DNA of 64,000 nucleotides. Source: Haloferax sp. Atlit-12N. Its GTDB lineage: Archaea; Halobacteriota; Halobacteria; Halobacteriales; Haloferacaceae. The position numbers and the translations under genes are program-made. Below are positions 1 to 64,000 of this stretch, one piece after another. The notes under the pieces were generated by a model, which saw only the letters and a list, made by a program, of their open reading frames with translations, was not told where the DNA came from and made no database searches. The first letter of the stretch is position 1. Each line of letters starts with the position of its first letter. The stretch lies in contig NZ_PSYW01000002.1 in assembly GCF_003383095.1 (NCBI RefSeq), positions 620,001 to 684,000 of the forward strand. Reading direction: 5' to 3'.

Positions 1-570
1 CGGAACTACGCGGCGACGGTCGACCAGATGGACTACGATATCCCCGACCAACCGGACTGGTTCATCAAGCCGCCGGTGTCGGTGCTCGACCCCGGCGCGG
101 ACATCGAGTACCCCGACTGGACCGACGAGCTGACCTACGCCGGCGAACTGGCCGCCGTCATCGACCGCGAGTGCTCTGACGTGGCCGAGGAAGACGTGGA
201 TGAGGTGGTCCGCGGCTACACGATTCTCAACGACCTCGACGCGCTCGACCAGCCCGGCCGAACGGCTCGAAAAGCGTTCGACGGCTCCGGGCCACTCGGC
301 CCGTGGATAGAGACCGACGTAGAGCCGTCGAACATCGACATGACGACCCACGTCGGCGGCGAACTCCGGCAGGAAGCCAACACCGAGCGCATGCTCTTTT
401 CGCCCGCCGAGGTCGTCTCGTTCCTCTCGGAGCGCTACACCTTCCAGCCGGGCGACGTGATTTCGTTCGGCAGCCCGGCGAACCCCGGACTGGTCGAACC
501 CGGCGATGACGTGGAAATCTGGTACGAGGGCGTCGGCACGCTCACGAACCGCGTCGTCGACGGCGAGTAA
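1..570 (+). CDS. fumarylacetoacetate hydrolase family protein (5' end cut by window)
   Basis: The reading frame is open from base 1, before the first internal ATG at 28, so the gene starts outside the window. The visible 190 residues are the C-terminal catalytic fold of the FAH family. They include the KPP segment near the edge, an AGELAAVIDREC stretch holding the usual metal-ligand Glu region, a GYTILNDLDA segment and the late PGDVISFGSPANPG turn that ends most FAH enzymes. Members hydrolyse or decarboxylate small diketo or hydroxy acids with a divalent metal. The substrate cannot be read from the sequence. Family call is firm; specific reaction unknown. Confidence 0.88.
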   Translation, partial: RNYAATVDQMDYDIPDQPDWFIKPPVSVLDPGADIEYPDWTDELTYAGELAAVIDRECSDVAEEDVDEVVRGYTILNDLDALDQPGRTARKAFDGSGPLGPWIETDVEPSNIDMTTHVGGELRQEANTERMLFSPAEVVSFLSERYTFQPGDVISFGSPANPGLVEPGDDVEIWYEGVGTLTNRVVDGE

Positions 571-595
571 GGAGACGGCCGTCGAATCGCCCGAC

Positions 596-814
596 TCAGT
601 TCAGCGCCTCAACCTCGTCGGCGAGGTCACCCGGCTCGTCCACGGGACCGTTGACGAACAGGCCGTGCGCCATCACGACGGCCGCGAGGGCGCTGAAGCC
701 GACGAGCGTCGTCTGCGGCTCCATCGAGGTGAGTCGGCCGGCGACGACGCCGGCGACGAGGCTCCCGAGGATGCCGAGGAGTACGAGGTCGTAGTACTGC
801 CACGTGTAGCCCAT
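596..814 (-). CDS. small two-helix membrane protein, unknown function
   Basis: This 72-residue protein has two hydrophobic helices, roughly residues 9-26 and 35-55, and a short acidic C-terminal tail (DEPGDLADEVEALN) typical of a haloarchaeal cytoplasmic end. It converges with the FAH gene (25 bases apart) and is divergent from the aIF2-beta gene, 139 bases away. Codon use and the charged tail support a real gene. No family recognised. Confidence 0.72.
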   Translation of the reverse strand: MGYTWQYYDLVLLGILGSLVAGVVAGRLTSMEPQTTLVGFSALAAVVMAHGLFVNGPVDEPGDLADEVEALN

Positions 815-953
815 GGAAAGGCGTTCGAGAGCCAGCGCCGAAGGCGTGGCGCTCGGTTCCGCCGCCGAGAGTAGTGAAACGAACTTCGGCGCACCGGTGC
901 TTCGCCAAGGACGGTCACGGAACGGCTATACGTCGCCAGACACTCGAACCCCT

Positions 954-1562
954 ATGGAGTATCAGACTGCGCTCGACCGAGCGCTCAACGTCCTACCGGA
1001 ACGAAACGTCGAACAGGAACGCCTCACGGTGCCGGACCCGTCCGGCGAGACCGACGGCGCGTTCACCCGCCTCACCAACCTCGGCGAGATTGCGGACGCG
1101 CTCTCGCGGACGCCCGCGCACCTCCACAGCGCCATCCAGCGCACCCTCGGGACCAGCGGTCAGCTGGAAGGCGACCGCGCCCGCTACAGCGGGTCGTTCT
1201 CCATCAACGACTTCGAGGAGGCCATCGACGGCTACGTCGAGGAGTACGTCATCTGCTCGGAGTGTGGCCTGCCGGACACCCGCCTCGTCACCGAGGACGG
1301 CGTCGACATGCTTCGCTGTGAGGCCTGTGGTGCCTTCCGTCCGGTCCAGAAGCGCTCCAGCGTGAGCAACAAGCGCCAGCGCGAGGCCGTCGAAGAGGGC
1401 CGCACCTACGAGGTCGAAATCACCGGGACCGGCCGCAAGGGCGACGGCGTCGCCCAGCGCGGGAAGTACACCATCTTCGTGCCCGGCGCGCAGGAAGGAC
1501 AGACCGTCCGCGTCTACATCAAGAACACGAGCGGGTCGCTCGCGTTCGCACGACTCGCCTGA
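954..1562 (+). CDS. translation initiation factor aIF2 beta subunit with C-terminal TRAM domain
   Basis: The protein is 202 residues from the ATG at 954. Residues 1-95 form the aIF2-beta/eIF5 core with the helix-turn segment before YSGSFSINDFEEA. Residues about 97-130 hold the C4 zinc ribbon (CSECGLPDTRL then CEACGA). From about residue 145 comes a TRAM-type RNA-binding barrel (YEVEITGTGRKGDGVAQRGKYTIFVPG). aIF2 delivers initiator tRNA to the small ribosomal subunit, and the beta subunit binds the gamma subunit and mRNA. The frame stays open upstream to 813, but the conserved start and the A/T-containing spacer favour 954. Beta subunits outside haloarchaea usually end after the zinc ribbon, so the TRAM tail is an added RNA-binding module. 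Confidence 0.93.
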   Translation: MEYQTALDRALNVLPERNVEQERLTVPDPSGETDGAFTRLTNLGEIADALSRTPAHLHSAIQRTLGTSGQLEGDRARYSGSFSINDFEEAIDGYVEEYVICSECGLPDTRLVTEDGVDMLRCEACGAFRPVQKRSSVSNKRQREAVEEGRTYEVEITGTGRKGDGVAQRGKYTIFVPGAQEGQTVRVYIKNTSGSLAFARLA

Positions 1563-1703
1563 GCCGGGCGCACGCGTCGAACCGACGCGGCGGAACACGA
1601 GTCGCTCGGCGACCGATTTCCGCGCACAGTCTCATATTCTCTCACCGCGGTCGCTTCTTTCGCGGGCCGAGTCACCGACATCGGTGACGCCCGCGAGACG
1701 CAG

Positions 1704-1949
1704 TTATTCGTCTTCGTCGGCCTCGCCGCTCTCACCACCGTCACCACCGTCACCGCCGCACCGACCGCGGAGGCCGAACAGCGCGACGAGGAGGAACACC
1801 GCTCCCTCGACGCGCGCCGCCGTCACCACCCACGGTTTCGCCGTCATCTCGCCGCCGTCCTCGTAGGCGAGGCGCGTCATCACCGCGACCAGTTTGTCCG
1901 GAACGAGCAGTTCCACCAGACCGAACGCCGCCAACAGGGCTCGGAGCAT
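1704..1949 (-). CDS. small membrane protein, unknown function
   Basis: The 81-residue product has two hydrophobic stretches (about residues 2-20 and 41-60), the second after a short loop, and ends in a Gly/Asp-rich acidic tail built of GGD and GE units. Size and the 'LLVPDKLVAVMTRLAYED' loop suggest a conserved haloarchaeal membrane protein, but no named family is recognised. It is divergent from the methyltransferase gene at 2117, leaving 167 bases between them. Confidence 0.7.
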   Translation of the reverse strand: MLRALLAAFGLVELLVPDKLVAVMTRLAYEDGGEMTAKPWVVTAARVEGAVFLLVALFGLRGRCGGDGGDGGESGEADEDE

Positions 1950-2116
1950 GTCCGAATATCGGTGCGGAATCGGTGAAAAGGCGACGCTCGTTCCTACGAC
2001 GCGGGAGCGACCGTTGTTCGCGGGACGTCGCGGGCGTCGTGGCCGTCACGGTCGCCGCGACCGTCGCGGCCGACCGAGCCACAAGTCGTATCAGGCCGCC
2101 TCGAATCGGTCACGTC

Positions 2117-2728
2117 ATGCGATTCGAGGAGCTACAGCGGCTGTACGACGGCGCGGACTACTATTGGGGGACGGAACCGAACGAACTCGCGACCCGGACT
2201 GCGGACGCCGTCTCGCCGGAGACGCACCCCGAAGTCGTCGACCTCGGGGCGGGTGAGGGGCGCGACGCGGTCCGGTTCGCGGAGCGCGGCCACGACGTGA
2301 CGGCGGTCGATATCTCGCCGAACGGTCTCGACAAGGCCGAACGACTCGCCGAAGAGCGGGGCGTCGAACTCACGACCCGGTGCGCCGACGTGAACGACCT
2401 CGCGTTCGAGTCGCGCTGGGACGTGGTCTACTCCATCGGGACACTCCAGTACGTCCGCCCGGAGAACCGCGAGTCGCAGTTCCGACGGTTCCGCGAGGCG
2501 ACGCGCCCCGGCGGCGTTCACGCGGTGTGGGCCTTCGTCGACCACCCGGAGGTCGCGCCGGCACCCGATTGGGGTGAAAACGAACACCTCTACGACCCCG
2601 GCGAACTGGCAGGCTACTACGACGGTTGGGAAGTCCGCCACAGCGACGAGTATGTCTTTGACGACGACTCCGCGGGCGAATCGCACCGACACGCCTGTGA
2701 GGAGTTGATTCTGCAGAAGCCGAAGTGA
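2117..2728 (+). CDS. SAM-dependent methyltransferase (class I)
   Basis: Starting at the ATG at 2117 gives 203 residues; the open frame upstream to 1973 is basic and unlike a protein. SAM-binding motif I is VVDLGAGEGRDAVRFAERG near residues 33-51, with the acidic ribose-binding residue in VTAVDISP. Motif 4-like DVVYSIGTLQYV follows. This resembles the tellurite-resistance TehB/UbiE-like group, which methylate small molecules. The substrate is unknown. It stands alone on its strand. Confidence 0.88.
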   Translation: MRFEELQRLYDGADYYWGTEPNELATRTADAVSPETHPEVVDLGAGEGRDAVRFAERGHDVTAVDISPNGLDKAERLAEERGVELTTRCADVNDLAFESRWDVVYSIGTLQYVRPENRESQFRRFREATRPGGVHAVWAFVDHPEVAPAPDWGENEHLYDPGELAGYYDGWEVRHSDEYVFDDDSAGESHRHACEELILQKPK

Positions 2729-2799
2729 GTTCGGAGGCCGACTGTTTCGACTCAGCCGGTTTTTTCGACTCAGCCGGTTCGGTCACCGCCTCAGAGCGT

Positions 2800-3819
2800 T
2801 CACCCGCCCGACTCGAACCCCGCGACGAACGCGTCGGTCGCGTCCCGCCACGCGGCCGCGAGGGCGTCCGAAAGCGGGTCGGCGTCCCACGGATCGACCG
2901 CGTCGCGGTCGTCCAGCCACGACACCACCCCGCGGACGCCTTCTTCGAACTCGACCGTGTAGCGGAATCCGAGGTCGGCCTTCGCCCGGCTGTTGTCGAA
3001 GACGGTGCTGTACTGGAAGTGGTCTCGGAGCATCCGCGTCCGGTCGGGCGCGACCGCGCGAAGCACCTCGGTGGGGACGTGAACGAGGTCGGGGTCGGGC
3101 GCGTCGAGCGCGGCAGCGACGCGCTCGTGGTACTGGTTCCACGTCATCGTCTCCTCGCTCGTGACGTTGTAGGCGCGGCCGCCGACGCCCGGGCGCTCGA
3201 CCGCGCCGACGAACGCCCGCGCCACGTCGTCGCGGTGGCACGGCCCCCACAGCGAGGTGCCGTCGCCGTGGACGACGATTGGCTTCCCCTCGCGGATTCG
3301 GTCGATGTACGACGAGTCCATGCCGAGCGTGTGGACGAGCGTGCCGCCCTCGCCGTAGGTGTTCCACGGGCGGAGGACGACCACCTCGAACTCGTCGGGG
3401 TCGTGCGCGTCGAAGAACAGGTCTTCGGCGGCGATTTTCCCGGCCGCGTAGTCGCTGACCGGCGGGTTCCGCGGACTCGATTCGGTAACGGGGTTCTTCG
3501 GCGGTGGTCGGTGGTAGACGTCGATAGTGCTGCAGAAGACGTAGCAGTCGGCGACGGGCCGGCAGATTTCGACCGCCTCGCGGGCGGTCTCGGCGTCGAA
3601 GCACGCCATATCGACGACGACATCGGGCGTCGCGTCCCGAACCGCGCCGCGAAGCACCGACGGGTCGTCTCGGTCGCCGACGACCCGCTCGACGCTCGAC
3701 GGGAGGTCGTCGTCGGTCTCGCCCCGCTGGAGGCTGGTCACGTCGTGGCCGGCGGCGACGAGCCGCCGAACGATTCCCGTGCCGAGCAGTCCGGTGCCGC
3801 CGATGACGAACACGTCCAT
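2800..3819 (-). CDS. NAD-dependent epimerase/dehydratase (extended SDR)
   Basis: Using the ATG at 3819, the protein is 339 residues and begins with the dinucleotide-binding loop VIGGTGLLGTG. The active-site area has a serine in CSTIDVYH and a tyrosine in SDYAAGKIAAE (YxxxK), so the SDR catalytic pair is present. The C-terminal half binds the sugar or other second substrate. These enzymes epimerise or reduce NDP-sugars, but several haloarchaeal members are of unknown substrate. A longer frame to 3873 lacks family similarity before the Rossmann motif. The gene lies divergent to the helix-hairpin-helix protein gene, with a 83-base spacer containing A/T-rich promoter sequence. Confidence 0.88.
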   Translation of the reverse strand: MDVFVIGGTGLLGTGIVRRLVAAGHDVTSLQRGETDDDLPSSVERVVGDRDDPSVLRGAVRDATPDVVVDMACFDAETAREAVEICRPVADCYVFCSTIDVYHRPPPKNPVTESSPRNPPVSDYAAGKIAAEDLFFDAHDPDEFEVVVLRPWNTYGEGGTLVHTLGMDSSYIDRIREGKPIVVHGDGTSLWGPCHRDDVARAFVGAVERPGVGGRAYNVTSEETMTWNQYHERVAAALDAPDPDLVHVPTEVLRAVAPDRTRMLRDHFQYSTVFDNSRAKADLGFRYTVEFEEGVRGVVSWLDDRDAVDPWDADPLSDALAAAWRDATDAFVAGFESGG

Positions 3820-3902
3820 GCGTCGTGAGGCGCTGCGGGCGGTGATAAACCCCCGACAGCGGAGCGACAACACTCATTCTGTCCTAAAGCCAATAATTGA
3901 TT

Positions 3903-4727
3903 ATGAAAGTATATCTCACAGACGGAACCAGCTTCGAGTGCGGCGGCTACAAGGCGCTCGACTCCGGCGGGGTCGTCCTCACCGCCGACAAGAAGCGCAA
4001 ACACGTCGTCGGCTACGTGCCGGCGGACGCGCTGGTCTACGTCCTCCCCGACGACGTGGCACCGGGCGATTCGCTCGCCGAGGACGGTGTCGGAGACGAC
4101 GCGGGCGACGTGTCCAAAGATGACGAAGACGAGGCCGAAGGTGACGAAGACGAGGCCGAAGCCGCCGACGACGGAGACGAACACGAGACCGGCGAGAGCG
4201 GGACCGACGACCCCGACAGCGACGACCCCGACCAGACCACCGTCGAAGCCGGGGTCGACCCGGAAGTGCCCGGGGTTACCGGCGTCGCCGACGGGGTGGC
4301 CGAACACACCCACGCCGACCTCGCGGCGCGCATCGACGAGGTTGAAGGCCGAGTAGACGGCCTCGACGGTCGCGTCGACGCGATGACCGAACAGTTGGCG
4401 ACGGGCGTCTCGGTGGGTGGCGTCGGTGCCGAGGCGGCCGCCGAAGAAGCGCGGGACCCCGAGGACCCGCGGAACATCCGCGGTATCGGCGAGGCGTACG
4501 CGACCCGGCTCCGAGCGGCGGGCATCGACACCGTGTCGGCGCTCCGCGAGGCGTCGGACGAGGAACTCGCCGCCGCCGCGGACGTGTCGGCGCGGCGGGT
4601 CACCGACTGGAAACGGCGGGCCGAGCGGTACGCGGAGCAACAGGCCGCGGACGGTAATTCCGAACCGGAGAGTGACGTAGACACCGAAAACGAGACTGAC
4701 GCCGACGACGCGACCCGTGACGGGTAG
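3903..4727 (+). CDS. helix-hairpin-helix protein with N-terminal beta domain and acidic linker
   Basis: The 274-residue protein has three parts. Residues 1-45 form a short beta-rich domain (KVYLTDGTSFECGGYKALDSGG). Residues about 60-120 are a low-complexity run of Asp/Glu. Residues about 180-235 carry a helix-hairpin-helix module (IRGIGEAYATRLRAAGIDTVSALREAS) like those in DUF4332 and DNA-repair proteins. The HhH motif suggests nucleic-acid or protein docking. A short predicted coiled coil (IDEVEGRVDGLDGRVDAMTEQL) precedes it. ATG at 3903 is preferred to the TTG two codons upstream. Function otherwise unknown. Confidence 0.82.
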   Translation: MKVYLTDGTSFECGGYKALDSGGVVLTADKKRKHVVGYVPADALVYVLPDDVAPGDSLAEDGVGDDAGDVSKDDEDEAEGDEDEAEAADDGDEHETGESGTDDPDSDDPDQTTVEAGVDPEVPGVTGVADGVAEHTHADLAARIDEVEGRVDGLDGRVDAMTEQLATGVSVGGVGAEAAAEEARDPEDPRNIRGIGEAYATRLRAAGIDTVSALREASDEELAAAADVSARRVTDWKRRAERYAEQQAADGNSEPESDVDTENETDADDATRDG

Positions 4728-4861
4728 CCGCTTGCACCGCTCCCGTTTCTGGAATCGCGTCTCCCCGCGCGAGGTCCGTCCCGCGACCCTCGTCCCGCGT
4801 AGTTCCCATCACGCGGGAACTGGCGAAGAGGGTGATACTGTCCCCGCCTAACTCCCAGTTG

Positions 4862-5290
4862 ATGTACGACACAATCCTCGTGCCGATAGACGGGAGCGAC
4901 TCGATGCAGCCGGTCGTCGAAGACGCCGCGGAACTCGCCGCAGAGCGCGACGCCGCCGTCTCCCTGCTCTACGTCGTCGACGAACGCGCCTTCCTGACGC
5001 TCGCCGACGAGCGCGTCGACGAGGTGTACGAGGAACTCAGGTCGCAGGGCGAAGCCGCGCTCGCCGACGCCGCCGAGACGATGGCCGAGTACGGCGTCGA
5101 CGCCGCCACGGAACTCCGCCGCGGCGACCCGGCCGAGGAGATTCTCGCGTTCGCCGAGGAGATAGACGCGGCGCTCATCTCGATGGGCACCCACGCGCGC
5201 TTCGAGGACAACATCCTCGGAAGCGTCTCGCGGTCGGTCGTCGTCCAGTCGAAGATACCCGTGCTCGCCACCCCCATCGAGCGACGATAA
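4862..5290 (+). CDS. universal stress protein UspA family
   Basis: The 142-residue protein from the ATG at 4862 has the single-domain Usp fold: N-terminal YDTILVPIDGSD strand, a central VSLLYVVD strand, and C-terminal SMGTHARFEDNILGSVSRSVV. The last part is the ATP-loop region, normally G-x2-G-x9-G-S/T; here the second Gly is Ala (GTHA), so nucleotide binding may be weakened. Usp proteins are cytoplasmic stress-response factors. The haloarchaea carry dozens, so no specific role can be assigned. Confidence 0.92.
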   Translation: MYDTILVPIDGSDSMQPVVEDAAELAAERDAAVSLLYVVDERAFLTLADERVDEVYEELRSQGEAALADAAETMAEYGVDAATELRRGDPAEEILAFAEEIDAALISMGTHARFEDNILGSVSRSVVVQSKIPVLATPIERR

Positions 5291-5453
5291 CCCGCCCGCG
5301 TCGGGCGATCGAACACGTCACAACACCGAAACGGGGTCCGAGGTCCCGTGTCTCGCGTATTTTTCCGATTCTCGCCGGGGCCGGTCAGCCGCCGGTTCTC
5401 GTCGCGTCCGACCAGTCCCCGATTCTCGTCGCAGTTCCGTTCTCGCCGCCGAT

Positions 5454-5726
5454 TCAGAGTCGCAGGAGCAACAGGAGGACGCCGAAGAACGTCGAGGCGG
5501 CGCTGATGAGAAGCAGGCCGCCGCTGAGGACGAGCGTGCCGCCGTCGAACGTCGGGGTCGTCCCGCTGGCGGCGACGTTCATGACCGACATGCCCGCCGA
5601 GAGGTCGGCGACGGGTGCGAGGACGGCGATACAGAACGTCAGGAGGCCGGCGACGACGAGAGCGTAGGGCGTGAACGGAGGGCTCCGCCGAGTGGGGTGG
5701 CGGCGGACCGGGTAGCTGCGAGACAT
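5454..5726 (-). CDS. small membrane protein, unknown function
   Basis: The 90-residue product has a basic N-terminus (MSRSYPVRRHPTRR) followed by two hydrophobic helices at about residues 21-42 and 68-88. The basic start and hydrophobic end suggest the N-terminus is cytoplasmic. The closing helix is nearly all leucine. No domain family is recognised. The 163 bases between it and the UspA gene hold no gene I can support. Confidence 0.68.
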   Translation of the reverse strand: MSRSYPVRRHPTRRSPPFTPYALVVAGLLTFCIAVLAPVADLSAGMSVMNVAASGTTPTFDGGTLVLSGGLLLISAASTFFGVLLLLLRL

Positions 5727-5975
5727 ACATCACGTACGTCACCACCCTAGTTTGGTACGTGTCGACTACTCGCAGGAGACGAGCGTTAGACCCGTCCTAC
5801 CGCCGTGATTCCGGGTTTCTCGGCGTGACACGCGCGCCGTCGGTCGCCCCCCGCCAGTCGGGCGGTTTTCGGCGTAATTTGGGCCTAACTCCGGGCGGAT
5901 TCACGGTGGAGTCGTGTTCGAGTTCGGAAAATCCTCTTTTAGCCGCTGAGCGACGGGAGAGACGAGGAAGAAATC

Positions 5976-6407
5976 ATGAACAGACTCACAACGCTCGGGG
6001 TGGCGCTCGTCGTCGCCTCGCTCGTCTTCGCGGGGACGGTCGCCGCCGCCGGCGGCCTCGGTGTCCAGACCCAAGCATCGGAGACCGTCCAAGCGACCGA
6101 CTGGACCCCGGTCCGAGCCGACGGCGGGTGGCACGGCCCGTTCAACGGGACCGCGAACGAGACCCGGCACGCGCCGGGCGACCGCCTGCAGGACCGCTTC
6201 AATCTGACCGACGAGCAGACCGACGAGATCCAGACGCTCGTCGCCGACCTCCGCGACGACGACGCGACGGCCGACGAGATTCGGACCGCCGTCAACGAGA
6301 AACTCACCGAGTTCGGCGTCGACACGTCGACGCTCGCCTGCGGTGGCGACGGCGGCGCGCGACACCATGCGGGCGGCCCCGGCGGCTTCGGGCCGCGCGG
6401 TAACTGA
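5976..6407 (+). CDS. secreted small protein with LTDEQ-type helical domain
   Basis: The 143-residue protein starts with a signal-like segment (residues 1-25, a hydrophobic core ending at AAA/GG). The mature part contains LQDRFNLTDEQTDEIQTLVADLRDDDATADEIRTAVNEKL, a helical hairpin resembling the LTxxQ repeat of Spy/CpxP-like proteins, and a His/Gly-rich tail. Spy-like proteins bind metals or unfolded proteins outside the membrane; that role here is inference. A TATA-like TTTTA element lies about 35-40 bases upstream of the ATG. Neighbour genes downstream code for a regulator and a membrane protein. Confidence 0.75.
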   Translation: MNRLTTLGVALVVASLVFAGTVAAAGGLGVQTQASETVQATDWTPVRADGGWHGPFNGTANETRHAPGDRLQDRFNLTDEQTDEIQTLVADLRDDDATADEIRTAVNEKLTEFGVDTSTLACGGDGGARHHAGGPGGFGPRGN

Positions 6408-6578
6408 CGCCCGCGGTCCCCCGCTGACGACTGCCCCCAGCAATCCACTCCCTTCGAACGCCTTCCAAACGCACCCCGCTGAACGCACCCCTGCCACGCA
6501 CGACTCCACCGCGGGCCTCCGACGGCGCGGACCCGAGGCCTGCCGTTTTATTACGTCCGGATTTGACGATTTAGCCGG

Positions 6579-6887
6579 ATGCGACGTGTGCTGTGGTGGC
6601 TAATCGGCGGGTCGCGCGGGGGGCGAAACCGCCTGCGAATTATCCGCGCGCTCGACGACATGCCGATGAACGCCAACCAACTCTCGAACGAACTCGACCT
6701 CGACTACAAGACCACACAGCACCACCTGGAACTCCTCGTCGAGAACAACGTGTTGATGACTATGGGTGACAACTACGGAAAGACGTACTTTCTGACCGAT
6801 CAGATGGAAGCCAACCTCGACGTGCTCGACGAGGTGGCTCGGAAGGCCAACTTAGACGACGTCGCGGTCGGAGGTGACGACGCGTGA
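6579..6887 (+). CDS. ArsR-like winged-helix transcriptional regulator
   Basis: This 102-residue protein is an almost minimal winged helix: RLRIIRALDDMPMNANQLSNELDLDYKTTQHHLELLVENNVL contains the helix-turn-helix, followed by the beta wing GDNYGKTYFLTDQM. Such haloarchaeal regulators typically repress the adjoining gene. The stop overlaps the start of the next gene by four bases, so the two are probably cotranscribed. The inducer is not visible. Confidence 0.9.
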   Translation: MRRVLWWLIGGSRGGRNRLRIIRALDDMPMNANQLSNELDLDYKTTQHHLELLVENNVLMTMGDNYGKTYFLTDQMEANLDVLDEVARKANLDDVAVGGDDA

Positions 6888-7312
6888 GCGACGCGCCCAA
6901 CCGCGACCCGCTCCGACGGACCGCGGTCGTCGTGGTCGTCTCGCTCGCGGTCGCCGCGCTCGTGACGTGGTTCGGCCCCGACCTGTTCGTCCCGCACAAG
7001 CCGGGCGCCCCCGGTGGCCCGCCCATCCCCGACCTGTTCGTGCAGCTAAAACTGTTCGTCTCGACGTACAACCTCGTCGCGCTCGGGTTCCTCGCGGCCA
7101 CCTACGCGATGCTCTACCGGGAGCTTCCGAACCGGTTCACCCTGAGCCTGCTGCTCTTCACCGCGGCGTTGCTCCTGTACGCCCTCACGTCGAACCCGCT
7201 GGCGTCCATCCTCCTCGGGTTCAGGGGGAGCGGGCTGGGACCGTTCACATTCCTGCCCGACCTCTTCGCGGCCGTCGCCGTGACGTTCCTCACGTATCAG
7301 AGTTCGGCGTGA
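6884..7312 (+). CDS. four-helix membrane protein cotranscribed with a regulator
   Basis: Starting at GTG 6884, the four-base GTGA overlap with the preceding regulator shows translational coupling. The 142 residues predict four transmembrane helices (about residues 12-32, 54-72, 80-100 and 120-138). The loop between helices 1 and 2 holds Pro/Gly-rich PHKPGAPGGPPIPD. Pairing of an ArsR-like regulator with a small membrane protein is common in haloarchaea, and the membrane partner may be the sensor or target. Function unknown. Confidence 0.82.
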   Translation: MSDAPNRDPLRRTAVVVVVSLAVAALVTWFGPDLFVPHKPGAPGGPPIPDLFVQLKLFVSTYNLVALGFLAATYAMLYRELPNRFTLSLLLFTAALLLYALTSNPLASILLGFRGSGLGPFTFLPDLFAAVAVTFLTYQSSA

Positions 7313-7370
7313 GGAAGGCGAGGTTCGCGTTCGGTGTTCGTCGGTCCGGTTCGCTGTCATCTCTTCCGAC

Positions 7371-7772
7371 CTATTTTTCGTCCGCCTCGAAATCGAGCGC
7401 GACCGAGTTGATACAGAAGCGCTTGCCGGTCGGCTCCGGCCCGTCGTCGAAGACGTGGCCGAGGTGGCCGCCGCAGGTCGAACAGACGACCTCGGTGCGG
7501 TCCATCCCGTGGCTCAGGTCGCGCCGAAGCTCGATGTTCGAGTCCTCGGCGGCGTAGAAGCTCGGCCACCCGCAGTTCGAGTCGTACTTCGTCTCCGAGT
7601 CGAACAGCTCGGTCCCACAGCCGGCACAGCGGTAGACGCCGTCGTCGCTCCGGTCGACGTGCTCGCCGGAGAACCGCGGCTCGGTCCCCTGTTCGCGGAG
7701 GACGCGGTAGGCGTCCTCCGAGAGTCGCTCGCGCCACTCGGACTCGGAGAGGCTGAATTCGCTGTCGCTCAT
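7371..7772 (-). CDS. msrB: peptide-methionine (R)-S-oxide reductase MsrB
   Basis: MsrB reduces methionine-R-sulfoxide in proteins, protecting against oxidative damage in the cytoplasm. The 133 residues from the ATG at 7772 contain both zinc pairs (CAGC and CSTC), the CGWPSF segment, GHLGHVFDDGP and the catalytic-cysteine motif RFCINSVAL. All family landmarks are present at normal length. A longer frame to 7799 adds residues with no family similarity. Confidence 0.97.
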   Translation of the reverse strand: MSDSEFSLSESEWRERLSEDAYRVLREQGTEPRFSGEHVDRSDDGVYRCAGCGTELFDSETKYDSNCGWPSFYAAEDSNIELRRDLSHGMDRTEVVCSTCGGHLGHVFDDGPEPTGKRFCINSVALDFEADEK

Positions 7773-7834
7773 GCGTTCAGAGAGGGTTCGGACGCCCAAA
7801 GGTTCGTCGGCTGCTCGCGTCGGAGGTCGGCCGG

Positions 7835-8251
7835 CTATCCGCGTCGGAGGAACTCCGGCAGCCGAATCCGAGAGAAGTCGTCGCCGCCACCGTCGAGGAC
7901 GGACGCTCGGCCGACGGCTTTGGGAATGCCCTGTTTGTCCGTCGGCTTCTGCATCGTCACGTCGGCACGCCCCGCCGTAGATGGCGATGTCTCCTCGTCG
8001 ACGAGCGCCTCCCAGACGTCCTGTTTCGAGTCGTACTCCGACTCGTTGCGGGCGACCCGCTGTTTCCCCTCCTCGAAGGCGAGTTGGAGGACGCTCCGGC
8101 CGTAGGCGGTCCCGGCCTGCCGGCGGATGCGCTCGAACTCGCCGCGGTTCGGGTGACCGAGCGCGCTGGAGACGCCGAGGGCGTACATCCGGCGGATGGC
8201 CTCCTCGTCCGAAATCGTCCGCCAGTCCGTTCCGAAGACCCGTTCGTACAT
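7835..8251 (-). CDS. conserved hypothetical protein next to KaiC-like ATPase
   Basis: The 138-residue soluble protein begins MYERVFGTDWRTISDEEAIRRMYALGVSSALGHPN and ends in a charged tail (DDFSRIRLPEFLRRG). It is mostly helical with no recognised domain. It begins 13 bases after the stop of the KaiC-like ATPase gene on the same strand, so it is probably the second gene of that operon. A partner role for the ATPase is an inference from position only. Confidence 0.78.
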   Translation of the reverse strand: MYERVFGTDWRTISDEEAIRRMYALGVSSALGHPNRGEFERIRRQAGTAYGRSVLQLAFEEGKQRVARNESEYDSKQDVWEALVDEETSPSTAGRADVTMQKPTDKQGIPKAVGRASVLDGGGDDFSRIRLPEFLRRG

Positions 8252-8264
8252 TGTTGTGGTTACC

Positions 8265-8969
8265 TCAGAGGTCGACCTTCGACCGGGGGTCGACGACCAG
8301 TCCGTTGTCGGTGAACTCGAGCGACCGGATGTTGCAGTCGATGTTCGTCCCGCGCATCTTGATGACCTGGATGCCGCGCGTCATGCCCGTCGCCTCCAGA
8401 TAGTTGTGGAAGAACACCACGCCGTGGGCGAGGAAGTGCTCGTCGGAGTACGACGAAGGGTCGGTCATCTCGGAGATGAGAAGCGTCGTGGCGTCACCCT
8501 GCTTGAGCGCCGTCAGAAACCGCGTCATCTCCTCGGAGCCGTTGGCGAAGAACAGCCGGAGCAACATCGTCGAGTCGATGACGAGGCGGTCGACCTGCCG
8601 GGAGTTGACGAACGCGACGATTTTGTCGGTGAGGCTCTGGACGCTCGACGACCCCCCGCTCTGGGAGAACTGGTTGAGGATGTGTTTCCCCTTCGGGCTC
8701 ACGAGATTGATGAAGCGAAAGCCCTCGGAACTGGCGAGCGTCTCGAAGCCGAAGTCGAAACTCGACATGTCGTTGACGAGTTCGTCCTCGGTCTCGTGCA
8801 TGGTGATGTACATGCACTTCTCGCCGTTACGAAGCCCCTCGGCCATGAACTGCGACGTGAACGTCGTCTTCCCGCTCCCCGGCGGTCCGCTCAGCACGTA
8901 CAGTCGGCGCGGGAGGAAGCCCCCCTGGATGAGTTCGTCGAACCCGCTTACCCCACTCGGAATCCGCAT
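8265..8969 (-). CDS. KaiC/RecA-superfamily ATPase (HTR-like)
   Basis: The 234-residue protein is a single RecA-fold domain. It opens with IPSGVSGFDELIQGGFLPRRL, a typical KaiC start, then Walker A GPPGSGKTT near residues 30-38. The Walker B strand is probably VDRLVIDST near residue 152, and a late strand reads GIQVIKMRGTNID, as in archaeal KaiC-like proteins. It has one domain where KaiC itself has two. Haloarchaeal single-domain members are linked to taxis or signalling, but that is family knowledge, not shown here. It heads an operon with the 138-residue protein. Confidence 0.88.
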   Translation of the reverse strand: MRIPSGVSGFDELIQGGFLPRRLYVLSGPPGSGKTTFTSQFMAEGLRNGEKCMYITMHETEDELVNDMSSFDFGFETLASSEGFRFINLVSPKGKHILNQFSQSGGSSSVQSLTDKIVAFVNSRQVDRLVIDSTMLLRLFFANGSEEMTRFLTALKQGDATTLLISEMTDPSSYSDEHFLAHGVVFFHNYLEATGMTRGIQVIKMRGTNIDCNIRSLEFTDNGLVVDPRSKVDL

Positions 8970-9055
8970 GGTCGGACACTCGCCCGTCTTATTATAATCG
9001 TTCCGGGACTAGTATCGAAATTGAGACTTCGAGACGGTGCCGAGCGACTGACTCG

Positions 9056-9832
9056 TCACTCAGGAAACAGTTCAGCCTCAGATTCGATACCGTCGATGGC
9101 CCCCACGTCGCCCGCGTCGAGTTCCAGCGAGACGGCGTCGAGGTTCGCCCGGAGGTGGCGCTCGCTCGACGCCTTCGGGATGGGACACAGCCCCTTCGCG
9201 GCCAGCCACGCGAGGCTCACCGCTTCGGGCGTCGCGTCGTGTTTCTCCGCGACTGCGACGACCTCGTCCACGTCGCGGACGCGGCCCCCCGAAAGCGGCG
9301 AGTAGGCGACAACGTCGTAGCCGTGTTCCTCGGCGTGGTCGAGGAGTTCGGGGCGCTGGAACAGCGGGTGGTACTCTGTCTGGTGGGCGACGAGCGGCGC
9401 GTCGAGCAGGTCGAGCGCCTCGTCCAACTCGGCGACGGTGAAGTTGCTCACGCCGACGCCGCGGGCGAGGCCGTCGTCGACGAGTTCGTCGAAGGCCGCA
9501 AGCGTCGCCTCGGGGTCGTAGGTGTCGATGGGGCGGTGGACATACAGGAGGTCGATGTAGTCAGTTCCGAGCTTTTCGAGACTCTCGCGGGTCGTCCGGC
9601 GCACGTCGGCGGGCGCGAGGCTGTCCGCCCAGACCTTGGTGGCGAGCGTCACGTCCTCGCGGGGTACGCCGGCCGCCGCGAGCGCGTCGCCGACGACCGC
9701 CTCGTTCCCGTAAATCTGCGCGGTATCGACGTGGCGGTAACCCAACTCCAGCGCCGTCGTCACGGCGGCGGCCTCGTCGGGCGTGTCGAGGCCCATCGTC
9801 CCGAGGCCGATGCGGGGAAGCGACCGGGTCAT
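9056..9832 (-). CDS. aldo/keto reductase
   Basis: The 258-residue TIM-barrel enzyme shows the AKR signatures: GYRHVDTAQIYGNE with the catalytic Asp and Tyr, a lysine in ATKVW, a histidine in LLYVHRP, the GVSNF turn and the NADPH site IPKASSERHL. AKRs reduce aldehydes and ketones with NADPH. The start overlaps the stop of the HAD gene by four bases (ATGA), so the pair is an operon. The substrate is unknown. Confidence 0.94.
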   Translation of the reverse strand: MTRSLPRIGLGTMGLDTPDEAAAVTTALELGYRHVDTAQIYGNEAVVGDALAAAGVPREDVTLATKVWADSLAPADVRRTTRESLEKLGTDYIDLLYVHRPIDTYDPEATLAAFDELVDDGLARGVGVSNFTVAELDEALDLLDAPLVAHQTEYHPLFQRPELLDHAEEHGYDVVAYSPLSGGRVRDVDEVVAVAEKHDATPEAVSLAWLAAKGLCPIPKASSERHLRANLDAVSLELDAGDVGAIDGIESEAELFPE

Positions 9833-10560
9833 CGAGACGGCGCTCCGTTCTCGCGGCCGCCGTCAGCTGCAGGGCCGGACGCGGTGGACGCGTCGCCGAC
9901 GACCGGCACGCCGTCGAGTTCGAGCAGGTCGTCGAGGCCGGCGATTTCGTGGGTCGGATCGGGCGTCGGCGTGTGGTCGGCGCGGTGGCCGCGGCGGATG
10001 AACGCGGAGTCGACGCCCGCGGCCTCGGCGGCGGCGATGTCGCTGTCGCTGTCGCCGACGAACAGCGGCGATTCGACGCCGAGGTCGGCCATGGCGCGTT
10101 CGAGGTAGTAGGGTTCGGGCTTCTTGCGGTGGAGACTCGTCATCGAGGGCTCGCGACCATAGGCGGTGCCGAACAGGTCCGCGGCGTCGAGGTGGTCGAC
10201 GACGAAGTCGATGGTCGCCTGCTGGTTGCTGGAGACGATGCCCATCGGGGCGTCGATGCGGCGGAGCGCGTCGAAGTCGTCGTAGGGAACCTTCTGGCCG
10301 TCGGCGATGGCCCGCTGTTGGGCGGCCGACTGGAGTTCGTCGCGGACGCGGAACAGCGTCTCGGGGTCGAGGTCGTAGGGCTCGGCGGCGGCGCGCACGT
10401 CCTCGGGCGTGACGTGGATGACCACCTGCTCGACGTGGTCCGGGTCGGGGTCGGCGACGCCGAGTTCGGCGAAGGCGTCCCACGTCGCGTCGCGGAGGGG
10501 AGTGAGTTCGACGAGCGTGGTCAACACGCCGTCGTGGTCGAAGATGACCGAGTCGTACAT
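9829..10560 (-). CDS. HAD-superfamily hydrolase (subfamily IA)
   Basis: From the ATG at 10560 the protein has 243 residues. It carries HAD motif 1 FDHDGVLT (nucleophile Asp), motif 2 GIVSSNQQ, a motif 3 lysine in RKKPEPYYLERAM and motif 4 FVGDSDSDIAAAEAAG. The cap lies between motifs 1 and 2. Such enzymes are small-molecule phosphatases. The upstream extension to 10674 is basic and unlike a protein, so it was dropped. It is translationally coupled to the aldo/keto reductase gene that follows. Confidence 0.92.
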   Translation of the reverse strand: MYDSVIFDHDGVLTTLVELTPLRDATWDAFAELGVADPDPDHVEQVVIHVTPEDVRAAAEPYDLDPETLFRVRDELQSAAQQRAIADGQKVPYDDFDALRRIDAPMGIVSSNQQATIDFVVDHLDAADLFGTAYGREPSMTSLHRKKPEPYYLERAMADLGVESPLFVGDSDSDIAAAEAAGVDSAFIRRGHRADHTPTPDPTHEIAGLDDLLELDGVPVVGDASTASGPAADGGRENGAPSR

Positions 10561-10715
10561 ACCCGGACTCCGGCGGCGCGACGTGAATCGTTTTCGCCTC
10601 CGGCCGGGGTGGAGGCGTGGGCGCGGTCCCCAATCCCGCCGCGTTGCGAGTCTTTTAGCGCCTCGAAGCCTCACGTTTGACCAATGCTGGCTGGACTCAC
10701 ACGCGGGGTGGCGAG

Positions 10716-11750
10716 ATGACTCGCGACGTGTGCATCGTCGGAGCCGGGGCCGCTGGGGCTGGCGCGGCCTACGCGCTCCGCGAGGCGAACGCGAACGTCA
10801 CGATTCTCGAGAAGAGCCGCGGCGTGTGCGGGCGCGCCGCGACGCGCCGCCGACACGGCTGTCGGTACGACCACGGCGCGAACTACGTGAAAGACTACGA
10901 CCGGCGAACGGCGCAGCTCGTCCGCGGACTGGGCGCGGACGGGTTGGTCAACATCGACGAGCCAGTCTGGACGTTCGACGGCGACGGCGTCATCTCGGAA
11001 GGCGACAACCGAGACCAACACAAGTGGACGTGGACCGAGGGCATCACCCAACTGGCGAAGCGCCTGCTCGCGGAGACCGAAGCGACCGTCGAGCGAGAGA
11101 CGCGCGTGGCCGCCATCGACCACAACCCCGACAGCGGCTACTGGTCCGTCGTCGACGAGGCGGGGACGCGCCACGGCCCGTTCGACTCGGTGCTCCTGAC
11201 GCCGCCGGCCCCGCAGACGGCCGGGATTCTCACCGAGATGGGCTGGGGCGACCAGTGCATGGTCGCGCTCCGCGAGGCCATCGGGAGCGTCGAGTACCGG
11301 ACGGTTCGAACCGTCGTCCTCCACTACCCCTTCGAGCGCGAGGAGCCGTGGTACGCCCTCGTCAACCCCGACAAGACCCACCCGGTCGGCTGGGTCGCCC
11401 GCGAGGAGTGCAAGGAGGGCCACGTCCCCGACGGCGAGAGCCTGCTCGTCGTCCAACCGAGCCCCGAGTGGTCCGAGGCGCACTACGACGACCCCCTCGA
11501 CGACGCGGCCGACGAGGTCGCCGGGATGGTCGCCGAACTCCTCGACGACGAGCGCCTGCGCGACCCCGACTGGGTAGACGACCAAGGCTGGCGGTACGCC
11601 CTCCCCGACGGCGTCGCCGACCGCGAGATACTCCGCCGCGGGGAGTCTCACGGCCTCTACTTCGCTGGCGACTGGACGGTCGGCGAGGGCCGGGTCCACG
11701 CCGCGCTCTGGAGCGGCGTCGACGCGGGCGAGCGAATCGCCGAGCAGTAG
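10716..11750 (+). CDS. FAD-dependent amine oxidase/renalase-like oxidoreductase
   Basis: The 344-residue protein starts with an FAD/NAD(P)-binding loop (CIVGAGAAGAGAAYALREA) and the following GRAATRRRHGCRYDHGANY, which is typical of renalase-like flavoproteins. The C-terminus carries the second FAD contact, GLYFAGDWTVGEGRVHAALWSG. Renalase-like enzymes oxidise reduced or isomeric forms of nicotinamide or amines. The exact substrate is not evident. The ATG at 10716 is chosen because the dinucleotide motif starts directly after it. Confidence 0.88.
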   Translation: MTRDVCIVGAGAAGAGAAYALREANANVTILEKSRGVCGRAATRRRHGCRYDHGANYVKDYDRRTAQLVRGLGADGLVNIDEPVWTFDGDGVISEGDNRDQHKWTWTEGITQLAKRLLAETEATVERETRVAAIDHNPDSGYWSVVDEAGTRHGPFDSVLLTPPAPQTAGILTEMGWGDQCMVALREAIGSVEYRTVRTVVLHYPFEREEPWYALVNPDKTHPVGWVAREECKEGHVPDGESLLVVQPSPEWSEAHYDDPLDDAADEVAGMVAELLDDERLRDPDWVDDQGWRYALPDGVADREILRRGESHGLYFAGDWTVGEGRVHAALWSGVDAGERIAEQ

Positions 11751-11804
11751 AAAAGAGGCGACGGCGACAGCGTCGGGAGCCGACGCGACGACCCCGGCGC
11801 GGGG

Positions 11805-13559
11805 TCAGCGGGCCGCGTCTTCGACGTCCTCACCGTACACCGACTCGCCGCGCTGGAGTCGCGCGGCGATGCTGAACGTCTGTTCTCGCTCCCGGCGCGT
11901 CGGCGAGTGCGCCGCGAGGTAGCGCGCGACGCCGACGAGAAGCGTCCGAGCCTCCTCGGGCGGCCGCGTCGCCGCCTGTCTGAACCCGGCTTCGAGCGCC
12001 TGATAGGTGTGGAAGCCGGCGTCCTCGCGGAGCAGCGCGCCACCGAGTTCGCGGCGGAGCCTCGCCGGATCGCCGCCGCCGTCGAGGAACCCCGCGACCG
12101 CCCGGCCGGCGTCGTTCACCCGCCCCTCGGCGTCGAACGCCGCGGACAGCGTTTCGAGTGCTTCCGCGGGGTCGGCGTCGGGGGCCGGGTCGGGAAGCGG
12201 GGCCGGCGGCGTGTTCAGGAACCGGTCGAGGTAGACGTTGATGGCGGCGTCGAACGCGCCGCGGTAGAGCTCTTTCGCGCCCGTCCGCTCGGCGAGCCGA
12301 TGGACCGCGTTGGCGTAGGTGAACGTGTGGTGGACCGTGTTCCAGTCGCCGAACTCGTTGGTGGTCGAGAACCGCGCGACGCGGGTCCCGGCGGCGAAGG
12401 CGACGACATCGGCGAGTTGGGCGGGCGTCGCGCCGCTTCGAATCGCCTCGGTCAGCGCGTCGACGATGACGTGTGGGTCGTCGCCGAGGAGGGTATCGAG
12501 CAGGTCGTCCGGGCGGGACCACGTCTCGCCCGCGCCGGCGGCGACGTGGTCGTCGAGGTCGGCGAACACGTCGTCGAGCGTGCCCGCGAGGTCGATTGGG
12601 CGACGCCACTCGGCGGACTCCTCGGCGCGGTCGGCGCGGGCGAGTCCGCGGACGAGGCTCGGGAGGACCTCGTCGGCGCGGTCCCAGCCGACGTGGTCGA
12701 GCGCCTCGCAGGCCTTGTTCACGAAGTCGAGAACGTGCCCCGTGTCGAGGTAGCGGTGGTCGGTGGCCGCGGCGGCGACCATGCCGGCGAGTTCGGCGTC
12801 GTCGTGCCCGGCCGCGATGGCGGTCCGGAGGACGCGTTCCGCGCCGTCCGGGTCGCGGACCTCGACGTTCTCGCGGAACCACGACCGCAGGCGGTCGAAG
12901 TCGGTGTCGGTCGCGCCGAGGGCGTCCTGTTCGAACTGCGGCGGTTCGTCTGAGACGTCGCCCGCGACGTGGACGAGCCCCTGATAGAGCGCGCGCTTTC
13001 GGTCGTCGGGGGCGAGGTCGGAGAGGACGTTCGCCATCGCGGTCAGGATGGTGAGCCCCGACCCCCAGCCGTCGCGCCGGTAGCGACAGCCGAACCGGAC
13101 GCCGGTCGAAAGCGGCTCCGTCGGCTCGACGCCGGCGTCGAGGAGGCCGATGACGGACTTCGCGACGACCAGCCGGAGGTTCTGTTCGAGGCCGTCTTCC
13201 AGCCGGTTCGACCAGCGGACCGCCGGCGGGTCGTCCGGGTCGGGGTTCGGGTCGACGTAGACCGTCCCGTCGCGCACCTCCACTGGGTAGGTCCGCACGT
13301 CGTCGGCCCACGGGTCGAAGGTGTCGCCGCAGGAGAGTTCGAACCGGGCGTGGTGCCAGTGACAGGTCAGCACGCCCTCGTCAACGGTGCCGCGGGCGAG
13401 GGGGAAACCCATGTGCGGACAAGCGTTATCTGTGGCCCTGACGGAGCCCTCGTGGTCGAAAAGGACGATAGAGCGTCCATCTAGCGCGACCAGTTCGCGG
13501 CCCGACTCACGGAGGTCCGCGAGGTCGACGGCGGGGCGAAAGCGGTCTTCGGATGCCAT
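11805..13559 (-). CDS. Rieske [2Fe-2S] domain fused to a 480-residue helical C-terminal region
   Basis: The 584-residue protein from the ATG at 13559 has an N-terminal Rieske domain (about 1-105) with both cluster-binding pairs: C47-P-H49 and C66-H-W-H69, a ferredoxin-type Rieske fold. The remaining 480 residues are helical with many alternating Ala/Asp stretches and a conserved-looking segment near residues 400-420 (FGDWNTVHHTFTYANAVHRL), similar in style to questin-oxidase-like proteins. No transmembrane segment is seen, so the protein is cytoplasmic. The Rieske part probably passes electrons to the C-terminal part; this is inference. It is divergent from the PHP-domain gene. Confidence 0.85.
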   Translation of the reverse strand: MASEDRFRPAVDLADLRESGRELVALDGRSIVLFDHEGSVRATDNACPHMGFPLARGTVDEGVLTCHWHHARFELSCGDTFDPWADDVRTYPVEVRDGTVYVDPNPDPDDPPAVRWSNRLEDGLEQNLRLVVAKSVIGLLDAGVEPTEPLSTGVRFGCRYRRDGWGSGLTILTAMANVLSDLAPDDRKRALYQGLVHVAGDVSDEPPQFEQDALGATDTDFDRLRSWFRENVEVRDPDGAERVLRTAIAAGHDDAELAGMVAAAATDHRYLDTGHVLDFVNKACEALDHVGWDRADEVLPSLVRGLARADRAEESAEWRRPIDLAGTLDDVFADLDDHVAAGAGETWSRPDDLLDTLLGDDPHVIVDALTEAIRSGATPAQLADVVAFAAGTRVARFSTTNEFGDWNTVHHTFTYANAVHRLAERTGAKELYRGAFDAAINVYLDRFLNTPPAPLPDPAPDADPAEALETLSAAFDAEGRVNDAGRAVAGFLDGGGDPARLRRELGGALLREDAGFHTYQALEAGFRQAATRPPEEARTLLVGVARYLAAHSPTRREREQTFSIAARLQRGESVYGEDVEDAAR

Positions 13560-13590
13560 GTGCACACGTTCGACACGATAATTCCTAAAG

Positions 13591-13606
13591 ATTCGCTGAA
13601 GCGAAT
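13591..13606. promoter_or_regulatory. 16-bp perfect palindrome upstream of the Rieske gene
   Basis: ATTCGCT and AGCGAAT form an inverted repeat around a 2-base GA centre. It sits 32 bases upstream of the Rieske gene's start, next to a TTTAGG element at about 13584-13589 that could be its TATA box. The position fits an operator for a dimeric repressor overlapping the promoter, though no regulator can be named. Confidence 0.45.
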
Positions 13607-13755
13607 TTACGTCGGCGACATGATGTTTTCCCGAAACCACCGTTTTCGAGGCCTCAAACATCTGGTTTCGGTGTTCACCGACCGATGGACCGCAGTGCCG
13701 CGAGCTAGCACGATTCGGGCGTGTCTTTTTCGTTACCGAAGCCTAACGAGAAGTC

Positions 13756-14625
13756 GTGTCCGCGCTGACCGTCCGCATCGACCCCCACGTGCACTCGGAA
13801 GGCTCGTACGACGCGCACGACCCGGTGGAGCTCATCTTGGAGCAGGCCGCCGAAATCGGGTTGGACGCCGTCGTCGTCACCGACCACGACGTCATCGACG
13901 AGTCCCTTCGAGCGGCGCAACTCGCACCGATGTACGGCCTCGTCGGCATCCCCGGCGTGGAAGTCTCGACGGCCGACGGCCACCTCCTCGCGCTCGGCGT
14001 GGAGGAGCTTCCGCCGCGTCGTCGCCCGCTGGACGAGACGGCCCGCTGGGTGCGCGAGCGCGGCGGCGTCGCCATCGTCCCGCACCCCTTCCAGCGGAGC
14101 CGACACGGCATCGGTCGCCGTCGGCTCGGCCGGTATCACGACGCCGCGGGCGGCGACGCCTTCGACGCCATCGAGACGTACAACTCGTGGCTCTTCACGG
14201 GTTACAAGAACCGCCGCGCCCGCCGGTTCGCGGCGAACCGCCAGTACCCCGGCGTCGCCGGCAGCGACGCCCACAAAGTCGGGTACGTCGGCCGCGCCTA
14301 CACGGAAATCGACATCCCCGACGTGTCGCGCGCGTCCCTCAGCGGTGACGACATCTTGGACGCCATCCGCAACGGCTCGACCGAGGTGCAGGGCCGGCGG
14401 ACGCCGATTCCGACGAGCACGAAACACTACGCCGGCGCGGCCGGCCGAAAGTCCGCGTACTACGCCAAGCGCGGGGCGCTCGGGAGCGCGCTCCTCGCCA
14501 AGAAGGGCGCGTTCAAATCCGGCTACTACGCGAAACTCGGCGCGCTCAAGAGCGGGTCGCTGGCGAAGACCGGCGTCGCGCAGGCCGCGCGGATGCTCTA
14601 CCGGATGTCGCCGCTCTCGCGGTAG
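13756..14625 (+). CDS. PHP-domain metal-dependent phosphoesterase with C-terminal basic repeats
   Basis: From the GTG at 13756 the protein has 289 residues. Residues 1-220 form the PHP domain: DPHVHSEGSYDAH (metal ligands), VVVTDHDVID, a GVEVST strand, VPHPFQ and late GSDAHKVG. PHP enzymes hydrolyse phosphoester bonds in nucleic acids or small molecules. Residues about 229-273 are four 11-residue repeats of the form GAxKSGxxAKx with Lys/Arg and Tyr, a strongly basic tail that is odd in an acidic proteome. The tail may bind nucleic acid or membrane; that is inference. Confidence 0.9.
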   Translation: MSALTVRIDPHVHSEGSYDAHDPVELILEQAAEIGLDAVVVTDHDVIDESLRAAQLAPMYGLVGIPGVEVSTADGHLLALGVEELPPRRRPLDETARWVRERGGVAIVPHPFQRSRHGIGRRRLGRYHDAAGGDAFDAIETYNSWLFTGYKNRRARRFAANRQYPGVAGSDAHKVGYVGRAYTEIDIPDVSRASLSGDDILDAIRNGSTEVQGRRTPIPTSTKHYAGAAGRKSAYYAKRGALGSALLAKKGAFKSGYYAKLGALKSGSLAKTGVAQAARMLYRMSPLSR

Positions 14626-14680
14626 CGGGCAGTAGCGCGGCCGCCGGCGCGAGCGTCGAAAAGCGAGTTTTGTTCTGTCC

Positions 14681-15724
14681 TCAGTCGTCCGAACTCACGA
14701 GTTCCTCGTACTGCGCGCCGGTCTGCTTCAGTTTCGCCGTCGAGTAGAGTCGCTCGTGGTCGAACGGCAGGTGGTCGGCGGCGAGTTCGTCTATCTTCTC
14801 GTCGACGGCGTCGGCGTCCCGGCCGTGAATCATGGTAAACAGGTTGTACTCCCAGCCCTGTTCGGGGCGGCGCGGCCGGTGATAACAGAGCGTGACGTAC
14901 GGGAGGCTCCCGACGGCCTCGCCGCGGGCGTCGAGTTCGTCGTCGGGGACGTTCCAGACGACCATGCAGTTGTTCCGAAAGCCGGTGACGATGTGGTTGA
15001 CGACGCAGCCGATGCGCTTGATACAGCCGTCGGCGAGCAGACGCTCGACGGCGACGAGCACGTCGTCGACCTCGGCGTCGAGGGCGTCGGCCACGTCCCG
15101 GTAGGGCGTCTTCGACAGCGGGAAGCCGCCCTGAATCTCCACGAGCAGGCGGGCTTCGAGCGACGAGAGGTCGCCGGTCGCGTCCTCGGAGATTCGGGTG
15201 GCGCTCACGTCGGTCGCGCCGAGGCTCTCGCGGGCGAAGCGGTCGTCGTTGACGATGGGGAACTCGAGGTCGATGTAGTAGTCGGTGAGCATCGGGAGGT
15301 TCAGCACCTCACAGCCGGTTCGCTCCTCGATTTCGGCGAGGATGCGGTCGCGCGCCTCGCGGGAGCCGGCGGTGACGACGAACCACATGTTCCACTCGTG
15401 GGCGCGGCGGTAGTTGTGGTTCACCTGCCGGTAGCCGTTGATGAGTTCGGCGACCTCCTCGAAGCGTTCCTCGGGAGCCGAGACGGCCGCGAGCGTCGAA
15501 CTGCCGATGACCGGCGGGTTGAGGACCGGCCCGAACCGCCGGAAGATACCGTCTTCGCGGAGCCGACGGACGCGGTCGAGGGCGTCGTCCTCGTCGATGC
15601 CTAACTCCGCGGCGACGACGCGGAACGGCCGCCGTTCGACCGGGAAGCCGCTTTGGTATTCGTCGATAAGCGCCGCATCGACCTCGTCGATGCCGTCCCG
15701 CCAATCGTCCGACAACGCGCTCAT
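14681..15724 (-). CDS. ahbAB: siroheme decarboxylase, AhbA-AhbB fusion
   Basis: The 347-residue protein contains two tandem Lrp-type units. Each has a winged helix (GFPVERRPFRVVAAELGIDEDDALDRVRRL and GGFPLSKTPYRDVADALDAEVDDVLVAVERL) followed by an AsnC-like heme-binding domain (NHNYRRAHEWNMWFVVTA and LCYHRPRRPEQGWEYNLFTMIHG). AhbA/AhbB convert siroheme to 12,18-didecarboxysiroheme in the alternative heme pathway used by archaea. The two subunits are separate in many archaea and joined here. Its single-gene position is normal. Confidence 0.88.
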   Translation of the reverse strand: MSALSDDWRDGIDEVDAALIDEYQSGFPVERRPFRVVAAELGIDEDDALDRVRRLREDGIFRRFGPVLNPPVIGSSTLAAVSAPEERFEEVAELINGYRQVNHNYRRAHEWNMWFVVTAGSREARDRILAEIEERTGCEVLNLPMLTDYYIDLEFPIVNDDRFARESLGATDVSATRISEDATGDLSSLEARLLVEIQGGFPLSKTPYRDVADALDAEVDDVLVAVERLLADGCIKRIGCVVNHIVTGFRNNCMVVWNVPDDELDARGEAVGSLPYVTLCYHRPRRPEQGWEYNLFTMIHGRDADAVDEKIDELAADHLPFDHERLYSTAKLKQTGAQYEELVSSDD

Positions 15725-15832
15725 TACCCGGCGTTAGGAGTCGGGAAGCCTATCGCTTTCGGACGGCGTCGTCGCTCCCGGGCGACGGGACCGAACGGGA
15801 CGTTTTTTGACCGCTCGCCCGAACACAGGCGC

Positions 15833-16915
15833 ATGGCAGTAGTCGACAGCGAGTTCGGGGAATGGCCGCTGAAGCGTCTGATGACGGAAGTCGTCGGCAC
15901 AGGGACGAAGTCCGCCGAGGACATGAGCCGCGAGCAGGCGTCCGAGGCGATGCGCCGCATCCTCGCCGGCGAACCGGACCACACGACGCTTGGCGCGTTC
16001 TGGCTCGCCAACCGCTGGAAGCACAACAACGCGGAGGAACTCGCCGCCTACGCCGACGTGATGGCCGAACGCGTCGAGTACGCCGAACCCGACGCCGACC
16101 CCGTCGACTGCGGCGCGAACTACGACGGCAAGGGCAAGACCGCCATCCTCGGCGTCGCCGCCGGCGTCGTCGCCGCCGCGGCCGGCACACCCGTCGTCGT
16201 CCACTCCGGCGACCGCGTCCCGACCCAGAAGCAGGACGCCTACAAGCACGTCCTCGACGAACTCGGCGTCCGCACGGAACTCGACCCCGAGGAATCCGCC
16301 GACATGGTCGACGACACCGGCTTCGGCTTCTACTATCAGCCGCGGTTTAACCCCGCCATCCACGCCCTCTGGGAGCGCCGCGACAACATGGGCGTCCGGA
16401 CGTTCGTCAACACCATCGAGACCATCGCCAACCCCGCGAACGCCTCGGTTCACCTCGGGTCGTTCTACCACCTCGCGTTCGCCAAGAAGATGGTCGACAC
16501 CTTCGAGGCGAGCGAGCACCACGACCTCGACCGCGTCCTCATGTTCCAGGGCATGGAAGGTTACGACGACATCCGCCCCGGCTACACGAAGGTCGCCGAG
16601 TGGACCGCCGGCGACGACGGCGAGGCCACCTTCGACGACTTCGACATCGAGACCGCCGAGTACGGCATGGACTTCGAGTACGACGACCTCGGCGTCGACG
16701 AGGACGACGTGGCCGGCGACTCCGCCGAAATCACCGAAGCCGTGCTCGCCGGCGACCGCGAGGACCGCTTCGCCGACGCCGTCGCCCTCAACGCGGCGCT
16801 CCGCATCTACGCCCGCGAGGACGCGGAAACCATCGACGAGGGGCTGGAGATGGCCCGCGAGACCATCGCCTCCGGCGACGCGGAAGCCGTGCTCGAAGAC
16901 CTGCGCGCGTTCTAA
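15833..16915 (+). CDS. anthranilate phosphoribosyltransferase-like (TrpD family)
   Basis: The 360-residue protein starts at the ATG at 15833. It has the glycosyltransferase family 3 N-terminal helical part (MSREQASEAMRRILAGEPDHTTLGAFWLANRWK) and a phosphoribosyl-binding area with CGANYDGKGKT replacing the TrpD GTGGD motif, then HSGDRVPTQK. The PRPP loop differs from true TrpD, so it likely acts on another nucleoside or base, or is a TrpD2-like nucleic-acid binder. It lies alone, divergent from the AhbAB gene. True function unknown. Confidence 0.82.
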   Translation: MAVVDSEFGEWPLKRLMTEVVGTGTKSAEDMSREQASEAMRRILAGEPDHTTLGAFWLANRWKHNNAEELAAYADVMAERVEYAEPDADPVDCGANYDGKGKTAILGVAAGVVAAAAGTPVVVHSGDRVPTQKQDAYKHVLDELGVRTELDPEESADMVDDTGFGFYYQPRFNPAIHALWERRDNMGVRTFVNTIETIANPANASVHLGSFYHLAFAKKMVDTFEASEHHDLDRVLMFQGMEGYDDIRPGYTKVAEWTAGDDGEATFDDFDIETAEYGMDFEYDDLGVDEDDVAGDSAEITEAVLAGDREDRFADAVALNAALRIYAREDAETIDEGLEMARETIASGDAEAVLEDLRAF

Positions 16916-16937
16916 AACCGACTCGAACGCTCTCGCT

Positions 16938-17294
16938 TCAACACGTCGGCCCTACCGACTCACCGCCGACGTACCGAACTGACTCCACGCCCACGACGTA
17001 GACCGATTCTGACGACGCGTCGGCGTGTGACCGGTTCGTGCTGTACCAGTACGGATGCGAGACGCGGACCGTCCACCCGTCGAGGCTCCGGCCGACGACC
17101 GACGCCGACTCGTCGCTGACGGTCGCCGACGTGCCGTACGTCGTGACGCACTCGCTGGCCGCCAGTTCGGTCTGGAGGCGCGTTTCTTCCGCCGCTATCG
17201 CCCGCCGTTGGGCCTCCCTGTCGAGGACGAAGACGGTGCCCGCCGCGACGACGAGGAGAACCAAGAGAAGCGAGAACGCGGCGCGGCGGTCCAT
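16938..17294 (-). CDS. membrane-anchored small extracellular protein
   Basis: The 118-residue product has one N-terminal hydrophobic helix after a basic MDRRAA start, then a soluble domain of about 90 residues with two cysteines (SECVTTYG near 49, C-terminal PTC). The 'W.V.V.S.PYWYSTNRSHADASSESVYVVG' region looks like a beta sandwich. It is probably anchored outside the membrane by the uncleaved helix. No family recognised. It lies convergent to the TrpD-like gene (22-base gap). Confidence 0.7.
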   Translation of the reverse strand: MDRRAAFSLLLVLLVVAAGTVFVLDREAQRRAIAAEETRLQTELAASECVTTYGTSATVSDESASVVGRSLDGWTVRVSHPYWYSTNRSHADASSESVYVVGVESVRYVGGESVGPTC

Positions 17295-17332
17295 ACACGC
17301 CCGACCGCCGGCTCGAATAACTGTTTTCTGCC

Positions 17333-18358
17333 CTATATGTCGAGGTCGCCGTCGGCCTCGTCGAAGGGGTCGTCCCCTTCGGTGTCGCCCTCGCCGTCGT
17401 CCAGCGGGAGCGCGATGCCGACGAGCGTCTCGCCGCCCGTGACGGTCGCCTCGCGGGCGATAGAGTAGACGAGACCCGCGCGCTCGGCTTCGACCTCCTG
17501 CAGTACCTCGTAGGTGGTCGGGTCGTACACCCAGCCGAGGTGGTCGCCGGGGCGGACCTCGCGGCCGAGTTCGACGTCCTCGCGGGCGACGAACAGGCCC
17601 GAGGCGGCGGCCTGCACGCGGCCGAGGTGGTTGCGATAGATGCGGCCGTCCCACGACTCGACCGCGCCCGAGAGGATACCCATGTCGCGACAGACGTTGA
17701 GCACGCCCTCGACGCCGGCGACGATGGCCGGCTCGACGAGCTGTTTGTTGTGGGCGAGTTCCGGGGTGATGGAGGGAATGCCCGCGTTCGTGGCCGCCAC
17801 GCGGAGTTTGCCGTCGAAGCTCCGTTCGGTCCACTCGTCGTCGGCCTCGTCGCCCGCGGCCTCCGCGAGGAGGATATCGACGCCGAACGCCCGCGCGAGG
17901 TCGCGGGAAGCCTCGTCGCCCCGGAGGTAGACGGTGTGGGTGAGCATGTCCGGGCTCCCGGTGTGGAGGTCGATGATGGCGTCGGCGTCGCTGATGTACT
18001 CCCAGAGCTTCGCGGCCATGCGCTGGTGGAGCGACCCGTCGGCGTCGCCCGGCCAGACGCGGTTCATGTTGGAGTTGACGGAGTCGAGCACCTCGGGCGT
18101 GACGTAGGAGACGCGGTCGAACGTCAGCGGGTCGGCGACGGGGACGGCGACGACGCGGCCCGAAAGCTCCGCGCGTTCGAGGCGGCCGTGCAGTCGGCGG
18201 AGCACTTCGGTGCCGTTGATTTCGCGCCCGTGTTGGGCGGCCTGCACGTAGAGCGTCGGGCCGTCGGTCCCGTCGGCTGGTTCGTAGGTGTGAACCGTCG
18301 TCTGTACCGGGACGCCGGAGGGAAGGCGAGTAAGCGTCACGGTCTCCGCGGTGTGCAT
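17333..18358 (-). CDS. succinylglutamate desuccinylase/aspartoacylase family zinc hydrolase
   Basis: The 341-residue protein has the M14-type zinc motif AAQHGREINGTE near residues 39-50, then NRVWPGDADGS, IIDLHTG as the third ligand region, and a late PELAHNK catalytic area. A lipoyl-like C-terminal domain follows (ASGLFVAREDVELGREVRPGDHLGWVYD), common in this family. The enzymes deacylate N-acyl amino acids or related amides. Substrate unknown. The gene may be cotranscribed with the anchored protein gene 38 bases downstream. Confidence 0.88.
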   Translation of the reverse strand: MHTAETVTLTRLPSGVPVQTTVHTYEPADGTDGPTLYVQAAQHGREINGTEVLRRLHGRLERAELSGRVVAVPVADPLTFDRVSYVTPEVLDSVNSNMNRVWPGDADGSLHQRMAAKLWEYISDADAIIDLHTGSPDMLTHTVYLRGDEASRDLARAFGVDILLAEAAGDEADDEWTERSFDGKLRVAATNAGIPSITPELAHNKQLVEPAIVAGVEGVLNVCRDMGILSGAVESWDGRIYRNHLGRVQAAASGLFVAREDVELGREVRPGDHLGWVYDPTTYEVLQEVEAERAGLVYSIAREATVTGGETLVGIALPLDDGEGDTEGDDPFDEADGDLDI

Positions 18359-18433
18359 ATCCGACGCATCGCGGTGGGGTGTCTTGTAGTTAGGGGAGCG
18401 AGAAAGGCGGACGAGTCGGGGCGATACCGGGCG

Positions 18434-18673
18434 TCAGTTCCGGTCGTCGGACGTGTCGATGCCGAACGGAAGATACAGCGGACACGTCCGGCGGAACCCG
18501 GTCACGAGCAGGATGACGCCGACGGCCGCGACGAACACGGCTCCGAGCGCCGCGGGCACCGGGCCGAACCCGAGCGAGAACAGCCCCGCGTAGCTTCCGA
18601 CGCCGCCGACGACGAGGAGCGCGCCGAGCGCGAGGCGAACAGTCCGGTCGAGCGTGCCGACGTTTCGTACCAT
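18434..18673 (-). CDS. YgaP-like DUF2892 membrane protein
   Basis: From the ATG at 18673 the protein has 79 residues: MVRNVGTLDRTVRLALGALLVVGGV is the characteristic N-terminal helix of DUF2892 proteins, followed by a second helix around residues 36-60 and a CPLYLPFGIDT end with one cysteine. These small inner-membrane proteins often accompany rhodanese or sulfur enzymes; none is next door here. A GTG seven codons upstream gives an alternative start. Confidence 0.85.
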   Translation of the reverse strand: MVRNVGTLDRTVRLALGALLVVGGVGSYAGLFSLGFGPVPAALGAVFVAAVGVILLVTGFRRTCPLYLPFGIDTSDDRN

Positions 18674-18763
18674 GCAGTAGTGCTTGTTCTCCACAATACA
18701 TTAATCCAGCGCAGGTTCCGAGCGGACGGGGATAACGGAAAAGACGCGTCGGTTACGAGCGTT

Positions 18764-19741
18764 TCAGTCGTCAGCCGGCGCGCCACCGGCGGAGCCGCTC
18801 GCAGACCGGGAGAAGTAGCTGGCGAGGAGCGGGCCGGTGATGTTGTGCCAGACGCTGAACAGCGCTGGCGGGAGGGCGGCGGCGGGCGAGAAGAACGACA
18901 GCGCGAGGGCCGCCGCGAGCCCGCTGTTCTGGAGGCCGACCTCGAACGTCGTCGTCCGGACGCGGTCCTCGGACATCCCGGCGAGGCGGCCGGTGCCGTA
19001 GCCGGTGCCGAGGCCGATGGCGTTGTGGAGGACGACGGCCCCGATGGCGGCCGCGCCCGCACCGAGGATGGTATCGACGTTGAGGCCGACGACGGCCGCG
19101 ACGATGGCGACGATGCTCAGGACCGAGACGAGCGGGAACACGTCGAGGCCGACTTCGGCGACCTCGGGCGCGTTGCGGTCGAGCACGAGGCGGAGCGCGA
19201 AGCCGAGGACGACCGGGATGAAGACGATTTGCAGGATGTTGACGAACAGGTCCATGAAGCCGACCTGCAGCTGTTCGCCGGCGAGCGCGACGACCCACGC
19301 GGGCATGACCAGCGGCGCGGCCAGCGTGGTGACGGTCGTGATGGCGACCGAGAGCGCCACGTCGCCTTTCCCGAGGTAGGCCATGACGTTCGAGGCGGTG
19401 CCGCCGGGGGCCGCGCCGACGAGGATGACGCCGACGGCGAGTTCCGGCGGGAGCGAGAGGACCACCGTGAGCGCGTAGGCGGCGGTCGGCATGATGAGCC
19501 ACTGGGCGAGCGCGCCGATGGCCACGTCTCGCGGGCGCTCCGCGAGTCGGCGGAAGTCAACGGGTTGGAGCGTCAGCCCCATCCCGAGCATGATGAGCCC
19601 GAGGAGCGGCGAGATGTAGGGCGCAATCCACGTGAACAGGTCCGGTTGCGCCAACGCGGCGGCCGACGCGAGGAGCACGAGGCCGACGAAGTAGGTGTTG
19701 GCGAGTTCCGACAGCCGTTCGAGGGTCGAGCGGGCGTTCAT
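18764..19741 (-). CDS. bile acid:sodium symporter family transporter
   Basis: The 325-residue protein has about nine to ten hydrophobic helices. Family signs include LLGLIMLGMGLTLQPVDF in the third helix, VGAAPGGTASNVMAYLGKGDVALS (the conserved discontinuous-helix crossing with a GG-T-S motif) and EVGLQNSGLAAALALSFF near the end. Such BASS/ArsB-like transporters move organic anions with sodium. The substrate is unknown. The length matches prokaryotic members. Confidence 0.92.
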   Translation of the reverse strand: MNARSTLERLSELANTYFVGLVLLASAAALAQPDLFTWIAPYISPLLGLIMLGMGLTLQPVDFRRLAERPRDVAIGALAQWLIMPTAAYALTVVLSLPPELAVGVILVGAAPGGTASNVMAYLGKGDVALSVAITTVTTLAAPLVMPAWVVALAGEQLQVGFMDLFVNILQIVFIPVVLGFALRLVLDRNAPEVAEVGLDVFPLVSVLSIVAIVAAVVGLNVDTILGAGAAAIGAVVLHNAIGLGTGYGTGRLAGMSEDRVRTTTFEVGLQNSGLAAALALSFFSPAAALPPALFSVWHNITGPLLASYFSRSASGSAGGAPADD

Positions 19742-19948
19742 TCCGACCGCCCTCCGTCGAATTGTGATGTCATCTCACACCACTCGGTCGCGGGGGAGAA
19801 AAACGTCTGTCGGTGTGACAGTCAGCGGAACCGACCGGAAGACCCGGGCCGAACGGGGTCGTGCCACCGACCGTGAACCGGAGAGCCGCGTCACCGGCGA
19901 CGAACCGGAGGCGGCACGGTTTTCACTCGCCCGCCCGACGGGTCGAGT

Positions 19949-20467
19949 ATGAGCGACAACCCAACGGCCACGCTCCACACGAACAAGGGCGACATCACGG
20001 TCGAACTCTTCGAGGACAAGGTCCCGAACACGGTCGAGAACTTCGTCGGCCTCGCGACGGGCGAGAAGACGTGGGTCCACCCCGAGACGGACGAGACGAT
20101 GGAGGGCGAGCCTCTCTACGAGGACATCCTCTTCCACCGCATCATCTCGGACTTCATGATTCAGGGCGGCGACCCGACAGGGACCGGCCGCGGCGGCCCC
20201 GGCTACACCTTCGACGACGAGTTCCACTCGGACCTCAGCCACGACGGCCCCGGCGTGCTCTCGATGGCGAACCGCGGCCCCAACACGAACGGCTCGCAGT
20301 TCTTCATCACGCTCGACGCCCAGCCCCATCTCGACGGCAAGCACGCCGTCTTCGGGAAGGTCACGGACGGCATGGACGTCGTCGAGGACATCGGCTCTGT
20401 CCCGACCGACCGCGACGACAAGCCGGTGTCCGACGTGGTCCTCGAATCGGTCGACGTCGAGCAGTAA
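19949..20467 (+). CDS. peptidyl-prolyl cis-trans isomerase, cyclophilin type
   Basis: The 172-residue protein is a complete cyclophilin domain. Active-site segments are present: [67 protein letters not shown]. It has no signal peptide, so it acts in the cytoplasm. It speeds proline isomerisation during folding. Its last 107 bases overlap the end of a gene on the opposite strand. Confidence 0.97.
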
Positions 20468-21863
20468 ACGCCGCGAATATCGGGACGGCCTCGGTCGGTG
20501 GCACGCGCCCGGTCGCATTCGCCGGAACGACGGTCCGGCCGCCGTTCGAACCGTCGGCGCGGTCGAGCCACGCCGGTCGCGTGACCGTCGTCTCGCCGAC
20601 CGCGTCGTACGCGAACCAGACCTCGACGCCGAGGCCGTCGCGGGTCTCGTAGGTGACGCGCATCGAGCGGACGAACCCGTCTTCTTCGACGACCGCTTCG
20701 ACCCGATAGTCGCGCGACCGCGGGAAGTCGGTGCCGCGGCCCTCGATTCGGTACAGCGCCACCTCGTTTTCGACGCTCGCGTTCGCCGGGGTCGTCACGC
20801 GTGCCACGCTCGTCTCGTCCGCCGAGAGGTACCAGTCGAGATAGCGGGCGGCGCGCGAGGCCTGTCGACCCGGTCCGTCGCGCACGTCCGGGTCGAGGAC
20901 GCGAGCGGCGACGCCGTCCGGTTCCGCGGGGCGGCGGGCGTATCGCGTGCTCCCGTCGGCGTACGCGTCCTCCGAGGCAGTCGGGCGCGGGAACGCCCTG
21001 AGTCGCCCGGCGCGCTGCACCTCGGAGACGTAGACGTGCGGGGCCTCGACGTGAACGACCTCGACCTCGCGGCCCGTCTCGTCGCCGGCGATGGACTCGC
21101 GGTAGCCGAGCGTCCAGCGGTACGACCGGTTCGCCGCGGCCCTCCGGTGAGCCGCCGCGAGGAGCGTCGCGTTCTCGACGCCTGCGGTAGTCACGCCGGG
21201 AGCGACCACCCGCGGTTCGGGCGTCGGCGTCGGGTCGGAAGTCGTCGCCGCGGCCGGCGTCGGGGACGACGGCTGTTGCCCTCCCAGCGCGTCACCGAGC
21301 GTCGGCACGCCGCCCGAACCGGCGGTCACGACGACCGCCGCGAGGAGGAGCGCGACGAAGAGGAGCGGCGCGACCGGGAGCGACGAGAGCGCGGGAGGAA
21401 GCACGGACGCGAGCGGCCCGGTCCGCGCGCCGCCTGCGCGCTCCGCACTTCCTGCACCACCGCCTCCGCCGTCGGCCGGCAAGTCGGCGAGGCGGACGCC
21501 GAAGTGGTCGGCGACGAGGTCGTCGCCGCGGCCGTCGGGGAGGCCGTATCGGACGAGTTCGTAGAGGTCGTCGACTGAGAGGACGCGGGCGTCGTCGGGG
21601 GCCGCGCGCCGAGTTCGCGCGGGGTCGCCGAGCGCGACGACGACTGTCGCCTCGTCGGGAACCGACGGCGACAGGGAAAACCGAGGACGGGAGCCGACCG
21701 CGAGTCGCTCGGTTCGGTCGCCTCGGCGGGCGACGACGAGGCCGTCTTCGACGGTCGTTTCCCACCCGCGGGCGGTCCAGAGGTCGGCGAGGAATCGGCG
21801 GCGGTCGCTGGGGCCGGCGGCGCGAACCAAGTCGCCGAAGCGCGAGCGACGAGACTGCCGCAT
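20361..21863 (-). CDS. membrane protein with extracellular/DUF7537-like domain, unknown
   Basis: This 500-residue protein has an N-terminal soluble DNA-restriction-like nuclease-lookalike region (residues 1-120, [27 protein letters not shown]), one transmembrane helix at about residues 165-185, a Ser/Thr/Pro linker and a C-terminal beta-rich domain of about 230 residues that resembles haloarchaeal secreted lipoprotein-like domains ([27 protein letters not shown]). The last 40 residues overlap the cyclophilin gene and are basic, unlike the rest, which hints at a lost stop or a 3' frameshift. No functional call made. Confidence 0.72.
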
Positions 21864-21899
21864 CGTCCGGTATTAGGGCTCGATAGCGAAAGCATCACC

Positions 21900-21955
21900 G
21901 GGCGGTCGCTGAGGGGCGGTCGCTGAGGGGCGGTCGCTGAGGAGCGGTTACTGAG
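21900..21955. repeat. four tandem copies of a 14-bp unit
   Basis: GGGCGGTCGCTGAG occurs three times exactly and a fourth time with changes (GAGCGGTTACTGAG). The array sits 37 bases upstream of the 500-residue membrane protein gene, inside its promoter region. A 14-bp unit suggests slipped-strand expansion; it could also bind a regulator. Confidence 0.9.
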
Positions 21956-22019
21956 GCTCGTCGCAGCCGGCCGGTCCGTTTCGACTCGGTCCGGCTCGGA
22001 CAGACCCGCTCCCACCCGG

Positions 22020-24557
22020 TCAGCGGTTCGCCGAGTTCTCGTACTCCGACAGCCGGGCCGACACCTGCTCGTCCATCGTCGCCAACACGGCGTCGAGGTC
22101 GCGGCCGTCGAACAGTTCGGACAGTCCCTCCGACACGATGGTCCTGACAGTCGTGAAGGGGCCGACGCGAGCGCCGCGGGTGGCCGGCGTGTCGTCAGTC
22201 TCGGCCAGTTGGTCGAACGCGACCGCGAAGCCGGGGTGCTCGTCGAACCAGCCGTCGTCGCGGAGGAGGTCCCGCGTCCGCCGGTGAACCGGGAAGTAGC
22301 CCGTCCGGCGGTGCCAGCGGCGCTGTTGTTCGGGCCGGGTCAGCCACGCGATGAATTCACCTGCGGCGGCCTGTTCCCGGGATTCGACGCCGTCTGCGAC
22401 CCACAGCGACGCGCCGCCGACGACAACGCCCTCGCGTGACGACCCGGGCGCGGGGAACCGCCCGACTTCGGCGGCGAACCCACGGTCGGCGGCCCCTCGA
22501 ACGACCGACGAGGCGCTCGAACTGGAATCCACGAGCATCGCGGCGCGGCCGTCGAGGAACGCCTCGCGCGCGTCTCGCCGGGCCTCGACGCCGGGGTCGA
22601 ACAGCAGGTCGTTTTGTTCGAGGTCGCGCCACCACTCGAACACCCGCGTCCCGACCGGACCGTCGAGATTCGAGGTTCGGGCGGTACCGCTCCGCCCGTT
22701 GTCGGCGTCGAAGAGGCACTCGCCGGCGGCCGCGAACCACTGCTCGACGAACCAGCTGTAGTTCGCCCACGTCGCGCCGTAGTCGACCGCGCCGCTCGTC
22801 TTCAGCGTCGCCGCGGCCGAGGTGACCTCGTCGAACGTCGCCGGCGGGTCGTCGGGGTCGAGTCCGGCCCGCTCGAACGCGTCGGCGTTGTAGTACAACA
22901 CGGGGTTCGAGGCGTTGAACGGCATCGACCAGAGCGCGCCGTCGTGGCGGTAGTAGTTCGCGATTTCGGGGACGAGTTCGCTCGCGGACGCCCCGTCGGG
23001 GAGCACCGATTCGACGGGGGCGAACGCCCCGCTGTCGAGGGCACGCTGGGTCCCGACCTCGTACAGTTGCGCGATGGTCGGCGGCGTTCCAGACCGGGCC
23101 GCGGCGAGGGTCGCGTCGAACGTGCCGCGGTAGCTCCCCTTCGACGCGGTGTCGACGCGGACGCCGTCGTGGTCGGCGTTGAACTCGTCGACGAGCGACT
23201 CTAACACCGCCGCCTTGTCGCCGGACATGCCGTGCCAGAACTGGACGACGGTCTGTCCGGACTCGGTCGCCTCGGCGTGGAGGCGGTAGCCGTCGATGGA
23301 GTCCTGAAGCTGGGCCGCCTGGTCCGAAAGCGCGTCTATCTTCGTCACCGCCTCGGAGAGCGATACGGTCTGTCGGCGCGCCGACCCGGCGGCGTCGGCC
23401 GCGAGCGCCGCGGTTTCGTCGCTTATCTCGCCGACGCCGTCCGCTTGGCTCACGACCTCTTGGGAGGTCGCCGCCTGCGAGTCCGTGGCGTCAGAAATCT
23501 CGTGGAGGCTCCCGTTCGTCTCCTCGAGGTCGGAGACGACGCCGTCGAGCGCCGACAGCGCGTCCTGAATCGTCTCGCTCCCCTCGTCGAGGCGCTCGCT
23601 CGTGTCGGTGATGTCCTCGACCGTCGCGGCCGACTGGGCGCGAATCGTCTCGATTGTCGATTCGATGTCGGCGGTCGCGGCCTGCGTCTCCTCGGCGAGC
23701 GACTTCACCTCGTCCGCGACGACGGCGAAGCCCGAACCGGCCTCTCCCGCGCGGGCGGCCTCGATGGAGGCGTTGAGCGCGAGGATGTTCGTCTGCTCCG
23801 CGATGTCCGAGATTTTGGTCGCGATGCCGGTGATGTCGTCGATGCGGTCGTCGAGTTCCGCGACGCGCTCGACCGTCGCGTCGGTCCGCTCGCCGATGGC
23901 CGCCAACTCGTCGATGGCGGTCTCGGCGGCGCGCTTCCCTCGGTCGCCGCGGTCGACGGCCTCGTCGGTCGCGTGCCTGATTTCGTCGGCGGAGGCCGCG
24001 ACCTCCTCGATGGTGGCCGAGAGGTTCCGCATCTCGTCTGCGACCTCCTCGACGCTCTCGCTCTGCCGGCGCGCGCCCGCCGCGATGTCGTCGACGGAGC
24101 CCGCGACCGACCGGCTCTCCTCGCGGCTCTCCTCGGCGGCGTCAGCCACGATTCGGGTCGATGCCGAGACCTGGTCGGCGAAGGCGTCGACGTTCCGCAT
24201 CGCGGTCTGCCGCTCCTCGAACAGTTTGTTGAGGAGGCGGGCGTGGCGCGCGAGCGCCGGGTCGTCGGGGACTTCGACCCGGACCGTCAGGTCGCCCTCG
24301 ATACAGCGTTCGATAGCCGCGGAGAGGTCGTCGAGGTCGTCGAGCGCGGCGTCGGTATCGACGGCGGCGGTCGACTCCCCGTTCCTCGTCTCGATAGCGG
24401 CCGAGGGAGTTCCCCCGCCGTCGCTTCGCGCGTCGTCGTGTGTCTGCGCGCCTGCGCCTTCCGATTCAGCGTCGTCGTCCGCGCGCGACCCGAGCGCGGC
24501 CCGGACGGAGGCGCGAACCGACGACACTCGTCTCCGGAGGTGGCTGTCGTCGTCCAT
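22020..24557 (-). CDS. soluble methyl-accepting transducer fused to an ABC-type solute-binding domain
   Basis: The 845-residue protein from the ATG at 24557 has no signal peptide and no transmembrane helix. Residues about 78-120 are HAMP-like ([13 protein letters not shown]). Residues about 125-425 are a full MCP signalling coiled coil with the hairpin tip [38 protein letters not shown]. From about residue 435 a type-1 extracellular solute-binding domain follows ([58 protein letters not shown]). Solute-binding domains normally lie outside the cell; this topology places it in the cytoplasm. Methyl-accepting transducers signal through CheW/CheA. It probably senses an intracellular sugar or related ligand. 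Confidence 0.9.
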
Positions 24558-24849
24558 TGGTCCAGAAGATTTCTGGTCGGTGATAAGACCACGCCCCTGA
24601 GTATCAAATCTGAAGAACGGATTCGTGACTGGTGCTGCGTCTGTCGGTGACTCATTTAACGGGAGTAGCCCAATGTGACCGGATGTCACGGATATAATAC
24701 AGTACGCCCACTCGCCGTATCTCGGATTCGAAGCCCGGCAGGTGAGCTTCGACAGATGTACCAGAAGTTCGAGGCGTTTCGTGAGTCTCGGCCCGCACGG
24801 TCGTCGCGCGACCGACAGCGCAAAGACCACCGCGTGGCAAGGGCCGACG

Positions 24850-25194
24850 ATGAGCGAGGAGTCCGAGCGTCCGAAGCCGAGCGACTTCGGAACCGACGAG
24901 AACGCCCCGCCGGTCGACGAAAAGCCCTACAAGATAATCTTCGAGGCGAACAAGTGCTTCGGGGCCGGCCGGTGCGCCGAGGTCGCCGACAACTGGGAGA
25001 TGGACCTCGAAACCGGCCTCGCCCGCGCGAAGTCCTACTTCGTCGGCGAGGACGAACTCGACGAGAACATCGAGGCTGCGGAGGTCTGCCCGGCGAAGAA
25101 GGGCCGCGGCGTCATCCACGTCATCGACCGCCGAACCGACGAGGAGCTATCGCCCGACCCCGACGGCGACGGGACGCTCTCGGTCGACTGGTAA
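24850..25194 (+). CDS. monocluster ferredoxin, 3Fe-4S-type
   Basis: The 114-residue protein has two Cys of the first motif in [14 protein letters not shown] (C-x5-C, with the middle ligand replaced) and the C-terminal EVCPAKKG Cys-Pro. Three ligands point to a [3Fe-4S] cluster. Fer-domain length and the acidic tail are as in haloarchaeal small ferredoxins. It transfers electrons between cytoplasmic enzymes; the partner is not visible. Start at the ATG at 24850 is preferred to a basic longer frame. Confidence 0.85.
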
Positions 25195-25235
25195 AGCGAA
25201 AGCACTTTTCACCCCCTCGGAGAACGGGAGAGTGC

Positions 25236-25320
25236 GCGGGGGTGGCTGAGCTAGGCCAAAAGCGGCGGACTTAAGATCCGCTCCCGTAGGGGTTCGCGAG
25301 TTCAAATCTCGTCCCCCGCA
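25236..25320 (+). tRNA. tRNA-Leu (anticodon UAA)
   Basis: The 85-base sequence folds as a class II tRNA. The acceptor stem is GCGGGGG (25236-25242) pairing with CCCCCGC (25313-25319), with discriminator A. The anticodon loop is CTTAAGA, giving UAA. A long variable arm precedes the T arm, which contains GTTCAAATC. No intron is seen. Partial copies follow downstream. Confidence 0.95.
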
Positions 25321-25349
25321 CTTGTACCGAGGAACTACGTGACGAGTGT

Positions 25350-25374
25350 CAAGTGCGGGGGACGAGATTTGAAC
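25350..25374 (-). repeat. inverted copy of the tRNA-Leu 3' end
   Basis: These 25 bases are the exact reverse complement of 25300-25324, which covers the T-arm and acceptor 3' end of tRNA-Leu plus four flanking bases. The two copies are 25 bases apart and would form a long hairpin in a read-through transcript. The exactness suggests a recent duplication at a tRNA attachment site. Confidence 0.9.
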
Positions 25375-25401
25375 ACGACGAGTCGCAGCACCCGAGCGAC
25401 A

Positions 25402-25445
25402 GCGGGGGTGACCGTCTCGGCACGGTTCACAATCTCGTCCCCCGC
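25402..25445 (+). pseudogene. internally deleted tRNA-Leu copy
   Basis: It starts GCGGGGGTG like the tRNA-Leu 5' end and finishes GGTTCAC-AATCTCGTCCCCCGCA like its 3' end, with the D arm, anticodon arm and variable arm missing. The 3' part includes an 18-base exact direct repeat of the tRNA (25305-25322 and 25431-25448). The retained acceptor stem pairs, but no anticodon remains, so it is not a functional tRNA. Confidence 0.7.
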
Positions 25446-25530
25446 ACTCGCTTCTGCGAACGATAGTGAGCGGAGTAACGGCTCTGGAGACGTGCATAAA
25501 AACTCGAGCCAGCGGCGATGCCCTCGTTGG

Positions 25531-25971
25531 CTACGCCGGTAGTTCGACGCCGAGTTGCGAGAACAGCGTCGCCATGCTCGCGGCGTCTTTCACTTCGACG
25601 ATGGTTCCTTCGTCGATGCGGCGGTAGCTGAACCCGTCGACTTCGACCTGCGAGCCCGTCGGCTCGATGCCGCGGAACGTCCCGAGATGCGTGCCGCGGA
25701 GGGTCCACCAGACCATCACGGCGTCGCCCTCGGCGACTAGCTCGTTGATTTCGGTCGTCGCGTCCGGGAACGCGCCGTCCCACTCGCCGTGCAGTTCCTT
25801 GATGTCTTCGCGCGTGACGAGCGCCTCGTCGGACCCGCTTCGCGTCGTGGCGATGCGGACGGTGTCGGCGTACAGTTCGTCGAGCGCGTCGAGTTCGTCG
25901 CGGTTCCACGCCCGGTCGAACTCGGTTCGAATCAGGGTGCGGTTCTCCTCTGTGACCGTTCGTGTCGACAT
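25531..25971 (-). CDS. SnoaL-like/NTF2-fold polyketide-cyclase-like protein
   Basis: The 146-residue protein is an NTF2-like fold: an N-terminal helix (LIRTEFDRAWNRDELDALDELYADTVRI), and a strand pattern MVWWTLRGTHLGTFRGIEPTGSQVEVDGFSYRRIDEGTIVEVKD that is characteristic of SnoaL/ester cyclases. Many such proteins have no defined substrate. The ATG at 25971 gives the usual family start. Confidence 0.88.
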   Translation of the reverse strand: MSTRTVTEENRTLIRTEFDRAWNRDELDALDELYADTVRIATTRSGSDEALVTREDIKELHGEWDGAFPDATTEINELVAEGDAVMVWWTLRGTHLGTFRGIEPTGSQVEVDGFSYRRIDEGTIVEVKDAASMATLFSQLGVELPA

Positions 25972-26184
25972 GCGTACCCATCCGGCGTCGCCGCGGCGAC
26001 CAGTCCGGCCTCGCACCAACGCCATCGTGGAGTACGACCCGCGAAAGCATAGTGTAGTGCTACCAGATAGCATCCATCAGCGGATGGGCGTCGTGCGGAT
26101 GAGCGGCAGGGATGGCTCAGCAGAGGCCGGCCGGATGCCGCGACCGGCGACCACGTTATCTCGGTTCCCCGCCAACGTGTAGGA

Positions 26185-26964
26185 ATGGCTTCGACGCGTA
26201 GACACCGCTACTCGGATGGACAGGGGTTCGGCGACCCGTACGACGGGTTCGACCTCGGACCCCCGACGTACCTGGTGAACGGACGGCTCGTCGACCCCGC
26301 GGACGACCACGTCCTCGCCGAGCTGGTGGACGAGGCGGAACTCGACCCCGAGGCGGTCGACGCGGCGGCGCTCGTCGAGGTCGGACTGGCCTACGTCGCC
26401 ATCGAGGAGTACGAACAGGCCGTCGACAGTTTCAGTCGGGCGGTCGCCTACGCCGACGAGGACTCGCCGACGGCGTGCGAGGCGTGGGTAAACAAGGGCG
26501 TCGCCCACGCCCAACTCGGCGAGTACGACGAAGCAATCGGCGCGTACCGCGAGGCGCTCCGCATCGACGACGACGGCGAGCACGCCGCGGCCGCGGAGAC
26601 GAACCTCGCGTACGCGCTGTGGGAACTCGGCGACTCGTCGGGGCCGCTCGACCGCGCCGAGCGCGCCGTCGAACTCGACCCGCGACTCCCGCAAGCGTGG
26701 TACAACCGCGGCTTCTTCCTCGCCGAACGCGGCCTCCACGAGGAAGCCGTCCGCTGTTTCGACACCGCCATCTCACTCGGACTGCGCGATAGCTCGGTGC
26801 GGGGCGAGCGCGAGCGGTCCCTCGCGCTCCTCGAAGACGCCGTCGAAAACGAGACCGAAACCGAAGCGTCGGTGGACTCGACGCCGCACCGCGTCCGCGA
26901 CTCCGGAGCCGACGCCGCGAAATCGGACCCCACCGACGCGACTGACCCAGCCGTCAGAGAGTGA
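26185..26964 (+). CDS. tetratricopeptide repeat protein
   Basis: The 259-residue protein has at least three TPR units between residues 60 and 215: ALVEVGLAYVAIEEYEQAVDSFSRAV, AWVNKGVAHAQLGEYDEAIGAYREAL and QAWYNRGFFLAERGLHEEAVRCFDTA. It is soluble and ends in an acidic tail. TPR proteins mediate protein binding; the partner is unknown. The nearby SnoaL gene is divergent. Confidence 0.92.
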   Translation: MASTRRHRYSDGQGFGDPYDGFDLGPPTYLVNGRLVDPADDHVLAELVDEAELDPEAVDAAALVEVGLAYVAIEEYEQAVDSFSRAVAYADEDSPTACEAWVNKGVAHAQLGEYDEAIGAYREALRIDDDGEHAAAAETNLAYALWELGDSSGPLDRAERAVELDPRLPQAWYNRGFFLAERGLHEEAVRCFDTAISLGLRDSSVRGERERSLALLEDAVENETETEASVDSTPHRVRDSGADAAKSDPTDATDPAVRE

Positions 26965-27025
26965 GGCGAGTAGGACCGCACCCACAAACATTTTGACAGT
27001 TCGACTAATGAGATGTAATTAGACC

Positions 27026-27202
27026 GTGTCACCCGGACTCCTCATCACGAGATTCGACGCCACGCTCCTCGGGATGGCCGTCTTCCTCCTCGTCGGGGCG
27101 GTCATCGGCGTCGTGTCTGCCCTCCCCACGCCACTGGCCACGGGTGGCGGCGCGACCGGGGCCGCCGCCCTCGCGCTCGGTGTCACCGTGAGCGAACTGT
27201 AG
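27026..27202 (+). CDS. 58-residue two-helix membrane protein
   Basis: A GTG at 27026 opens a 58-codon frame ending in TAG at 27202. It encodes an N-terminal polar segment, then two hydrophobic helices: about residues 15-32 (LGMAVFLLVGAVIGVVSA) and 41-55 rich in Ala and Gly. Haloarchaeal small membrane proteins of this form are common. No homology is recognised. The transducer gene starts 117 bases downstream, with no clear operon link. Confidence 0.6.
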   Translation: MSPGLLITRFDATLLGMAVFLLVGAVIGVVSALPTPLATGGGATGAAALALGVTVSEL

Positions 27203-27318
27203 CCGATTCTCGAAACTCGTACTTCGGTGAGAGCTAAAGCTCCCGATTTCTTCAGATAATATCACACTTGATAACTAGCGGGACAACGCTTTACGTCGCT
27301 CTCTTGCTACCAAGTGGC

Positions 27319-29646
27319 ATGAAGCTCGCCACGCTGGTTCCGGCGGTGCTCAGGCGGAGCTACCTCCGGAAGTTTCTGTTCGTTATTCTCCTCGTGGCCG
27401 CGGTGATGGGCGGGTTCGGCCTGTACGTCTCGGACGCGGTCGGAACCGAGGTCAGAGCCGACGCCCACAGCGACCTCGAGATGGTCGCCACGTTGGAGGC
27501 CGAGGGACTGTCGAGTTGGATGGACGGCTACGCGCGGACCACCCGGATGCTCTCTGAGTACGAGACCGTCCAGACGGGCGACCCCGACACCATCGACGAG
27601 ACGCTCGAACGCGAGAAGGACACGCTCCCCGACGAGGTGATGGCTATCCACTACGTGAAGCCCTCGAACCGCGACATCGTCCGCAGCACCGACGGCGTGA
27701 TAGAGGCCAAGTCGGTCTCCGACCTCGGCCTGTCGTGGACGACCGGGTCGCTGACGATGTACGACCCCGACGCGGTCGCCATCTCCGAGGTCTACCGCTA
27801 CGCCGGGAGCGAGCGCCTCGCCTTCCTCAGTCCCGTGGCGGGACGGGATGGAGCGGTGATGGTCGTCGTCGACGCGACGAAGCACGCCGAACTGCTGAGC
27901 GAACCGGTCGAAGGCTCACAGACCCGCGTCGTGACCGAAAAGGGCGTCATCGCCTTCGACAAGTACGGCAAGAACGTCCTCACGACGTACCGCGAAGGGT
28001 CCGAGACGCCGGCGCTCGACGCCGCACTCGGCGGTGAGACCGGCGTCATCGAGCGCGAGGGCGACGGGGAGGCCGGGGACGAAGTCGTCGCCTACGCGCC
28101 CGTCTCGGGCACGAACTGGGCGGTTCTCGTGGAAGCGCCGCAGCGTAACGCCTACGCGGTCGCGCAGGTCGTCGAGCGCGACGTCGCCGTCCTCATCGGC
28201 GTGGGCCTCGCCGGCCTCGCGCTGGTCGGGGTCGTCATCGGCCGCAACACGGTGCTGTCGCTCCGGCGACTGCGAACCAAGGCGGCGGCACTCGCTGGCG
28301 GTGACCTCGACGTGGACCTCGAAACCCACAGAGTCGACGAGTTCGGGGCGCTGACGAACGCGTTCGCCGAGATGCGCGATGGGCTACGCGAGCGCATCGA
28401 AGACGCCGAAGACGCCCGACGCGACCTCGCAAGCGCCGCGGACGACTACCGCGAGACGATGGATGCCGCGGCGACGGGCGACCTGACGGTTCGCACGTCG
28501 GTCGAACCGGACGACGAGGCCATGGCGGCCGTCGGCGACGGCATCGACGCGATGCTCGCCGACCTCGAAGCGACTATCGGACAGGTCGCGTCGTTCGCGG
28601 CGACCGTCGACGCGGCGGGCGAGCGCGTTACCGCCGGCACCGAGGAGGTCAGCGCCGCGTCCGAGCGGGTCGAACTGGCGACGGCCGACATCTCCGACGG
28701 CGCGGCCGAGCAGGCGACGCTCCTCTCGGAGGTCTCCTCGGAGATGCAGGACCTCTCGGCGACGGTCGAGGAAGTCGCCGCCTCCGCCGACGAACTCGCT
28801 GACCTCGCGGGTGACGCCGCGGAGCGCGGCGAGGCCGGGCGCGACGCGAGCGCCGCCGTCCACGACGAGATGGCGAACATCGACGCACGCGTCGCGGCCG
28901 CGGCTGAGGGCGTCGAAGCGCTCCGCGACGAGGTGGCGGACATCGGCGAGGTTGTCGACCTCATCGAGGACATCGCCGACCAGACGAACCTGCTCGCGCT
29001 CAACGCGTCTATCGAGGCCGCCCGCGCCGGCGACGCGGGTGCCGGCTTCGCCGTCGTCGCGGACAGCGTGAAGGCGCTCGCCGGCGAGACCGCCGACGCG
29101 ACGACCGAAATCGCGTCGTCCATCGAGTCCGTCGAGGAGACGGCCGACGAGACGGTCGATGCGGTCACGGCCGCCCGAGAGCGCGTCTCGCGAGGGTCCG
29201 AGACGGTCGAAACCGGCGTCACGGCCATCGACGAGGCGGTCGACCGACTGGAGGAAGTCGACCACGGCGTCGCCGCCATCGACGAGGCGACCGCTTCGCA
29301 GGCGTCGGCCGCGCAGTCGGTCGCGCGCCTCGCGGACGAGGCGGCCGAAATCGCCGACGAGACGCGAACCGAGGCGGCCGACGTGGCCGGCGCGGCCCAC
29401 GAACAGAACGACGCGATGGTCACGGTCGCCGGGAAGATGCAGGAGCTATCGTCGACGACCGACGAACTGCGGGCGCTCGCGGACCGGTTCGAAGTACGCG
29501 AGGAAGGAGCGCGCGACGGCGTCGCCGACGCGAGAGAATCCGGAGCCGAGGGCGATGCAACTGCGGCGGATGAGACGGGTTCCGAACCGATTTCGTCGCC
29601 GACGATGGCCGACCTCGCGACCGACGGCTCGGGCGGGGACGGCTGA
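27319..29646 (+). CDS. membrane methyl-accepting chemotaxis transducer (dCache, HAMP, MCP)
   Basis: The 775-residue protein from the ATG at 27319 has a transmembrane helix at about residues 20-37 and a second at about 295-315, bracketing a large extracellular double-Cache-like sensor. HAMP follows ([29 protein letters not shown]). Coiled-coil methylation helices flank the tip [43 protein letters not shown]. It signals to CheA/CheW in the cytoplasm. The ligand is unknown. A gene for a 58-residue membrane protein lies upstream. Confidence 0.95.
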
Positions 29647-29649
29647 ATC

Positions 29650-30021
29650 GGGAAAACGCGAATCTATCCGCGACGGTCCGGGCGAGAACTGACGCGGCCG
29701 CGTCGCTGGCGGAGTGTTGCTACTTGCATATCGCTCGGGTCAGTTGTTCGATTCGAGCGCGCGCGAACGCGAGCCGACGGCTCTTCGATGTGAGTTTCGT
29801 GAGAAAGGGATAGGCAGCCGCACGGGAGCGGCCCGCGCGGCAAATGCCGCCCTAGATTGGTCCCCGCTGACGCTTCGGCCCTCCAAAGCGAAGCGTCACC
29901 TGAATGGAGTGCGGCGAGATACTTAAACGTGCCGCCATCCGCCCAAAACCACCGCAGGCGGGCGATTAGAGGGCGCTCGCGACGCAACGGGCTTTTCTCC
30001 CGTCGGGACCTTCGTCCGGGC
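29650..30021. other. 372-base spacer with strong hairpins; possible non-coding RNA
   Basis: No protein gene is visible. A 10-bp perfect stem (29868-29877 with 29889-29898) encloses an 11-base loop. A second short hairpin lies at 29837-29850 (GCGGCA, AA, TGCCGC). A TATA-like ACTTAAACG lies at 29921-29929. Read on the minus strand it is CGTTTAAGT, about 25 bases before the hairpin block, so a structured RNA transcribed from about 29900 towards 29750 is possible. On the plus strand the same element could drive the next gene. Confidence 0.35.
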
Positions 30022-30519
30022 ATGAGCGAAGACGACATCCCCGGTCGGGTCCGCCGCGCGTTCGGCGACCACGGGTCGTTCGAACCGGTCGACGACCGCA
30101 CCTTCGAGTCCGTGACGACGCCGTTCGACGGCACCGTCAGCGTCGCGGCGCAGGAGAGCGGCCACGTCGAGTTCGGCGTGGAGGTCCGCGTCCCGATGCT
30201 CTCGGCGGTCGCCGACGACGTGGCACCCGTCGTCGAAGACGGCTGGTACGAGACGTTCGAACTCCGCCTCGAAGACGTAAACGGCGTCGTCGCCGGCGAC
30301 CACGACCTCGACCCCGACGTGACGCGCGCGGGCGACGAGGCGGTCGTCCGAGCGAGTTTCGCCGACATCAACGAGCGCCGCGGCGTCGACGACGCCGGCG
30401 CGGTCATCGACTACGTCGAAGGCACGTTCGTCGAGGGAATCATTCCCGGCTACGACTACGGCGAACCGGTGACGAGTCTCATCCAGAACGCGCGAGACGC
30501 CGCCGGCGCGGGCTTCTAA
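30022..30519 (+). CDS. conserved haloarchaeal protein, DUF5813-like
   Basis: The 165-residue acidic protein has the conserved start IPGRVRRAFGDHGSFE, a VAAQESGHVEFGVEVRVPML block, and a C-terminal YVEGTFVEGIIPGYDYGEPV segment. It is soluble. I recognise it as the DUF5813-type family common to haloarchaea, without a known function. The upstream frame to 29857 lacks similarity and is inside the structured spacer. Confidence 0.8.
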   Translation: MSEDDIPGRVRRAFGDHGSFEPVDDRTFESVTTPFDGTVSVAAQESGHVEFGVEVRVPMLSAVADDVAPVVEDGWYETFELRLEDVNGVVAGDHDLDPDVTRAGDEAVVRASFADINERRGVDDAGAVIDYVEGTFVEGIIPGYDYGEPVTSLIQNARDAAGAGF

Positions 30520-30611
30520 ACACGGGAACCGAGCACTTCTGTAGCACTTCTGTTTGGTCGGGTCGGTCGGTTCAACCGCGGGTCGGGTGGGACCCTGCGG
30601 TCGCTTCCGAC

Positions 30612-30848
30612 TCAGTCCATCGCGATGTACGTCTGAGTGTCCTCGATACCCGGAACCGACTGGATGCCGCCGGCGATGTCTTTCACGTCGGCGGGGGTGT
30701 CCACCTCGACTTTCACGATGAAGTCCACGTCGCCCGCGACGATGTGGGCGCTGACGATGCCGTCCGAGACGGCCAGTAGCTCCTGTTTCAGCTGGTCGAT
30801 ACTGTCTGAGACGGGCGCGGCCTTGACCATGATGTAGGCGTAGACCAT
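30612..30848 (-). CDS. stand-alone RAM (Lrp/AsnC ligand-binding) domain protein
   Basis: The 78-residue protein is a single AsnC/Lrp effector-binding (RAM) domain without a DNA-binding part: MVYAYIMVKAAP, then VSAHIVAGDVDFIVKVEVDTPADV and IPGIED-like VPGIEDTQTYIAM. Such proteins form oligomers and bind amino acids. It starts 2 bases after the stop of the TrkA-like gene, so the two are in one operon. The gene across the TrkA divergent promoter is its close homologue. Confidence 0.88.
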   Translation of the reverse strand: MVYAYIMVKAAPVSDSIDQLKQELLAVSDGIVSAHIVAGDVDFIVKVEVDTPADVKDIAGGIQSVPGIEDTQTYIAMD

Positions 30849-30850
30849 CG

Positions 30851-31534
30851 TCACGCACCTCCCGGCGCGGTGACGACCTCGTCGCCGACGAGCAGTTGTC
30901 GCACGTCGTTGAGCACGTCGAAGTCAGCGAGGACGGCCACGCGGTCACCCGTCTCAAGCGAGTCGTCGGCAAGCGGGATGCCCATCGGACCGTCTTTCTT
31001 CCCGAACGCGAGGACGCGGGCGTTCGCCGGGAGCGCCACCTCCTCGATGCTGTAGCCGTTCATGGGCGACTCCTCGGTCACCGTCACGAGGATGACCTGC
31101 AGGTGTTGGGCGATGTCCGCGATGGCGCGGATAGACCCGCCGAGCAGCGCGTTCTTCGCACCGATAGCGCCGAGACGCTCGGGGTAGACGATTTCGTCCA
31201 CTTCCTTCGCGTACTTCTGGTACACCTCCTCGCGGTAGTCCTCGTCGACCCGGAGCACCGTCCGACAGCCGAAGTGCTTGCCGATCATGCACGCCGCGAA
31301 GTTCACGTTGAGGTCGGCGGTGAGCGCGCCGAGGGCGTCGGCCGCCTCGATACCGGCGTCGACGAGCACTTCCTCGCGGGAGCCGTCGCCTTCGACCACG
31401 TCGAAGTCTGCTTCGCGGGCCCGTTTGACCCGGTCGCGGTCCAACTCCACCAGGACGATGTCGTGACCCTCCTCGCGGAGGACGCGAGCGGTGCGCAGCC
31501 CAACCCGTCCAGCACCAATGATAACGAACCGCAT
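30851..31534 (-). CDS. TrkA-family NAD-binding (RCK) protein
   Basis: The 227-residue protein has an RCK-N domain with the NAD loop VIIGAGRVGLRTARVLREEG and acidic VELDRDR, and an RCK-C domain from about residue 140 (HLQVILVTVTEESPMNGYSIEEVALP). No pore subunit is adjacent. TrkA-like subunits gate potassium or other cation transporters by NAD(H). Its context, two RAM-domain proteins, suggests that amino-acid sensing may join it. The start at 31534 is the ATG directly before the NAD motif. Confidence 0.9.
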   Translation of the reverse strand: MRFVIIGAGRVGLRTARVLREEGHDIVLVELDRDRVKRAREADFDVVEGDGSREEVLVDAGIEAADALGALTADLNVNFAACMIGKHFGCRTVLRVDEDYREEVYQKYAKEVDEIVYPERLGAIGAKNALLGGSIRAIADIAQHLQVILVTVTEESPMNGYSIEEVALPANARVLAFGKKDGPMGIPLADDSLETGDRVAVLADFDVLNDVRQLLVGDEVVTAPGGA

Positions 31535-31642
31535 GATAAGACGGTATGTCGGCGGAGGCAAATAACCTTCCCCCGATTCGACCGAAGGGGCCGCGCTCGG
31601 TCGAAGCAAGGCTTTTGACGACTGTGGTAGAATATCTCACGC

Positions 31643-31876
31643 ATGGTTCACGCGTTCATCATGGTGAAGACCGGAGCCGGCGAGTCGGAACAGCTTCTCG
31701 GTCCTATCCGCGACTTCGAGACGGTGACGGAGGCGCACATCGTCGCGGGCGCGTACGACATCATCGCCGAGGTCGACACCGACGCGGTCTACGAAGTGCT
31801 GAAGACGGCGTCGAGCCGCGTCCAGAGCTTAGAGGGCGTCGCCGACACGAAGACGTACATCTCGCTTGACGACTGA
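31643..31876 (+). CDS. stand-alone RAM (Lrp/AsnC ligand-binding) domain protein
   Basis: The 77-residue protein is homologous to the RAM protein at 30612-30848 (both start MV-A-IMVK and contain AHIVAG-D-I), with TYISLDD at the end. It lacks a helix-turn-helix. It is transcribed divergently from the TrkA gene, 108 bases away. The pair is likely a duplication, now flanking the TrkA gene. Confidence 0.87.
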   Translation: MVHAFIMVKTGAGESEQLLGPIRDFETVTEAHIVAGAYDIIAEVDTDAVYEVLKTASSRVQSLEGVADTKTYISLDD

Positions 31877-31888
31877 GGGACCGCGCGC

Positions 31889-32935
31889 TCAGCGCTCGAT
31901 GTCGAACGGCCCGTTGCGCTCGACGAACGCGACGTGTTCCTCGCGCTGGCGGGCGAGCTCCGGCGGCAGCTCCTCGTAGACGTTGTCGAACAGCTCGTCG
32001 GCCCCCGGTTCGGGCGTCGCCTCGGCGCGCTCGACGGCCTCGCGCAGTTCCTCGTCGGCGTCGTCACGCATGGCGTCGAGCGCCGCGTCGTCGACGACCT
32101 CCTGCTCGCGACAGAACGACTCGAAGCGGTCGAGGGGGTCGCGCGTCCGCCACTCGGGGAGTTCCGGGTCGTCGTCGCGGTAGCGCGAGGGGTCGTCGGC
32201 GGTCGTGTGTGGCCCCTGTCGGTAGGTGAGGCTCTCGATGAGCACCGGCTCGCCGGCGCGGGCCTTCTCGAACCCGCGCTCGACGGCTTCCCTGACCGCC
32301 AGCGGGTCGTTTCCGTCGACCTGCATGCCGTCCATCCCGTAGGCGTCGGCCTTCGCCGCGATGGACTCACTGGCGGTCTGGCGCTCGCGGGGGAGCGAAA
32401 TCGCCCAGCCGTTGTTCTCGCAGAAGAAGACGACCGGCGCGTCGAAGACGCCCGCGAAGTTCAGGCCCTCGTGGAAGTCGCCCTCGGAGGTCGCGCCGTC
32501 GCCGAAGCAGACCAGCGCCCCGTAGTCGTCGCCGCGGTAGTTCGCGGCCATGCCGACGCCGGCGGCGTGGGGAATCTGGCTCCCGATGGGGACCGCCTGC
32601 GGGAATACCGGCACGTCGTGGTCGGAGTCGTACTCGGCGTGGCCACGCCGGAAGAGGAGGATGTCGCTCGGCGGCACCCCGCGGGCGAGTTGGAGGGCGT
32701 TCGACCGATAGGTCGGCAGCAACACGTCGTCGTCGCGCATGGCGTGGGCGGCCCCGATTTGAGAGGCCTCCTGTCCGCGGAACGGCGGGTAGCCGCTCAT
32801 CCATCCGCGTCGCTGGAGGGCGAGTGCACGCTCGTCGAACCGTCGCGCTCGAATCATGTCGCGGAGGGCGGCGCGGGCGTCGTCTGCGGTGAAACCCGTG
32901 TCGTCCAGCCCGCGCTCTGCGATGAGTCGGTGCAT
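31889..32935 (-). CDS. 2-oxoacid dehydrogenase E1 component, alpha subunit (orphan)
   Basis: The 348-residue protein has the thiamine diphosphate motif GDGATSEGDFHEGLNFAGVFDAPVVFFCENN near residues 150-180, the RGQEASQIGAA substrate region and an HTTADDPSRYRDDD phosphorylation-loop-like segment. E1-alpha works with E1-beta, E2 and E3 to oxidise pyruvate or branched-chain 2-oxoacids. None of those lies next to it here, so its partner must be elsewhere. Haloarchaea keep several such orphan sets of uncertain substrate. Confidence 0.9.
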   Translation of the reverse strand: MHRLIAERGLDDTGFTADDARAALRDMIRARRFDERALALQRRGWMSGYPPFRGQEASQIGAAHAMRDDDVLLPTYRSNALQLARGVPPSDILLFRRGHAEYDSDHDVPVFPQAVPIGSQIPHAAGVGMAANYRGDDYGALVCFGDGATSEGDFHEGLNFAGVFDAPVVFFCENNGWAISLPRERQTASESIAAKADAYGMDGMQVDGNDPLAVREAVERGFEKARAGEPVLIESLTYRQGPHTTADDPSRYRDDDPELPEWRTRDPLDRFESFCREQEVVDDAALDAMRDDADEELREAVERAEATPEPGADELFDNVYEELPPELARQREEHVAFVERNGPFDIER

Positions 32936-33074
32936 GGCGGTGAGTCACGGTCCTTCGTGATAAACGTCACCCGTCCGCGGGGTCGCTCCGGCGGGCGGTT
33001 CGACCGACGGCGGCGCGGGACGAGCGGGTCGCCGAGAGCGACAGGCCAAAGACTACCGCCTCCATAGGTCGGCT

Positions 33075-33395
33075 ATGGTCTCGGTGGTCAACCTCGTGCT
33101 CATGGGCGCGGTCATCGCCCTCCACACGCTCGTCGCGGCGGTCATGACCCGCTTTTTCCGCCTTCGACTGAAGACGCAGTGGGGCTACATCCTGTACGCC
33201 CTGTTTCTGATTCCGCTCGTGCTGTTCGTCTCGACGCTGGTGTTCTCCGGCGTGTTCGGCATCGGCGTTGACCTCGGCAGCCCCACCGCGGCACTCGGCG
33301 TCATGATAGGGATGCCGCTGGCGCTCGGGTTCACTATCGACACGCTCTACGTCCCGCCGCCGGAGGAGTACGAGAACCTCCCGAACTCGCGGTGA
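33075..33395 (+). CDS. three-helix membrane protein, unknown
   Basis: The 106-residue product predicts three membrane helices (about 5-23, 37-60 and 68-90), with a basic loop TRFFRLRLKTQWG after helix 1 and a proline-rich end VPPPEEYENL. The basic loop should face the cytoplasm. It is convergent with the thymidylate kinase gene (19 bases). No named family. Confidence 0.78.
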   Translation: MVSVVNLVLMGAVIALHTLVAAVMTRFFRLRLKTQWGYILYALFLIPLVLFVSTLVFSGVFGIGVDLGSPTAALGVMIGMPLALGFTIDTLYVPPPEEYENLPNSR

Positions 33396-33414
33396 GTCGC
33401 GAATCGGGTGGCGG

Positions 33415-34005
33415 TTATTCCGCGAGAATCTCTTCGAGCGCTGCCTCCACCGCGTCGAGCACGTCCTCGGGCGACTGCGTCGCGTCGACGCGGACGAACC
33501 GCTCCGGTTCGGCCTCGATGAGTCGCTCGTAGTTGGCGCGCACGTCCGCGAGGTACGCCGCCTGTTCGAACTTGTTCGTCGCGCCGCTGCGCGCGGCGGC
33601 CGTCTCGGGGTCCACGTCGAGGTAGATGGTCTTGTCCGGCGGCCGAGTGAACGCCGTGTGGATGCCTCTGATGTATTCCATCGGGCGTCTGAGGTCGCTG
33701 TCGCGGAGCGAGGCGGCCTGATAGGCGTACCGCGAGTCGGAGTAGCGGTCGGAGATGACGAGGTCGCCGTCGGCGAGGGCGGGCCGGACGACCCGCGAGA
33801 GGTGGTCCGCGTGGTCGGCGGTAAAGAGGAACAGCGTAGCGAGCGGGTCGGCGTCGTCGTCGGCGATAGCGCGGTTGACGGCCTCTCCGTACCACGAGTC
33901 CGACGTGGGCTCGCGCGTGAAGACGGCGTCGGGGTACGCGTCGTGGAGCGCCTCCCAAACGGTCGTCTTCCCGCTCCCGTCGAGCCCTTCGAGCGTGACG
34001 AGCAT
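33415..34005 (-). CDS. tmk: thymidylate kinase
   Basis: The 196-residue enzyme phosphorylates dTMP to dTDP using ATP. It starts [15 protein letters not shown] (Walker A), has the dTMP-binding [12 protein letters not shown], the DR motif [15 protein letters not shown] and a late [16 protein letters not shown] lid. Normal length for archaeal Tmk. Overlapping genes are none; it sits between a membrane protein and a small acidic protein. Confidence 0.95.
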
Positions 34006-34090
34006 ACCCTACCAACTCGGCGCTCCGGAAAAAGCGCGCCGAAGCGAGCCGCCGCAACGATAATGTCAACGCAAACCGATACGTGAGACT

Positions 34091-34336
34091 GTGACATCCA
34101 CCCGAGAGTGGTGGAACGACCTCTTGCCGAGGGAAAAGCCGTACAGCGTCGTCCGCTTCGACGAGAGCGTCCCCCCGACTGACACGTCGTTCGCGACGAA
34201 GCAGTCCGAGGTCGACCACCCGAGCGACGCGCCCGACGAGTGCCTCGAGGCGGCCGAAGAACTCGTCGTCTACGACCAAGTCGGTCGGATGGTAAAGCGC
34301 ACCGACGGCTCGGTCGCGCCCTCGGTTCTCTTCTGA
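34091..34336 (+). CDS. small hypothetical protein
   Basis: From the GTG at 34091 an 81-residue acidic soluble protein is read: STREWWNDLLPREKPYSVVRFDES, then EAAEELVVYDQVGRMVKRTDG. Codon use and the acid content look genuine. It is divergent from tmk, 85 bases apart. No domain recognised. Confidence 0.68.
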   Translation: MTSTREWWNDLLPREKPYSVVRFDESVPPTDTSFATKQSEVDHPSDAPDECLEAAEELVVYDQVGRMVKRTDGSVAPSVLF

Positions 34337-34478
34337 GCGGGTCCGCGCGGAAACCGTCGCCGCGGGCCGGAAAGTCGAACGCGTCCTTCGAGGAGCGTCG
34401 TTCCCATCGGAGCGTTCCCCGGCGAAATCGACCTCTATTCCCCGTTAGCTTTACCCTCATTCCGCCGAATATTACGCC

Positions 34479-35384
34479 ATGAAAGTCCTTGTCCTCGGCG
34501 GAACCGGCTTCGTCGGTACCAACCTCTGCCGCGAACTGCAGTCGCGGGGACACAGCGTGACCGCGATGTCGCGGAGTCCGAACAGCGAGGACCTCCCCGA
34601 CGGCGTCGAGAAGGCGATGGGGGACGTGACGGATTACGACTCCATCGCGGGCGCGTTCGAGGGGAAAGACGCTGTCGTGAACCTCGTCGCGCTCTCGCCG
34701 CTTTTCAAACCGGACGGCGGCTACCGGATGCACGATATCGTCAACTGGCAGGGCACCGAAAACGTCGTAAAGGCCGCCGAATCGCACGGCGTGTCGCGAC
34801 TCGTCCAGATGAGCGCCCTCGACGCGGACCCCGACGCCGATACGGCGTACATCCGCTCGAAAGGCAAGGCCGAGAACGCGGTGAAGTCGTCGTCGCTGGA
34901 TTGGACGATTTTCCGACCGTCGATTATCTTCGGCGACGGCGCGGAGATTATCTCGTTCACGAAGCGGCTCAAGGGGATGTTCGCGCCCGGCGTCCCCCTG
35001 TATCCGCTTCCGGGGAACGGGAAGACGCGCTTCCAACCCATCTGGATCGACGACCTGACGCCGATGTTCGAACGGGCGCTCGAAGACGACGAGCACATCG
35101 GAGAGACCTACGAAATCGGCGGCCCGGAGGTGATTACGCTCCGCGAGCTGACCGAGATGGTCTACGAGTCGGAGGACAAGTCCATCACCATCGTCCCACT
35201 CCCGATGCCGCTGGCCCAAGTCGGACTCACCGTTCTCGGGGCGGTCCCGGGGTTCCCGATGGGCGCAGACCAGTATCGGTCGCTCAAAATTGACAGCACG
35301 GTCCGAGACAACGATGCGGAGGCCTTCGGCGTCGACACGTCGTCGATGAAAACGTTCGAACGCTACCTCGCCGACCGAAACTGA
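34479..35384 (+). CDS. complex I NDUFA9-like NAD(P)-binding protein
   Basis: The 301-residue atypical SDR begins VLVLGGTGFVGTNLCRELQSRG, a Rossmann motif, and matches the NDUFA9 subfamily with LVQMSALDADPDADTAYIRSKGKAEN and TIFRPSIIFGDGAE. It has no YxxxK catalytic pair in full, so it probably acts as a structural or regulatory subunit. In eukaryotes NDUFA9 is part of complex I; haloarchaeal members are stand-alone. The cetZ1 gene follows after 211 bases. Confidence 0.88.
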   Translation: MKVLVLGGTGFVGTNLCRELQSRGHSVTAMSRSPNSEDLPDGVEKAMGDVTDYDSIAGAFEGKDAVVNLVALSPLFKPDGGYRMHDIVNWQGTENVVKAAESHGVSRLVQMSALDADPDADTAYIRSKGKAENAVKSSSLDWTIFRPSIIFGDGAEIISFTKRLKGMFAPGVPLYPLPGNGKTRFQPIWIDDLTPMFERALEDDEHIGETYEIGGPEVITLRELTEMVYESEDKSITIVPLPMPLAQVGLTVLGAVPGFPMGADQYRSLKIDSTVRDNDAEAFGVDTSSMKTFERYLADRN

Positions 35385-35595
35385 CGGAAATTTAACCGTT
35401 AATCGAGATTAGGAAGTTATGAACCTCGGCTCATTTCGCCGGTATCAGGGCCTACCACGCTATAATGACTGATTAACACCTGTTCCGAGTCGCCGTTTTT
35501 CGGCGATAATCTGACGCTGGGAATACACTTCCCCATCACAACGCTTATGTCTGCGTTCGTACTGCAATTCACGCAATGGCGAGGGGACCGAACCT

Positions 35596-36783
35596 ATGAA
35601 GCTCGCAATGATCGGATTCGGGCAAGCCGGGGGAAAAGTAGTCGACAAGTTCGTCGAGTACGACCGTGAACGCAACGCTGGAATCGTCCGCGCTGCGGTC
35701 GCTGTAAACTCCGCGAAAGCTGACTTGCTCGGATTGAAGAACATCCCGAAGGACCAGCGCGTCCTCATCGGCCAGTCCCGCGTGAAGGGACACGGCGTCG
35801 GTGCGGACAACGAACTCGGTGCCGAAATCGCCGAGGAGGACATCGACGAGGTGCAGGGTGCCATCGACAGCATCCCTGTCCACGAAGTCGACGCCTTCCT
35901 CGTCGTGTCCGGGCTCGGTGGCGGCACCGGCTCCGGCGGCGCGCCGGTCCTCGCGAAACACCTCAAGCGCATCTACACCGAACCCGTCTACGGCATCGGC
36001 ATCCTGCCGGGGTCCGACGAGGGTGGTATCTACACGCTCAACGCCGCGCGCTCCTTCCAGACGTTCGTCCGCGAGGTCGACAACCTCCTCGTGTTCGACA
36101 ACGACGCCTGGCGGAAGACCGGCGAGTCGGTACAGGGGGGGTACGACGAGATCAACGAGGAGATCGTCAACCGATTCGGCGTGCTGTTCGGCGCCGGCGA
36201 GGTCAAAGACGGACAGGAGGTCGCGGAGTCCGTCGTCGACTCATCGGAGATTATCAACACGCTCGCCGGCGGCGGCGTCTCGACCGTCGGCTACGCCTCC
36301 GAGGGCGTCGAACCGCGGAAGAACAAGGGCGGCGGCCTCCTGTCCCGGCTGACAGGCGGCGACGAGCCCGACGACAACCTCGACACCGCACACACGACCA
36401 ACCGAATCACGAGCCTCGTTCGCAAGGCTGCGCTCGGTCGACTCACGCTCCCGTGTGAGATCGAAGGCGCGGAGCGCGCGCTGCTCGTCCTCGCTGGTCC
36501 GCCGGAGCATCTGAACCGGAAAGGCATAGAGCGCGGGCGGAAGTGGATCGAGGAGCAGACCGGTTCCATGGAAGTTCGCGGCGGCGACTACCCGATTCCG
36601 GGCGCGGGGAAGGTGGCGAGTGTCATCCTCCTGTCGGGCGTGACGAACGTCCCGCGCATCAAGGAGCTACAGCAGGTCGCCATCGAAGCGCAGGATAACA
36701 TCGAAGAGATCCGTCAAGAGAGCGATTCGAATCTGGAGAACCTCATAAACGATGACGAAGACGAACTGGAGTCGCTTTTCTAA
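35596..36783 (+). CDS. cetZ1: tubulin-like cell-shape GTPase CetZ1
   Basis: CetZ1 is a tubulin/FtsZ-superfamily GTPase that assembles filaments and controls rod formation and motility in Haloferax. The 395-residue protein has the GTP-binding loop (residues about 105-114, GLGGGTGSGG), N-terminal AMIGFGQAGGKV and the T7-loop acidic Glu at residue 218 (SSEIINTLAGGG), the position used for the E218A mutant of the H. volcanii protein. The C-terminus is acidic (DDEDELESLF) and could dock partners. It overlaps the next gene by 32 bases. A TATA-like element (CGCTTATGTC) lies about 55 bases upstream of the ATG. Confidence 0.96.
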   Translation: MKLAMIGFGQAGGKVVDKFVEYDRERNAGIVRAAVAVNSAKADLLGLKNIPKDQRVLIGQSRVKGHGVGADNELGAEIAEEDIDEVQGAIDSIPVHEVDAFLVVSGLGGGTGSGGAPVLAKHLKRIYTEPVYGIGILPGSDEGGIYTLNAARSFQTFVREVDNLLVFDNDAWRKTGESVQGGYDEINEEIVNRFGVLFGAGEVKDGQEVAESVVDSSEIINTLAGGGVSTVGYASEGVEPRKNKGGGLLSRLTGGDEPDDNLDTAHTTNRITSLVRKAALGRLTLPCEIEGAERALLVLAGPPEHLNRKGIERGRKWIEEQTGSMEVRGGDYPIPGAGKVASVILLSGVTNVPRIKELQQVAIEAQDNIEEIRQESDSNLENLINDDEDELESLF

Positions 36784-37546
36784 GCTGGCGCTCGCGCTCG
36801 TCGTGCTCCTGTCGGCCCTCGCGGGCCCGGCGGGGGCGGTGAGCGTCGCGTCCGAGGACGTTCCCAACGAGGCGCAGGTCGGTTCACAGGTGACCGCGGC
36901 GGCCACCCTCGATGAACTGTACAGGAACCCGCAACTCGAATCGTGGACGCTCGCGGGCGAGACCGACCTAGAAGACGTGACGTGGACCGTCACGTACTAC
37001 GACCAGACGGGTGCGAAAGTCGACCAGCAGTCCTTCGACGGGCAGAATTTCAGCGGCGCGCAAGTCGCCGCTGGCGACGGCACGAGCGAAGTGGAAATCT
37101 CCGTGACGGGGACCGTCCCCGAGGTCGAGGCGTACTCCTACGACCCCGCGCAGACGTTCACGCTCATCTCGCTCGACCAGACCCGCGAAGGTGGCTCCAG
37201 TAACGATATCGACACGTGGACGGCCCACCACTACACCGAAGACAGCGCCGCCGCGCGCGCCGAACTCGACAGCGCGCAGGCCGCGATTCAGAGTGCGAGT
37301 GGGGCCAACACGCAACAAGCCCAGCAGACGTTCAACAACGCTGTCGAAGCGTTCAACGGCGAAGAGTTCAACCTCGCGACGAACCTCGCCAACGAGGCCG
37401 AGACCAGCGCGAACCAGGCACAGCAGTCGAGTCAGACGACCCAACTGCTCATCTACGCCGCGGGCGGCCTGCTCGTCGTCGCGCTCATCGCCGGTGGATT
37501 CCTCTACTGGCGGTCCCAGCAGACGACCTACGACAAACTGGGCTGA
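36752..37546 (+). CDS. secreted membrane-anchored protein cotranscribed with cetZ1
   Basis: The 264-residue protein begins within cetZ1 (32-base overlap), so it is translationally coupled. It has a signal-like helix at residues 9-29 ending in AVS and a C-terminal transmembrane helix at about 233-253 followed by a short YWRSQQTTYDKLG tail. The extracellular part is a beta-sandwich-like domain (FTLISLDQTREGG) and a helical region rich in Gln/Ala/Asn (ARAELDSAQAAIQSASGANTQQAQQTFNN). Operon position suggests a role with CetZ1 at the cell envelope; that is inference. Confidence 0.88.
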   Translation: MTKTNWSRFSKLALALVVLLSALAGPAGAVSVASEDVPNEAQVGSQVTAAATLDELYRNPQLESWTLAGETDLEDVTWTVTYYDQTGAKVDQQSFDGQNFSGAQVAAGDGTSEVEISVTGTVPEVEAYSYDPAQTFTLISLDQTREGGSSNDIDTWTAHHYTEDSAAARAELDSAQAAIQSASGANTQQAQQTFNNAVEAFNGEEFNLATNLANEAETSANQAQQSSQTTQLLIYAAGGLLVVALIAGGFLYWRSQQTTYDKLG

Positions 37547-37552
37547 TTCTCC

Positions 37553-38173
37553 GTGCGAGTCGTCGTTCCCTTCGGGGGACGAACGCCGAAGACCCGACTC
37601 GCCCCGTTTTTCGACGCCGACGAGCGACGCGAGTTCGCCGTCTCGATGCTCCGCGACGTGCTCGACGCGGTCCGCGCGGCCGACGGTGACCCGAGCGTCG
37701 TCGCTGACGCGCCCGTGTCGGTCGATGCGCCAGTCACCGTAGACGACCGGCCGCTCACCGACGTCGTGGGCGACAAACTCGATGAACTCGGCGGCGACCC
37801 GGTCGCGGTCGTCATGGCCGATCTCGCGCTCGCGACACCCGCCGCGCTCGCGCGGCTGTTCGAGACCGACGGCGACGTGGTCGCCGCGTCCGGCCTCGGC
37901 GGCGGAACGAACGCGCTCGTCGTCCGCCACCCCGACTTCTCGGTCGACTACCACGGCGCGTCCATCCTCGACCACCGGCGAATCGCCCGCGACGCCGGCT
38001 GTTCGTTCGCGGAGGTGGATTCGATGCGACTCGCCGTCGACGTGGACGAGCCGTCCGACCTCGTCGAAGTGCTCGTCCACGGCGAGGGCCGCGCCCGCGA
38101 GTGGCTGGTCGACGCCGGCGTCCGACTCGAACGCGGGTCGGGCAGAGTCGAGGCCGTCCGCGAGCGCCGATAA
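37553..38173 (+). CDS. cofC: 2-phospho-L-lactate guanylyltransferase CofC
   Basis: CofC joins GTP to 2-phospholactate in coenzyme F420 synthesis. The 206-residue protein from the GTG at 37553 has the start RVVVPFGGRTPKTRLAP (the CofC nucleotide-binding loop), VVMADLALATPA and GGGTNALVVRHPDF. It starts 6 bases after the anchored protein gene, so it is in the cetZ1 operon. CofG and CofH genes follow. Confidence 0.92.
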   Translation: MRVVVPFGGRTPKTRLAPFFDADERREFAVSMLRDVLDAVRAADGDPSVVADAPVSVDAPVTVDDRPLTDVVGDKLDELGGDPVAVVMADLALATPAALARLFETDGDVVAASGLGGGTNALVVRHPDFSVDYHGASILDHRRIARDAGCSFAEVDSMRLAVDVDEPSDLVEVLVHGEGRAREWLVDAGVRLERGSGRVEAVRERR

Positions 38174-38503
38174 GACCTTAATGGTCCACGATAAACATTG
38201 ACTGGCGCGGTTGTCCGTCTGCCCGGCGGGAACTGAGGCAACGTGCGCCGCGCGCTTCCGCGTCGCGAAGACGACGTGGAAGTCGAAGTGGAGTCCGAAC
38301 GTCGCGACGACGACGCGAGTCACACTCGCAACCAACTCGGGGCGAGCGCCTGACGGCGCCTCGGACGGGCCGGAGACGTGTCTGGCACCAACTATCCGGC
38401 CCCGAGCTCGACTTCCGTTTTCCTGTCTCTACGTGCGACCCGACCCGCTGCCGTATCGGCCGCGAGTGACACGCTTTTAATGGCTCGTCACACACCGAGA
38501 GGT
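38174..38503. other. 330-base spacer between cofC and cofG, no gene supported
   Basis: This GC-rich spacer has no recognisable protein or RNA gene. A short 36-codon GTG frame at 38241-38351 and a 6-codon ATG frame near 38181 are noise by composition. A TATA-like CTTTTAA at 38474-38480 lies 24-30 bases before the cofG start at 38504 and is the likely cofG promoter. Confidence 0.55.
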
Positions 38504-39670
38504 ATGTTCCCGGGTGCCGACGAGTACGGAGTCGACCTGACTATCGACGACGCCGACGTGGAGCGACTGCTCGCCGTCACCCCCGACGACGCCGACGCGC
38601 CGGCGTCGCTTTCGTTCTCTCGGAACGTGTTCATCCCGCTAACGACCGCCTGCCGGTACACCTGCACCTACTGTACCTACTACGACGTGCCCGGCGAGGC
38701 GACGCTCATGTCCCTCGACGAGGTCCGTGAGACGGTCCGCACGGGCGCTGACGCGGGCTGTACGGAGGCGCTGTTTACCTTCGGCGACGCCCCCGACGAG
38801 CGCTACACAGAGATTCACCGCCAGCTCGACGAGTGGGGCTACGACGATATCCTCGACTACCTCGCGGCGGCCTGCGAGGTCGCGCTCGACGAGGGCCTCC
38901 TGCCGCACTCGAACCCCGGCGACCTCACCCGCGAGGAGTTCGCCGACCTCGCGCCGCTGAACGCCAGCATGGGCGTGATGCTGGAGACGACCGCCGACGT
39001 GGCCGCCCACTCGGGCAATCGGCGGAAGACGCCGGGCCAGCGGCTCAACACCATCCGTGCCGCGGGCGAGGTGGGCGTCCCCTTCACGACGGGCATCCTC
39101 GTCGGCATCGGCGAGACGTGGCGCGACCGGGCCGAGAGTCTGCTCGCCATCCGTGCGCTCCACGAGCGCTACGGTCACGTGCAGGAGGTCATCGTCCAGA
39201 ACGTCGTTCCCAACGAGCGGTCGGACTACGAGCGCCCCTCGCTCGACACGATGCGCCGGGTCGTCGCGATGGCGCGGGTCGCACTCCCCGAGGAGGTGTC
39301 GGTGCAGGTGCCGCCGAACCTCTCGGCGGCGGCCGACCTCGTCCCCTGCGGCGTCGACGACCTCGGCGGCGTCTCGCCGGTCACCGACGACTACGTCAAC
39401 CCCGACTACGAGTGGCCGGCGCTCCGGGAACTCGTCGATATCGCCGACGAGGCGGGCGTCCCGCTCCGCGAGCGACTGCCGGTTTACGAGCGGTTCCTCT
39501 CCGACGAGGGCCGCGGCTCGACGGACGAAAGCGGGGACTCACGCGGGACTGTGCCGGACCGCGAGTGGCTCCGCGAGCCGATTACCGACCGGCTCAGCGC
39601 CGACGACGTTCACGGGCGGCGGTTCCGGAACGTCGCTCGCGGCGACGGTCCGCTGTCGATTCCGCGGTGA
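38504..39670 (+). CDS. cofG: 7,8-didemethyl-8-hydroxy-5-deazariboflavin synthase subunit CofG
   Basis: CofG is a radical SAM enzyme that, with CofH, makes the deazaflavin chromophore Fo from tyrosine and a pyrimidine intermediate. The 388 residues from ATG 38504 contain the radical SAM cluster motif CRYTCTYCTYY, the GDAPDERY region and the late GGVSPVTDDYVNP, all characteristic of CofG. Another ATG at 38480 lies inside the presumed TATA element, so 38504 is favoured by the leaderless rule. cofC lies upstream, cofH on the other strand nearby. Confidence 0.94.
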   Translation: MFPGADEYGVDLTIDDADVERLLAVTPDDADAPASLSFSRNVFIPLTTACRYTCTYCTYYDVPGEATLMSLDEVRETVRTGADAGCTEALFTFGDAPDERYTEIHRQLDEWGYDDILDYLAAACEVALDEGLLPHSNPGDLTREEFADLAPLNASMGVMLETTADVAAHSGNRRKTPGQRLNTIRAAGEVGVPFTTGILVGIGETWRDRAESLLAIRALHERYGHVQEVIVQNVVPNERSDYERPSLDTMRRVVAMARVALPEEVSVQVPPNLSAAADLVPCGVDDLGGVSPVTDDYVNPDYEWPALRELVDIADEAGVPLRERLPVYERFLSDEGRGSTDESGDSRGTVPDREWLREPITDRLSADDVHGRRFRNVARGDGPLSIPR

Positions 39671-39709
39671 GAGCGGCGCGGCCGTCGGCCGACCGTTTGG
39701 TGTCGTTTG

Positions 39710-40312
39710 CTACCGACGCCGGGCGAGAACAGAGTAGAGTGCGACGAGCGCGGCGGTCACCGCGGGTGCGCGGCCCGAGAGCTGTGGCACGCGTTTTCTG
39801 ACGAGCGTGTAACCGACGCCGACGGCGAGGCTGGCGAGGAGAATCCCCCGCGGGCCGCCGCCGAGCGTCAGGAACCCAGGCACCGAGAGCGCCGCGGCGA
39901 GCGCGAGGTCGCCGGGAGAGCCGTCGTAGGCGGCGAGACGGCGGGGTTCGACCCAGCCGCCGAGACTGCGGACGTAGACGCCGCGGTCGGTCCGCGCCTC
40001 CCACGGGCGAGCCTCGCTGCTGCCGCCGAGGTAGTCGGCCGCGCAGTGGAGCGCCGCCGCGACGAACCCGGTCGCCGCGGCCGCGGCCAGCGGCTCGCCC
40101 GTGACGAGTGCGACCGCGCCGAACCCGAGCGAGCCAACGACGAACGCCTCGACCTGATGGAGCGTCTTGCGGTGGACGCCGACGACCATGTCGAGGTCGG
40201 GGAAGACGCCCCCGACGAGCGCCGCCGTGACGACGAGGGGCGCGGCCGCGGGGGCGACGACCACGACGGCGGCGGCGAGCGCGAGGCTCATCGCCACGTG
40301 CGTCGGGGCCAT
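39710..40312 (-). CDS. DUF457-like metal-dependent hydrolase-type membrane protein
   Basis: The 200-residue protein has about five membrane helices and the conserved THVAMSLALAAAVVVV start, GVFPDLDMVVGVHRKTLHQ and HCAADYLG segments. DUF457/YdjM proteins have these His/Asp motifs in the membrane, suggesting a metal-dependent hydrolase. It is paralogous to the next gene upstream (40448-40996) with the shared HRKTLH motif, so the two are a tandem duplication. Role unknown. Confidence 0.84.
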   Translation of the reverse strand: MAPTHVAMSLALAAAVVVVAPAAAPLVVTAALVGGVFPDLDMVVGVHRKTLHQVEAFVVGSLGFGAVALVTGEPLAAAAATGFVAAALHCAADYLGGSSEARPWEARTDRGVYVRSLGGWVEPRRLAAYDGSPGDLALAAALSVPGFLTLGGGPRGILLASLAVGVGYTLVRKRVPQLSGRAPAVTAALVALYSVLARRR

Positions 40313-40447
40313 CACGGGGCGAACACCCTCCGAACCGGTCGAAGCCGTCGAGTCGTCATCGCTTCGCCTACTCGGCGACCGAGACGTATGAGTTTCGTGG
40401 TTGAACCGAACGTCCGCGGGCGCGCTCGTCCTCGCGGACACCGCGCC

Positions 40448-40996
40448 TCAGATGCCGAACCACTCGGGCATCCGCTTTCTGAAGCCCGTGTAGAACAGTG
40501 CGACGGCGACGCCGACCGCGACGGCGACCCGGACGCCGCCGGAGAAAGCGAGGAAGCCGGGGACGGCGAACAGGAGCGTCAGCGCGAGGTCTTCGGGCGC
40601 GCCGTCGTAGCGGACGAGATAGCGGGGCCGGAGCCAACGCTTCGCGGGGTGGACGTACACCGCGCGGTCGGAGGTTCGGTCCCACGGCCGGAGTTCGTCG
40701 CCCGCGCCGAACCAGTCGGACGCGGAGTGAAGCCCCGCCGAGAGGAAGAAAAAGGCGACCCCGACGGTGAGCGTCGAGGGCGAGGCGACGGCGACGGCTC
40801 CGAAGACGGCGGCGGCAACGCTGTAGTAGACGGGGAAGTGTAGCGTCTTGCGGTGGACGCCGACGAAGAGGTCGACGTCGGGGAAGACGCCGCCGACGAG
40901 CGCGCCGACGGCCGCCGCGGTCGCGAGTTCGGGAGCGACCCAGACCAGGGGCGCGGCGAGGGTCAGCCCCACGGCCGCGTGGGTTGTCGCCATCAT
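40448..40996 (-). CDS. DUF457-like membrane protein, paralogue of neighbour
   Basis: The 182-residue protein shares TTHAAVGLTL, GVFPDVDLFVGVHRKTLHFP, a HSASDWFG segment and AVYVHPAKRWLRPRYLVRYDGAPEDLAL with the adjacent paralogue. Its ATG at 40996 is 1 base from the cofH stop, so it is cotranscribed with cofH. The reason for the link to F420 synthesis is not known. Confidence 0.85.
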   Translation of the reverse strand: MMATTHAAVGLTLAAPLVWVAPELATAAAVGALVGGVFPDVDLFVGVHRKTLHFPVYYSVAAAVFGAVAVASPSTLTVGVAFFFLSAGLHSASDWFGAGDELRPWDRTSDRAVYVHPAKRWLRPRYLVRYDGAPEDLALTLLFAVPGFLAFSGGVRVAVAVGVAVALFYTGFRKRMPEWFGI

Positions 40997-40997
40997 C

Positions 40998-42368
40998 TCA
41001 GTCGTCGGCAGTCGCCGGGTCGCGGCGGCCGTCGAGCAGGGGCGTCCCGTCCGCGCGGGGGCCGAGCATCGGGCCGTGGGGGCCGTCGTCGGGGTCGATG
41101 GGTCGGCGGGTCCGGTAGTCGGTCGAGCGTTCGACCGGCCGGCGGCCGATGGCGGTTATCATGTCGACGTAGTCGTCGAACGAGCGGAACTCGCCGAAGC
41201 CGCCGCCGGCGCGCTTCGTTATCTCCTCGGAGAGAATGGTGCCCATGAGGTCGTCCGCGCCGCAGTTGAGGAGCTTCAGCGCCTTCGCGTTCCCGAACTT
41301 TACCCACGACGACTGGATGTGGTCGACGTTGTCGAGGTAGAGTCGCGCGACGGCGACCATCAGTTCGTCCTCGTCGTCGGACGCGCCGCCGGTCACGAGG
41401 CCGCGGTCGTACAGCGGCGTGTTCTGGTGGATGAACGACAGCGGGACGAACTCGGTGATGCCGCCGTAGCGGTCCTGCAGGTCGCGAATCACGTCGAGGT
41501 GGAGCACGCGATGCTTCTCGGTCTCGACGTGGCCGTACATGATGGTCGCCGTCACGTCGAGGCCGGCTTCCATCGCGCCCTCCATCCCGGCGACCCACTC
41601 GTTGGTGCCGATTTTCCCGGGGCAGATGACCTCGCGCACCTCGGGGACGAGAATCTCGGCGGCGGTTCCGGGCGCGCTGTCGAGACCCGCGTCGGCGAGG
41701 CGGCGGTAGACCTCCTCGTAGCTCCAGTCGGTGCCGCGCTTGGCGTGGTAGGCCTCTTCGGGCGTCATCGAGTGGACGTGCGCGCCGTCGACCGACATCG
41801 CCGAGAGCTGTTCGGCGTAGCTCGCGGGGTCGATGTCGTACGCCTCGGGCGGCTTGTAGTTCACCTCGGCGGCGGGGTTGTCGTAGGATTCGAGAATCTC
41901 GCGGTGTTCCTCGTCGAGCACGAGCGCGGGGTGGAGGCCGGAGACGGACGTGACCTCGTAGATGCCCATCTCGACCGCGTCGGCGACGATGTCGCGGGAC
42001 TCGGCGGGCGTCTTCGTGAAGCCGCCGTGGTCGGCGTCGGAGTCGGACTCGAACAGGTGGGCGGTGTTCTTGAAGTTACAGAACAGACAGCCGGTGTTGC
42101 AGGCCGTCGTCACGTTGTTGTTGAGGTTGGCGACGAACGTCACGTCGTCGCCGACCATCTCGGCGCGCCGCCGGTCGGCGGCTTCAAGCACGAGTTCCTT
42201 GCGTTCGGGGTCGATTCCCTCGCGGTCGGTGCCCGTCGTGATGAGTTCGACGCCGTCATCGACTGTGAGGCGCTCGCCCGCTCGCGCCTTCGCCAAGGCG
42301 TTCTCGAACGACTGGTCTGTCTCCGGGACGTGTTCGAACCCGAAGTCGTCGTGGGCGGCACCGGTCAT
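40998..42368 (-). CDS. cofH: Fo synthase subunit CofH
   Basis: CofH is the radical SAM partner of CofG and makes the 5-amino-5-(4-hydroxybenzyl)-6-(ribosylimino) intermediate of F420 synthesis. The 456-residue protein has the cluster motif CNTGCLFCNFKN (CxxxCxxC with the second C in the right place), SVSGLHPALVLDEE, GTAAEILVPEVREVICPGKI and the C-terminal NCGADDLMGTILSEEITKRAG typical of CofH/MqnC-like enzymes. The gene lies opposite to cofG across the membrane protein pair. Confidence 0.94.
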   Translation of the reverse strand: MTGAAHDDFGFEHVPETDQSFENALAKARAGERLTVDDGVELITTGTDREGIDPERKELVLEAADRRRAEMVGDDVTFVANLNNNVTTACNTGCLFCNFKNTAHLFESDSDADHGGFTKTPAESRDIVADAVEMGIYEVTSVSGLHPALVLDEEHREILESYDNPAAEVNYKPPEAYDIDPASYAEQLSAMSVDGAHVHSMTPEEAYHAKRGTDWSYEEVYRRLADAGLDSAPGTAAEILVPEVREVICPGKIGTNEWVAGMEGAMEAGLDVTATIMYGHVETEKHRVLHLDVIRDLQDRYGGITEFVPLSFIHQNTPLYDRGLVTGGASDDEDELMVAVARLYLDNVDHIQSSWVKFGNAKALKLLNCGADDLMGTILSEEITKRAGGGFGEFRSFDDYVDMITAIGRRPVERSTDYRTRRPIDPDDGPHGPMLGPRADGTPLLDGRRDPATADD

Positions 42369-42477
42369 GCTCGGTTGAAACGCGCCACGGTCCTAAAAAC
42401 GGGGCGGTACCGGAACACCGACCGCGGGACGCCGCGGCGGAGAAAGCATTAGGCCCTCCCGCCGTGTTGTGTCGGAC

Positions 42478-42894
42478 ATGGAACACTCCCCGTCTTCGGA
42501 GACCGAATCCTCCCTCGGCGACGACCGCGAGAGCCTGCTGTTTTCGGCGCTCGTCGGCGCGGTCGCCAGCGTCGTCCTCTCGCCGCTTCCAGGGTCGACC
42601 GTCCTCGGCGGCGCGGTCGCCGGCTACCTGACCGGGAGCGACCGCGAACTCGGCGTGAAGTCCGGCGCGGTCTCGGGGCTGTTCGTCAGCCTCGTCGGCG
42701 TCGTCCTCGGTATCGTCGTCTTCGGCTTCTTCAGCATCTTCGCCATCGGCGTCGGCCCGCGCGGGTTCGGTCTCGGCATCCTCGGCATCGCTATCGTCGC
42801 GCTGTTGGGCCTCGCCTTGCTCCTCGTCTACACCGTCGGCCTCGGCGCGCTCGGCGGCTACCTCGGCGCGTACCTCCACGAGGAGTTCGCCTGA
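42478..42894 (+). CDS. DUF5518-like membrane protein
   Basis: The 138-residue product predicts four helices: residues about 18-37, 55-75, 80-100 and 108-130, with conserved GAVASVVLSPLPGSTVLGGAVAGYL. This resembles the DUF5518 family of haloarchaeal membrane proteins. A GTG three codons upstream (42469) is an alternative start. Function unknown. Confidence 0.82.
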   Translation: MEHSPSSETESSLGDDRESLLFSALVGAVASVVLSPLPGSTVLGGAVAGYLTGSDRELGVKSGAVSGLFVSLVGVVLGIVVFGFFSIFAIGVGPRGFGLGILGIAIVALLGLALLLVYTVGLGALGGYLGAYLHEEFA

Positions 42895-42896
42895 AC

Positions 42897-44864
42897 TCAG
42901 GGCTCAGCTTCGACGCCGGTGAACTCGAAGCGAGCGCCGCCAGCCGTGCTTTCAGTCACCGAGACCGTCCAGTCGTGCGCGTCGGCGACGTTCGAGACGA
43001 TTGTCAGTCCGAAGCCGATGCCGGCGGTGCCGGTCGAAAAGCCGCTGTCGAAGATGCGCGAGCGGAGTTCGGGCGGAACGCCCGCGCCGTCGTCTTCCAC
43101 GTAGAAGCCGTCGTCGAGCGCGCCGACGGTGACGGTGACGCGGGCGTCGCCGCCATCGGTCGGTTCGGATGCTTCCGGCGAGCCGTGTTCTACGGAGTTC
43201 CGAATCAGGTTCTCGAACAGTTGGTGGAGCCGGCCCGCGTCGGCGACCACGGTCCGGTTGGACGCGACGACGAGCGTCGCGTCTCCGGTTTCGACGTGCT
43301 CCCAGCACCGCTCTGCAGTCTCCGCGAGGGACACGGGCGTCGTGGCGAACGCGTCGGTTCCCTGCCGCGCGAGGACGAGCAGTTCCTCGGTCAGCGCGTT
43401 CATCCGGTCGTGCGCCCGCGCCACCGCCGCGAGGTGGTCGTTATCGACTTCCTCACGGGCGAGGTCGAGGTGGCCCGTGGCGACCGAAAGGGGGTTGCGG
43501 AGGTCGTGCGAGACGACGCTCGTGAACTCGTCGAGCCGGCGGTTCTGGGCTTCGACCTCGCGTTCGACGTCCCGACGCGCCGTGATGTCCGTGTAGACCG
43601 CGTATATGGTGTTCTCGCCGACTGGAACCGACCGGAGGAGGAAGTCCTTCTCGCCGTCGGCGGTCCGCCTGCGTACCTCCGTCTGGACGAAATCGCCGGC
43701 GCGGACCATCTCCGTGAGCTTCGCGGCCTCGTCGAGACGGTCGTCAGGCGCGACCACGTCGTCGATGGCGCGGCCGACGACCTCGGATTCGTCGTAGCCG
43801 AACGTGGCCTCGAACGCCGGGTTGACCGCGCGGATGACGGACTCACCGTCGACGAACTCCGAGTCGATGATGCAGTCGGCGCTGTTCTCGAACAGGGCGG
43901 CGTACTGGTCGCGTTCGACCCGAAGCCGACGCTCGAAGCTGAGCCGCTGGAGCGCCGCGTTCGTGTGGGCGACGAGCAGTTCCGCGAGTTCGAGGTCGAT
44001 TTCGTCGAACGCGCCGGTCTGTTCGGAGACCGCCTGAAACACGCCGAACGAGCCGATGGCGACGCTGAGCCCGGAGCGATAGTCGCCGAACTCGGGGCGG
44101 CCGAACGCGTGGAGTTCCATGTCGACCGCGCGGTGGGACTCGCCGGTGCGGAACGTCTCGCCCATCGCGCCCGCGTCCTTCGGGACGGGTCGGAGTTCGC
44201 GGTCGGTCGGCGTCGAGGACTGCGCCCGCGGGACGAACCAGTCCGTCTCGGCCTCGAAGGCGAAACAGATGTCGAGGTTCAGGATGCGCTCCGCCGCCTC
44301 GACGGTCTCCTCGTAGATGTCGTCGGCGTCGGAGGCCGACGCGAGTCGCATGGCGACGCCGTGGAGCGACGTTATCTTCCGCTCGGTGCGCTGAATCCGG
44401 TGTTCGAGCCGAGAGACGATGTCGCGCTCGGTGCGCTGGGCCTGCGAGCTACGGTAGCGGGCGACCGCCGCCCGGACGCGGTCCGCGAGGCGGTCGTAGG
44501 AGATAGCGTCGACGTCATCAGAAACGCGGTGGACCGTCGGGTCGGCGGCGAACGGGTCGGTGTCGCCGTCGTCGGTCCCGCTGGGGCCGAGGAGGACGAC
44601 CGGGACGTCGGGGTGGTGGTCGCGGACGAGCGCGACGACGTCGGCGGCGGTGTGCTGGCCGAACTGCCGCGGGACCAAGAGGCAGTCGACCGTCCGGTCG
44701 TCGATGCGGGCGAGCGCGGCACCGAGGTCGAACTCGACGGTGACGGACACGTCGTGGCGGTCGAGCGCGGCCGCGACGGCGTCCGCCCGTGTGCGGTCGG
44801 GTGCGACGAAGAGAACGGACGGTGCCGTCCCCGCCGACGCCCCCGGCGAGGGAGACCGAGTCAT
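42897..44864 (-). CDS. histidine kinase with receiver-like, GAF and PAS domains
   Basis: From the ATG at 44864 the protein has 655 residues. The order is: receiver-like domain (about 15-150, SVLFVAPDRTRADAVAAALDRH, with a CLLVPRQFG strand instead of the usual Asp, so phosphoacceptance is doubtful), GAF (about 180-320), PAS (about 330-440, ADCIIDSEFVDGESVIRAVNPAFEATFGYDESEVVGR), HisKA H-box SVVSHDLRNPLS and HATPase with NLIRNSVEHG and GFGLTIVSNV. It is a soluble sensor kinase; the ligand is unknown. It has no adjacent response regulator. Confidence 0.92.
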   Translation of the reverse strand: MTRSPSPGASAGTAPSVLFVAPDRTRADAVAAALDRHDVSVTVEFDLGAALARIDDRTVDCLLVPRQFGQHTAADVVALVRDHHPDVPVVLLGPSGTDDGDTDPFAADPTVHRVSDDVDAISYDRLADRVRAAVARYRSSQAQRTERDIVSRLEHRIQRTERKITSLHGVAMRLASASDADDIYEETVEAAERILNLDICFAFEAETDWFVPRAQSSTPTDRELRPVPKDAGAMGETFRTGESHRAVDMELHAFGRPEFGDYRSGLSVAIGSFGVFQAVSEQTGAFDEIDLELAELLVAHTNAALQRLSFERRLRVERDQYAALFENSADCIIDSEFVDGESVIRAVNPAFEATFGYDESEVVGRAIDDVVAPDDRLDEAAKLTEMVRAGDFVQTEVRRRTADGEKDFLLRSVPVGENTIYAVYTDITARRDVEREVEAQNRRLDEFTSVVSHDLRNPLSVATGHLDLAREEVDNDHLAAVARAHDRMNALTEELLVLARQGTDAFATTPVSLAETAERCWEHVETGDATLVVASNRTVVADAGRLHQLFENLIRNSVEHGSPEASEPTDGGDARVTVTVGALDDGFYVEDDGAGVPPELRSRIFDSGFSTGTAGIGFGLTIVSNVADAHDWTVSVTESTAGGARFEFTGVEAEP

Positions 44865-44972
44865 GCACCGACATGACGGGGAGAGAGCATCAATTGATTG
44901 GTGAGTGTGACCGGGGGTTCGTAGCGCTTGGCCACCACCTATTTGCCGCGGGCGACGTGAGCTAGCGGCCCG

Positions 44973-45221
44973 ATGTCCGACGACACCGAAGCGGACGTGA
45001 CCGACCGCGAACCGAGCGTCGAAGACGACGACGGACACGGCGTCACGGTCGACGGCGGCGGCGACGCCGGCGCGTCGTCGCCAGAGGAGTCCGAGGAGGT
45101 CGACGCCGAGCGACCGGACGATGCCGAGGAACCGGACGCCGAAGACGAGATGAGAGAACAGGAAGCGGCCGAGACGGAGAACGTCGACAACCACCGCGAC
45201 GACGAGCCGTTCGACTCCTGA
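44973..45221 (+). CDS. small acidic intrinsically disordered protein
   Basis: The 82-residue product has about half Asp and Glu, no hydrophobic core and no recognised motif. Haloarchaea often encode such disordered proteins. The ATG at 44973 starts MSDDTEAD. It sits between the kinase and sirtuin genes, and may be a salt-adapted tether. Weak annotation. Confidence 0.62.
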   Translation: MSDDTEADVTDREPSVEDDDGHGVTVDGGGDAGASSPEESEEVDAERPDDAEEPDAEDEMREQEAAETENVDNHRDDEPFDS

Positions 45222-45243
45222 CGGGGCGGCAACGCGGTCGCGT

Positions 45244-46011
45244 TCAGACTCGTTTGACTCGTTTTTCGACTTCGGGGAGGAACGCCGCGAGGTCCCCGCG
45301 GACGACCCGGTCGGCGCGGTCGTCGTACTGCGTCGCGTCGAAGTTGACGACGACCAGCGAGCCGGCCTCGGCGGCCCGACCGGCGAGGCCAGCCGCGGGG
45401 TGAACCGTCAGCGACGACCCGAGCGACAGAAACACGTCGGCGTCGCCGGCGAGGCGGTTCGCCTCGCTGTAGGCGACGCGGGGAAGGCGCTCGCCGAACA
45501 GGACAACGCCGGGCTTGAGCAGGCCGCCGCAGTCGTCGCACGTCGGCGGCGCGTCGCCGGCGCGGACCGTCTCGAACGCAGGGTCGGCGCCGGTTCGCGC
45601 GCCGCAGTCCTCGCAGACGACCTCCGCGGCGTTGCCGTGGAGTTCGACGACGCGGTCGGAGCCGGCCTCGCGGTGGAGTCCGTCGGTGTTCTGCGTCACG
45701 ACCGCGTCGAGGACGCCGCGCGATTCGAGGGTCGAAAGCGCGTCGTGGCCGGGGTTCGGTTCGACGCCGTCGGGGAACATGCGCTCTTGGAGGCGGACGC
45801 GGTCGCGCCAGAAGCCCGCGGGGTCGTTGACGAAGCGGTCGCGGTGGAACGACACCGGGTCGAACTCGGTCTCCCAGATACCGTCGTCGCCGCGGAAGTC
45901 GGGGATGCCCGAAGCCGTGCTCATCCCCGCGCCGGTGAAGGCGACGGCGGTGTCGGCCTCGCAGAGTCGTCGGGCGACCCACGCGGCGTCTGATTCGAGG
46001 GCAGCGTCCAT
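45244..46011 (-). CDS. NAD-dependent protein deacylase, Sir2 family
   Basis: The 255-residue protein has all sirtuin signatures: FTGAGMSTASGIPDFRG, VTQNTDGLH with the NAD-contacting Asn/Asp, the catalytic His in VVELHGN, and two CxxC pairs for zinc (CEDC and CDDC). It ends with NFDATQYDDRADRVVRGD. Sirtuins deacetylate lysine using NAD. Start at 46011 places the first conserved residue directly after the ATG. Confidence 0.95.
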   Translation of the reverse strand: MDAALESDAAWVARRLCEADTAVAFTGAGMSTASGIPDFRGDDGIWETEFDPVSFHRDRFVNDPAGFWRDRVRLQERMFPDGVEPNPGHDALSTLESRGVLDAVVTQNTDGLHREAGSDRVVELHGNAAEVVCEDCGARTGADPAFETVRAGDAPPTCDDCGGLLKPGVVLFGERLPRVAYSEANRLAGDADVFLSLGSSLTVHPAAGLAGRAAEAGSLVVVNFDATQYDDRADRVVRGDLAAFLPEVEKRVKRV

Positions 46012-46149
46012 AGCCGAACGGAGGGTACAGCCGCGAAAAAGCGATACGATTCGCCCGGTGCGCGCGTTCGTGCATAAATTCGACTCGTCGCCGACCGAGA
46101 TACGCACGGAAGTGGAAGGTTCTTAGTGGGATGAGTCCAGAGGACGACC

Positions 46150-47169
46150 ATGACCAGCGTGAAGGACTTCCGCGTCGAGGAGGAGCCGACGGCGACCGAC
46201 CTCGGGCGGGGCCGCTTCGTCTTCTCGGACCGCTACTCCGTGTTCGACTGGGGCGAGATGCCCGACCACGTCCCGAACAAGGGCGCGAGCCTCTGTCTCA
46301 TGGGCGCGTACAACTTCGAACTGCTCGACGTGAACCACGTCCCGACCCACTACCTCGGGGTCGTCGAAGACGGCGAGGTCAAGGAACTCGGCGAGTGCGA
46401 GTCGCCGCCGACGGAGATGGCCATCGAACTCACGCAGGTGCCCGACCTCCCCCACGAGGACGGCGCGTACGACTACGACGCCTACCACGAGGCCGCCGGC
46501 GACAACTACCTCATCCCGCTGGAAATCGTCTTCCGCAACACCGTCCCGGTGGGGTCGAGCCTCCGGCGGCGCGGCGAGCCCGCAGACTACGGCCTCGACG
46601 CCGACGAGTGGCCCGACGAGGCCGTCTCCCTCCCCGAGCCGGTCGTGGAGTTCTCCACGAAGTACGAAGAACAGGACCGCTATCTCTCCCGCGAGGAGGC
46701 CGACGACATCGCCGGGAAAGTCGACCTCGACCGCCTCGAAGAACTGGCGCTCGCCGTGAACCACGTGCTGACGGAGCGAGCCGAGAAAGCCGGCTTCGAC
46801 CACGAGGACGGCAAAATCGAGTGTCTCTACCACGACGGCACCGTCAAGGTCGGCGACGTGGTCGGCACCTTCGACGAGAACCGGTTTTCCTACGGCGGCC
46901 AGCAGGTCTCGAAAGAGGTCGTCCGCCAGTACTACAAGCGCGTCCAGCCCGAGTGGGTCGAGGCCGTGAAAGACGCGAAGGCCGAGGCCATCGAGACGGG
47001 CGAGCCGAACTGGCGCGAGAACTGCGCGGTCGAACCCGACCACCTGCCCGCCGACATCGTGGAGGCCCTGTCGGACCTCTACTGCGCCGGCACCAACGCC
47101 TACGTCGACCACGACTGGTTCGACGCGCCGGCCATCGAGGACGCCGTGGCTCGCGTTCGGGACCTGTAG
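46150..47169 (+). CDS. purC: phosphoribosylaminoimidazole-succinocarboxamide synthase
   Basis: PurC makes SAICAR from CAIR, aspartate and ATP in purine synthesis. The 339-residue protein has [47 protein letters not shown] (with RR as the ATP loop) and a C-terminal [11 protein letters not shown]. The haloarchaeal enzyme is longer than the bacterial one (about 240). Other purine genes (purU-like, purS, purQ) follow within 5 kb. Confidence 0.92.
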
Positions 47170-47221
47170 TCGGACACGGGTCGGGAAATTCGGGATTCGT
47201 CTGTTCTGTGTCGTTCTGTTC

Positions 47222-47440
47222 TTACTGTCCGTCGTCGTCACCGACGAGGAACCGCCAGCCGCGGCGGGAGAGTTGGACGACGCCGAGCGCGAAAAAGACC
47301 GTCGCACCGGTCACGACGCCCGGTTCGACGCCGGGGAAGAGCGGGATGAGACCGAGTTCGTGCGCGATGAGGAGGACAGTCGCCACGAGCCACAGCACGT
47401 AGCACCCGAGCGCGACGCGATAGCGGAGGGAGACGGGCAC
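47222..47440 (-). CDS. small two-helix membrane protein
   Basis: Starting at GTG 47440 gives 72 residues with two hydrophobic helices, about 10-28 and 43-58, separated by IPLFPGVEPG. A TTG eight codons upstream is a possible alternative. It is convergent with purC (53 bases). No family recognised. Confidence 0.65.
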   Translation of the reverse strand: MPVSLRYRVALGCYVLWLVATVLLIAHELGLIPLFPGVEPGVVTGATVFFALGVVQLSRRGWRFLVGDDDGQ

Positions 47441-47501
47441 GCCTCCGAGTCGCGGCGGCGGCAAAATAGGTCTGGTGGGAGTCGCCCCGCTCAGCGTCGA
47501 C

Positions 47502-48485
47502 TCAGTCCTCGGACGGCTCTGGCGCGAGCGCCTCGCGCTCGCCGAGGGCGTCGATGATGCCGTCGACCGGGCGGTCGGGGTTCGACGCCTGCGCCTCGCG
47601 GGTGAGGCCGAGTTGGTAGCGCTCGGGGTCGGCGCTCTCGCGGAGGCTGGTGCGGCCGCGGTGGACCGAGACGTCGTTGTTGAGGTGAAGCTTCACGGCT
47701 TCGAGGAGCGCGTCGGCCTCCAGCGGCTGGCCGCGCTCTTTGATTTCGTCGATGGTGGCGTCGTCCGGCACGTCGAAGGCGCGCTGGGTGATGATCGGCC
47801 CTTGGTCGAGGTCGGTCGTCACGTAGTGGGCGGTGACACCCGCGATGCGGACGCCCTCTTCTTTCGCCTGTCGGTAGGCGGCCGCGCCAGGGAACGCCGG
47901 GAGCAGCGACGGGTGGATGTTGATGATGCGGTCCTCGTAGCGGAAGACGACGTTCGGGCCGAGGATGCGCATGTAGCGCGCGAGGACGATGAGGTCCACG
48001 TCGTACTGTTCGAGGAGGTCGAGCAGGCGCTCTTCGTTGGCGGTGCCCTTCTGGTCGCCGATGTCGTGGAAGGGGACGTCGTAGTGGCTCGCCAGCGGTT
48101 CGAGCGTGTCGTGGTTGCCGATGACGACCGAAATCTCCGCGCCGAGGTCGTCGTTGGCCCACGCCTCGAACAACGCTTCGAGGCAGTGGGACTCCTTCGT
48201 GACGAGAACGGCGATTTCGCGGGTCTCGCGGTCCGAGGGGAATCGGACCTGCACGTCGACGCCGAGGTCGTCGCCGAGGTCGGACAGCGCCGCCCGTAGC
48301 TCGTCGCGGGTGCAGGTCATCTCCGCCGTGTCGGCGTGGAGGGTCATCCGGAAGATTCCCTCGCGGACCGCTTGGTCCAAGTCCTCGACGTTGATTCCGC
48401 GCTCGAACAGCAGGGTGGTCACGTTCGCGATGAGTCCGGTCTTGTCTCCTCCGATGACCGTGATTTCGGTGAGTTCGCGAGTCAT
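47502..48485 (-). CDS. purU: formyltetrahydrofolate deformylase-type (PurU-like) transformylase
   Basis: The 327-residue protein has an N-terminal ACT domain (TEITVIGGDKTGLIANVTTLLFERGINVEDLDQ) and a formyltransferase domain with the catalytic triad area: NIHPSLLPAFPGAAAYRQA, HYVTTDLDQGPIITQ. PurU cleaves 10-formyl-THF, feeding formate to the PurT-type step of purine synthesis. In haloarchaea a PurU-like enzyme may act directly as GAR transformylase (PurN). The purine genes nearby support that; which of the two is unresolved. A tail of about 45 residues follows the usual end. Confidence 0.88.
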   Translation of the reverse strand: MTRELTEITVIGGDKTGLIANVTTLLFERGINVEDLDQAVREGIFRMTLHADTAEMTCTRDELRAALSDLGDDLGVDVQVRFPSDRETREIAVLVTKESHCLEALFEAWANDDLGAEISVVIGNHDTLEPLASHYDVPFHDIGDQKGTANEERLLDLLEQYDVDLIVLARYMRILGPNVVFRYEDRIINIHPSLLPAFPGAAAYRQAKEEGVRIAGVTAHYVTTDLDQGPIITQRAFDVPDDATIDEIKERGQPLEADALLEAVKLHLNNDVSVHRGRTSLRESADPERYQLGLTREAQASNPDRPVDGIIDALGEREALAPEPSED

Positions 48486-48632
48486 ACCGTCACCTCCAGC
48501 TGTTCGAAGCTGAACATACACCGTCCTGCGTCGGCGAGCGGTAAACCGCTGTCGTTCTCCGCAAGCGAATCCCTCGGGAACGACCGTGAATCACCCGTGA
48601 AAAGGAAATAGCCGGCGTGCGCGCGCGGCCGT

Positions 48633-50027
48633 CTACGCCAGTGGGAGCACCGACGAGACGATAAGGACGACGACGAGACCGGTCACGGAGATAATCGTCG
48701 TCAGCGCCGTCCACGTCTTCAGCGTCTCCGCCTGCGTGAGGCCGCCGATTTCCTTGACGAGCCAGAAGCCGGAGTCGTTGTACCACGAACAGATGTTGCC
48801 GCCCGCGCCGATGACCATCACCAGATACGCGGTGTGGACCGGAAGCTGGCCGGTGAGTGGGGCCATGATGCCGGCGGCCGTGAGCATCGCCGCGGTCGCA
48901 GAGCCCTGCGCGATGCGGACGATGGCGGCGATGAGCCACGCGGTCACGAGAAGTGGGATGCCGAACCCTTCGAGGCCGTTTGCGAGGTACGAGCCGATTC
49001 CGGAGGCCGCGAGGAGCGCGCCGAACGCGCCACCCATCGCGGTGATGGCCGCAATGTTGCCGCCGCTTTTCAGCGCCTCGGTGAGTTCGTCCTCCCAGTC
49101 GGACCGCGAGAGGTCGGACCAGCGGTAGTACGTGTAGGCCGCGGCGAGCGCGGCGACCGTGAGCGCGACGTTCTTGTCGCCGATGAACGCGACGAACGGC
49201 CTGACCTGCTCGACCACCGGCGTCACGCCTTGGAGGGCGTTGACGACGGTGAGCGAGCCGACGAGCGCGACGGCGATGATGATGGGCGCGGTGGATTCGA
49301 GGAAACTCGGCAGGGACGACACGTCGCGCTGAGCGCGCTCCTGCAGTTCGTCCGTGGTCGTTCCCATCGCGTCGCGGAGGGGGATGTCGAGATGACGGTT
49401 AATCCAGCGGCCGTAGACGAGGCCGCCCATGGTGGCCGACGGGACGGCGACGGTGACGCCGATGAGCATCGTGGTACCGATGTCGGCCCCGATTTCGCTG
49501 GCGACGGCGAGCGGGCCGGGCGTCGGCGGGATGAACACGTGGGCCGTCGCCGCGCCGGCCCCGACGACGACGAGGTAGAGCGCGTAGTTGTCGCCCATCC
49601 GCGCCCGCATCGACCGCGCGAGGGGAGCCATGAGGTAGAACACGCTGTCGAAGAACACGGGGATGGCGAGCACCGTACTGCTTCCCCACAGCGCGATGTC
49701 GCTGTTTTCCCTCCCGACGAGCGACTGGAAGGAGCGGACGATGCGCTGGGCGGAGCCGCTTTCGAGCATCGACTTCCCGATGATGGCGGCCATCAGGATG
49801 GGAATCCCGATGCCGGCCATCCCGTTGCCGAACGCCGTGGCCGTCCGCGTCGCCGCGTCGGCGAGCGCGAAGTCGGGGACGAACGCCGCGTTGACGAGGC
49901 CGACTGCGAACGCGGCTATCGCCAAGCCGACGAACGCAGGGAGGTCTAACACGACCAGTAGCAACACGACCAACGCGAGTCCGATGACGAACGTCAAGAG
50001 CGGACTCTGTGCGAATTCGATTGCCAT
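48633..50027 (-). CDS. gluconate:H+ symporter (GntP) family permease
   Basis: The 464-residue protein has about 12-14 membrane helices. GntP family signatures include FVGLAIAAFAVGLVNA near the start, PTPGPLAVASEIGADIGTTMLIGV and GGAFGALLAASGIGSYLA. It imports gluconate or a similar sugar acid with protons. A TATA element (TTTTTATAG on the minus strand) sits 24-33 bases before the ATG, consistent with a leaderless transcript. Upstream lies an AT-rich block with direct repeats. Confidence 0.9.
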   Translation of the reverse strand: MAIEFAQSPLLTFVIGLALVVLLLVVLDLPAFVGLAIAAFAVGLVNAAFVPDFALADAATRTATAFGNGMAGIGIPILMAAIIGKSMLESGSAQRIVRSFQSLVGRENSDIALWGSSTVLAIPVFFDSVFYLMAPLARSMRARMGDNYALYLVVVGAGAATAHVFIPPTPGPLAVASEIGADIGTTMLIGVTVAVPSATMGGLVYGRWINRHLDIPLRDAMGTTTDELQERAQRDVSSLPSFLESTAPIIIAVALVGSLTVVNALQGVTPVVEQVRPFVAFIGDKNVALTVAALAAAYTYYRWSDLSRSDWEDELTEALKSGGNIAAITAMGGAFGALLAASGIGSYLANGLEGFGIPLLVTAWLIAAIVRIAQGSATAAMLTAAGIMAPLTGQLPVHTAYLVMVIGAGGNICSWYNDSGFWLVKEIGGLTQAETLKTWTALTTIISVTGLVVVLIVSSVLPLA

Positions 50028-50050
50028 GCGTGAGATGCTGTCTCACTCAT

Positions 50051-50119
50051 GCTATAAAAATGATTATCATATATCATATGTGTAATTATTATTTGTACTA
50101 TTTATGAAGTAATTATTAT
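50051..50119. promoter_or_regulatory. AT-rich promoter/operator region of the GntP permease
   Basis: This 69-base block is far more AT-rich than the rest of the window. It contains a TATA-like element (50051-50060, minus strand), a near palindrome ATGATTATCAT (50060-50070) and an 11-base direct repeat GTAATTATTAT at 50082-50092 and 50109-50119. The repeats probably bind a regulator of the permease; which one is not known. Confidence 0.55.
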
Positions 50120-50207
50120 GAATAATCGAACAATCGGTCCCTCAAATCCGGGTCAGACGCGCACCCTCGGACGACTCAGTTATTCGGCCGGTGTCGGACG
50201 ACCGGAC

Positions 50208-50330
50208 ATGTCCGGTTTCGATTCTCCCCTCGCCGCCGACCCAGACGACGACGCGGAGGACGTCTTTTCACTTCTCGCCGACGAGACGCTCCCTTCACCG
50301 TCGACGAGGGACTCGAAGTACACGGCGTAG
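50208..50330 (+). CDS. 40-residue acidic small protein
   Basis: The ATG at 50208 is 25-30 bases downstream of a TTATTC element, a leaderless arrangement. The product reads MSGFDSPLAADPDDDAEDV and ends RDSKYTA. The first half is acidic, with VFSLLADET reminiscent of the start of ArsR-type regulators before the frame ends. It may be a small protein or a truncated regulator. A longer start at 50118 is less likely by composition. Confidence 0.4.
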   Translation: MSGFDSPLAADPDDDAEDVFSLLADETLPSPSTRDSKYTA

Positions 50331-50437
50331 AACGCTCTCCAGCCCCGTAGCCGCCGCCCCGCAGGCACATAAGCATATCCGTGTATATCAAACACGACCC
50401 AAAACCGTTTTTGCACATCACCACGCATCGCCACCTG

Positions 50438-50689
50438 ATGACCACCTACACCGCGACGGTGACGGTGCGCCTCAAGCGTGGCGTGCTCGACCCCGAGGCG
50501 GAGACCACGAAGCGCGCGCTGGAACGACTCGGGTTCGAACTCGATGCGTTGCGCTTTACCGAACGGTACGAAGTCGACCTCGACGCGGCCGACGCCGACG
50601 AGGCCGAAGCCCGCGCCGACGAGATGGCCGAACGCTTGCTGGCGAACCCGACCATCCACGACTACGAGGTCGCGGTCGCCGAGGCCTGA
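50438..50689 (+). CDS. purS: phosphoribosylformylglycinamidine synthase subunit PurS
   Basis: PurS is the small bridging subunit of the FGAM synthetase complex with PurL and PurQ. The 83-residue protein starts TTYTATVTVRLKRGVLDPEAETTKRALERLGF, the full PurS signature, and ends NPTIHDYEVAVAEA. It is followed by purQ after one base, so the pair is one operon. The upstream spacer has A/T-rich stretches that can serve as promoter. Confidence 0.95.
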   Translation: MTTYTATVTVRLKRGVLDPEAETTKRALERLGFELDALRFTERYEVDLDAADADEAEARADEMAERLLANPTIHDYEVAVAEA

Positions 50690-50690
50690 G

Positions 50691-51365
50691 ATGATCGCAG
50701 TCGTGCAGTTCGGCGGCTCGAACTGCGACCGCGACGCCGTGCGCGCGCTCTCCGACCTCGGCTTCGAGGCCGAGCGCGTCTGGCACGAAGACCCGCTCCC
50801 CGAGGAAGCGACGGGCATCGTGCTCCCCGGCGGCTTCTCGTACGGCGACTACCTCCGCGGCGGCGCGATGGCCGCCCGCTCGCCCATCATGAAGTCGGTC
50901 CGCGAGGCGGCCGAAGAGGGCGTCCCCGTCCTCGGCGTCTGCAACGGCGCGCAGATTGGCTGCGAGTCCGGACTCACCCCCGGCGCGTTCACGACGAACG
51001 CGAGCGCCCGCTTCCAGTGCGAACACGTCTACCTCCGCGTCGAGAACGCCGACACGCGCTGGACCGCGGCGTACGAGGAAGGCGAGGTCATCGAACTCCC
51101 CATCGCCCACGGCGAGGGTCGCTTCGAACTCGACGACGAGCGCTACGAGGAACTCGAAGCCGACGACCGGATTCTGTTCCGCTACTGCGACGAGGACGGC
51201 AACGTCACCGACGAGGCGAACCCCAACGGCTCGCTCGGGAACGTCGCGGGCGTCCTCGGCGACAGCGAGTCCGTCGCGGTGCTGATGCCGCACCCCGAGC
51301 GGGCGTCGCTACCGCAGCTCGGTAACACCGACGGTCGGGGCGTGCTGGCGGGCTTCGAGGGGTAG
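50691..51365 (+). CDS. purQ: phosphoribosylformylglycinamidine synthase subunit PurQ (glutaminase)
   Basis: PurQ supplies ammonia from glutamine to FGAM synthetase. The 224-residue protein has the class I amidotransferase triad: nucleophile Cys in GVCNGAQIGCESGL, and the His/Glu pair in PHPERAS near the end. It starts IAVVQFGGSNCDRDAVRAL, typical for PurQ. It is one base after purS. Confidence 0.96.
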   Translation: MIAVVQFGGSNCDRDAVRALSDLGFEAERVWHEDPLPEEATGIVLPGGFSYGDYLRGGAMAARSPIMKSVREAAEEGVPVLGVCNGAQIGCESGLTPGAFTTNASARFQCEHVYLRVENADTRWTAAYEEGEVIELPIAHGEGRFELDDERYEELEADDRILFRYCDEDGNVTDEANPNGSLGNVAGVLGDSESVAVLMPHPERASLPQLGNTDGRGVLAGFEG

Positions 51366-51481
51366 GGTATAAAAAGACCGTCCGCCGCGGTGGCGGGCGG
51401 CACGGGGTCGGTTGGCGAACGTAGCGGCATACACGATGAGCGATGTTGGAGTGTCGAGGTTTCCGACCCGCGTACCGCGTG

Positions 51482-51598
51482 CTATGGGGCGAGAGCGCAG
51501 GGAGCGTCCGTGGCGATCCACGCCTCGGCGTTCTCCTCTTCGCGAATCTCGAACCACCCATCCGCGTAGTAGACGGTCTTGTACGTGTGTTTCGTCAT
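51482..51598 (-). CDS. 38-residue haloarchaeal small protein (DUF7331-like)
   Basis: A 39-codon frame on the minus strand reads MTKHTYKTVYYADGWFEIRE and continues EENAEAWIATDAPCALAP. The GWFEIREEENAEAWIATD segment matches the short DUF7331-type proteins found beside many haloarchaeal genes. The start at 51598 fits. Its function is unknown. It lies in the spacer between purQ and the RaSEA gene. Confidence 0.7.
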   Translation of the reverse strand: MTKHTYKTVYYADGWFEIREEENAEAWIATDAPCALAP

Positions 51599-51860
51599 GA
51601 TGGCGGGCGGCTCGGATGGACACGTCCGAACCACCGAATATGACAACGACTCACACCCTCTTTGATACGAATATCCTATCCAACGGTTAGGTGCCTGTTA
51701 CTTTCGGATAGCACTCCCTAACGCGGTCGAATCGGAGAAAACGAGCCGAGATACTGGACGAACGGTCGGAGATGCCGGCGGGAGACGGTCCGGTCCGAGA
51801 CGAGGGTCGTTCGTCCGCGCGAGCGACGTGAGCCCGGGTGGTGCGACGGAACGCGCCGGC

Positions 51861-52943
51861 CTACTTGACCAGCGGCATGTTGTAGCTCGTCTCGTTGTCG
51901 AGGACGAACTCCCACGTCGCCTCGCAGTCGCAGGACACCTGGTCGAAGACGCTCGGGTCCTGCCGGAGGTTGAAGTCCTTGACCGCTTTGAACACGAGTT
52001 CGTCACAGTCGCCGCAGTTGTGCGCGCCGCGCTCTTGGCCGCCGCCGACGGGGTCGGAGACGACGATGGCGTCCACGCCGACCGTCTCGCGGAGCGCGTC
52101 GGCGACCGACCAGAGCCACGGCGGGCGGTAGCCGCCGTTGAAGAACAGTTCGTCGACCATCGTGTAGCGCTGGACGTTCGTCGGGTTCATCGAGACGGTG
52201 TGGCAGTTGTCGACCGCCGCACACCGGCGGATAGAGGACTTCATGTCCTCGAGCGCCTCGGGCTCCGAGAGGAACGGCGGCTTCATCAGGAGGTACGCCT
52301 TGACGCCGCCGCCGGCCGCGGCGGCCTCCTCGCAGGCGTCCTCGAAGTCGGCGAAGTCGAAGTACTTGTTCACGCAGTCGTGGCGGACGCGGTCGGTGGC
52401 GGTTTCGAGACCGATTGCCACGTCGGTTTCGAGGCCGCGGTCGGTGAAGTCCGCGAGTTTCTCGCGCGTGACGAAGTCCGGCAGCGACTCGACGACCATG
52501 CGGTCGCGGTCGGCGAACGTCTCGGCGATGGCGTCACGGGTCTCGGCGGGTACCTCGCGCTCGTCGAGGAACGAGCCGGAGGTGTAAATCTTGATGAGGC
52601 CCGCTTTCTCGCCGTCGTCCATCTCCTCGGCCTCGTGGTCGAGACAGACCTGAATCTGGTCCATCAGCGCCTCGTGGGCGACGGTGCCGCCTTCGACGGA
52701 CTCGGCGACGTAGCCGCACATCGTACAGCCGCCGGCGCGCGCCCACCGGCAGCCGCCGGTGTTGAGAATAATCGTCAGCGAGTCGTAGACGCCGTCGGGC
52801 GTGTTGTCCTCGTCTATCCACACCCGAGTGGGCTCGTGGGGGTCGTAGGTCTTCTGCTTCCGCGAACGGATGTCGCGCATCACCTTGTTGTGCGCGTCCA
52901 TCCCGCGTCCCCGCTCGTAGACCTCGGGGCTCGGCTTACTCAT
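51861..52943 (-). CDS. radical SAM protein RaSEA, archaeosine synthase subunit
   Basis: The 360-residue protein matches the TIGR01210-type radical SAM family named RaSEA, which with ArcS converts the lysine-adduct of preQ0 in tRNA to archaeosine. The cluster motif is GGCRWARAGGCTMCGYVAES (C-x7-C-x2-C). A conserved C-terminal region has HNCGDCDELVFKAVKDF and CDCEATWEFVL. ArcS and TGT lie elsewhere. The ATG at 52943 precedes the family start MSKPSPEVYERG. Confidence 0.86.
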   Translation of the reverse strand: MSKPSPEVYERGRGMDAHNKVMRDIRSRKQKTYDPHEPTRVWIDEDNTPDGVYDSLTIILNTGGCRWARAGGCTMCGYVAESVEGGTVAHEALMDQIQVCLDHEAEEMDDGEKAGLIKIYTSGSFLDEREVPAETRDAIAETFADRDRMVVESLPDFVTREKLADFTDRGLETDVAIGLETATDRVRHDCVNKYFDFADFEDACEEAAAAGGGVKAYLLMKPPFLSEPEALEDMKSSIRRCAAVDNCHTVSMNPTNVQRYTMVDELFFNGGYRPPWLWSVADALRETVGVDAIVVSDPVGGGQERGAHNCGDCDELVFKAVKDFNLRQDPSVFDQVSCDCEATWEFVLDNETSYNMPLVK

Positions 52944-53032
52944 TGGATACCCGTATCGGACGGGTGCGTAAAGCGGCTTCGTCTGGCTTCGGTCGGCGGC
53001 GGGCGGCGGCGGGCGGCGGCGGCCGCCGACCC

Positions 53033-53881
53033 TCACATGTTCCGTGAGATGTACCGGTCGATGTCGGCGACGAGCGACGGGCGGAACGTCCAGTAGCCCT
53101 CCCAGCGCTTCGGTTCGGTCTCGAGCGCGAGGAGAGCGACGGGTTGGCCCGGACTCACACCGTCGATAGCTCGCTCGTCGCTCGGGGTTCCCTCGTCGGT
53201 CCCGCCGTCCGACTCGACCGCTCCGACCGGCCCGCCCTCCGGCGGCGTGTAGACGACGAACCACGAGTCGTAGAAGTCCTCGGTGTAACCGCCGTGGGTC
53301 AGGAGGTCGGAGTTAGACGACGGGGTCCAGTCCGGAATCCCGTAGACGTGGGTCTGCACGTCGGTCGACGCGACCTTCTGGTAGACCGCTCGCGTCCCGC
53401 GCTCGTCTTTGATTCGGGACAGCCGCTGGAACGACGACCGGAGTCTCCCGTCGCCAGCGCGCCACGCGTGGCGCTCGATGTACCGCGAAATCGCCACGAG
53501 CAGCAGTTTCTCCTTGTCGGATTCGGGATAGCCGCGGAGGGAAAACGGCACGTCGTCGAGTCGCGTGAGGACCGACGGGAGTTCGAACGCGGCGAGGTTC
53601 GCCTGCCCCGTCTTGTAGAGGTCCGAGTTCACGAGGAGGACGGTGTTCATCACCACCTCCAGCGGCGAGGTCGCGACGACCTCGCGCCCCTCGGGCGTCT
53701 GCTCGGTGAGCACGACCACGTCGTCGCCGCGGGTGTCGTTGGACAGTTCGTCGACATCGACCGGCTGGTCGGCGAACGTGGTTTCGAGCATCCGCTGGAC
53801 GGGGTCGGGAGCCGAGCGATTGACCACCGACAGCGACCGACTCGCGGCGTCGATCGCACCGAGAAAACTGTCGAGTCCCAT
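53033..53881 (-). CDS. DICT sensory domain protein
   Basis: The 282-residue protein has the DICT fold: N-terminal helix (LDSFLGAIDAASRSLSVVNRSAPDP), LVNSDLYKTG and a late FVVYTPPEGGPVGAV strand with ALLALETEPKRWEGYWTF. DICT domains are found in sensory proteins linked to diguanylate cyclases and light or stress. It is a stand-alone copy here, common in haloarchaea. Start at 53881 is the ATG before MGLDSFLG. Confidence 0.84.
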   Translation of the reverse strand: MGLDSFLGAIDAASRSLSVVNRSAPDPVQRMLETTFADQPVDVDELSNDTRGDDVVVLTEQTPEGREVVATSPLEVVMNTVLLVNSDLYKTGQANLAAFELPSVLTRLDDVPFSLRGYPESDKEKLLLVAISRYIERHAWRAGDGRLRSSFQRLSRIKDERGTRAVYQKVASTDVQTHVYGIPDWTPSSNSDLLTHGGYTEDFYDSWFVVYTPPEGGPVGAVESDGGTDEGTPSDERAIDGVSPGQPVALLALETEPKRWEGYWTFRPSLVADIDRYISRNM

Positions 53882-54023
53882 CTGGTTCGTGGAAACGACT
53901 GACCCCCGACGAAATAGCTGTTTTGGAGGTCGGAGCCGCGACGCGGCGACGGGGACGGAGATGATGGTCGAACGCGGCACCGCAGCGACAGACGTTCATA
54001 TGCGTCGCGCCCGTAGGTGGCCC

Positions 54024-55103
54024 ATGGAGCGCCGCACGCTCCTCTCGCTTCTCGCGGGCGGCGTGGCCGGACTCGCCGGGTGCGGAACGCCCGAAGGCGA
54101 GACGGAGACGCCGACCCCCGAGGAGGGGACCGACCCGCCGACCGAGACGCCGACGACCGAAGCGCGCGTGGAGCGGTCGCTGACGCTCTGGAACCCGACG
54201 CCGGACCCGGTGTTCACGACCGTCGTCGGCGTCCGCGGCGACCGCGACGTGTTCTTCGAGAACCGCGACCTGCTTCCCGGCGAACGGACCGCGCTGTCGG
54301 TCGCGGTCCCGACCGGGGAGACGGCGGTGCTCGTCGAGACGGACACCGGCCTGCGGGCCCGGTCGGGATGGGTCGTCGACGCGGCGTTCGAGGGGCTGGA
54401 GGTCGTCCTCGGTCGGGACGGCGCGGAGTTCTGGCGGACCGTCTCGTGCGACGCCCGGGGAGAGTGCTCGCTCGCGGCGGCGACCCCCGACGACGGGCCG
54501 AGAATCGACCTCCCGCTCGTCGGCGACGGCTCCGCGCGATGGTACGCACCGGCGGGCGTCGTCGTGGAGAACCCCGGCCCCGAGACGACCGCTCGGCTCC
54601 GCATCGACCTCGGAGACACGGTGCTCGTCGACCAGGCGTACCGCGTTCCGTCGGGGGCGCGGCTATCGATTCCGGTGACGTACCGAAGCGGGGACTACCG
54701 CGTCGAAGTCGAGACCGACGAGCGACGCGTCGAGTCGGCGTGGCCGGTGCCCGACCAGCCGACGAAGTATATCGACGTGTCGAGCGGAGCGACGGGCTGT
54801 GGTCCGGCGAACACGACGCTCACGGTCGCCAACCGCGACGACGAACCCCATCGGCTCTCGCTTCAGGTTACCCCCGAGGGTGACGGCGAGCCGTTCGACC
54901 GCACGCTCGCCCTCGACCCCGGTGAGGTCCGCGAACTCGTCCCCGTGACGACCTCCGGGGCGCACGCCCTGTCGGCGAGCCTCGAAACCGGGGCGGCGGT
55001 CTCGGGGACGTGGTGGTCGTGCCCGCCGCGCGGCCCCGCGAGCGTCGTCGTCGACGCCACCGGAACCGTCTCGTTGCGGGTCGCCGGCCCGCAACCGGGA
55101 TGA
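54024..55103 (+). CDS. secreted lipoprotein with beta-sandwich domains
   Basis: The 359-residue protein begins MERRTLLSLLAGGVAGLAGCGT: a twin-Arg-like RR start and a lipobox LAGC with lipid-anchor Cys at residue 20. Then comes a Thr/Pro/Glu linker (ETETPTPEEGTDPPTETP) and three repeats of Ig-like beta domains (LTLWNPTPDPVFTTVVGV, VVENPGPETTARLRIDLGD and LTVANRDDEPHRLSLQV). It is exported and held on the outer face of the membrane. Function unknown. Confidence 0.86.
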   Translation: MERRTLLSLLAGGVAGLAGCGTPEGETETPTPEEGTDPPTETPTTEARVERSLTLWNPTPDPVFTTVVGVRGDRDVFFENRDLLPGERTALSVAVPTGETAVLVETDTGLRARSGWVVDAAFEGLEVVLGRDGAEFWRTVSCDARGECSLAAATPDDGPRIDLPLVGDGSARWYAPAGVVVENPGPETTARLRIDLGDTVLVDQAYRVPSGARLSIPVTYRSGDYRVEVETDERRVESAWPVPDQPTKYIDVSSGATGCGPANTTLTVANRDDEPHRLSLQVTPEGDGEPFDRTLALDPGEVRELVPVTTSGAHALSASLETGAAVSGTWWSCPPRGPASVVVDATGTVSLRVAGPQPG

Positions 55104-55229
55104 GTCGCACGGATTGCCGCAATCCCGTGACGGACCGGCGTTGGTCCACGACGGGGTAACCTCGAACGGTTACGTCGAGGTGGGAATCACTAACCCGACA
55201 GCGACCGTATATAATCAACGAGGATTACA

Positions 55230-57161
55230 ATGACTGAACTCGGTGGTTATCACGACAGGGTCGCTCGGGTGGACCTGTCATCCGGCGACATCGCGTACGA
55301 GGGTATCGACGACGAGGACGCGCGAAAGTACATCGGGGCCCGCGGCCTCGGCGTGAAGTACGTCTTCGACCAGGGACCGGACGTGGACCCGCTCGGACCG
55401 GACAACCTCCTCGCGTTCATGACGGGGCCGCTCACCGGCACGCAGACCGTGATGAGCGGTCGCATCGCGGTCGTGACGAAATCCCCGCTCACGGGGACCG
55501 TCACCGACTCGCACCACGGCGGCTGGAGCGGCGCGCGACTCAAGTGGTCCGGCTTCGACGGCCTGCTGTTCACGGGCAAGTCCGAACACCCGGTCTACGC
55601 GGTCGTCGAAGACGGCGAACTGACGCTCCACGACGCGGAGCACATCTGGGGCTGGGGCGTCCACGACACAATCGAGGAGCTCGAAGGCGAGGTCGAAGGG
55701 AGCCTCGGCAAGAACCTCTCGATAATGGCTATCGGCCCCGGCGGCGAGAACGAGGTCAAGTACGGCTGTATCGTCAACGAGGACGACCGCGCGTCCGGCC
55801 GCGGCGGCACGGGCGCGGTCATGGGCTCGAAGAACCTCAAGGCAATCGTCGTGAAGTCCGGCACGCGGATGCCGAAGCCGGCCGACGCCGACACGTTCAA
55901 GCAGGGCTACCAGCAGGCGATGCAGCTCATCCGCGAGTCCGAGGTCACCGCGCCCAACGAGGGCGGCCTGTCGCTGTACGGGACGAACGTCCTGATGAAC
56001 GCGGGCGAGGAACTCGACGGTCTCCCGACGAAAAACGGGAAGTACACCTCGACCGCGGCGATGCGAGACGCCGAGGGCGCGGACATCGACTCCGAGCGCG
56101 TCTCCGGCGAGAACGTCCGCGAGAACATCCTCGTCGACGAGCCGACGTGTCACTCCTGCCCGGTCGCCTGTAAGAAGGAAGTCGAGGTGTCGGTGATGCA
56201 CAAAGGCGAGGAGATGAACGTCCGTGGCGAGTCCTACGAGTACGAGTCCGCGTACGCGCTGGGCCCGAACTCCGGACACACCGAGCGCGACGAAATCGCC
56301 GTCATGATCGACCGGTGTAACGACATGGGCGTCGACACCATCGAGATGGGCAACATGATGGCGATGGCGATGGAGATGTCCGAGCAGGGCAAGCTCGACG
56401 GGCTGAGCGAACAGCTCGACTGGGGCGACACCGAGCGCATGATCGACCTCATCACCGAGGTCGCGAACCGTGAGGGCGACCTCGCAGACGCCCTCGCCGA
56501 GGGCGCAAACGGCCTCGCCGAGCGCTTCGACGCCCACGACAACTCGCTGGCCGTCAAGGGCCAGACCATCCCGGCGTACGACCCGCGCTGCATGAAGGGC
56601 ATGGGCATCGGCTACGCCACCTCGAACCGCGGTGCGTGCCACCTCCGCGGCTACACGCCGTCCGCCGAGATTCTCGGCATCCCGGAGAAGCACGACCCCC
56701 ACGAGTGGCGCGGGAAGGGCGAACTCGTGGCGCTGTTCCAGGACATGCACGCCATCTCAGACTCGTTCGACATCTGCAAGTTCAACGCGTTCGCGGAGGG
56801 CATCGAGGAGTACGTCCTGCAGTACAACGGCATGACCGGCCGCGACGTGACCGAAGAGGAACTGCTCGAAACCGGTGACCGCATCTACACCCTCGAGCGG
56901 TACTACAACAACCTCGCCGGCTTCGACGGTGCCGACGACTCGCTGCCGGGACGCTTCGTCGAAGGCGACGAGGCGATGCCCGGACAGGGCGCGTCCGAGG
57001 GCCAGTTGTGCGAACTCGACGAGATGAAAGAAGAGTACTACGCCCGCCGCCAGTGGGTCGACGGCGTCGTCCCCGACGAGCGTCTCGACGAACTCGGCAT
57101 CGACATCGGCCCCGGCACGGGCGTCTCCCGCGGCGACTCGCCGGCACCCGCCGACGACTGA
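55230..57161 (+). CDS. aor: tungsten aldehyde ferredoxin oxidoreductase
   Basis: The 643-residue enzyme oxidises aldehydes to acids with ferredoxin as electron acceptor using tungstopterin and a 4Fe-4S cluster. It starts with GGYHDRVARVDLSSGDI; AOR hallmarks are IGARGLGVKYVFD, the cluster motif CHSCPVACKKEV (CxxCxxxC) and a late DICKFNAFAEG fourth ligand. Length matches the family. The SAMP3/MoaD-like gene 2.7 kb downstream could serve molybdopterin synthesis, but this is distant. Confidence 0.93.
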   Translation: MTELGGYHDRVARVDLSSGDIAYEGIDDEDARKYIGARGLGVKYVFDQGPDVDPLGPDNLLAFMTGPLTGTQTVMSGRIAVVTKSPLTGTVTDSHHGGWSGARLKWSGFDGLLFTGKSEHPVYAVVEDGELTLHDAEHIWGWGVHDTIEELEGEVEGSLGKNLSIMAIGPGGENEVKYGCIVNEDDRASGRGGTGAVMGSKNLKAIVVKSGTRMPKPADADTFKQGYQQAMQLIRESEVTAPNEGGLSLYGTNVLMNAGEELDGLPTKNGKYTSTAAMRDAEGADIDSERVSGENVRENILVDEPTCHSCPVACKKEVEVSVMHKGEEMNVRGESYEYESAYALGPNSGHTERDEIAVMIDRCNDMGVDTIEMGNMMAMAMEMSEQGKLDGLSEQLDWGDTERMIDLITEVANREGDLADALAEGANGLAERFDAHDNSLAVKGQTIPAYDPRCMKGMGIGYATSNRGACHLRGYTPSAEILGIPEKHDPHEWRGKGELVALFQDMHAISDSFDICKFNAFAEGIEEYVLQYNGMTGRDVTEEELLETGDRIYTLERYYNNLAGFDGADDSLPGRFVEGDEAMPGQGASEGQLCELDEMKEEYYARRQWVDGVVPDERLDELGIDIGPGTGVSRGDSPAPADD

Positions 57162-57218
57162 ACCGACGGCTGGACCGACCACCCGGCCCGACCCGGTCGC
57201 GGCCGATACCCACCCGAA

Positions 57219-57938
57219 TCACGCTTTTTCCGACCGATTGCGACCCGTAGTGGTGAGTCCGCCGACGAGCGCCGCGGCGGCCCCACCGAGGCCGCCGAAG
57301 ACGACGCCGAACACCAGTCCAGAGAACGCCCCCCAAAGCGGGAGGCCGACCGAGTCGCCGTCGAGGTCGGTCGGGTGGAACCCGGTCGAACCGATGCGGA
57401 CGAACCCGTCCGCGTTCGGGGGCACGTCGCCGAGGCCGACGCGAGCGACGAGCGCGGCGACGGCGACGGTGGCGGCGAAGCCGAGCGCGACCGACGACCC
57501 CGTGACGAACCCCTCGGCGGGGCGTCGGGACCACGCCGTGAGGCGCGCCGTGACGACGCCGGCGAGAAAGAGGCAGGCGGGCGGCAGCGCGCCCAGCCAG
57601 TACCACGAGTCGGCCGCGCCGTCGAACCCGTCGACGAGGTTTCGGAGGACGACCGCGCGACCGGGGCCGGTCGTCTCGACGAGTCGAACGGGCAGGCCCA
57701 TCGCGCCGCCGAACGTCCAGACGGGGACGAACACGGACGGGACGGGTTTCCCGGCGGTCATCTCGGTCGCGGCGTCGAGCGTGGAAAACGAGCCGTCGGT
57801 GGCGAGGGCGAGCCAGCCGGCGACCGCGAGCGTGCCGACGACGAACGCGGCGACGCCGGCGACGAACCCGGTCGGGAGAAGGGCGCGACCCTCGCCGTCG
57901 CGGGGGAGCGAGTAGAGGCGCGGAGGTGGGGAGGGCAT
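57219..57938 (-). CDS. multi-helix membrane protein, unknown
   Basis: The 239-residue protein predicts five helices: about residues 23-45, 72-84, 111-130, 140-165 and 205-228. It has a cytoplasmic basic start and a long extracellular loop (NADGFVRIGSTGFHPTDLDGDSVG). Haloarchaeal membrane proteins of this size are common; I recognise no family. It is convergent with aor (57 bases). Confidence 0.75.
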   Translation of the reverse strand: MPSPPPRLYSLPRDGEGRALLPTGFVAGVAAFVVGTLAVAGWLALATDGSFSTLDAATEMTAGKPVPSVFVPVWTFGGAMGLPVRLVETTGPGRAVVLRNLVDGFDGAADSWYWLGALPPACLFLAGVVTARLTAWSRRPAEGFVTGSSVALGFAATVAVAALVARVGLGDVPPNADGFVRIGSTGFHPTDLDGDSVGLPLWGAFSGLVFGVVFGGLGGAAAALVGGLTTTGRNRSEKA

Positions 57939-58013
57939 GCGTGCGACCGTGGTCGCCCGCGAAACGAGTATCTTGGGGGAGGCGACGGGTCACCGAACGG
58001 GGCTGACGGCGGC

Positions 58014-58352
58014 TCAGACGACGAACCGGAGGACCCAGAGCGCGCCCATGCCGACGAGGATGGTGGCGAGCACGCGTTCGGTGTACCACGCGGCGAGCGC
58101 GGCCAGCGCGCCGGCGACGAGTTTGTCGTTGCCGACGGAGACCGCGAGGTCACCGGATGGGGCGAGGAGCGCGGGGAAGACGAGCGCCGCGAACACGGCC
58201 GCAGGGACGTACTCCAGCGCCGATTCGGCCGCCGGCGGCACGTCGTCGATGCGGCCGAACAGGTAGATGAACGACCCGCGGATGGCGAAGGTGAGGACGC
58301 CCGCGAGAGCGATGACGAGCCAGACGGTCGCCGAGTCGTAGCCGGTCGGCAT
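58014..58352 (-). CDS. azlD: branched-chain amino acid export subunit AzlD
   Basis: The 112-residue protein has four helices with the AzlD motif ALAGVLTFAIRGSFIYLFGRIDDVPPAAESALEYVPAAVFAALVFPALL. AzlC and AzlD form a branched-chain amino acid exporter (LIV-E type). The ATG abuts the azlC stop, so both are cotranscribed. Confidence 0.9.
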   Translation of the reverse strand: MPTGYDSATVWLVIALAGVLTFAIRGSFIYLFGRIDDVPPAAESALEYVPAAVFAALVFPALLAPSGDLAVSVGNDKLVAGALAALAAWYTERVLATILVGMGALWVLRFVV

Positions 58353-59048
58353 TCAGGCGTCGCCTCCGAGCGATTCGACCGCGAGACCGGCGAGGACGCC
58401 GACGACGGCCGCGACGATGATGTCGAGGTGGAACGGGACGCCCGCGACGACGACGCCGGTGGCGACGAGGCCGCCGACGAGACACGACGCGCCGGACGCA
58501 CGGTCCTTCAGCGTGGGGACGAGCAGGGCGAGAAAGACGAGGGGCGCGGCGAAGTCGAAACCCCACTCGGGCGGGAGCCCGGAGCCGAGGAGCGCGCCGG
58601 CGACGGTCGTCACCTGCCAGACGAGCCACAGCGACGCGCCCGCGCCGACGTAGTACGCGAAGCGGTCGGTCTCGCCGTCGCGGCCGTAGCGGGCGATAGA
58701 GACCGCGTACGCCTGGTCGGTCAGGAGGTACGACGCGAGCGCCTTCGACCGGGCGGTCAGGTCGCGGAAGTAGGGCGCGATAGAGGCCGAGTACATCATC
58801 GTCCGGAGGTTGATGACGACGGCCGTGCCGACGACGATTGCCAGCGGCGCGTCTGCGCCGAGGAGTTCTATCATGGCGAGCTGCGACGCGCCCGCGAAGA
58901 CGAGACTGGAGAAGCCGAGGGCGTGCGCGACCGACAGCCCCTGTTCGACGGCCGCGACGCCCGCGACGAGGCCGAACGGCGCGATGCCGAGTTGGAGCGG
59001 CCCCGCGGCCCGGACGCCGTCGAGGAGGTCGGAAGAAACGGTTGGCAT
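58353..59048 (-). CDS. azlC: branched-chain amino acid exporter AzlC
   Basis: The 231-residue protein has about 7 helices and the AzlC family motifs: LGIAPFGLVAGVAAVEQGLS, SSLVFAGASQLAMIELLGA and NLRTMMYSASIAPYFRDL, plus the late DQAYAVSIAR. It is the large subunit of an AzlCD branched-chain amino acid exporter. The stop is adjacent to the azlD start. Confidence 0.94.
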   Translation of the reverse strand: MPTVSSDLLDGVRAAGPLQLGIAPFGLVAGVAAVEQGLSVAHALGFSSLVFAGASQLAMIELLGADAPLAIVVGTAVVINLRTMMYSASIAPYFRDLTARSKALASYLLTDQAYAVSIARYGRDGETDRFAYYVGAGASLWLVWQVTTVAGALLGSGLPPEWGFDFAAPLVFLALLVPTLKDRASGASCLVGGLVATGVVVAGVPFHLDIIVAAVVGVLAGLAVESLGGDA

Positions 59049-59115
59049 CTGTCGGTAGCAGGTCGCCGCCCCCGAAATAGCCGTCTATCGTCGGGCAGTT
59101 TGCCGGCTTTTCGGC

Positions 59116-59556
59116 CTACCGCCTGACGACGGCGACCTCACGGATTTCGAGCGCCGTCTCGAACTCGTCGCGGCGGTCGGCGTCCGCGCCGACACGTCGG
59201 AGGTGTTCGGCGTGTGCCCGGCGGACCGCGTCGACCTCGCGGTGCGAGAAGTCTAGGTCGAGTCCCTTCGTGTCCCAGTGGCCCAGCGGGACGAGAAACA
59301 CCGCCGTCTCGTCGTCCTCGTGGACGCATTCGAACCCCTGTGCGTACTCGGTCGCCCGGCCGTCGAGGTACGCCTGCGCCCGGTCGAGCAACAGTGGGAG
59401 GCTGCTTGCGGGGACGCTCGCCTTCGCGGCCGCAAGCATGATTGCCGTACCGTCGATGGCACCGCCGCGGGGCGCGCCGTCGTCGCCGTCCGGCGCGAGG
59501 CGCTCGCTGAGTCGTTCGCGCCCCGGCCGCCGGTCACCGTCGGCACCCACGGTCAT
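59116..59556 (-). CDS. conserved hypothetical protein in the SAMP3 operon
   Basis: The 146-residue soluble protein has an N-terminal variable part and a core from about residue 38 (AIMLAAAKASVPASSLPLLLDRAQAYLDGRATEYAQGFECV), and a beta end (ETAVFLVPLGHWDTKGLDLDFSHREVDAVRRAH). Its start overlaps the preceding gene's stop by four bases (ATGA), so it is the third gene of the SAMP3 operon. No family identified. Confidence 0.78.
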   Translation of the reverse strand: MTVGADGDRRPGRERLSERLAPDGDDGAPRGGAIDGTAIMLAAAKASVPASSLPLLLDRAQAYLDGRATEYAQGFECVHEDDETAVFLVPLGHWDTKGLDLDFSHREVDAVRRAHAEHLRRVGADADRRDEFETALEIREVAVVRR

Positions 59557-59810
59557 CCCCCCGCGCGCATCGCCTTGCGGGCGAATCGCTCGACGAGGTC
59601 GTCGAGCGTCTCCTCGTCGCCCTCGAACGCGAGCTGCACCTCGGTGAGTTGGATACTGCTCGTTATCGTGACCACCTCGGTCTCGATGTCGACGGCCCAG
59701 TCGGGGCCGACCACGCGGCCATCGCCGTCGGCCTCGCCGCCGAGTCCTTCGAGGTACTGAATCGCGAGGCGGGGCGAGATACCGCGGAACGCTCGCTGTC
59801 GACGCGCCAC
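59553..59810 (-). CDS. conserved small protein in the SAMP3 operon
   Basis: The 85-residue protein reads RGISPRLAIQYLEGLGGEADGDGRVVGPDWAVDIETEV, then LTEVQLAFEGDEETLDDLVERFARKAMRAGG. It ends in Gly-Gly like ubiquitin-type proteins, though its fold is not ubiquitin-like by eye. It starts one base after the SAMP3 stop and overlaps the next gene. The link to SAMP chemistry is positional only. Confidence 0.82.
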   Translation of the reverse strand: MARRQRAFRGISPRLAIQYLEGLGGEADGDGRVVGPDWAVDIETEVVTITSSIQLTEVQLAFEGDEETLDDLVERFARKAMRAGG

Positions 59811-59811
59811 G

Positions 59812-60090
59812 TCAGCCCCCCGCGACCGGCGGGAAGACGCTCACGGCGTCCCCATCGTCGAGCGTCGTGGCCATCCCGTCGAGGTGGACCACTTCGCGCC
59901 CGTTTTTCAGCACGTTCACGTGCGGCTTGACCTCGCCGTCTTCGATGAGTCGGCCGGCGAGACCGTCGTACTCCGCTTCCAGCGACTCGAGGACGTCTCC
60001 GACGGTCGCGTCGTCGTCGACCCGCCAGTAGATGGACTTCTGGCCCACCACCTCCCGAAACGTCGCGAAGAAGCGCAATTCGAGTTCCAT
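59812..60090 (-). CDS. samp3: small archaeal modifier protein SAMP3 (MoaD/ThiS fold)
   Basis: The 92-residue beta-grasp protein ends in the Gly-Gly tail VAGG needed for UbaA-dependent activation and isopeptide conjugation. It has ELELRFFATFREVVGQKSI, VGDVLESLEAEYDGL and MATTLDDGDAVSVFPPVAGG, the MoaD-type layout. H. volcanii SAMP3 is also 92 residues, and this locus order agrees. SAMP3 modifies MoaE and other proteins. The operon continues with two short conserved genes. Confidence 0.92.
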   Translation of the reverse strand: MELELRFFATFREVVGQKSIYWRVDDDATVGDVLESLEAEYDGLAGRLIEDGEVKPHVNVLKNGREVVHLDGMATTLDDGDAVSVFPPVAGG

Positions 60091-60366
60091 ACCCCTTGTC
60101 GGCGTCCACGAGACAAAAAGGTACGTCGCGGGCGGCCACAGCGAACGGTTGGCCGGACTTATCGGAGTCACTAATTCAAATAAACTGCAAGATTATCGCC
60201 TGAAAGATCTCAACCAATTAAGTAGAAAGAGCGTCGAAACGTCTCGCTCGACGGGACATTCCAAGCGGCTTCGATACCGACCCGCGCGGGCCGGATAACT
60301 GCGGTCGGTGCGAACCGTTCGACAACGGTCGAATCATCCCCAATTAGTGTCGAACGACCCGGCCGA

Positions 60367-60732
60367 TTACCGTCCCGCGTCGCGGACTTCGATACGACCG
60401 ACGGACTCGACGGTGACGACTAAATCGGCGTAGTCGAATTCGAGCGACGCACCCGTCACGCGCGGTGCTCCGGGCGCGTCGCGGCCGAACAGGGCGTCGA
60501 GGGCGTCGGTGTCTACGTGCTCTGTGAGTGGCGGTAGCTCCGTCGGGTCGCGGCGCGTGTGTTGGTTCACAGCCGCGGCAACCGCCTCAGAGATCGGCTC
60601 GGTACGCTCGCAGTCGTACCAAACTCGTGTCGGTTCGAACTCGTCTCGTACCTGCGTGTCTGATGTGATGATGGTTTCGTCCCCCCAGTATCGTCTGTTC
60701 GATACGTTGGTTCGACGTGTTATATTTCTTGC
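60367..60732 (-). CDS. HalOD1 output-domain protein with unclear start
   Basis: The open frame reaches from 60367 to a stop at 60733-60735. The conserved HalOD1 domain covers about 60367-60630: SEAVAAAVNQHTRRDPTEL, then VDTDALDALF and LEFDYADLVVTVESVGRIEV. HalOD1 proteins are stand-alone or sensor-output modules in haloarchaea. No ATG, GTG or TTG is in frame between 60571 and 60732; the first one is the GTG at 60570, inside the domain. Either initiation is non-standard or the start has mutated. A good TATA box (TATAAA, minus strand) is at about 60761-60766. In H. volcanii the gene here (HVO_2176, from memory) has been linked with disk-shape control (DdfA); this needs checking. Confidence 0.7.
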   Translation of the reverse strand, partial: ARNITRRTNVSNRRYWGDETIITSDTQVRDEFEPTRVWYDCERTEPISEAVAAAVNQHTRRDPTELPPLTEHVDTDALDALFGRDAPGAPRVTGASLEFDYADLVVTVESVGRIEVRDAGR

Positions 60733-60735
60733 GTA

Positions 60736-60933
60736 CTAACGGTATGTCCCTTTGATAGTGTTTATACAATGCAATATTGGGTTGAGAACTGACCGCTAAA
60801 CAGGACCGGGAGCGGCGAGCTATCGGAACATCGAGTCAGCGCGAGAGGGACAAAAGAGGGAGAGAACAGAACAGACGAGAGCGGAGCAGACGGGAACGCG
60901 ACCGCTGTCTCGACACCGCGCGGACTGGCCCGG
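60736..60933. promoter_or_regulatory. spacer with TATA box for the HalOD1 gene
   Basis: Minus-strand TATAAA at about 60761-60766 lies about 30 bases before the beginning of the open HalOD1 frame. The rest is purine-rich (AGAGGGACAAAAGAGGGAGAG near 60845) and holds no gene. The purine run follows the sph3 stop and may aid termination. Confidence 0.5.
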
Positions 60934-62892
60934 TCAGGCCGCGGGTGCCACGTCGGTCCCCCACGTGACGCGCCGGTACGACTCGTCGAGGGCCTGCGCG
61001 TCCTCGGGGAGGAGGGCCGCGACGAGGAACGTCGGATACTGCTCGAAGTGGTCGACCAGCGCAGCGATGCGCTCGGCGTCGATAGCCTCGACGGAGTCGA
61101 GCAGCATGAACGGGACCTCCTCGTACACCTCGTGGACGAGGTAGCCCGCGAGGGCGAACACGAGGCCGACGACCTCGCGCTCGCTCTCGCTGAGGTGGTC
61201 GATGGAGTCCTCGTACACCGCGCCGGAGTCGGACGCGCGGACGATGTGGAGTTCGAACTGGGTCTTTTCGACCTTGCGGCGGCCCTCTCGGACCCGGCGT
61301 TCGACCTGCTCCAGCCAGACGCGCTCGATGTTGTCGTAGCCGAGGAGGTCGAGGACCGTCTCCATCTCCTCGTTGAACGCCTCGACGGCCGCGGTCGTCA
61401 GCGACCGAATTCGGGTTCGCGCATCCTCGAGTTCCTCCGTCACCTGTTCGCGCTCGAGTTCGAGTTCCTCGCGCTCGTCGAACCGGTCGTCGAGCGCGTC
61501 GAGGTCGTCGTGAACCGACGCGAGATCGTCGCGCGTCCGGTCGAGCGTGAACTCGACCTCGTTGAGCTCCTTGTGGAGTTCGATGAGGTCGCTCTCAGCC
61601 TGCCCGCGGAGGTCCGACGCGTCGGCTTCGAGCGATTCGACCCGTTCGGCGAGCTCCTCGCGCTGGTCGGTCAGCGAGTCGATTTGCCCGGTCCGGCGGT
61701 CGAGTTCGTCTTCGAGGCGCTGGAGCTTATCCCGGAGCTTCCGGCGGTCGCGCTGGGCCTGTTCCGCCGCCCGCATCGAGCGTTCGAGTTCGTCGAGTTC
61801 GCGGCGAAGTTCGGCGCGTTCCTCGCGCTGTTCGTCTCTGACCTCGCGGAGGCGGTCGGTCGTCCCCCGAATCTGGTCGCGGTCGACCTCGGTGCCGCAG
61901 GTCCAGCAGGTGATGGTCTCCGAGGAGACGAGTTGGTCCGTCACCGAACCGCCGCCGACCGCGCCCAGCGAGTCCTCGACGAGGTCGGCCTTGCCTTCGA
62001 GCACGTCCTCCGTGTACTGGACGATGGTCTGAAGCTCCGAAATCGTCGAGTTGAGCGACTCGATGCGCGACCGAATCGACTCGATGCGGTCGTTCGCCTC
62101 GCCGCGGTCGACCTCCTCGGCCTCGAACGAATCGAGTTCCGACTGGAGTTCGGAGCGCTCCTCGCGGAGCGATTCGACGCTCTCGCGCTCGCTCTGGAGG
62201 CGGAAGCGGACCGTTTCGAGGTCCGACCGCGCCGACTGCAGGTCCGACAGCACCTCGTCTAACGCGGCTTGGTTCTCGCGTTGCGATTCGACCGTCTGGT
62301 CTTCGGCCTCGATTTCGGCTTCGAGATCGTCGCGCTCGGCTTCGAGGTCCTCGATTTCGGCTTCGAGATCGTCGCGCTTCGATTCGAGCGACCGGCGGTC
62401 GGCCTCGAGCGAGTCGAGCGAGTCGAGTTGTGTTTCTACCTGCGTCCGTCGGGTCTGGAGGCGCTCGATTTCTGCCTCGATGGCGTCGGTGTCGACCGGT
62501 GCCATGATGACGTCGTGGAGGTCGCGCTCCGAGACGACGGCCCGGCGCGCCTCGTTCGACCCGAGGAGGAACGCAAAGCGGTCCGCAGTCGTCGTATCCC
62601 GGAGGTACGGCGTGCCGTCGGTCGTGACCGACCCGTTCTCACGGGAGAAGACGCGGGTGTACGTCCGGCCGTCCAGTTCGAGTTCGACCGACCCCTCGTC
62701 GGCGTCTCCCTTGAGACTGGCCGCGTCGCTCCCGAACGCGCCCATAAGCGCGCGCAGGAATGACGTTCGGTTCGTCGCGTTGCGCCCGGTCAGAACGGTG
62801 ACGCCGGGTTCGAGCCCGACGGTTCGTTCGTCGATACCACCGATGTTTCGTATACGGACAGTCGCCGTCTGAAGTGCCTCTGAATCGTTCAT
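60934..62892 (-). CDS. sph3: archaea-specific SMC-related protein Sph3
   Basis: The 652-residue protein has an N-terminal ATPase half with a degenerate Walker A, GRNATNRTS at 36-44 (Arg where Lys is expected), two long coiled coils from about 140 to 500 rich in Glu, Arg and Leu, a central Cys pair CWTC near residue 328 like a Rad50 hook, a signature LSESEREVVGLVFALAGYL and Walker B-like FMLLDSVEAID. The usual catalytic Glu after Walker B is Ser. Sph3 with RdfA is needed for rods in H. volcanii (from memory). Here it follows the broken rdfA by 34 bases. Confidence 0.93.
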   Translation of the reverse strand: MNDSEALQTATVRIRNIGGIDERTVGLEPGVTVLTGRNATNRTSFLRALMGAFGSDAASLKGDADEGSVELELDGRTYTRVFSRENGSVTTDGTPYLRDTTTADRFAFLLGSNEARRAVVSERDLHDVIMAPVDTDAIEAEIERLQTRRTQVETQLDSLDSLEADRRSLESKRDDLEAEIEDLEAERDDLEAEIEAEDQTVESQRENQAALDEVLSDLQSARSDLETVRFRLQSERESVESLREERSELQSELDSFEAEEVDRGEANDRIESIRSRIESLNSTISELQTIVQYTEDVLEGKADLVEDSLGAVGGGSVTDQLVSSETITCWTCGTEVDRDQIRGTTDRLREVRDEQREERAELRRELDELERSMRAAEQAQRDRRKLRDKLQRLEDELDRRTGQIDSLTDQREELAERVESLEADASDLRGQAESDLIELHKELNEVEFTLDRTRDDLASVHDDLDALDDRFDEREELELEREQVTEELEDARTRIRSLTTAAVEAFNEEMETVLDLLGYDNIERVWLEQVERRVREGRRKVEKTQFELHIVRASDSGAVYEDSIDHLSESEREVVGLVFALAGYLVHEVYEEVPFMLLDSVEAIDAERIAALVDHFEQYPTFLVAALLPEDAQALDESYRRVTWGTDVAPAA

Positions 62893-62926
62893 GTTTCGGA
62901 TGTGGTGTGTTGGTGAGCCCGAATCG

Positions 62927-63574
62927 CTACTCGTTTCTCTCCTGTTCGCAGTCGCAGTGCCCGGAGTTGAGCAGCGTCGTCGGGGTCATTCGAGTGTCAC
63001 AGTCTGTGCAGGTGACACGGATGTCTACTTCGACCTCGTAGGTGCCGATGAAGACCGCTTCGGCCTTCACTAAACGGTCGATAACATCGATAGTCACCGT
63101 CCGCAGTCGGGATCGGAGCTTCCGAATCGTCGCGAGTCCCGACTCGGTCGCGCTCTGTCCGTCTTCGTCGTCGTCTTCACGTTCGACGTTTCGGTGTCGC
63201 TTGAGGTAGTTATACACCGACTAGTAGGAGATGATATCCGACTCCAACTGGTCGATGTCGACGCCGCGCTCGCGGAGCGTGTTCCGCGCGTCGGTGCGAC
63301 TCCCCGCAGTCACGTCGTCGCTGGTCAGGAGTCGGTAGAAGTTCTCCGCCTCCCCGTCGAGGACGTGCGCGCCGGCCTGGTCCAGCGCGGCCCGGATGAG
63401 TCGCTTGTTCACGTCCCCTTCGAGTTCGCGGAGGCTCCGTTGCTCGCGACCCTCGCCGAGCCACGCATCGACGAGGTCGTCACCGAGGCCATCGAGACCG
63501 TACCGGTCTGCGATGCGCTCTATCTTCGGACCTCGGCCGCCGCGGCGGGAAACCGTGCTTCCAGAATCTCGCAT
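62927..63574 (-). pseudogene. rdfA: rod-determining factor RdfA, interrupted by an in-frame TAG
   Basis: Reading from the ATG at 63574, codon 118 (63221-63223) is TAG, but the same frame continues without shift as SVYNYLKRHRN, to a stop at 62927-62929. The first part (117 residues) has IERIADRYGLDGLGDDLVDAWLG, VNKRLIRAALDQAG, EAENFYRLLTSDDVTAGSRT. The second part has the family's zinc end, CTDCDTRMTPTTLLNSGHCDC. Together they match the RdfA family, where Gln normally sits where TAG is (CAG to TAG). RdfA is required for rod formation in H. volcanii (from memory). sph3 follows 34 bases on. Confidence 0.88.
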
Positions 63575-63765
63575 TGTGACCTCGTTACCCGGACCTTAGC
63601 GTGCAGTACCCTAAACGTTACTTATGGATTATCAGAGATGATAAAACTAGAACACAAACGAGTTACACGACATACGCCGACGTTCTTACGGATTCCGGGG
63701 AATAAATGAGAGATATCAGTAAACTAGAGAACTACCCACCGCGAGACGGCGGTCGGTTTTTGTCA
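63575..63765. promoter_or_regulatory. AT-rich spacer upstream of rdfA
   Basis: This 191-base spacer separates two minus-strand genes. It is AT-rich compared with the genes around it, with several TTATGGATTAT and TAAACT stretches. On the minus strand TTTAGGGTA (about 63613-63621) could serve as a TATA box for rdfA, but it is 40-45 bases from the ATG. No coding frame is supported. Confidence 0.45.
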
Positions 63766-64000
63766 TTATTCCTCACGAACGGTCACCCAGAGGTGGACCT
63801 CCCGGTAAGCGTTATCAACCGTCGGCGACGCCGGCGGCGCGCCCTCGTAGAGGAGGTACGTCAGCCGCAGGCGCTCGCCCGTCATCGTCGGGCGGACCTC
63901 GTGCGGTTCGTGCCACGTCTCGTTGTGTTCGAGTCGGGGCGTGAACGTCCGAAGTTGCTCGGACTCCAGTACGGTCGTCGAGTTGTTCGACACCTCGACG
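63766..64000 (-). CDS. DUF1616-like protein, C-terminal part (cut by window)
   Basis: The frame is open to the right edge, so the gene begins beyond the window. The visible 77 residues contain RTFTPRLEHNETWHEPHEVRPTMTGERLRLTYLLYEG and DNAYREVHLWVTVREE, which match the C-terminal end of DUF1616 membrane proteins of haloarchaea. The N-terminal membrane helices would lie outside the window. Function unknown. Confidence 0.78.
   Translation of the reverse strand, partial: VEVSNNSTTVLESEQLRTFTPRLEHNETWHEPHEVRPTMTGERLRLTYLLYEGAPPASPTVDNAYREVHLWVTVREE

Follow-up and report, generated by a model that had tools for sequence, protein, structure and literature searches.

A probable natural nonsense allele of the cell-shape gene rdfA in Haloferax sp. 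Atlit-12N

In Haloferax sp. Atlit-12N the rdfA gene is interrupted by an internal TAG at codon 118 (63223-63221), which, as judged from the sequence, is probably a nonsense mutation that arose recently in nature and likely abolishes the function of RdfA. The gene lies on the minus strand from 63574 to 62927 of the window (the whole stretch of DNA that was analysed, 64,000 nucleotides of contig NZ_PSYW01000002.1) and is read as 117 codons, the TAG, 97 codons and a terminal TAG, in a single frame throughout and with no indel. After the premature TAG comes one TCG codon and then a GTG at 63217-63215, i.e. 3 nt on. An earlier note on this DNA had described the split by a single in-frame TAG at codon 118, without indel, and the GTG three bases after it; its coordinates proved exact. 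The following features are referred to.

63221..63574, minus strand: 5' part of rdfA, the premature TAG with the 117 codons before it; PF21811 match (E 5e-38), predicted six-helix domain (pLDDT 86.5)
63221..63223, minus strand: premature in-frame TAG, codon 118; Gln in 14/14 other Haloferax genomes
63215..63217, minus strand: GTG, the Val120 codon, a possible reinitiation codon 3 nt past the TAG; upstream region without Shine-Dalgarno pairing
62927..63217, minus strand: 3' part of rdfA, a 96-codon frame from the GTG, with a long helix (138-169 as modelled for a relative) and the CxxC...CxC end; PF21811 match (E 2.1e-24), invariant Cys columns
60934..62892, minus strand: sph3, archaea-specific SMC-related protein (ASRP), intact; NF045487 match (E 5.6e-204), start 34 nt past the rdfA end
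60367..60735, minus strand: ddfA, open frame with a HalOD1 domain (60603-60382); PF18545 match (E 4.2e-20)
63630..63643, no strand assigned: TATCA-N4-TGATA palindrome upstream of rdfA; equals the published CsmR motif (PMC13286277)

Each part of the gene by itself exceeds the gathering cut-off (27 bits) of the Pfam family PF21811 RdfA: the N part was matched with E 5e-38 and 131.3 bits over positions 1-102 of the 195-position profile, the C part with E 2.1e-24 and 86.9 bits over positions 105-195 of 195, and the two matches adjoin almost gap-free. The four zinc-type cysteines (CxxC...CxC end) are present in the C half, in columns that are invariant in 29 aligned relatives, which bears out the earlier statement that the downstream half keeps the conserved zinc end. 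The gene order rdfA-sph3-ddfA equals that in H. volcanii, as given in the available part of PMC10869688, and agrees, as do the PF21811 matches of both halves, with the name rdfA that the gene had been given. The same part of that paper reports an SMC-like neighbour gene for 42/54 RdfA family members. The PF21811 match, the C-terminal cysteines and the neighbouring SMC-like gene are thus all those of an RdfA family member, but the TAG at codon 118 interrupts what should be one continuous frame of ~200 codons, and the gene was classed as a defective rdfA allele instead of a functional RdfA.

For comparison, orthologs were collected from a set of 15 Haloferax genomes (Atlit-12N among them, 14 others compared). 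The orthologous rdfA was open in 14/14, with an internal stop in 0/14; codon 118 specified glutamine in all, as CAG in 12 and as the synonymous codon in 2, in keeping with the earlier proposal that CAG to TAG is the simplest change. Nine named Haloferax records, probably the same species as some of the 14, agree on an open rdfA with Gln. The alignment with other Haloferax that the earlier note had called for thus gave an open frame and Gln in every case, and a gene that is naturally two proteins, which it had named among the findings that would refute its reading, was not found in the 14 genomes. More widely, Gln118 did not vary among 29 aligned RdfA proteins with identities as low as 40%. These were 29 of 32 database proteins, with P0003 and P0009 (incomplete) and P0032 (fragment) left out; P0003 and P0009 also have Gln118, and P0032 begins after that position. 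Among the RdfA paralog rows, Gln occupied the position in 15/16, and Arg in one (L003). An RdfA match was obtained in 141/170 genomes of the family, and an internal stop was absent from all 150 best-scoring RdfA-family matches listed from the search of the 170 genomes, a list that is ordered by score and so biased to intact genes, and that does not include the Atlit-12N gene. Seven more distant RdfA paralog genes had been flagged with a stop and suspected of the same lesion; they were rejected, as the flagged stop was the gene's own terminal stop in 7/7.

Protein searches found no database record of a truncated or C-only form of the Atlit-12N rdfA sequence. Separately, P0032, encoded on a 1195-base contig, is a relative of RdfA in a degraded state, with 69% identity to the C half; its predicted protein, beginning MYNYLKRHRNV, starts at the equivalent valine codon and lacks two of the zinc cysteines. 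By its sequence it is possibly a second interrupted rdfA in nature.

The main rival to a nonsense allele is a base-call or assembly error at codon 118 in a living strain with an intact rdfA, which is considered unlikely, yet a serious candidate. It was examined by reading frames of the sister genome, H. gibbonsii (G004), in the Atlit-12N genome (160 frames, 51,534 codons; long aligned blocks 86-96% identical). Frames with <6 differences, <75% identity, <85% coverage or a third-position fraction <0.6 had been dropped beforehand, and the comparison covers the part of one contig that matches a 311 kb H. gibbonsii contig, so that the counts are not counts of all genes. An internal stop was found in 7/160 frames (11/154 in the reverse comparison), and rdfA was the only mid-gene case with strong coding signal (third-position fraction 0.86; 18 synonymous to 3 other differences, the stop counted in the 3). 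In four of the 7 the stop fell among the first 28 codons (at 187182, 194696, 261769 and 299015 of the H. gibbonsii contig), which by sequence probably reflects start choice; two of these, 194696 and 261769, had strong coding signal. The signal was weak at 60428 (third-position fraction 0.60; 26 synonymous and 19 missense differences) and at 305577 (0.61; 20 synonymous and 21 missense). Judged by these frames, the compared stretch is not generally error-ridden. Since 66/1926 of the single changes in rdfA (~3.4%) make a stop, an error rate that yields one should leave many other lesions, and against the error reading no other convincing mid-gene stop was seen in the 160 frames; in addition, the genome is 99.89% complete and the window lies within a 1.23 Mb contig. 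In its favour, just one substitution is needed, the TAG occurs in no other genome (0/14 Haloferax), the assembly is a draft of 104 contigs, and the substitution creates CTAG, which is under-represented here (0.35 of expectation). The frame data thus argue against a poor assembly, though they appear compatible with one wrong base at codon 118. As to word usage in 344 kb of the Atlit-12N genome, CTAG, created by the stop at 63221-63224, occurs at 0.35 times and GATC at 0.22 times the expected frequency.

The substitutions within rdfA were counted on both sides of the stop. Against H. gibbonsii the N part had 12 synonymous and 2 missense differences and the C part 6 and 0, with one extra Asp codon in the C part; the C part had 6 synonymous and 3 missense differences against Q22, and 8 and 4 against H. 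prahovense. At sites where H. gibbonsii, Q22 and H. prahovense agree and Atlit-12N differs, there were 8 synonymous, 0 missense and 1 nonsense differences and 1 codon-length difference. This lack of a missense excess, seen in both halves, means that the stop is recent, or false, or that the pieces still work. Under the preferred reading of a nonsense allele its origin is probably recent, given that the two halves both still appear to be under constraint. Three points stand against this reading: a base-call error fits the same data, the scarcity of missense changes is also expected under continued function, and the stop falls between two predicted helices, so that in the structural model the pieces could in principle reassemble. 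The age of the stop is bounded loosely, as most of the counted substitutions may predate it.

With a real TAG, translation of rdfA would end after 117 residues, and the product would keep the predicted six-helix N domain and lose the next helix, the long helix and the zinc end. In an AlphaFold2 model of the intact H. prahovense RdfA (mean pLDDT 83.1, pTM 0.56) the stop position falls where helix 117-127 begins; helix 107-113 precedes it, and the long helix 138-169 and the zinc end follow. Predicted alone, the 117-residue product kept its six helices (pLDDT 86.5, pTM 0.77). The likely product, by these models, would be a folded yet incomplete RdfA fragment. Sph3 would still be translated from its own start, because that start follows the end of rdfA by 34 nt and mRNA in H. 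volcanii is reported to be stable even when untranslated (PMC6728339, in the part available). In the available text of PMC10869688, deletion of rdfA or sph3 in H. volcanii leaves disks only, without motility; by analogy, RdfA loss is predicted to lock Atlit-12N cells as non-motile disks, and the cell shape of the strain may be altered. Two further RdfA-family genes, both without internal stop, were found in the genome; they are probably no replacement, because H. volcanii, with four members in total, still loses rods on rdfA deletion.

The earlier note had also proposed that the two halves may be made separately. In this version ribosomes end at the TAG and restart at the GTG 3 nt on, giving a six-helix N piece and a zinc C piece that reassemble and work in concert; a point mutation would have turned rdfA into a working two-gene pair, a newborn natural split protein formed by gene fission in an archaeon. 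This is held to be improbable. The distance allows it: +3 nt lies within the -8 to +6 nt counted as efficient termination-reinitiation in H. volcanii (PMC10666635, as far as the available part goes), and the usual Shine-Dalgarno motif, absent here, is not essential in that species according to the sections at hand of PMC6728339. The break separates predicted helix 6 from helix 7, the N piece is predicted to fold by itself with the scores given above, and the C half differs from that of H. gibbonsii by no amino-acid replacement, the extra Asp codon aside. The sequence itself shows no sign of adaptation to a restart. The GTG is an old valine codon (Val120 in 10/14 relatives), hence not gained along with the stop; pairing with a Shine-Dalgarno site before it is absent (-3.3 kcal/mol, weaker than the random 25-mer median of -5.0); and no trace of selection for reinitiation at the GTG was seen in the sequence. 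In the same sections of PMC6728339, Shine-Dalgarno removal lowered reinitiation in 6/7 H. volcanii pairs, by up to ~80%. The available text of PMC10666635 describes a steep dependence on distance in H. volcanii and refers to a study in which reinitiation was tenfold lower at +3 nt than at a -4 overlap. Furthermore, helix 7 would be incomplete in the C piece, its start with the invariant Gln being missing, the gene is split in 0/14 relatives, and the C piece is absent from the protein databases searched.

Readthrough of the TAG at a useful rate, giving full-length RdfA, is favoured by the open frame on both sides of the stop and the conserved C half. Against it, no CUA anticodon was found among the tRNA genes recognised by ARAGORN, which cover 48/50 tRNA matches, an Rfam match is absent in 60000-64000, the stop is common to 0/14 relatives, and TAG also terminates rdfA itself in Atlit-12N and in the 8 orthologs read. 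Readthrough is less likely than synthesis in two pieces, and very improbable in itself.

The nonsense allele preferred here sits in a locus that is otherwise kept. The TATCA-N4-TGATA palindrome upstream of rdfA was conserved in 9/9 aligned Haloferax, and the motif had 10 sites in the 4.0 Mb genome as opposed to 2 for a reversed control. By its sequence it equals the motif in the available part of PMC13286277, where deleting the regulator CsmR increases the transcripts of rdfA and sph3 early in growth; the predicted CsmR-type operator of rdfA is intact. A second exact CsmR-type palindrome lies at 27260-27273, at the 5' end of a 792-codon frame (27268-29646, plus strand) that by eye resembles a methyl-accepting transducer; the true start of this frame is probably later, because the listed TTG start falls within the palindrome. 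Four of the 10 palindromes of the genome are grouped within 8 kb beside archaellin-family genes (G000:C1:261167-269013).

Some observations concern the neighbouring genes. The role of Sph3 differs between papers, as far as their available parts go: its deletion gives disk-only cells in PMC10869688, whereas Sph3 promotes the plate form in PMC13286277. Sph3 (60934-62892, minus strand) also matches PADLOC LmuB (Lamassu SMC-like) profiles, with a best E of 1.8e-18, which may perhaps be just shared SMC/Rad50 coiled-coil and ATPase similarity. The ddfA frame (60367-60735, minus strand) has a conserved N-terminal extension whose head lacks ATG, GTG or TTG, like the reported H. volcanii ddfA. A G run (60686-60681 here) and an upstream block near ACATACCGNTAGTACGCAAGAAATATAACA recur across 9 aligned Haloferax loci, and by eye a standard start is absent at the G run in 8/9; in H. 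mucosum a GTG stands directly behind the G run and, from the sequence, may be the true ddfA start.

The tubulin-family gene at 35596-36783 is intact and closely alike PDB 4b46 over its full length (CetZ1-type); the entry title is FtsZ, and we take the protein to be H. volcanii CetZ1. Four archaellin-family and 6 tubulin-family matches were found in the Atlit-12N genome, all without stops. The genome thus retains at least the archaellin, CetZ1-type and sph3 parts of the swimming-rod equipment while the rod switch is cut. Provided that the TAG is genuine, Atlit-12N has naturally lost a known archaeal cell-shape switch, with the archaellin, CetZ1-type and sph3 genes and the rdfA operator motif kept. 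The strain would then allow a direct test, in a Haloferax other than H. volcanii, of the need for RdfA in rods and swimming, and would lend itself to assaying if a single-base change is enough to produce a termination-reinitiation pair. Nonsense alleles of rdfA from nature were not reported in the titles and abstract openings of the literature on RdfA, rod-determining factor and Haloferax shape. The kind of event is ordinary and no new mechanism is shown, so that the interest is modest; it is the gene that makes a test worthwhile.

Among known systems the closest is rdfA of H. volcanii (HVO_2174, rod-determining factor A), which belongs to the same family PF21811 and has the same neighbours, sph3 and the HalOD1 gene (ddfA); the Atlit-12N gene is 89% identical to the protein cluster named H. 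volcanii RdfA. The H. volcanii gene is uninterrupted, and strains deleted for it form only disks and do not swim in the available part of PMC10869688, whereas the gene of Atlit-12N is interrupted at codon 118. The termination-reinitiation pairs of H. volcanii have a stop and a start in proximity like the 3 nt spacing found here; unlike them, the present case is one mutation inside one gene, has no Shine-Dalgarno motif, and its coupling is hypothetical. With the engineered rdfA deletion strains of H. volcanii it shares the expected loss of RdfA and an sph3 left in place; unlike those deletions, it would be a natural point mutation to a stop, with the first 117 codons of the gene retained.
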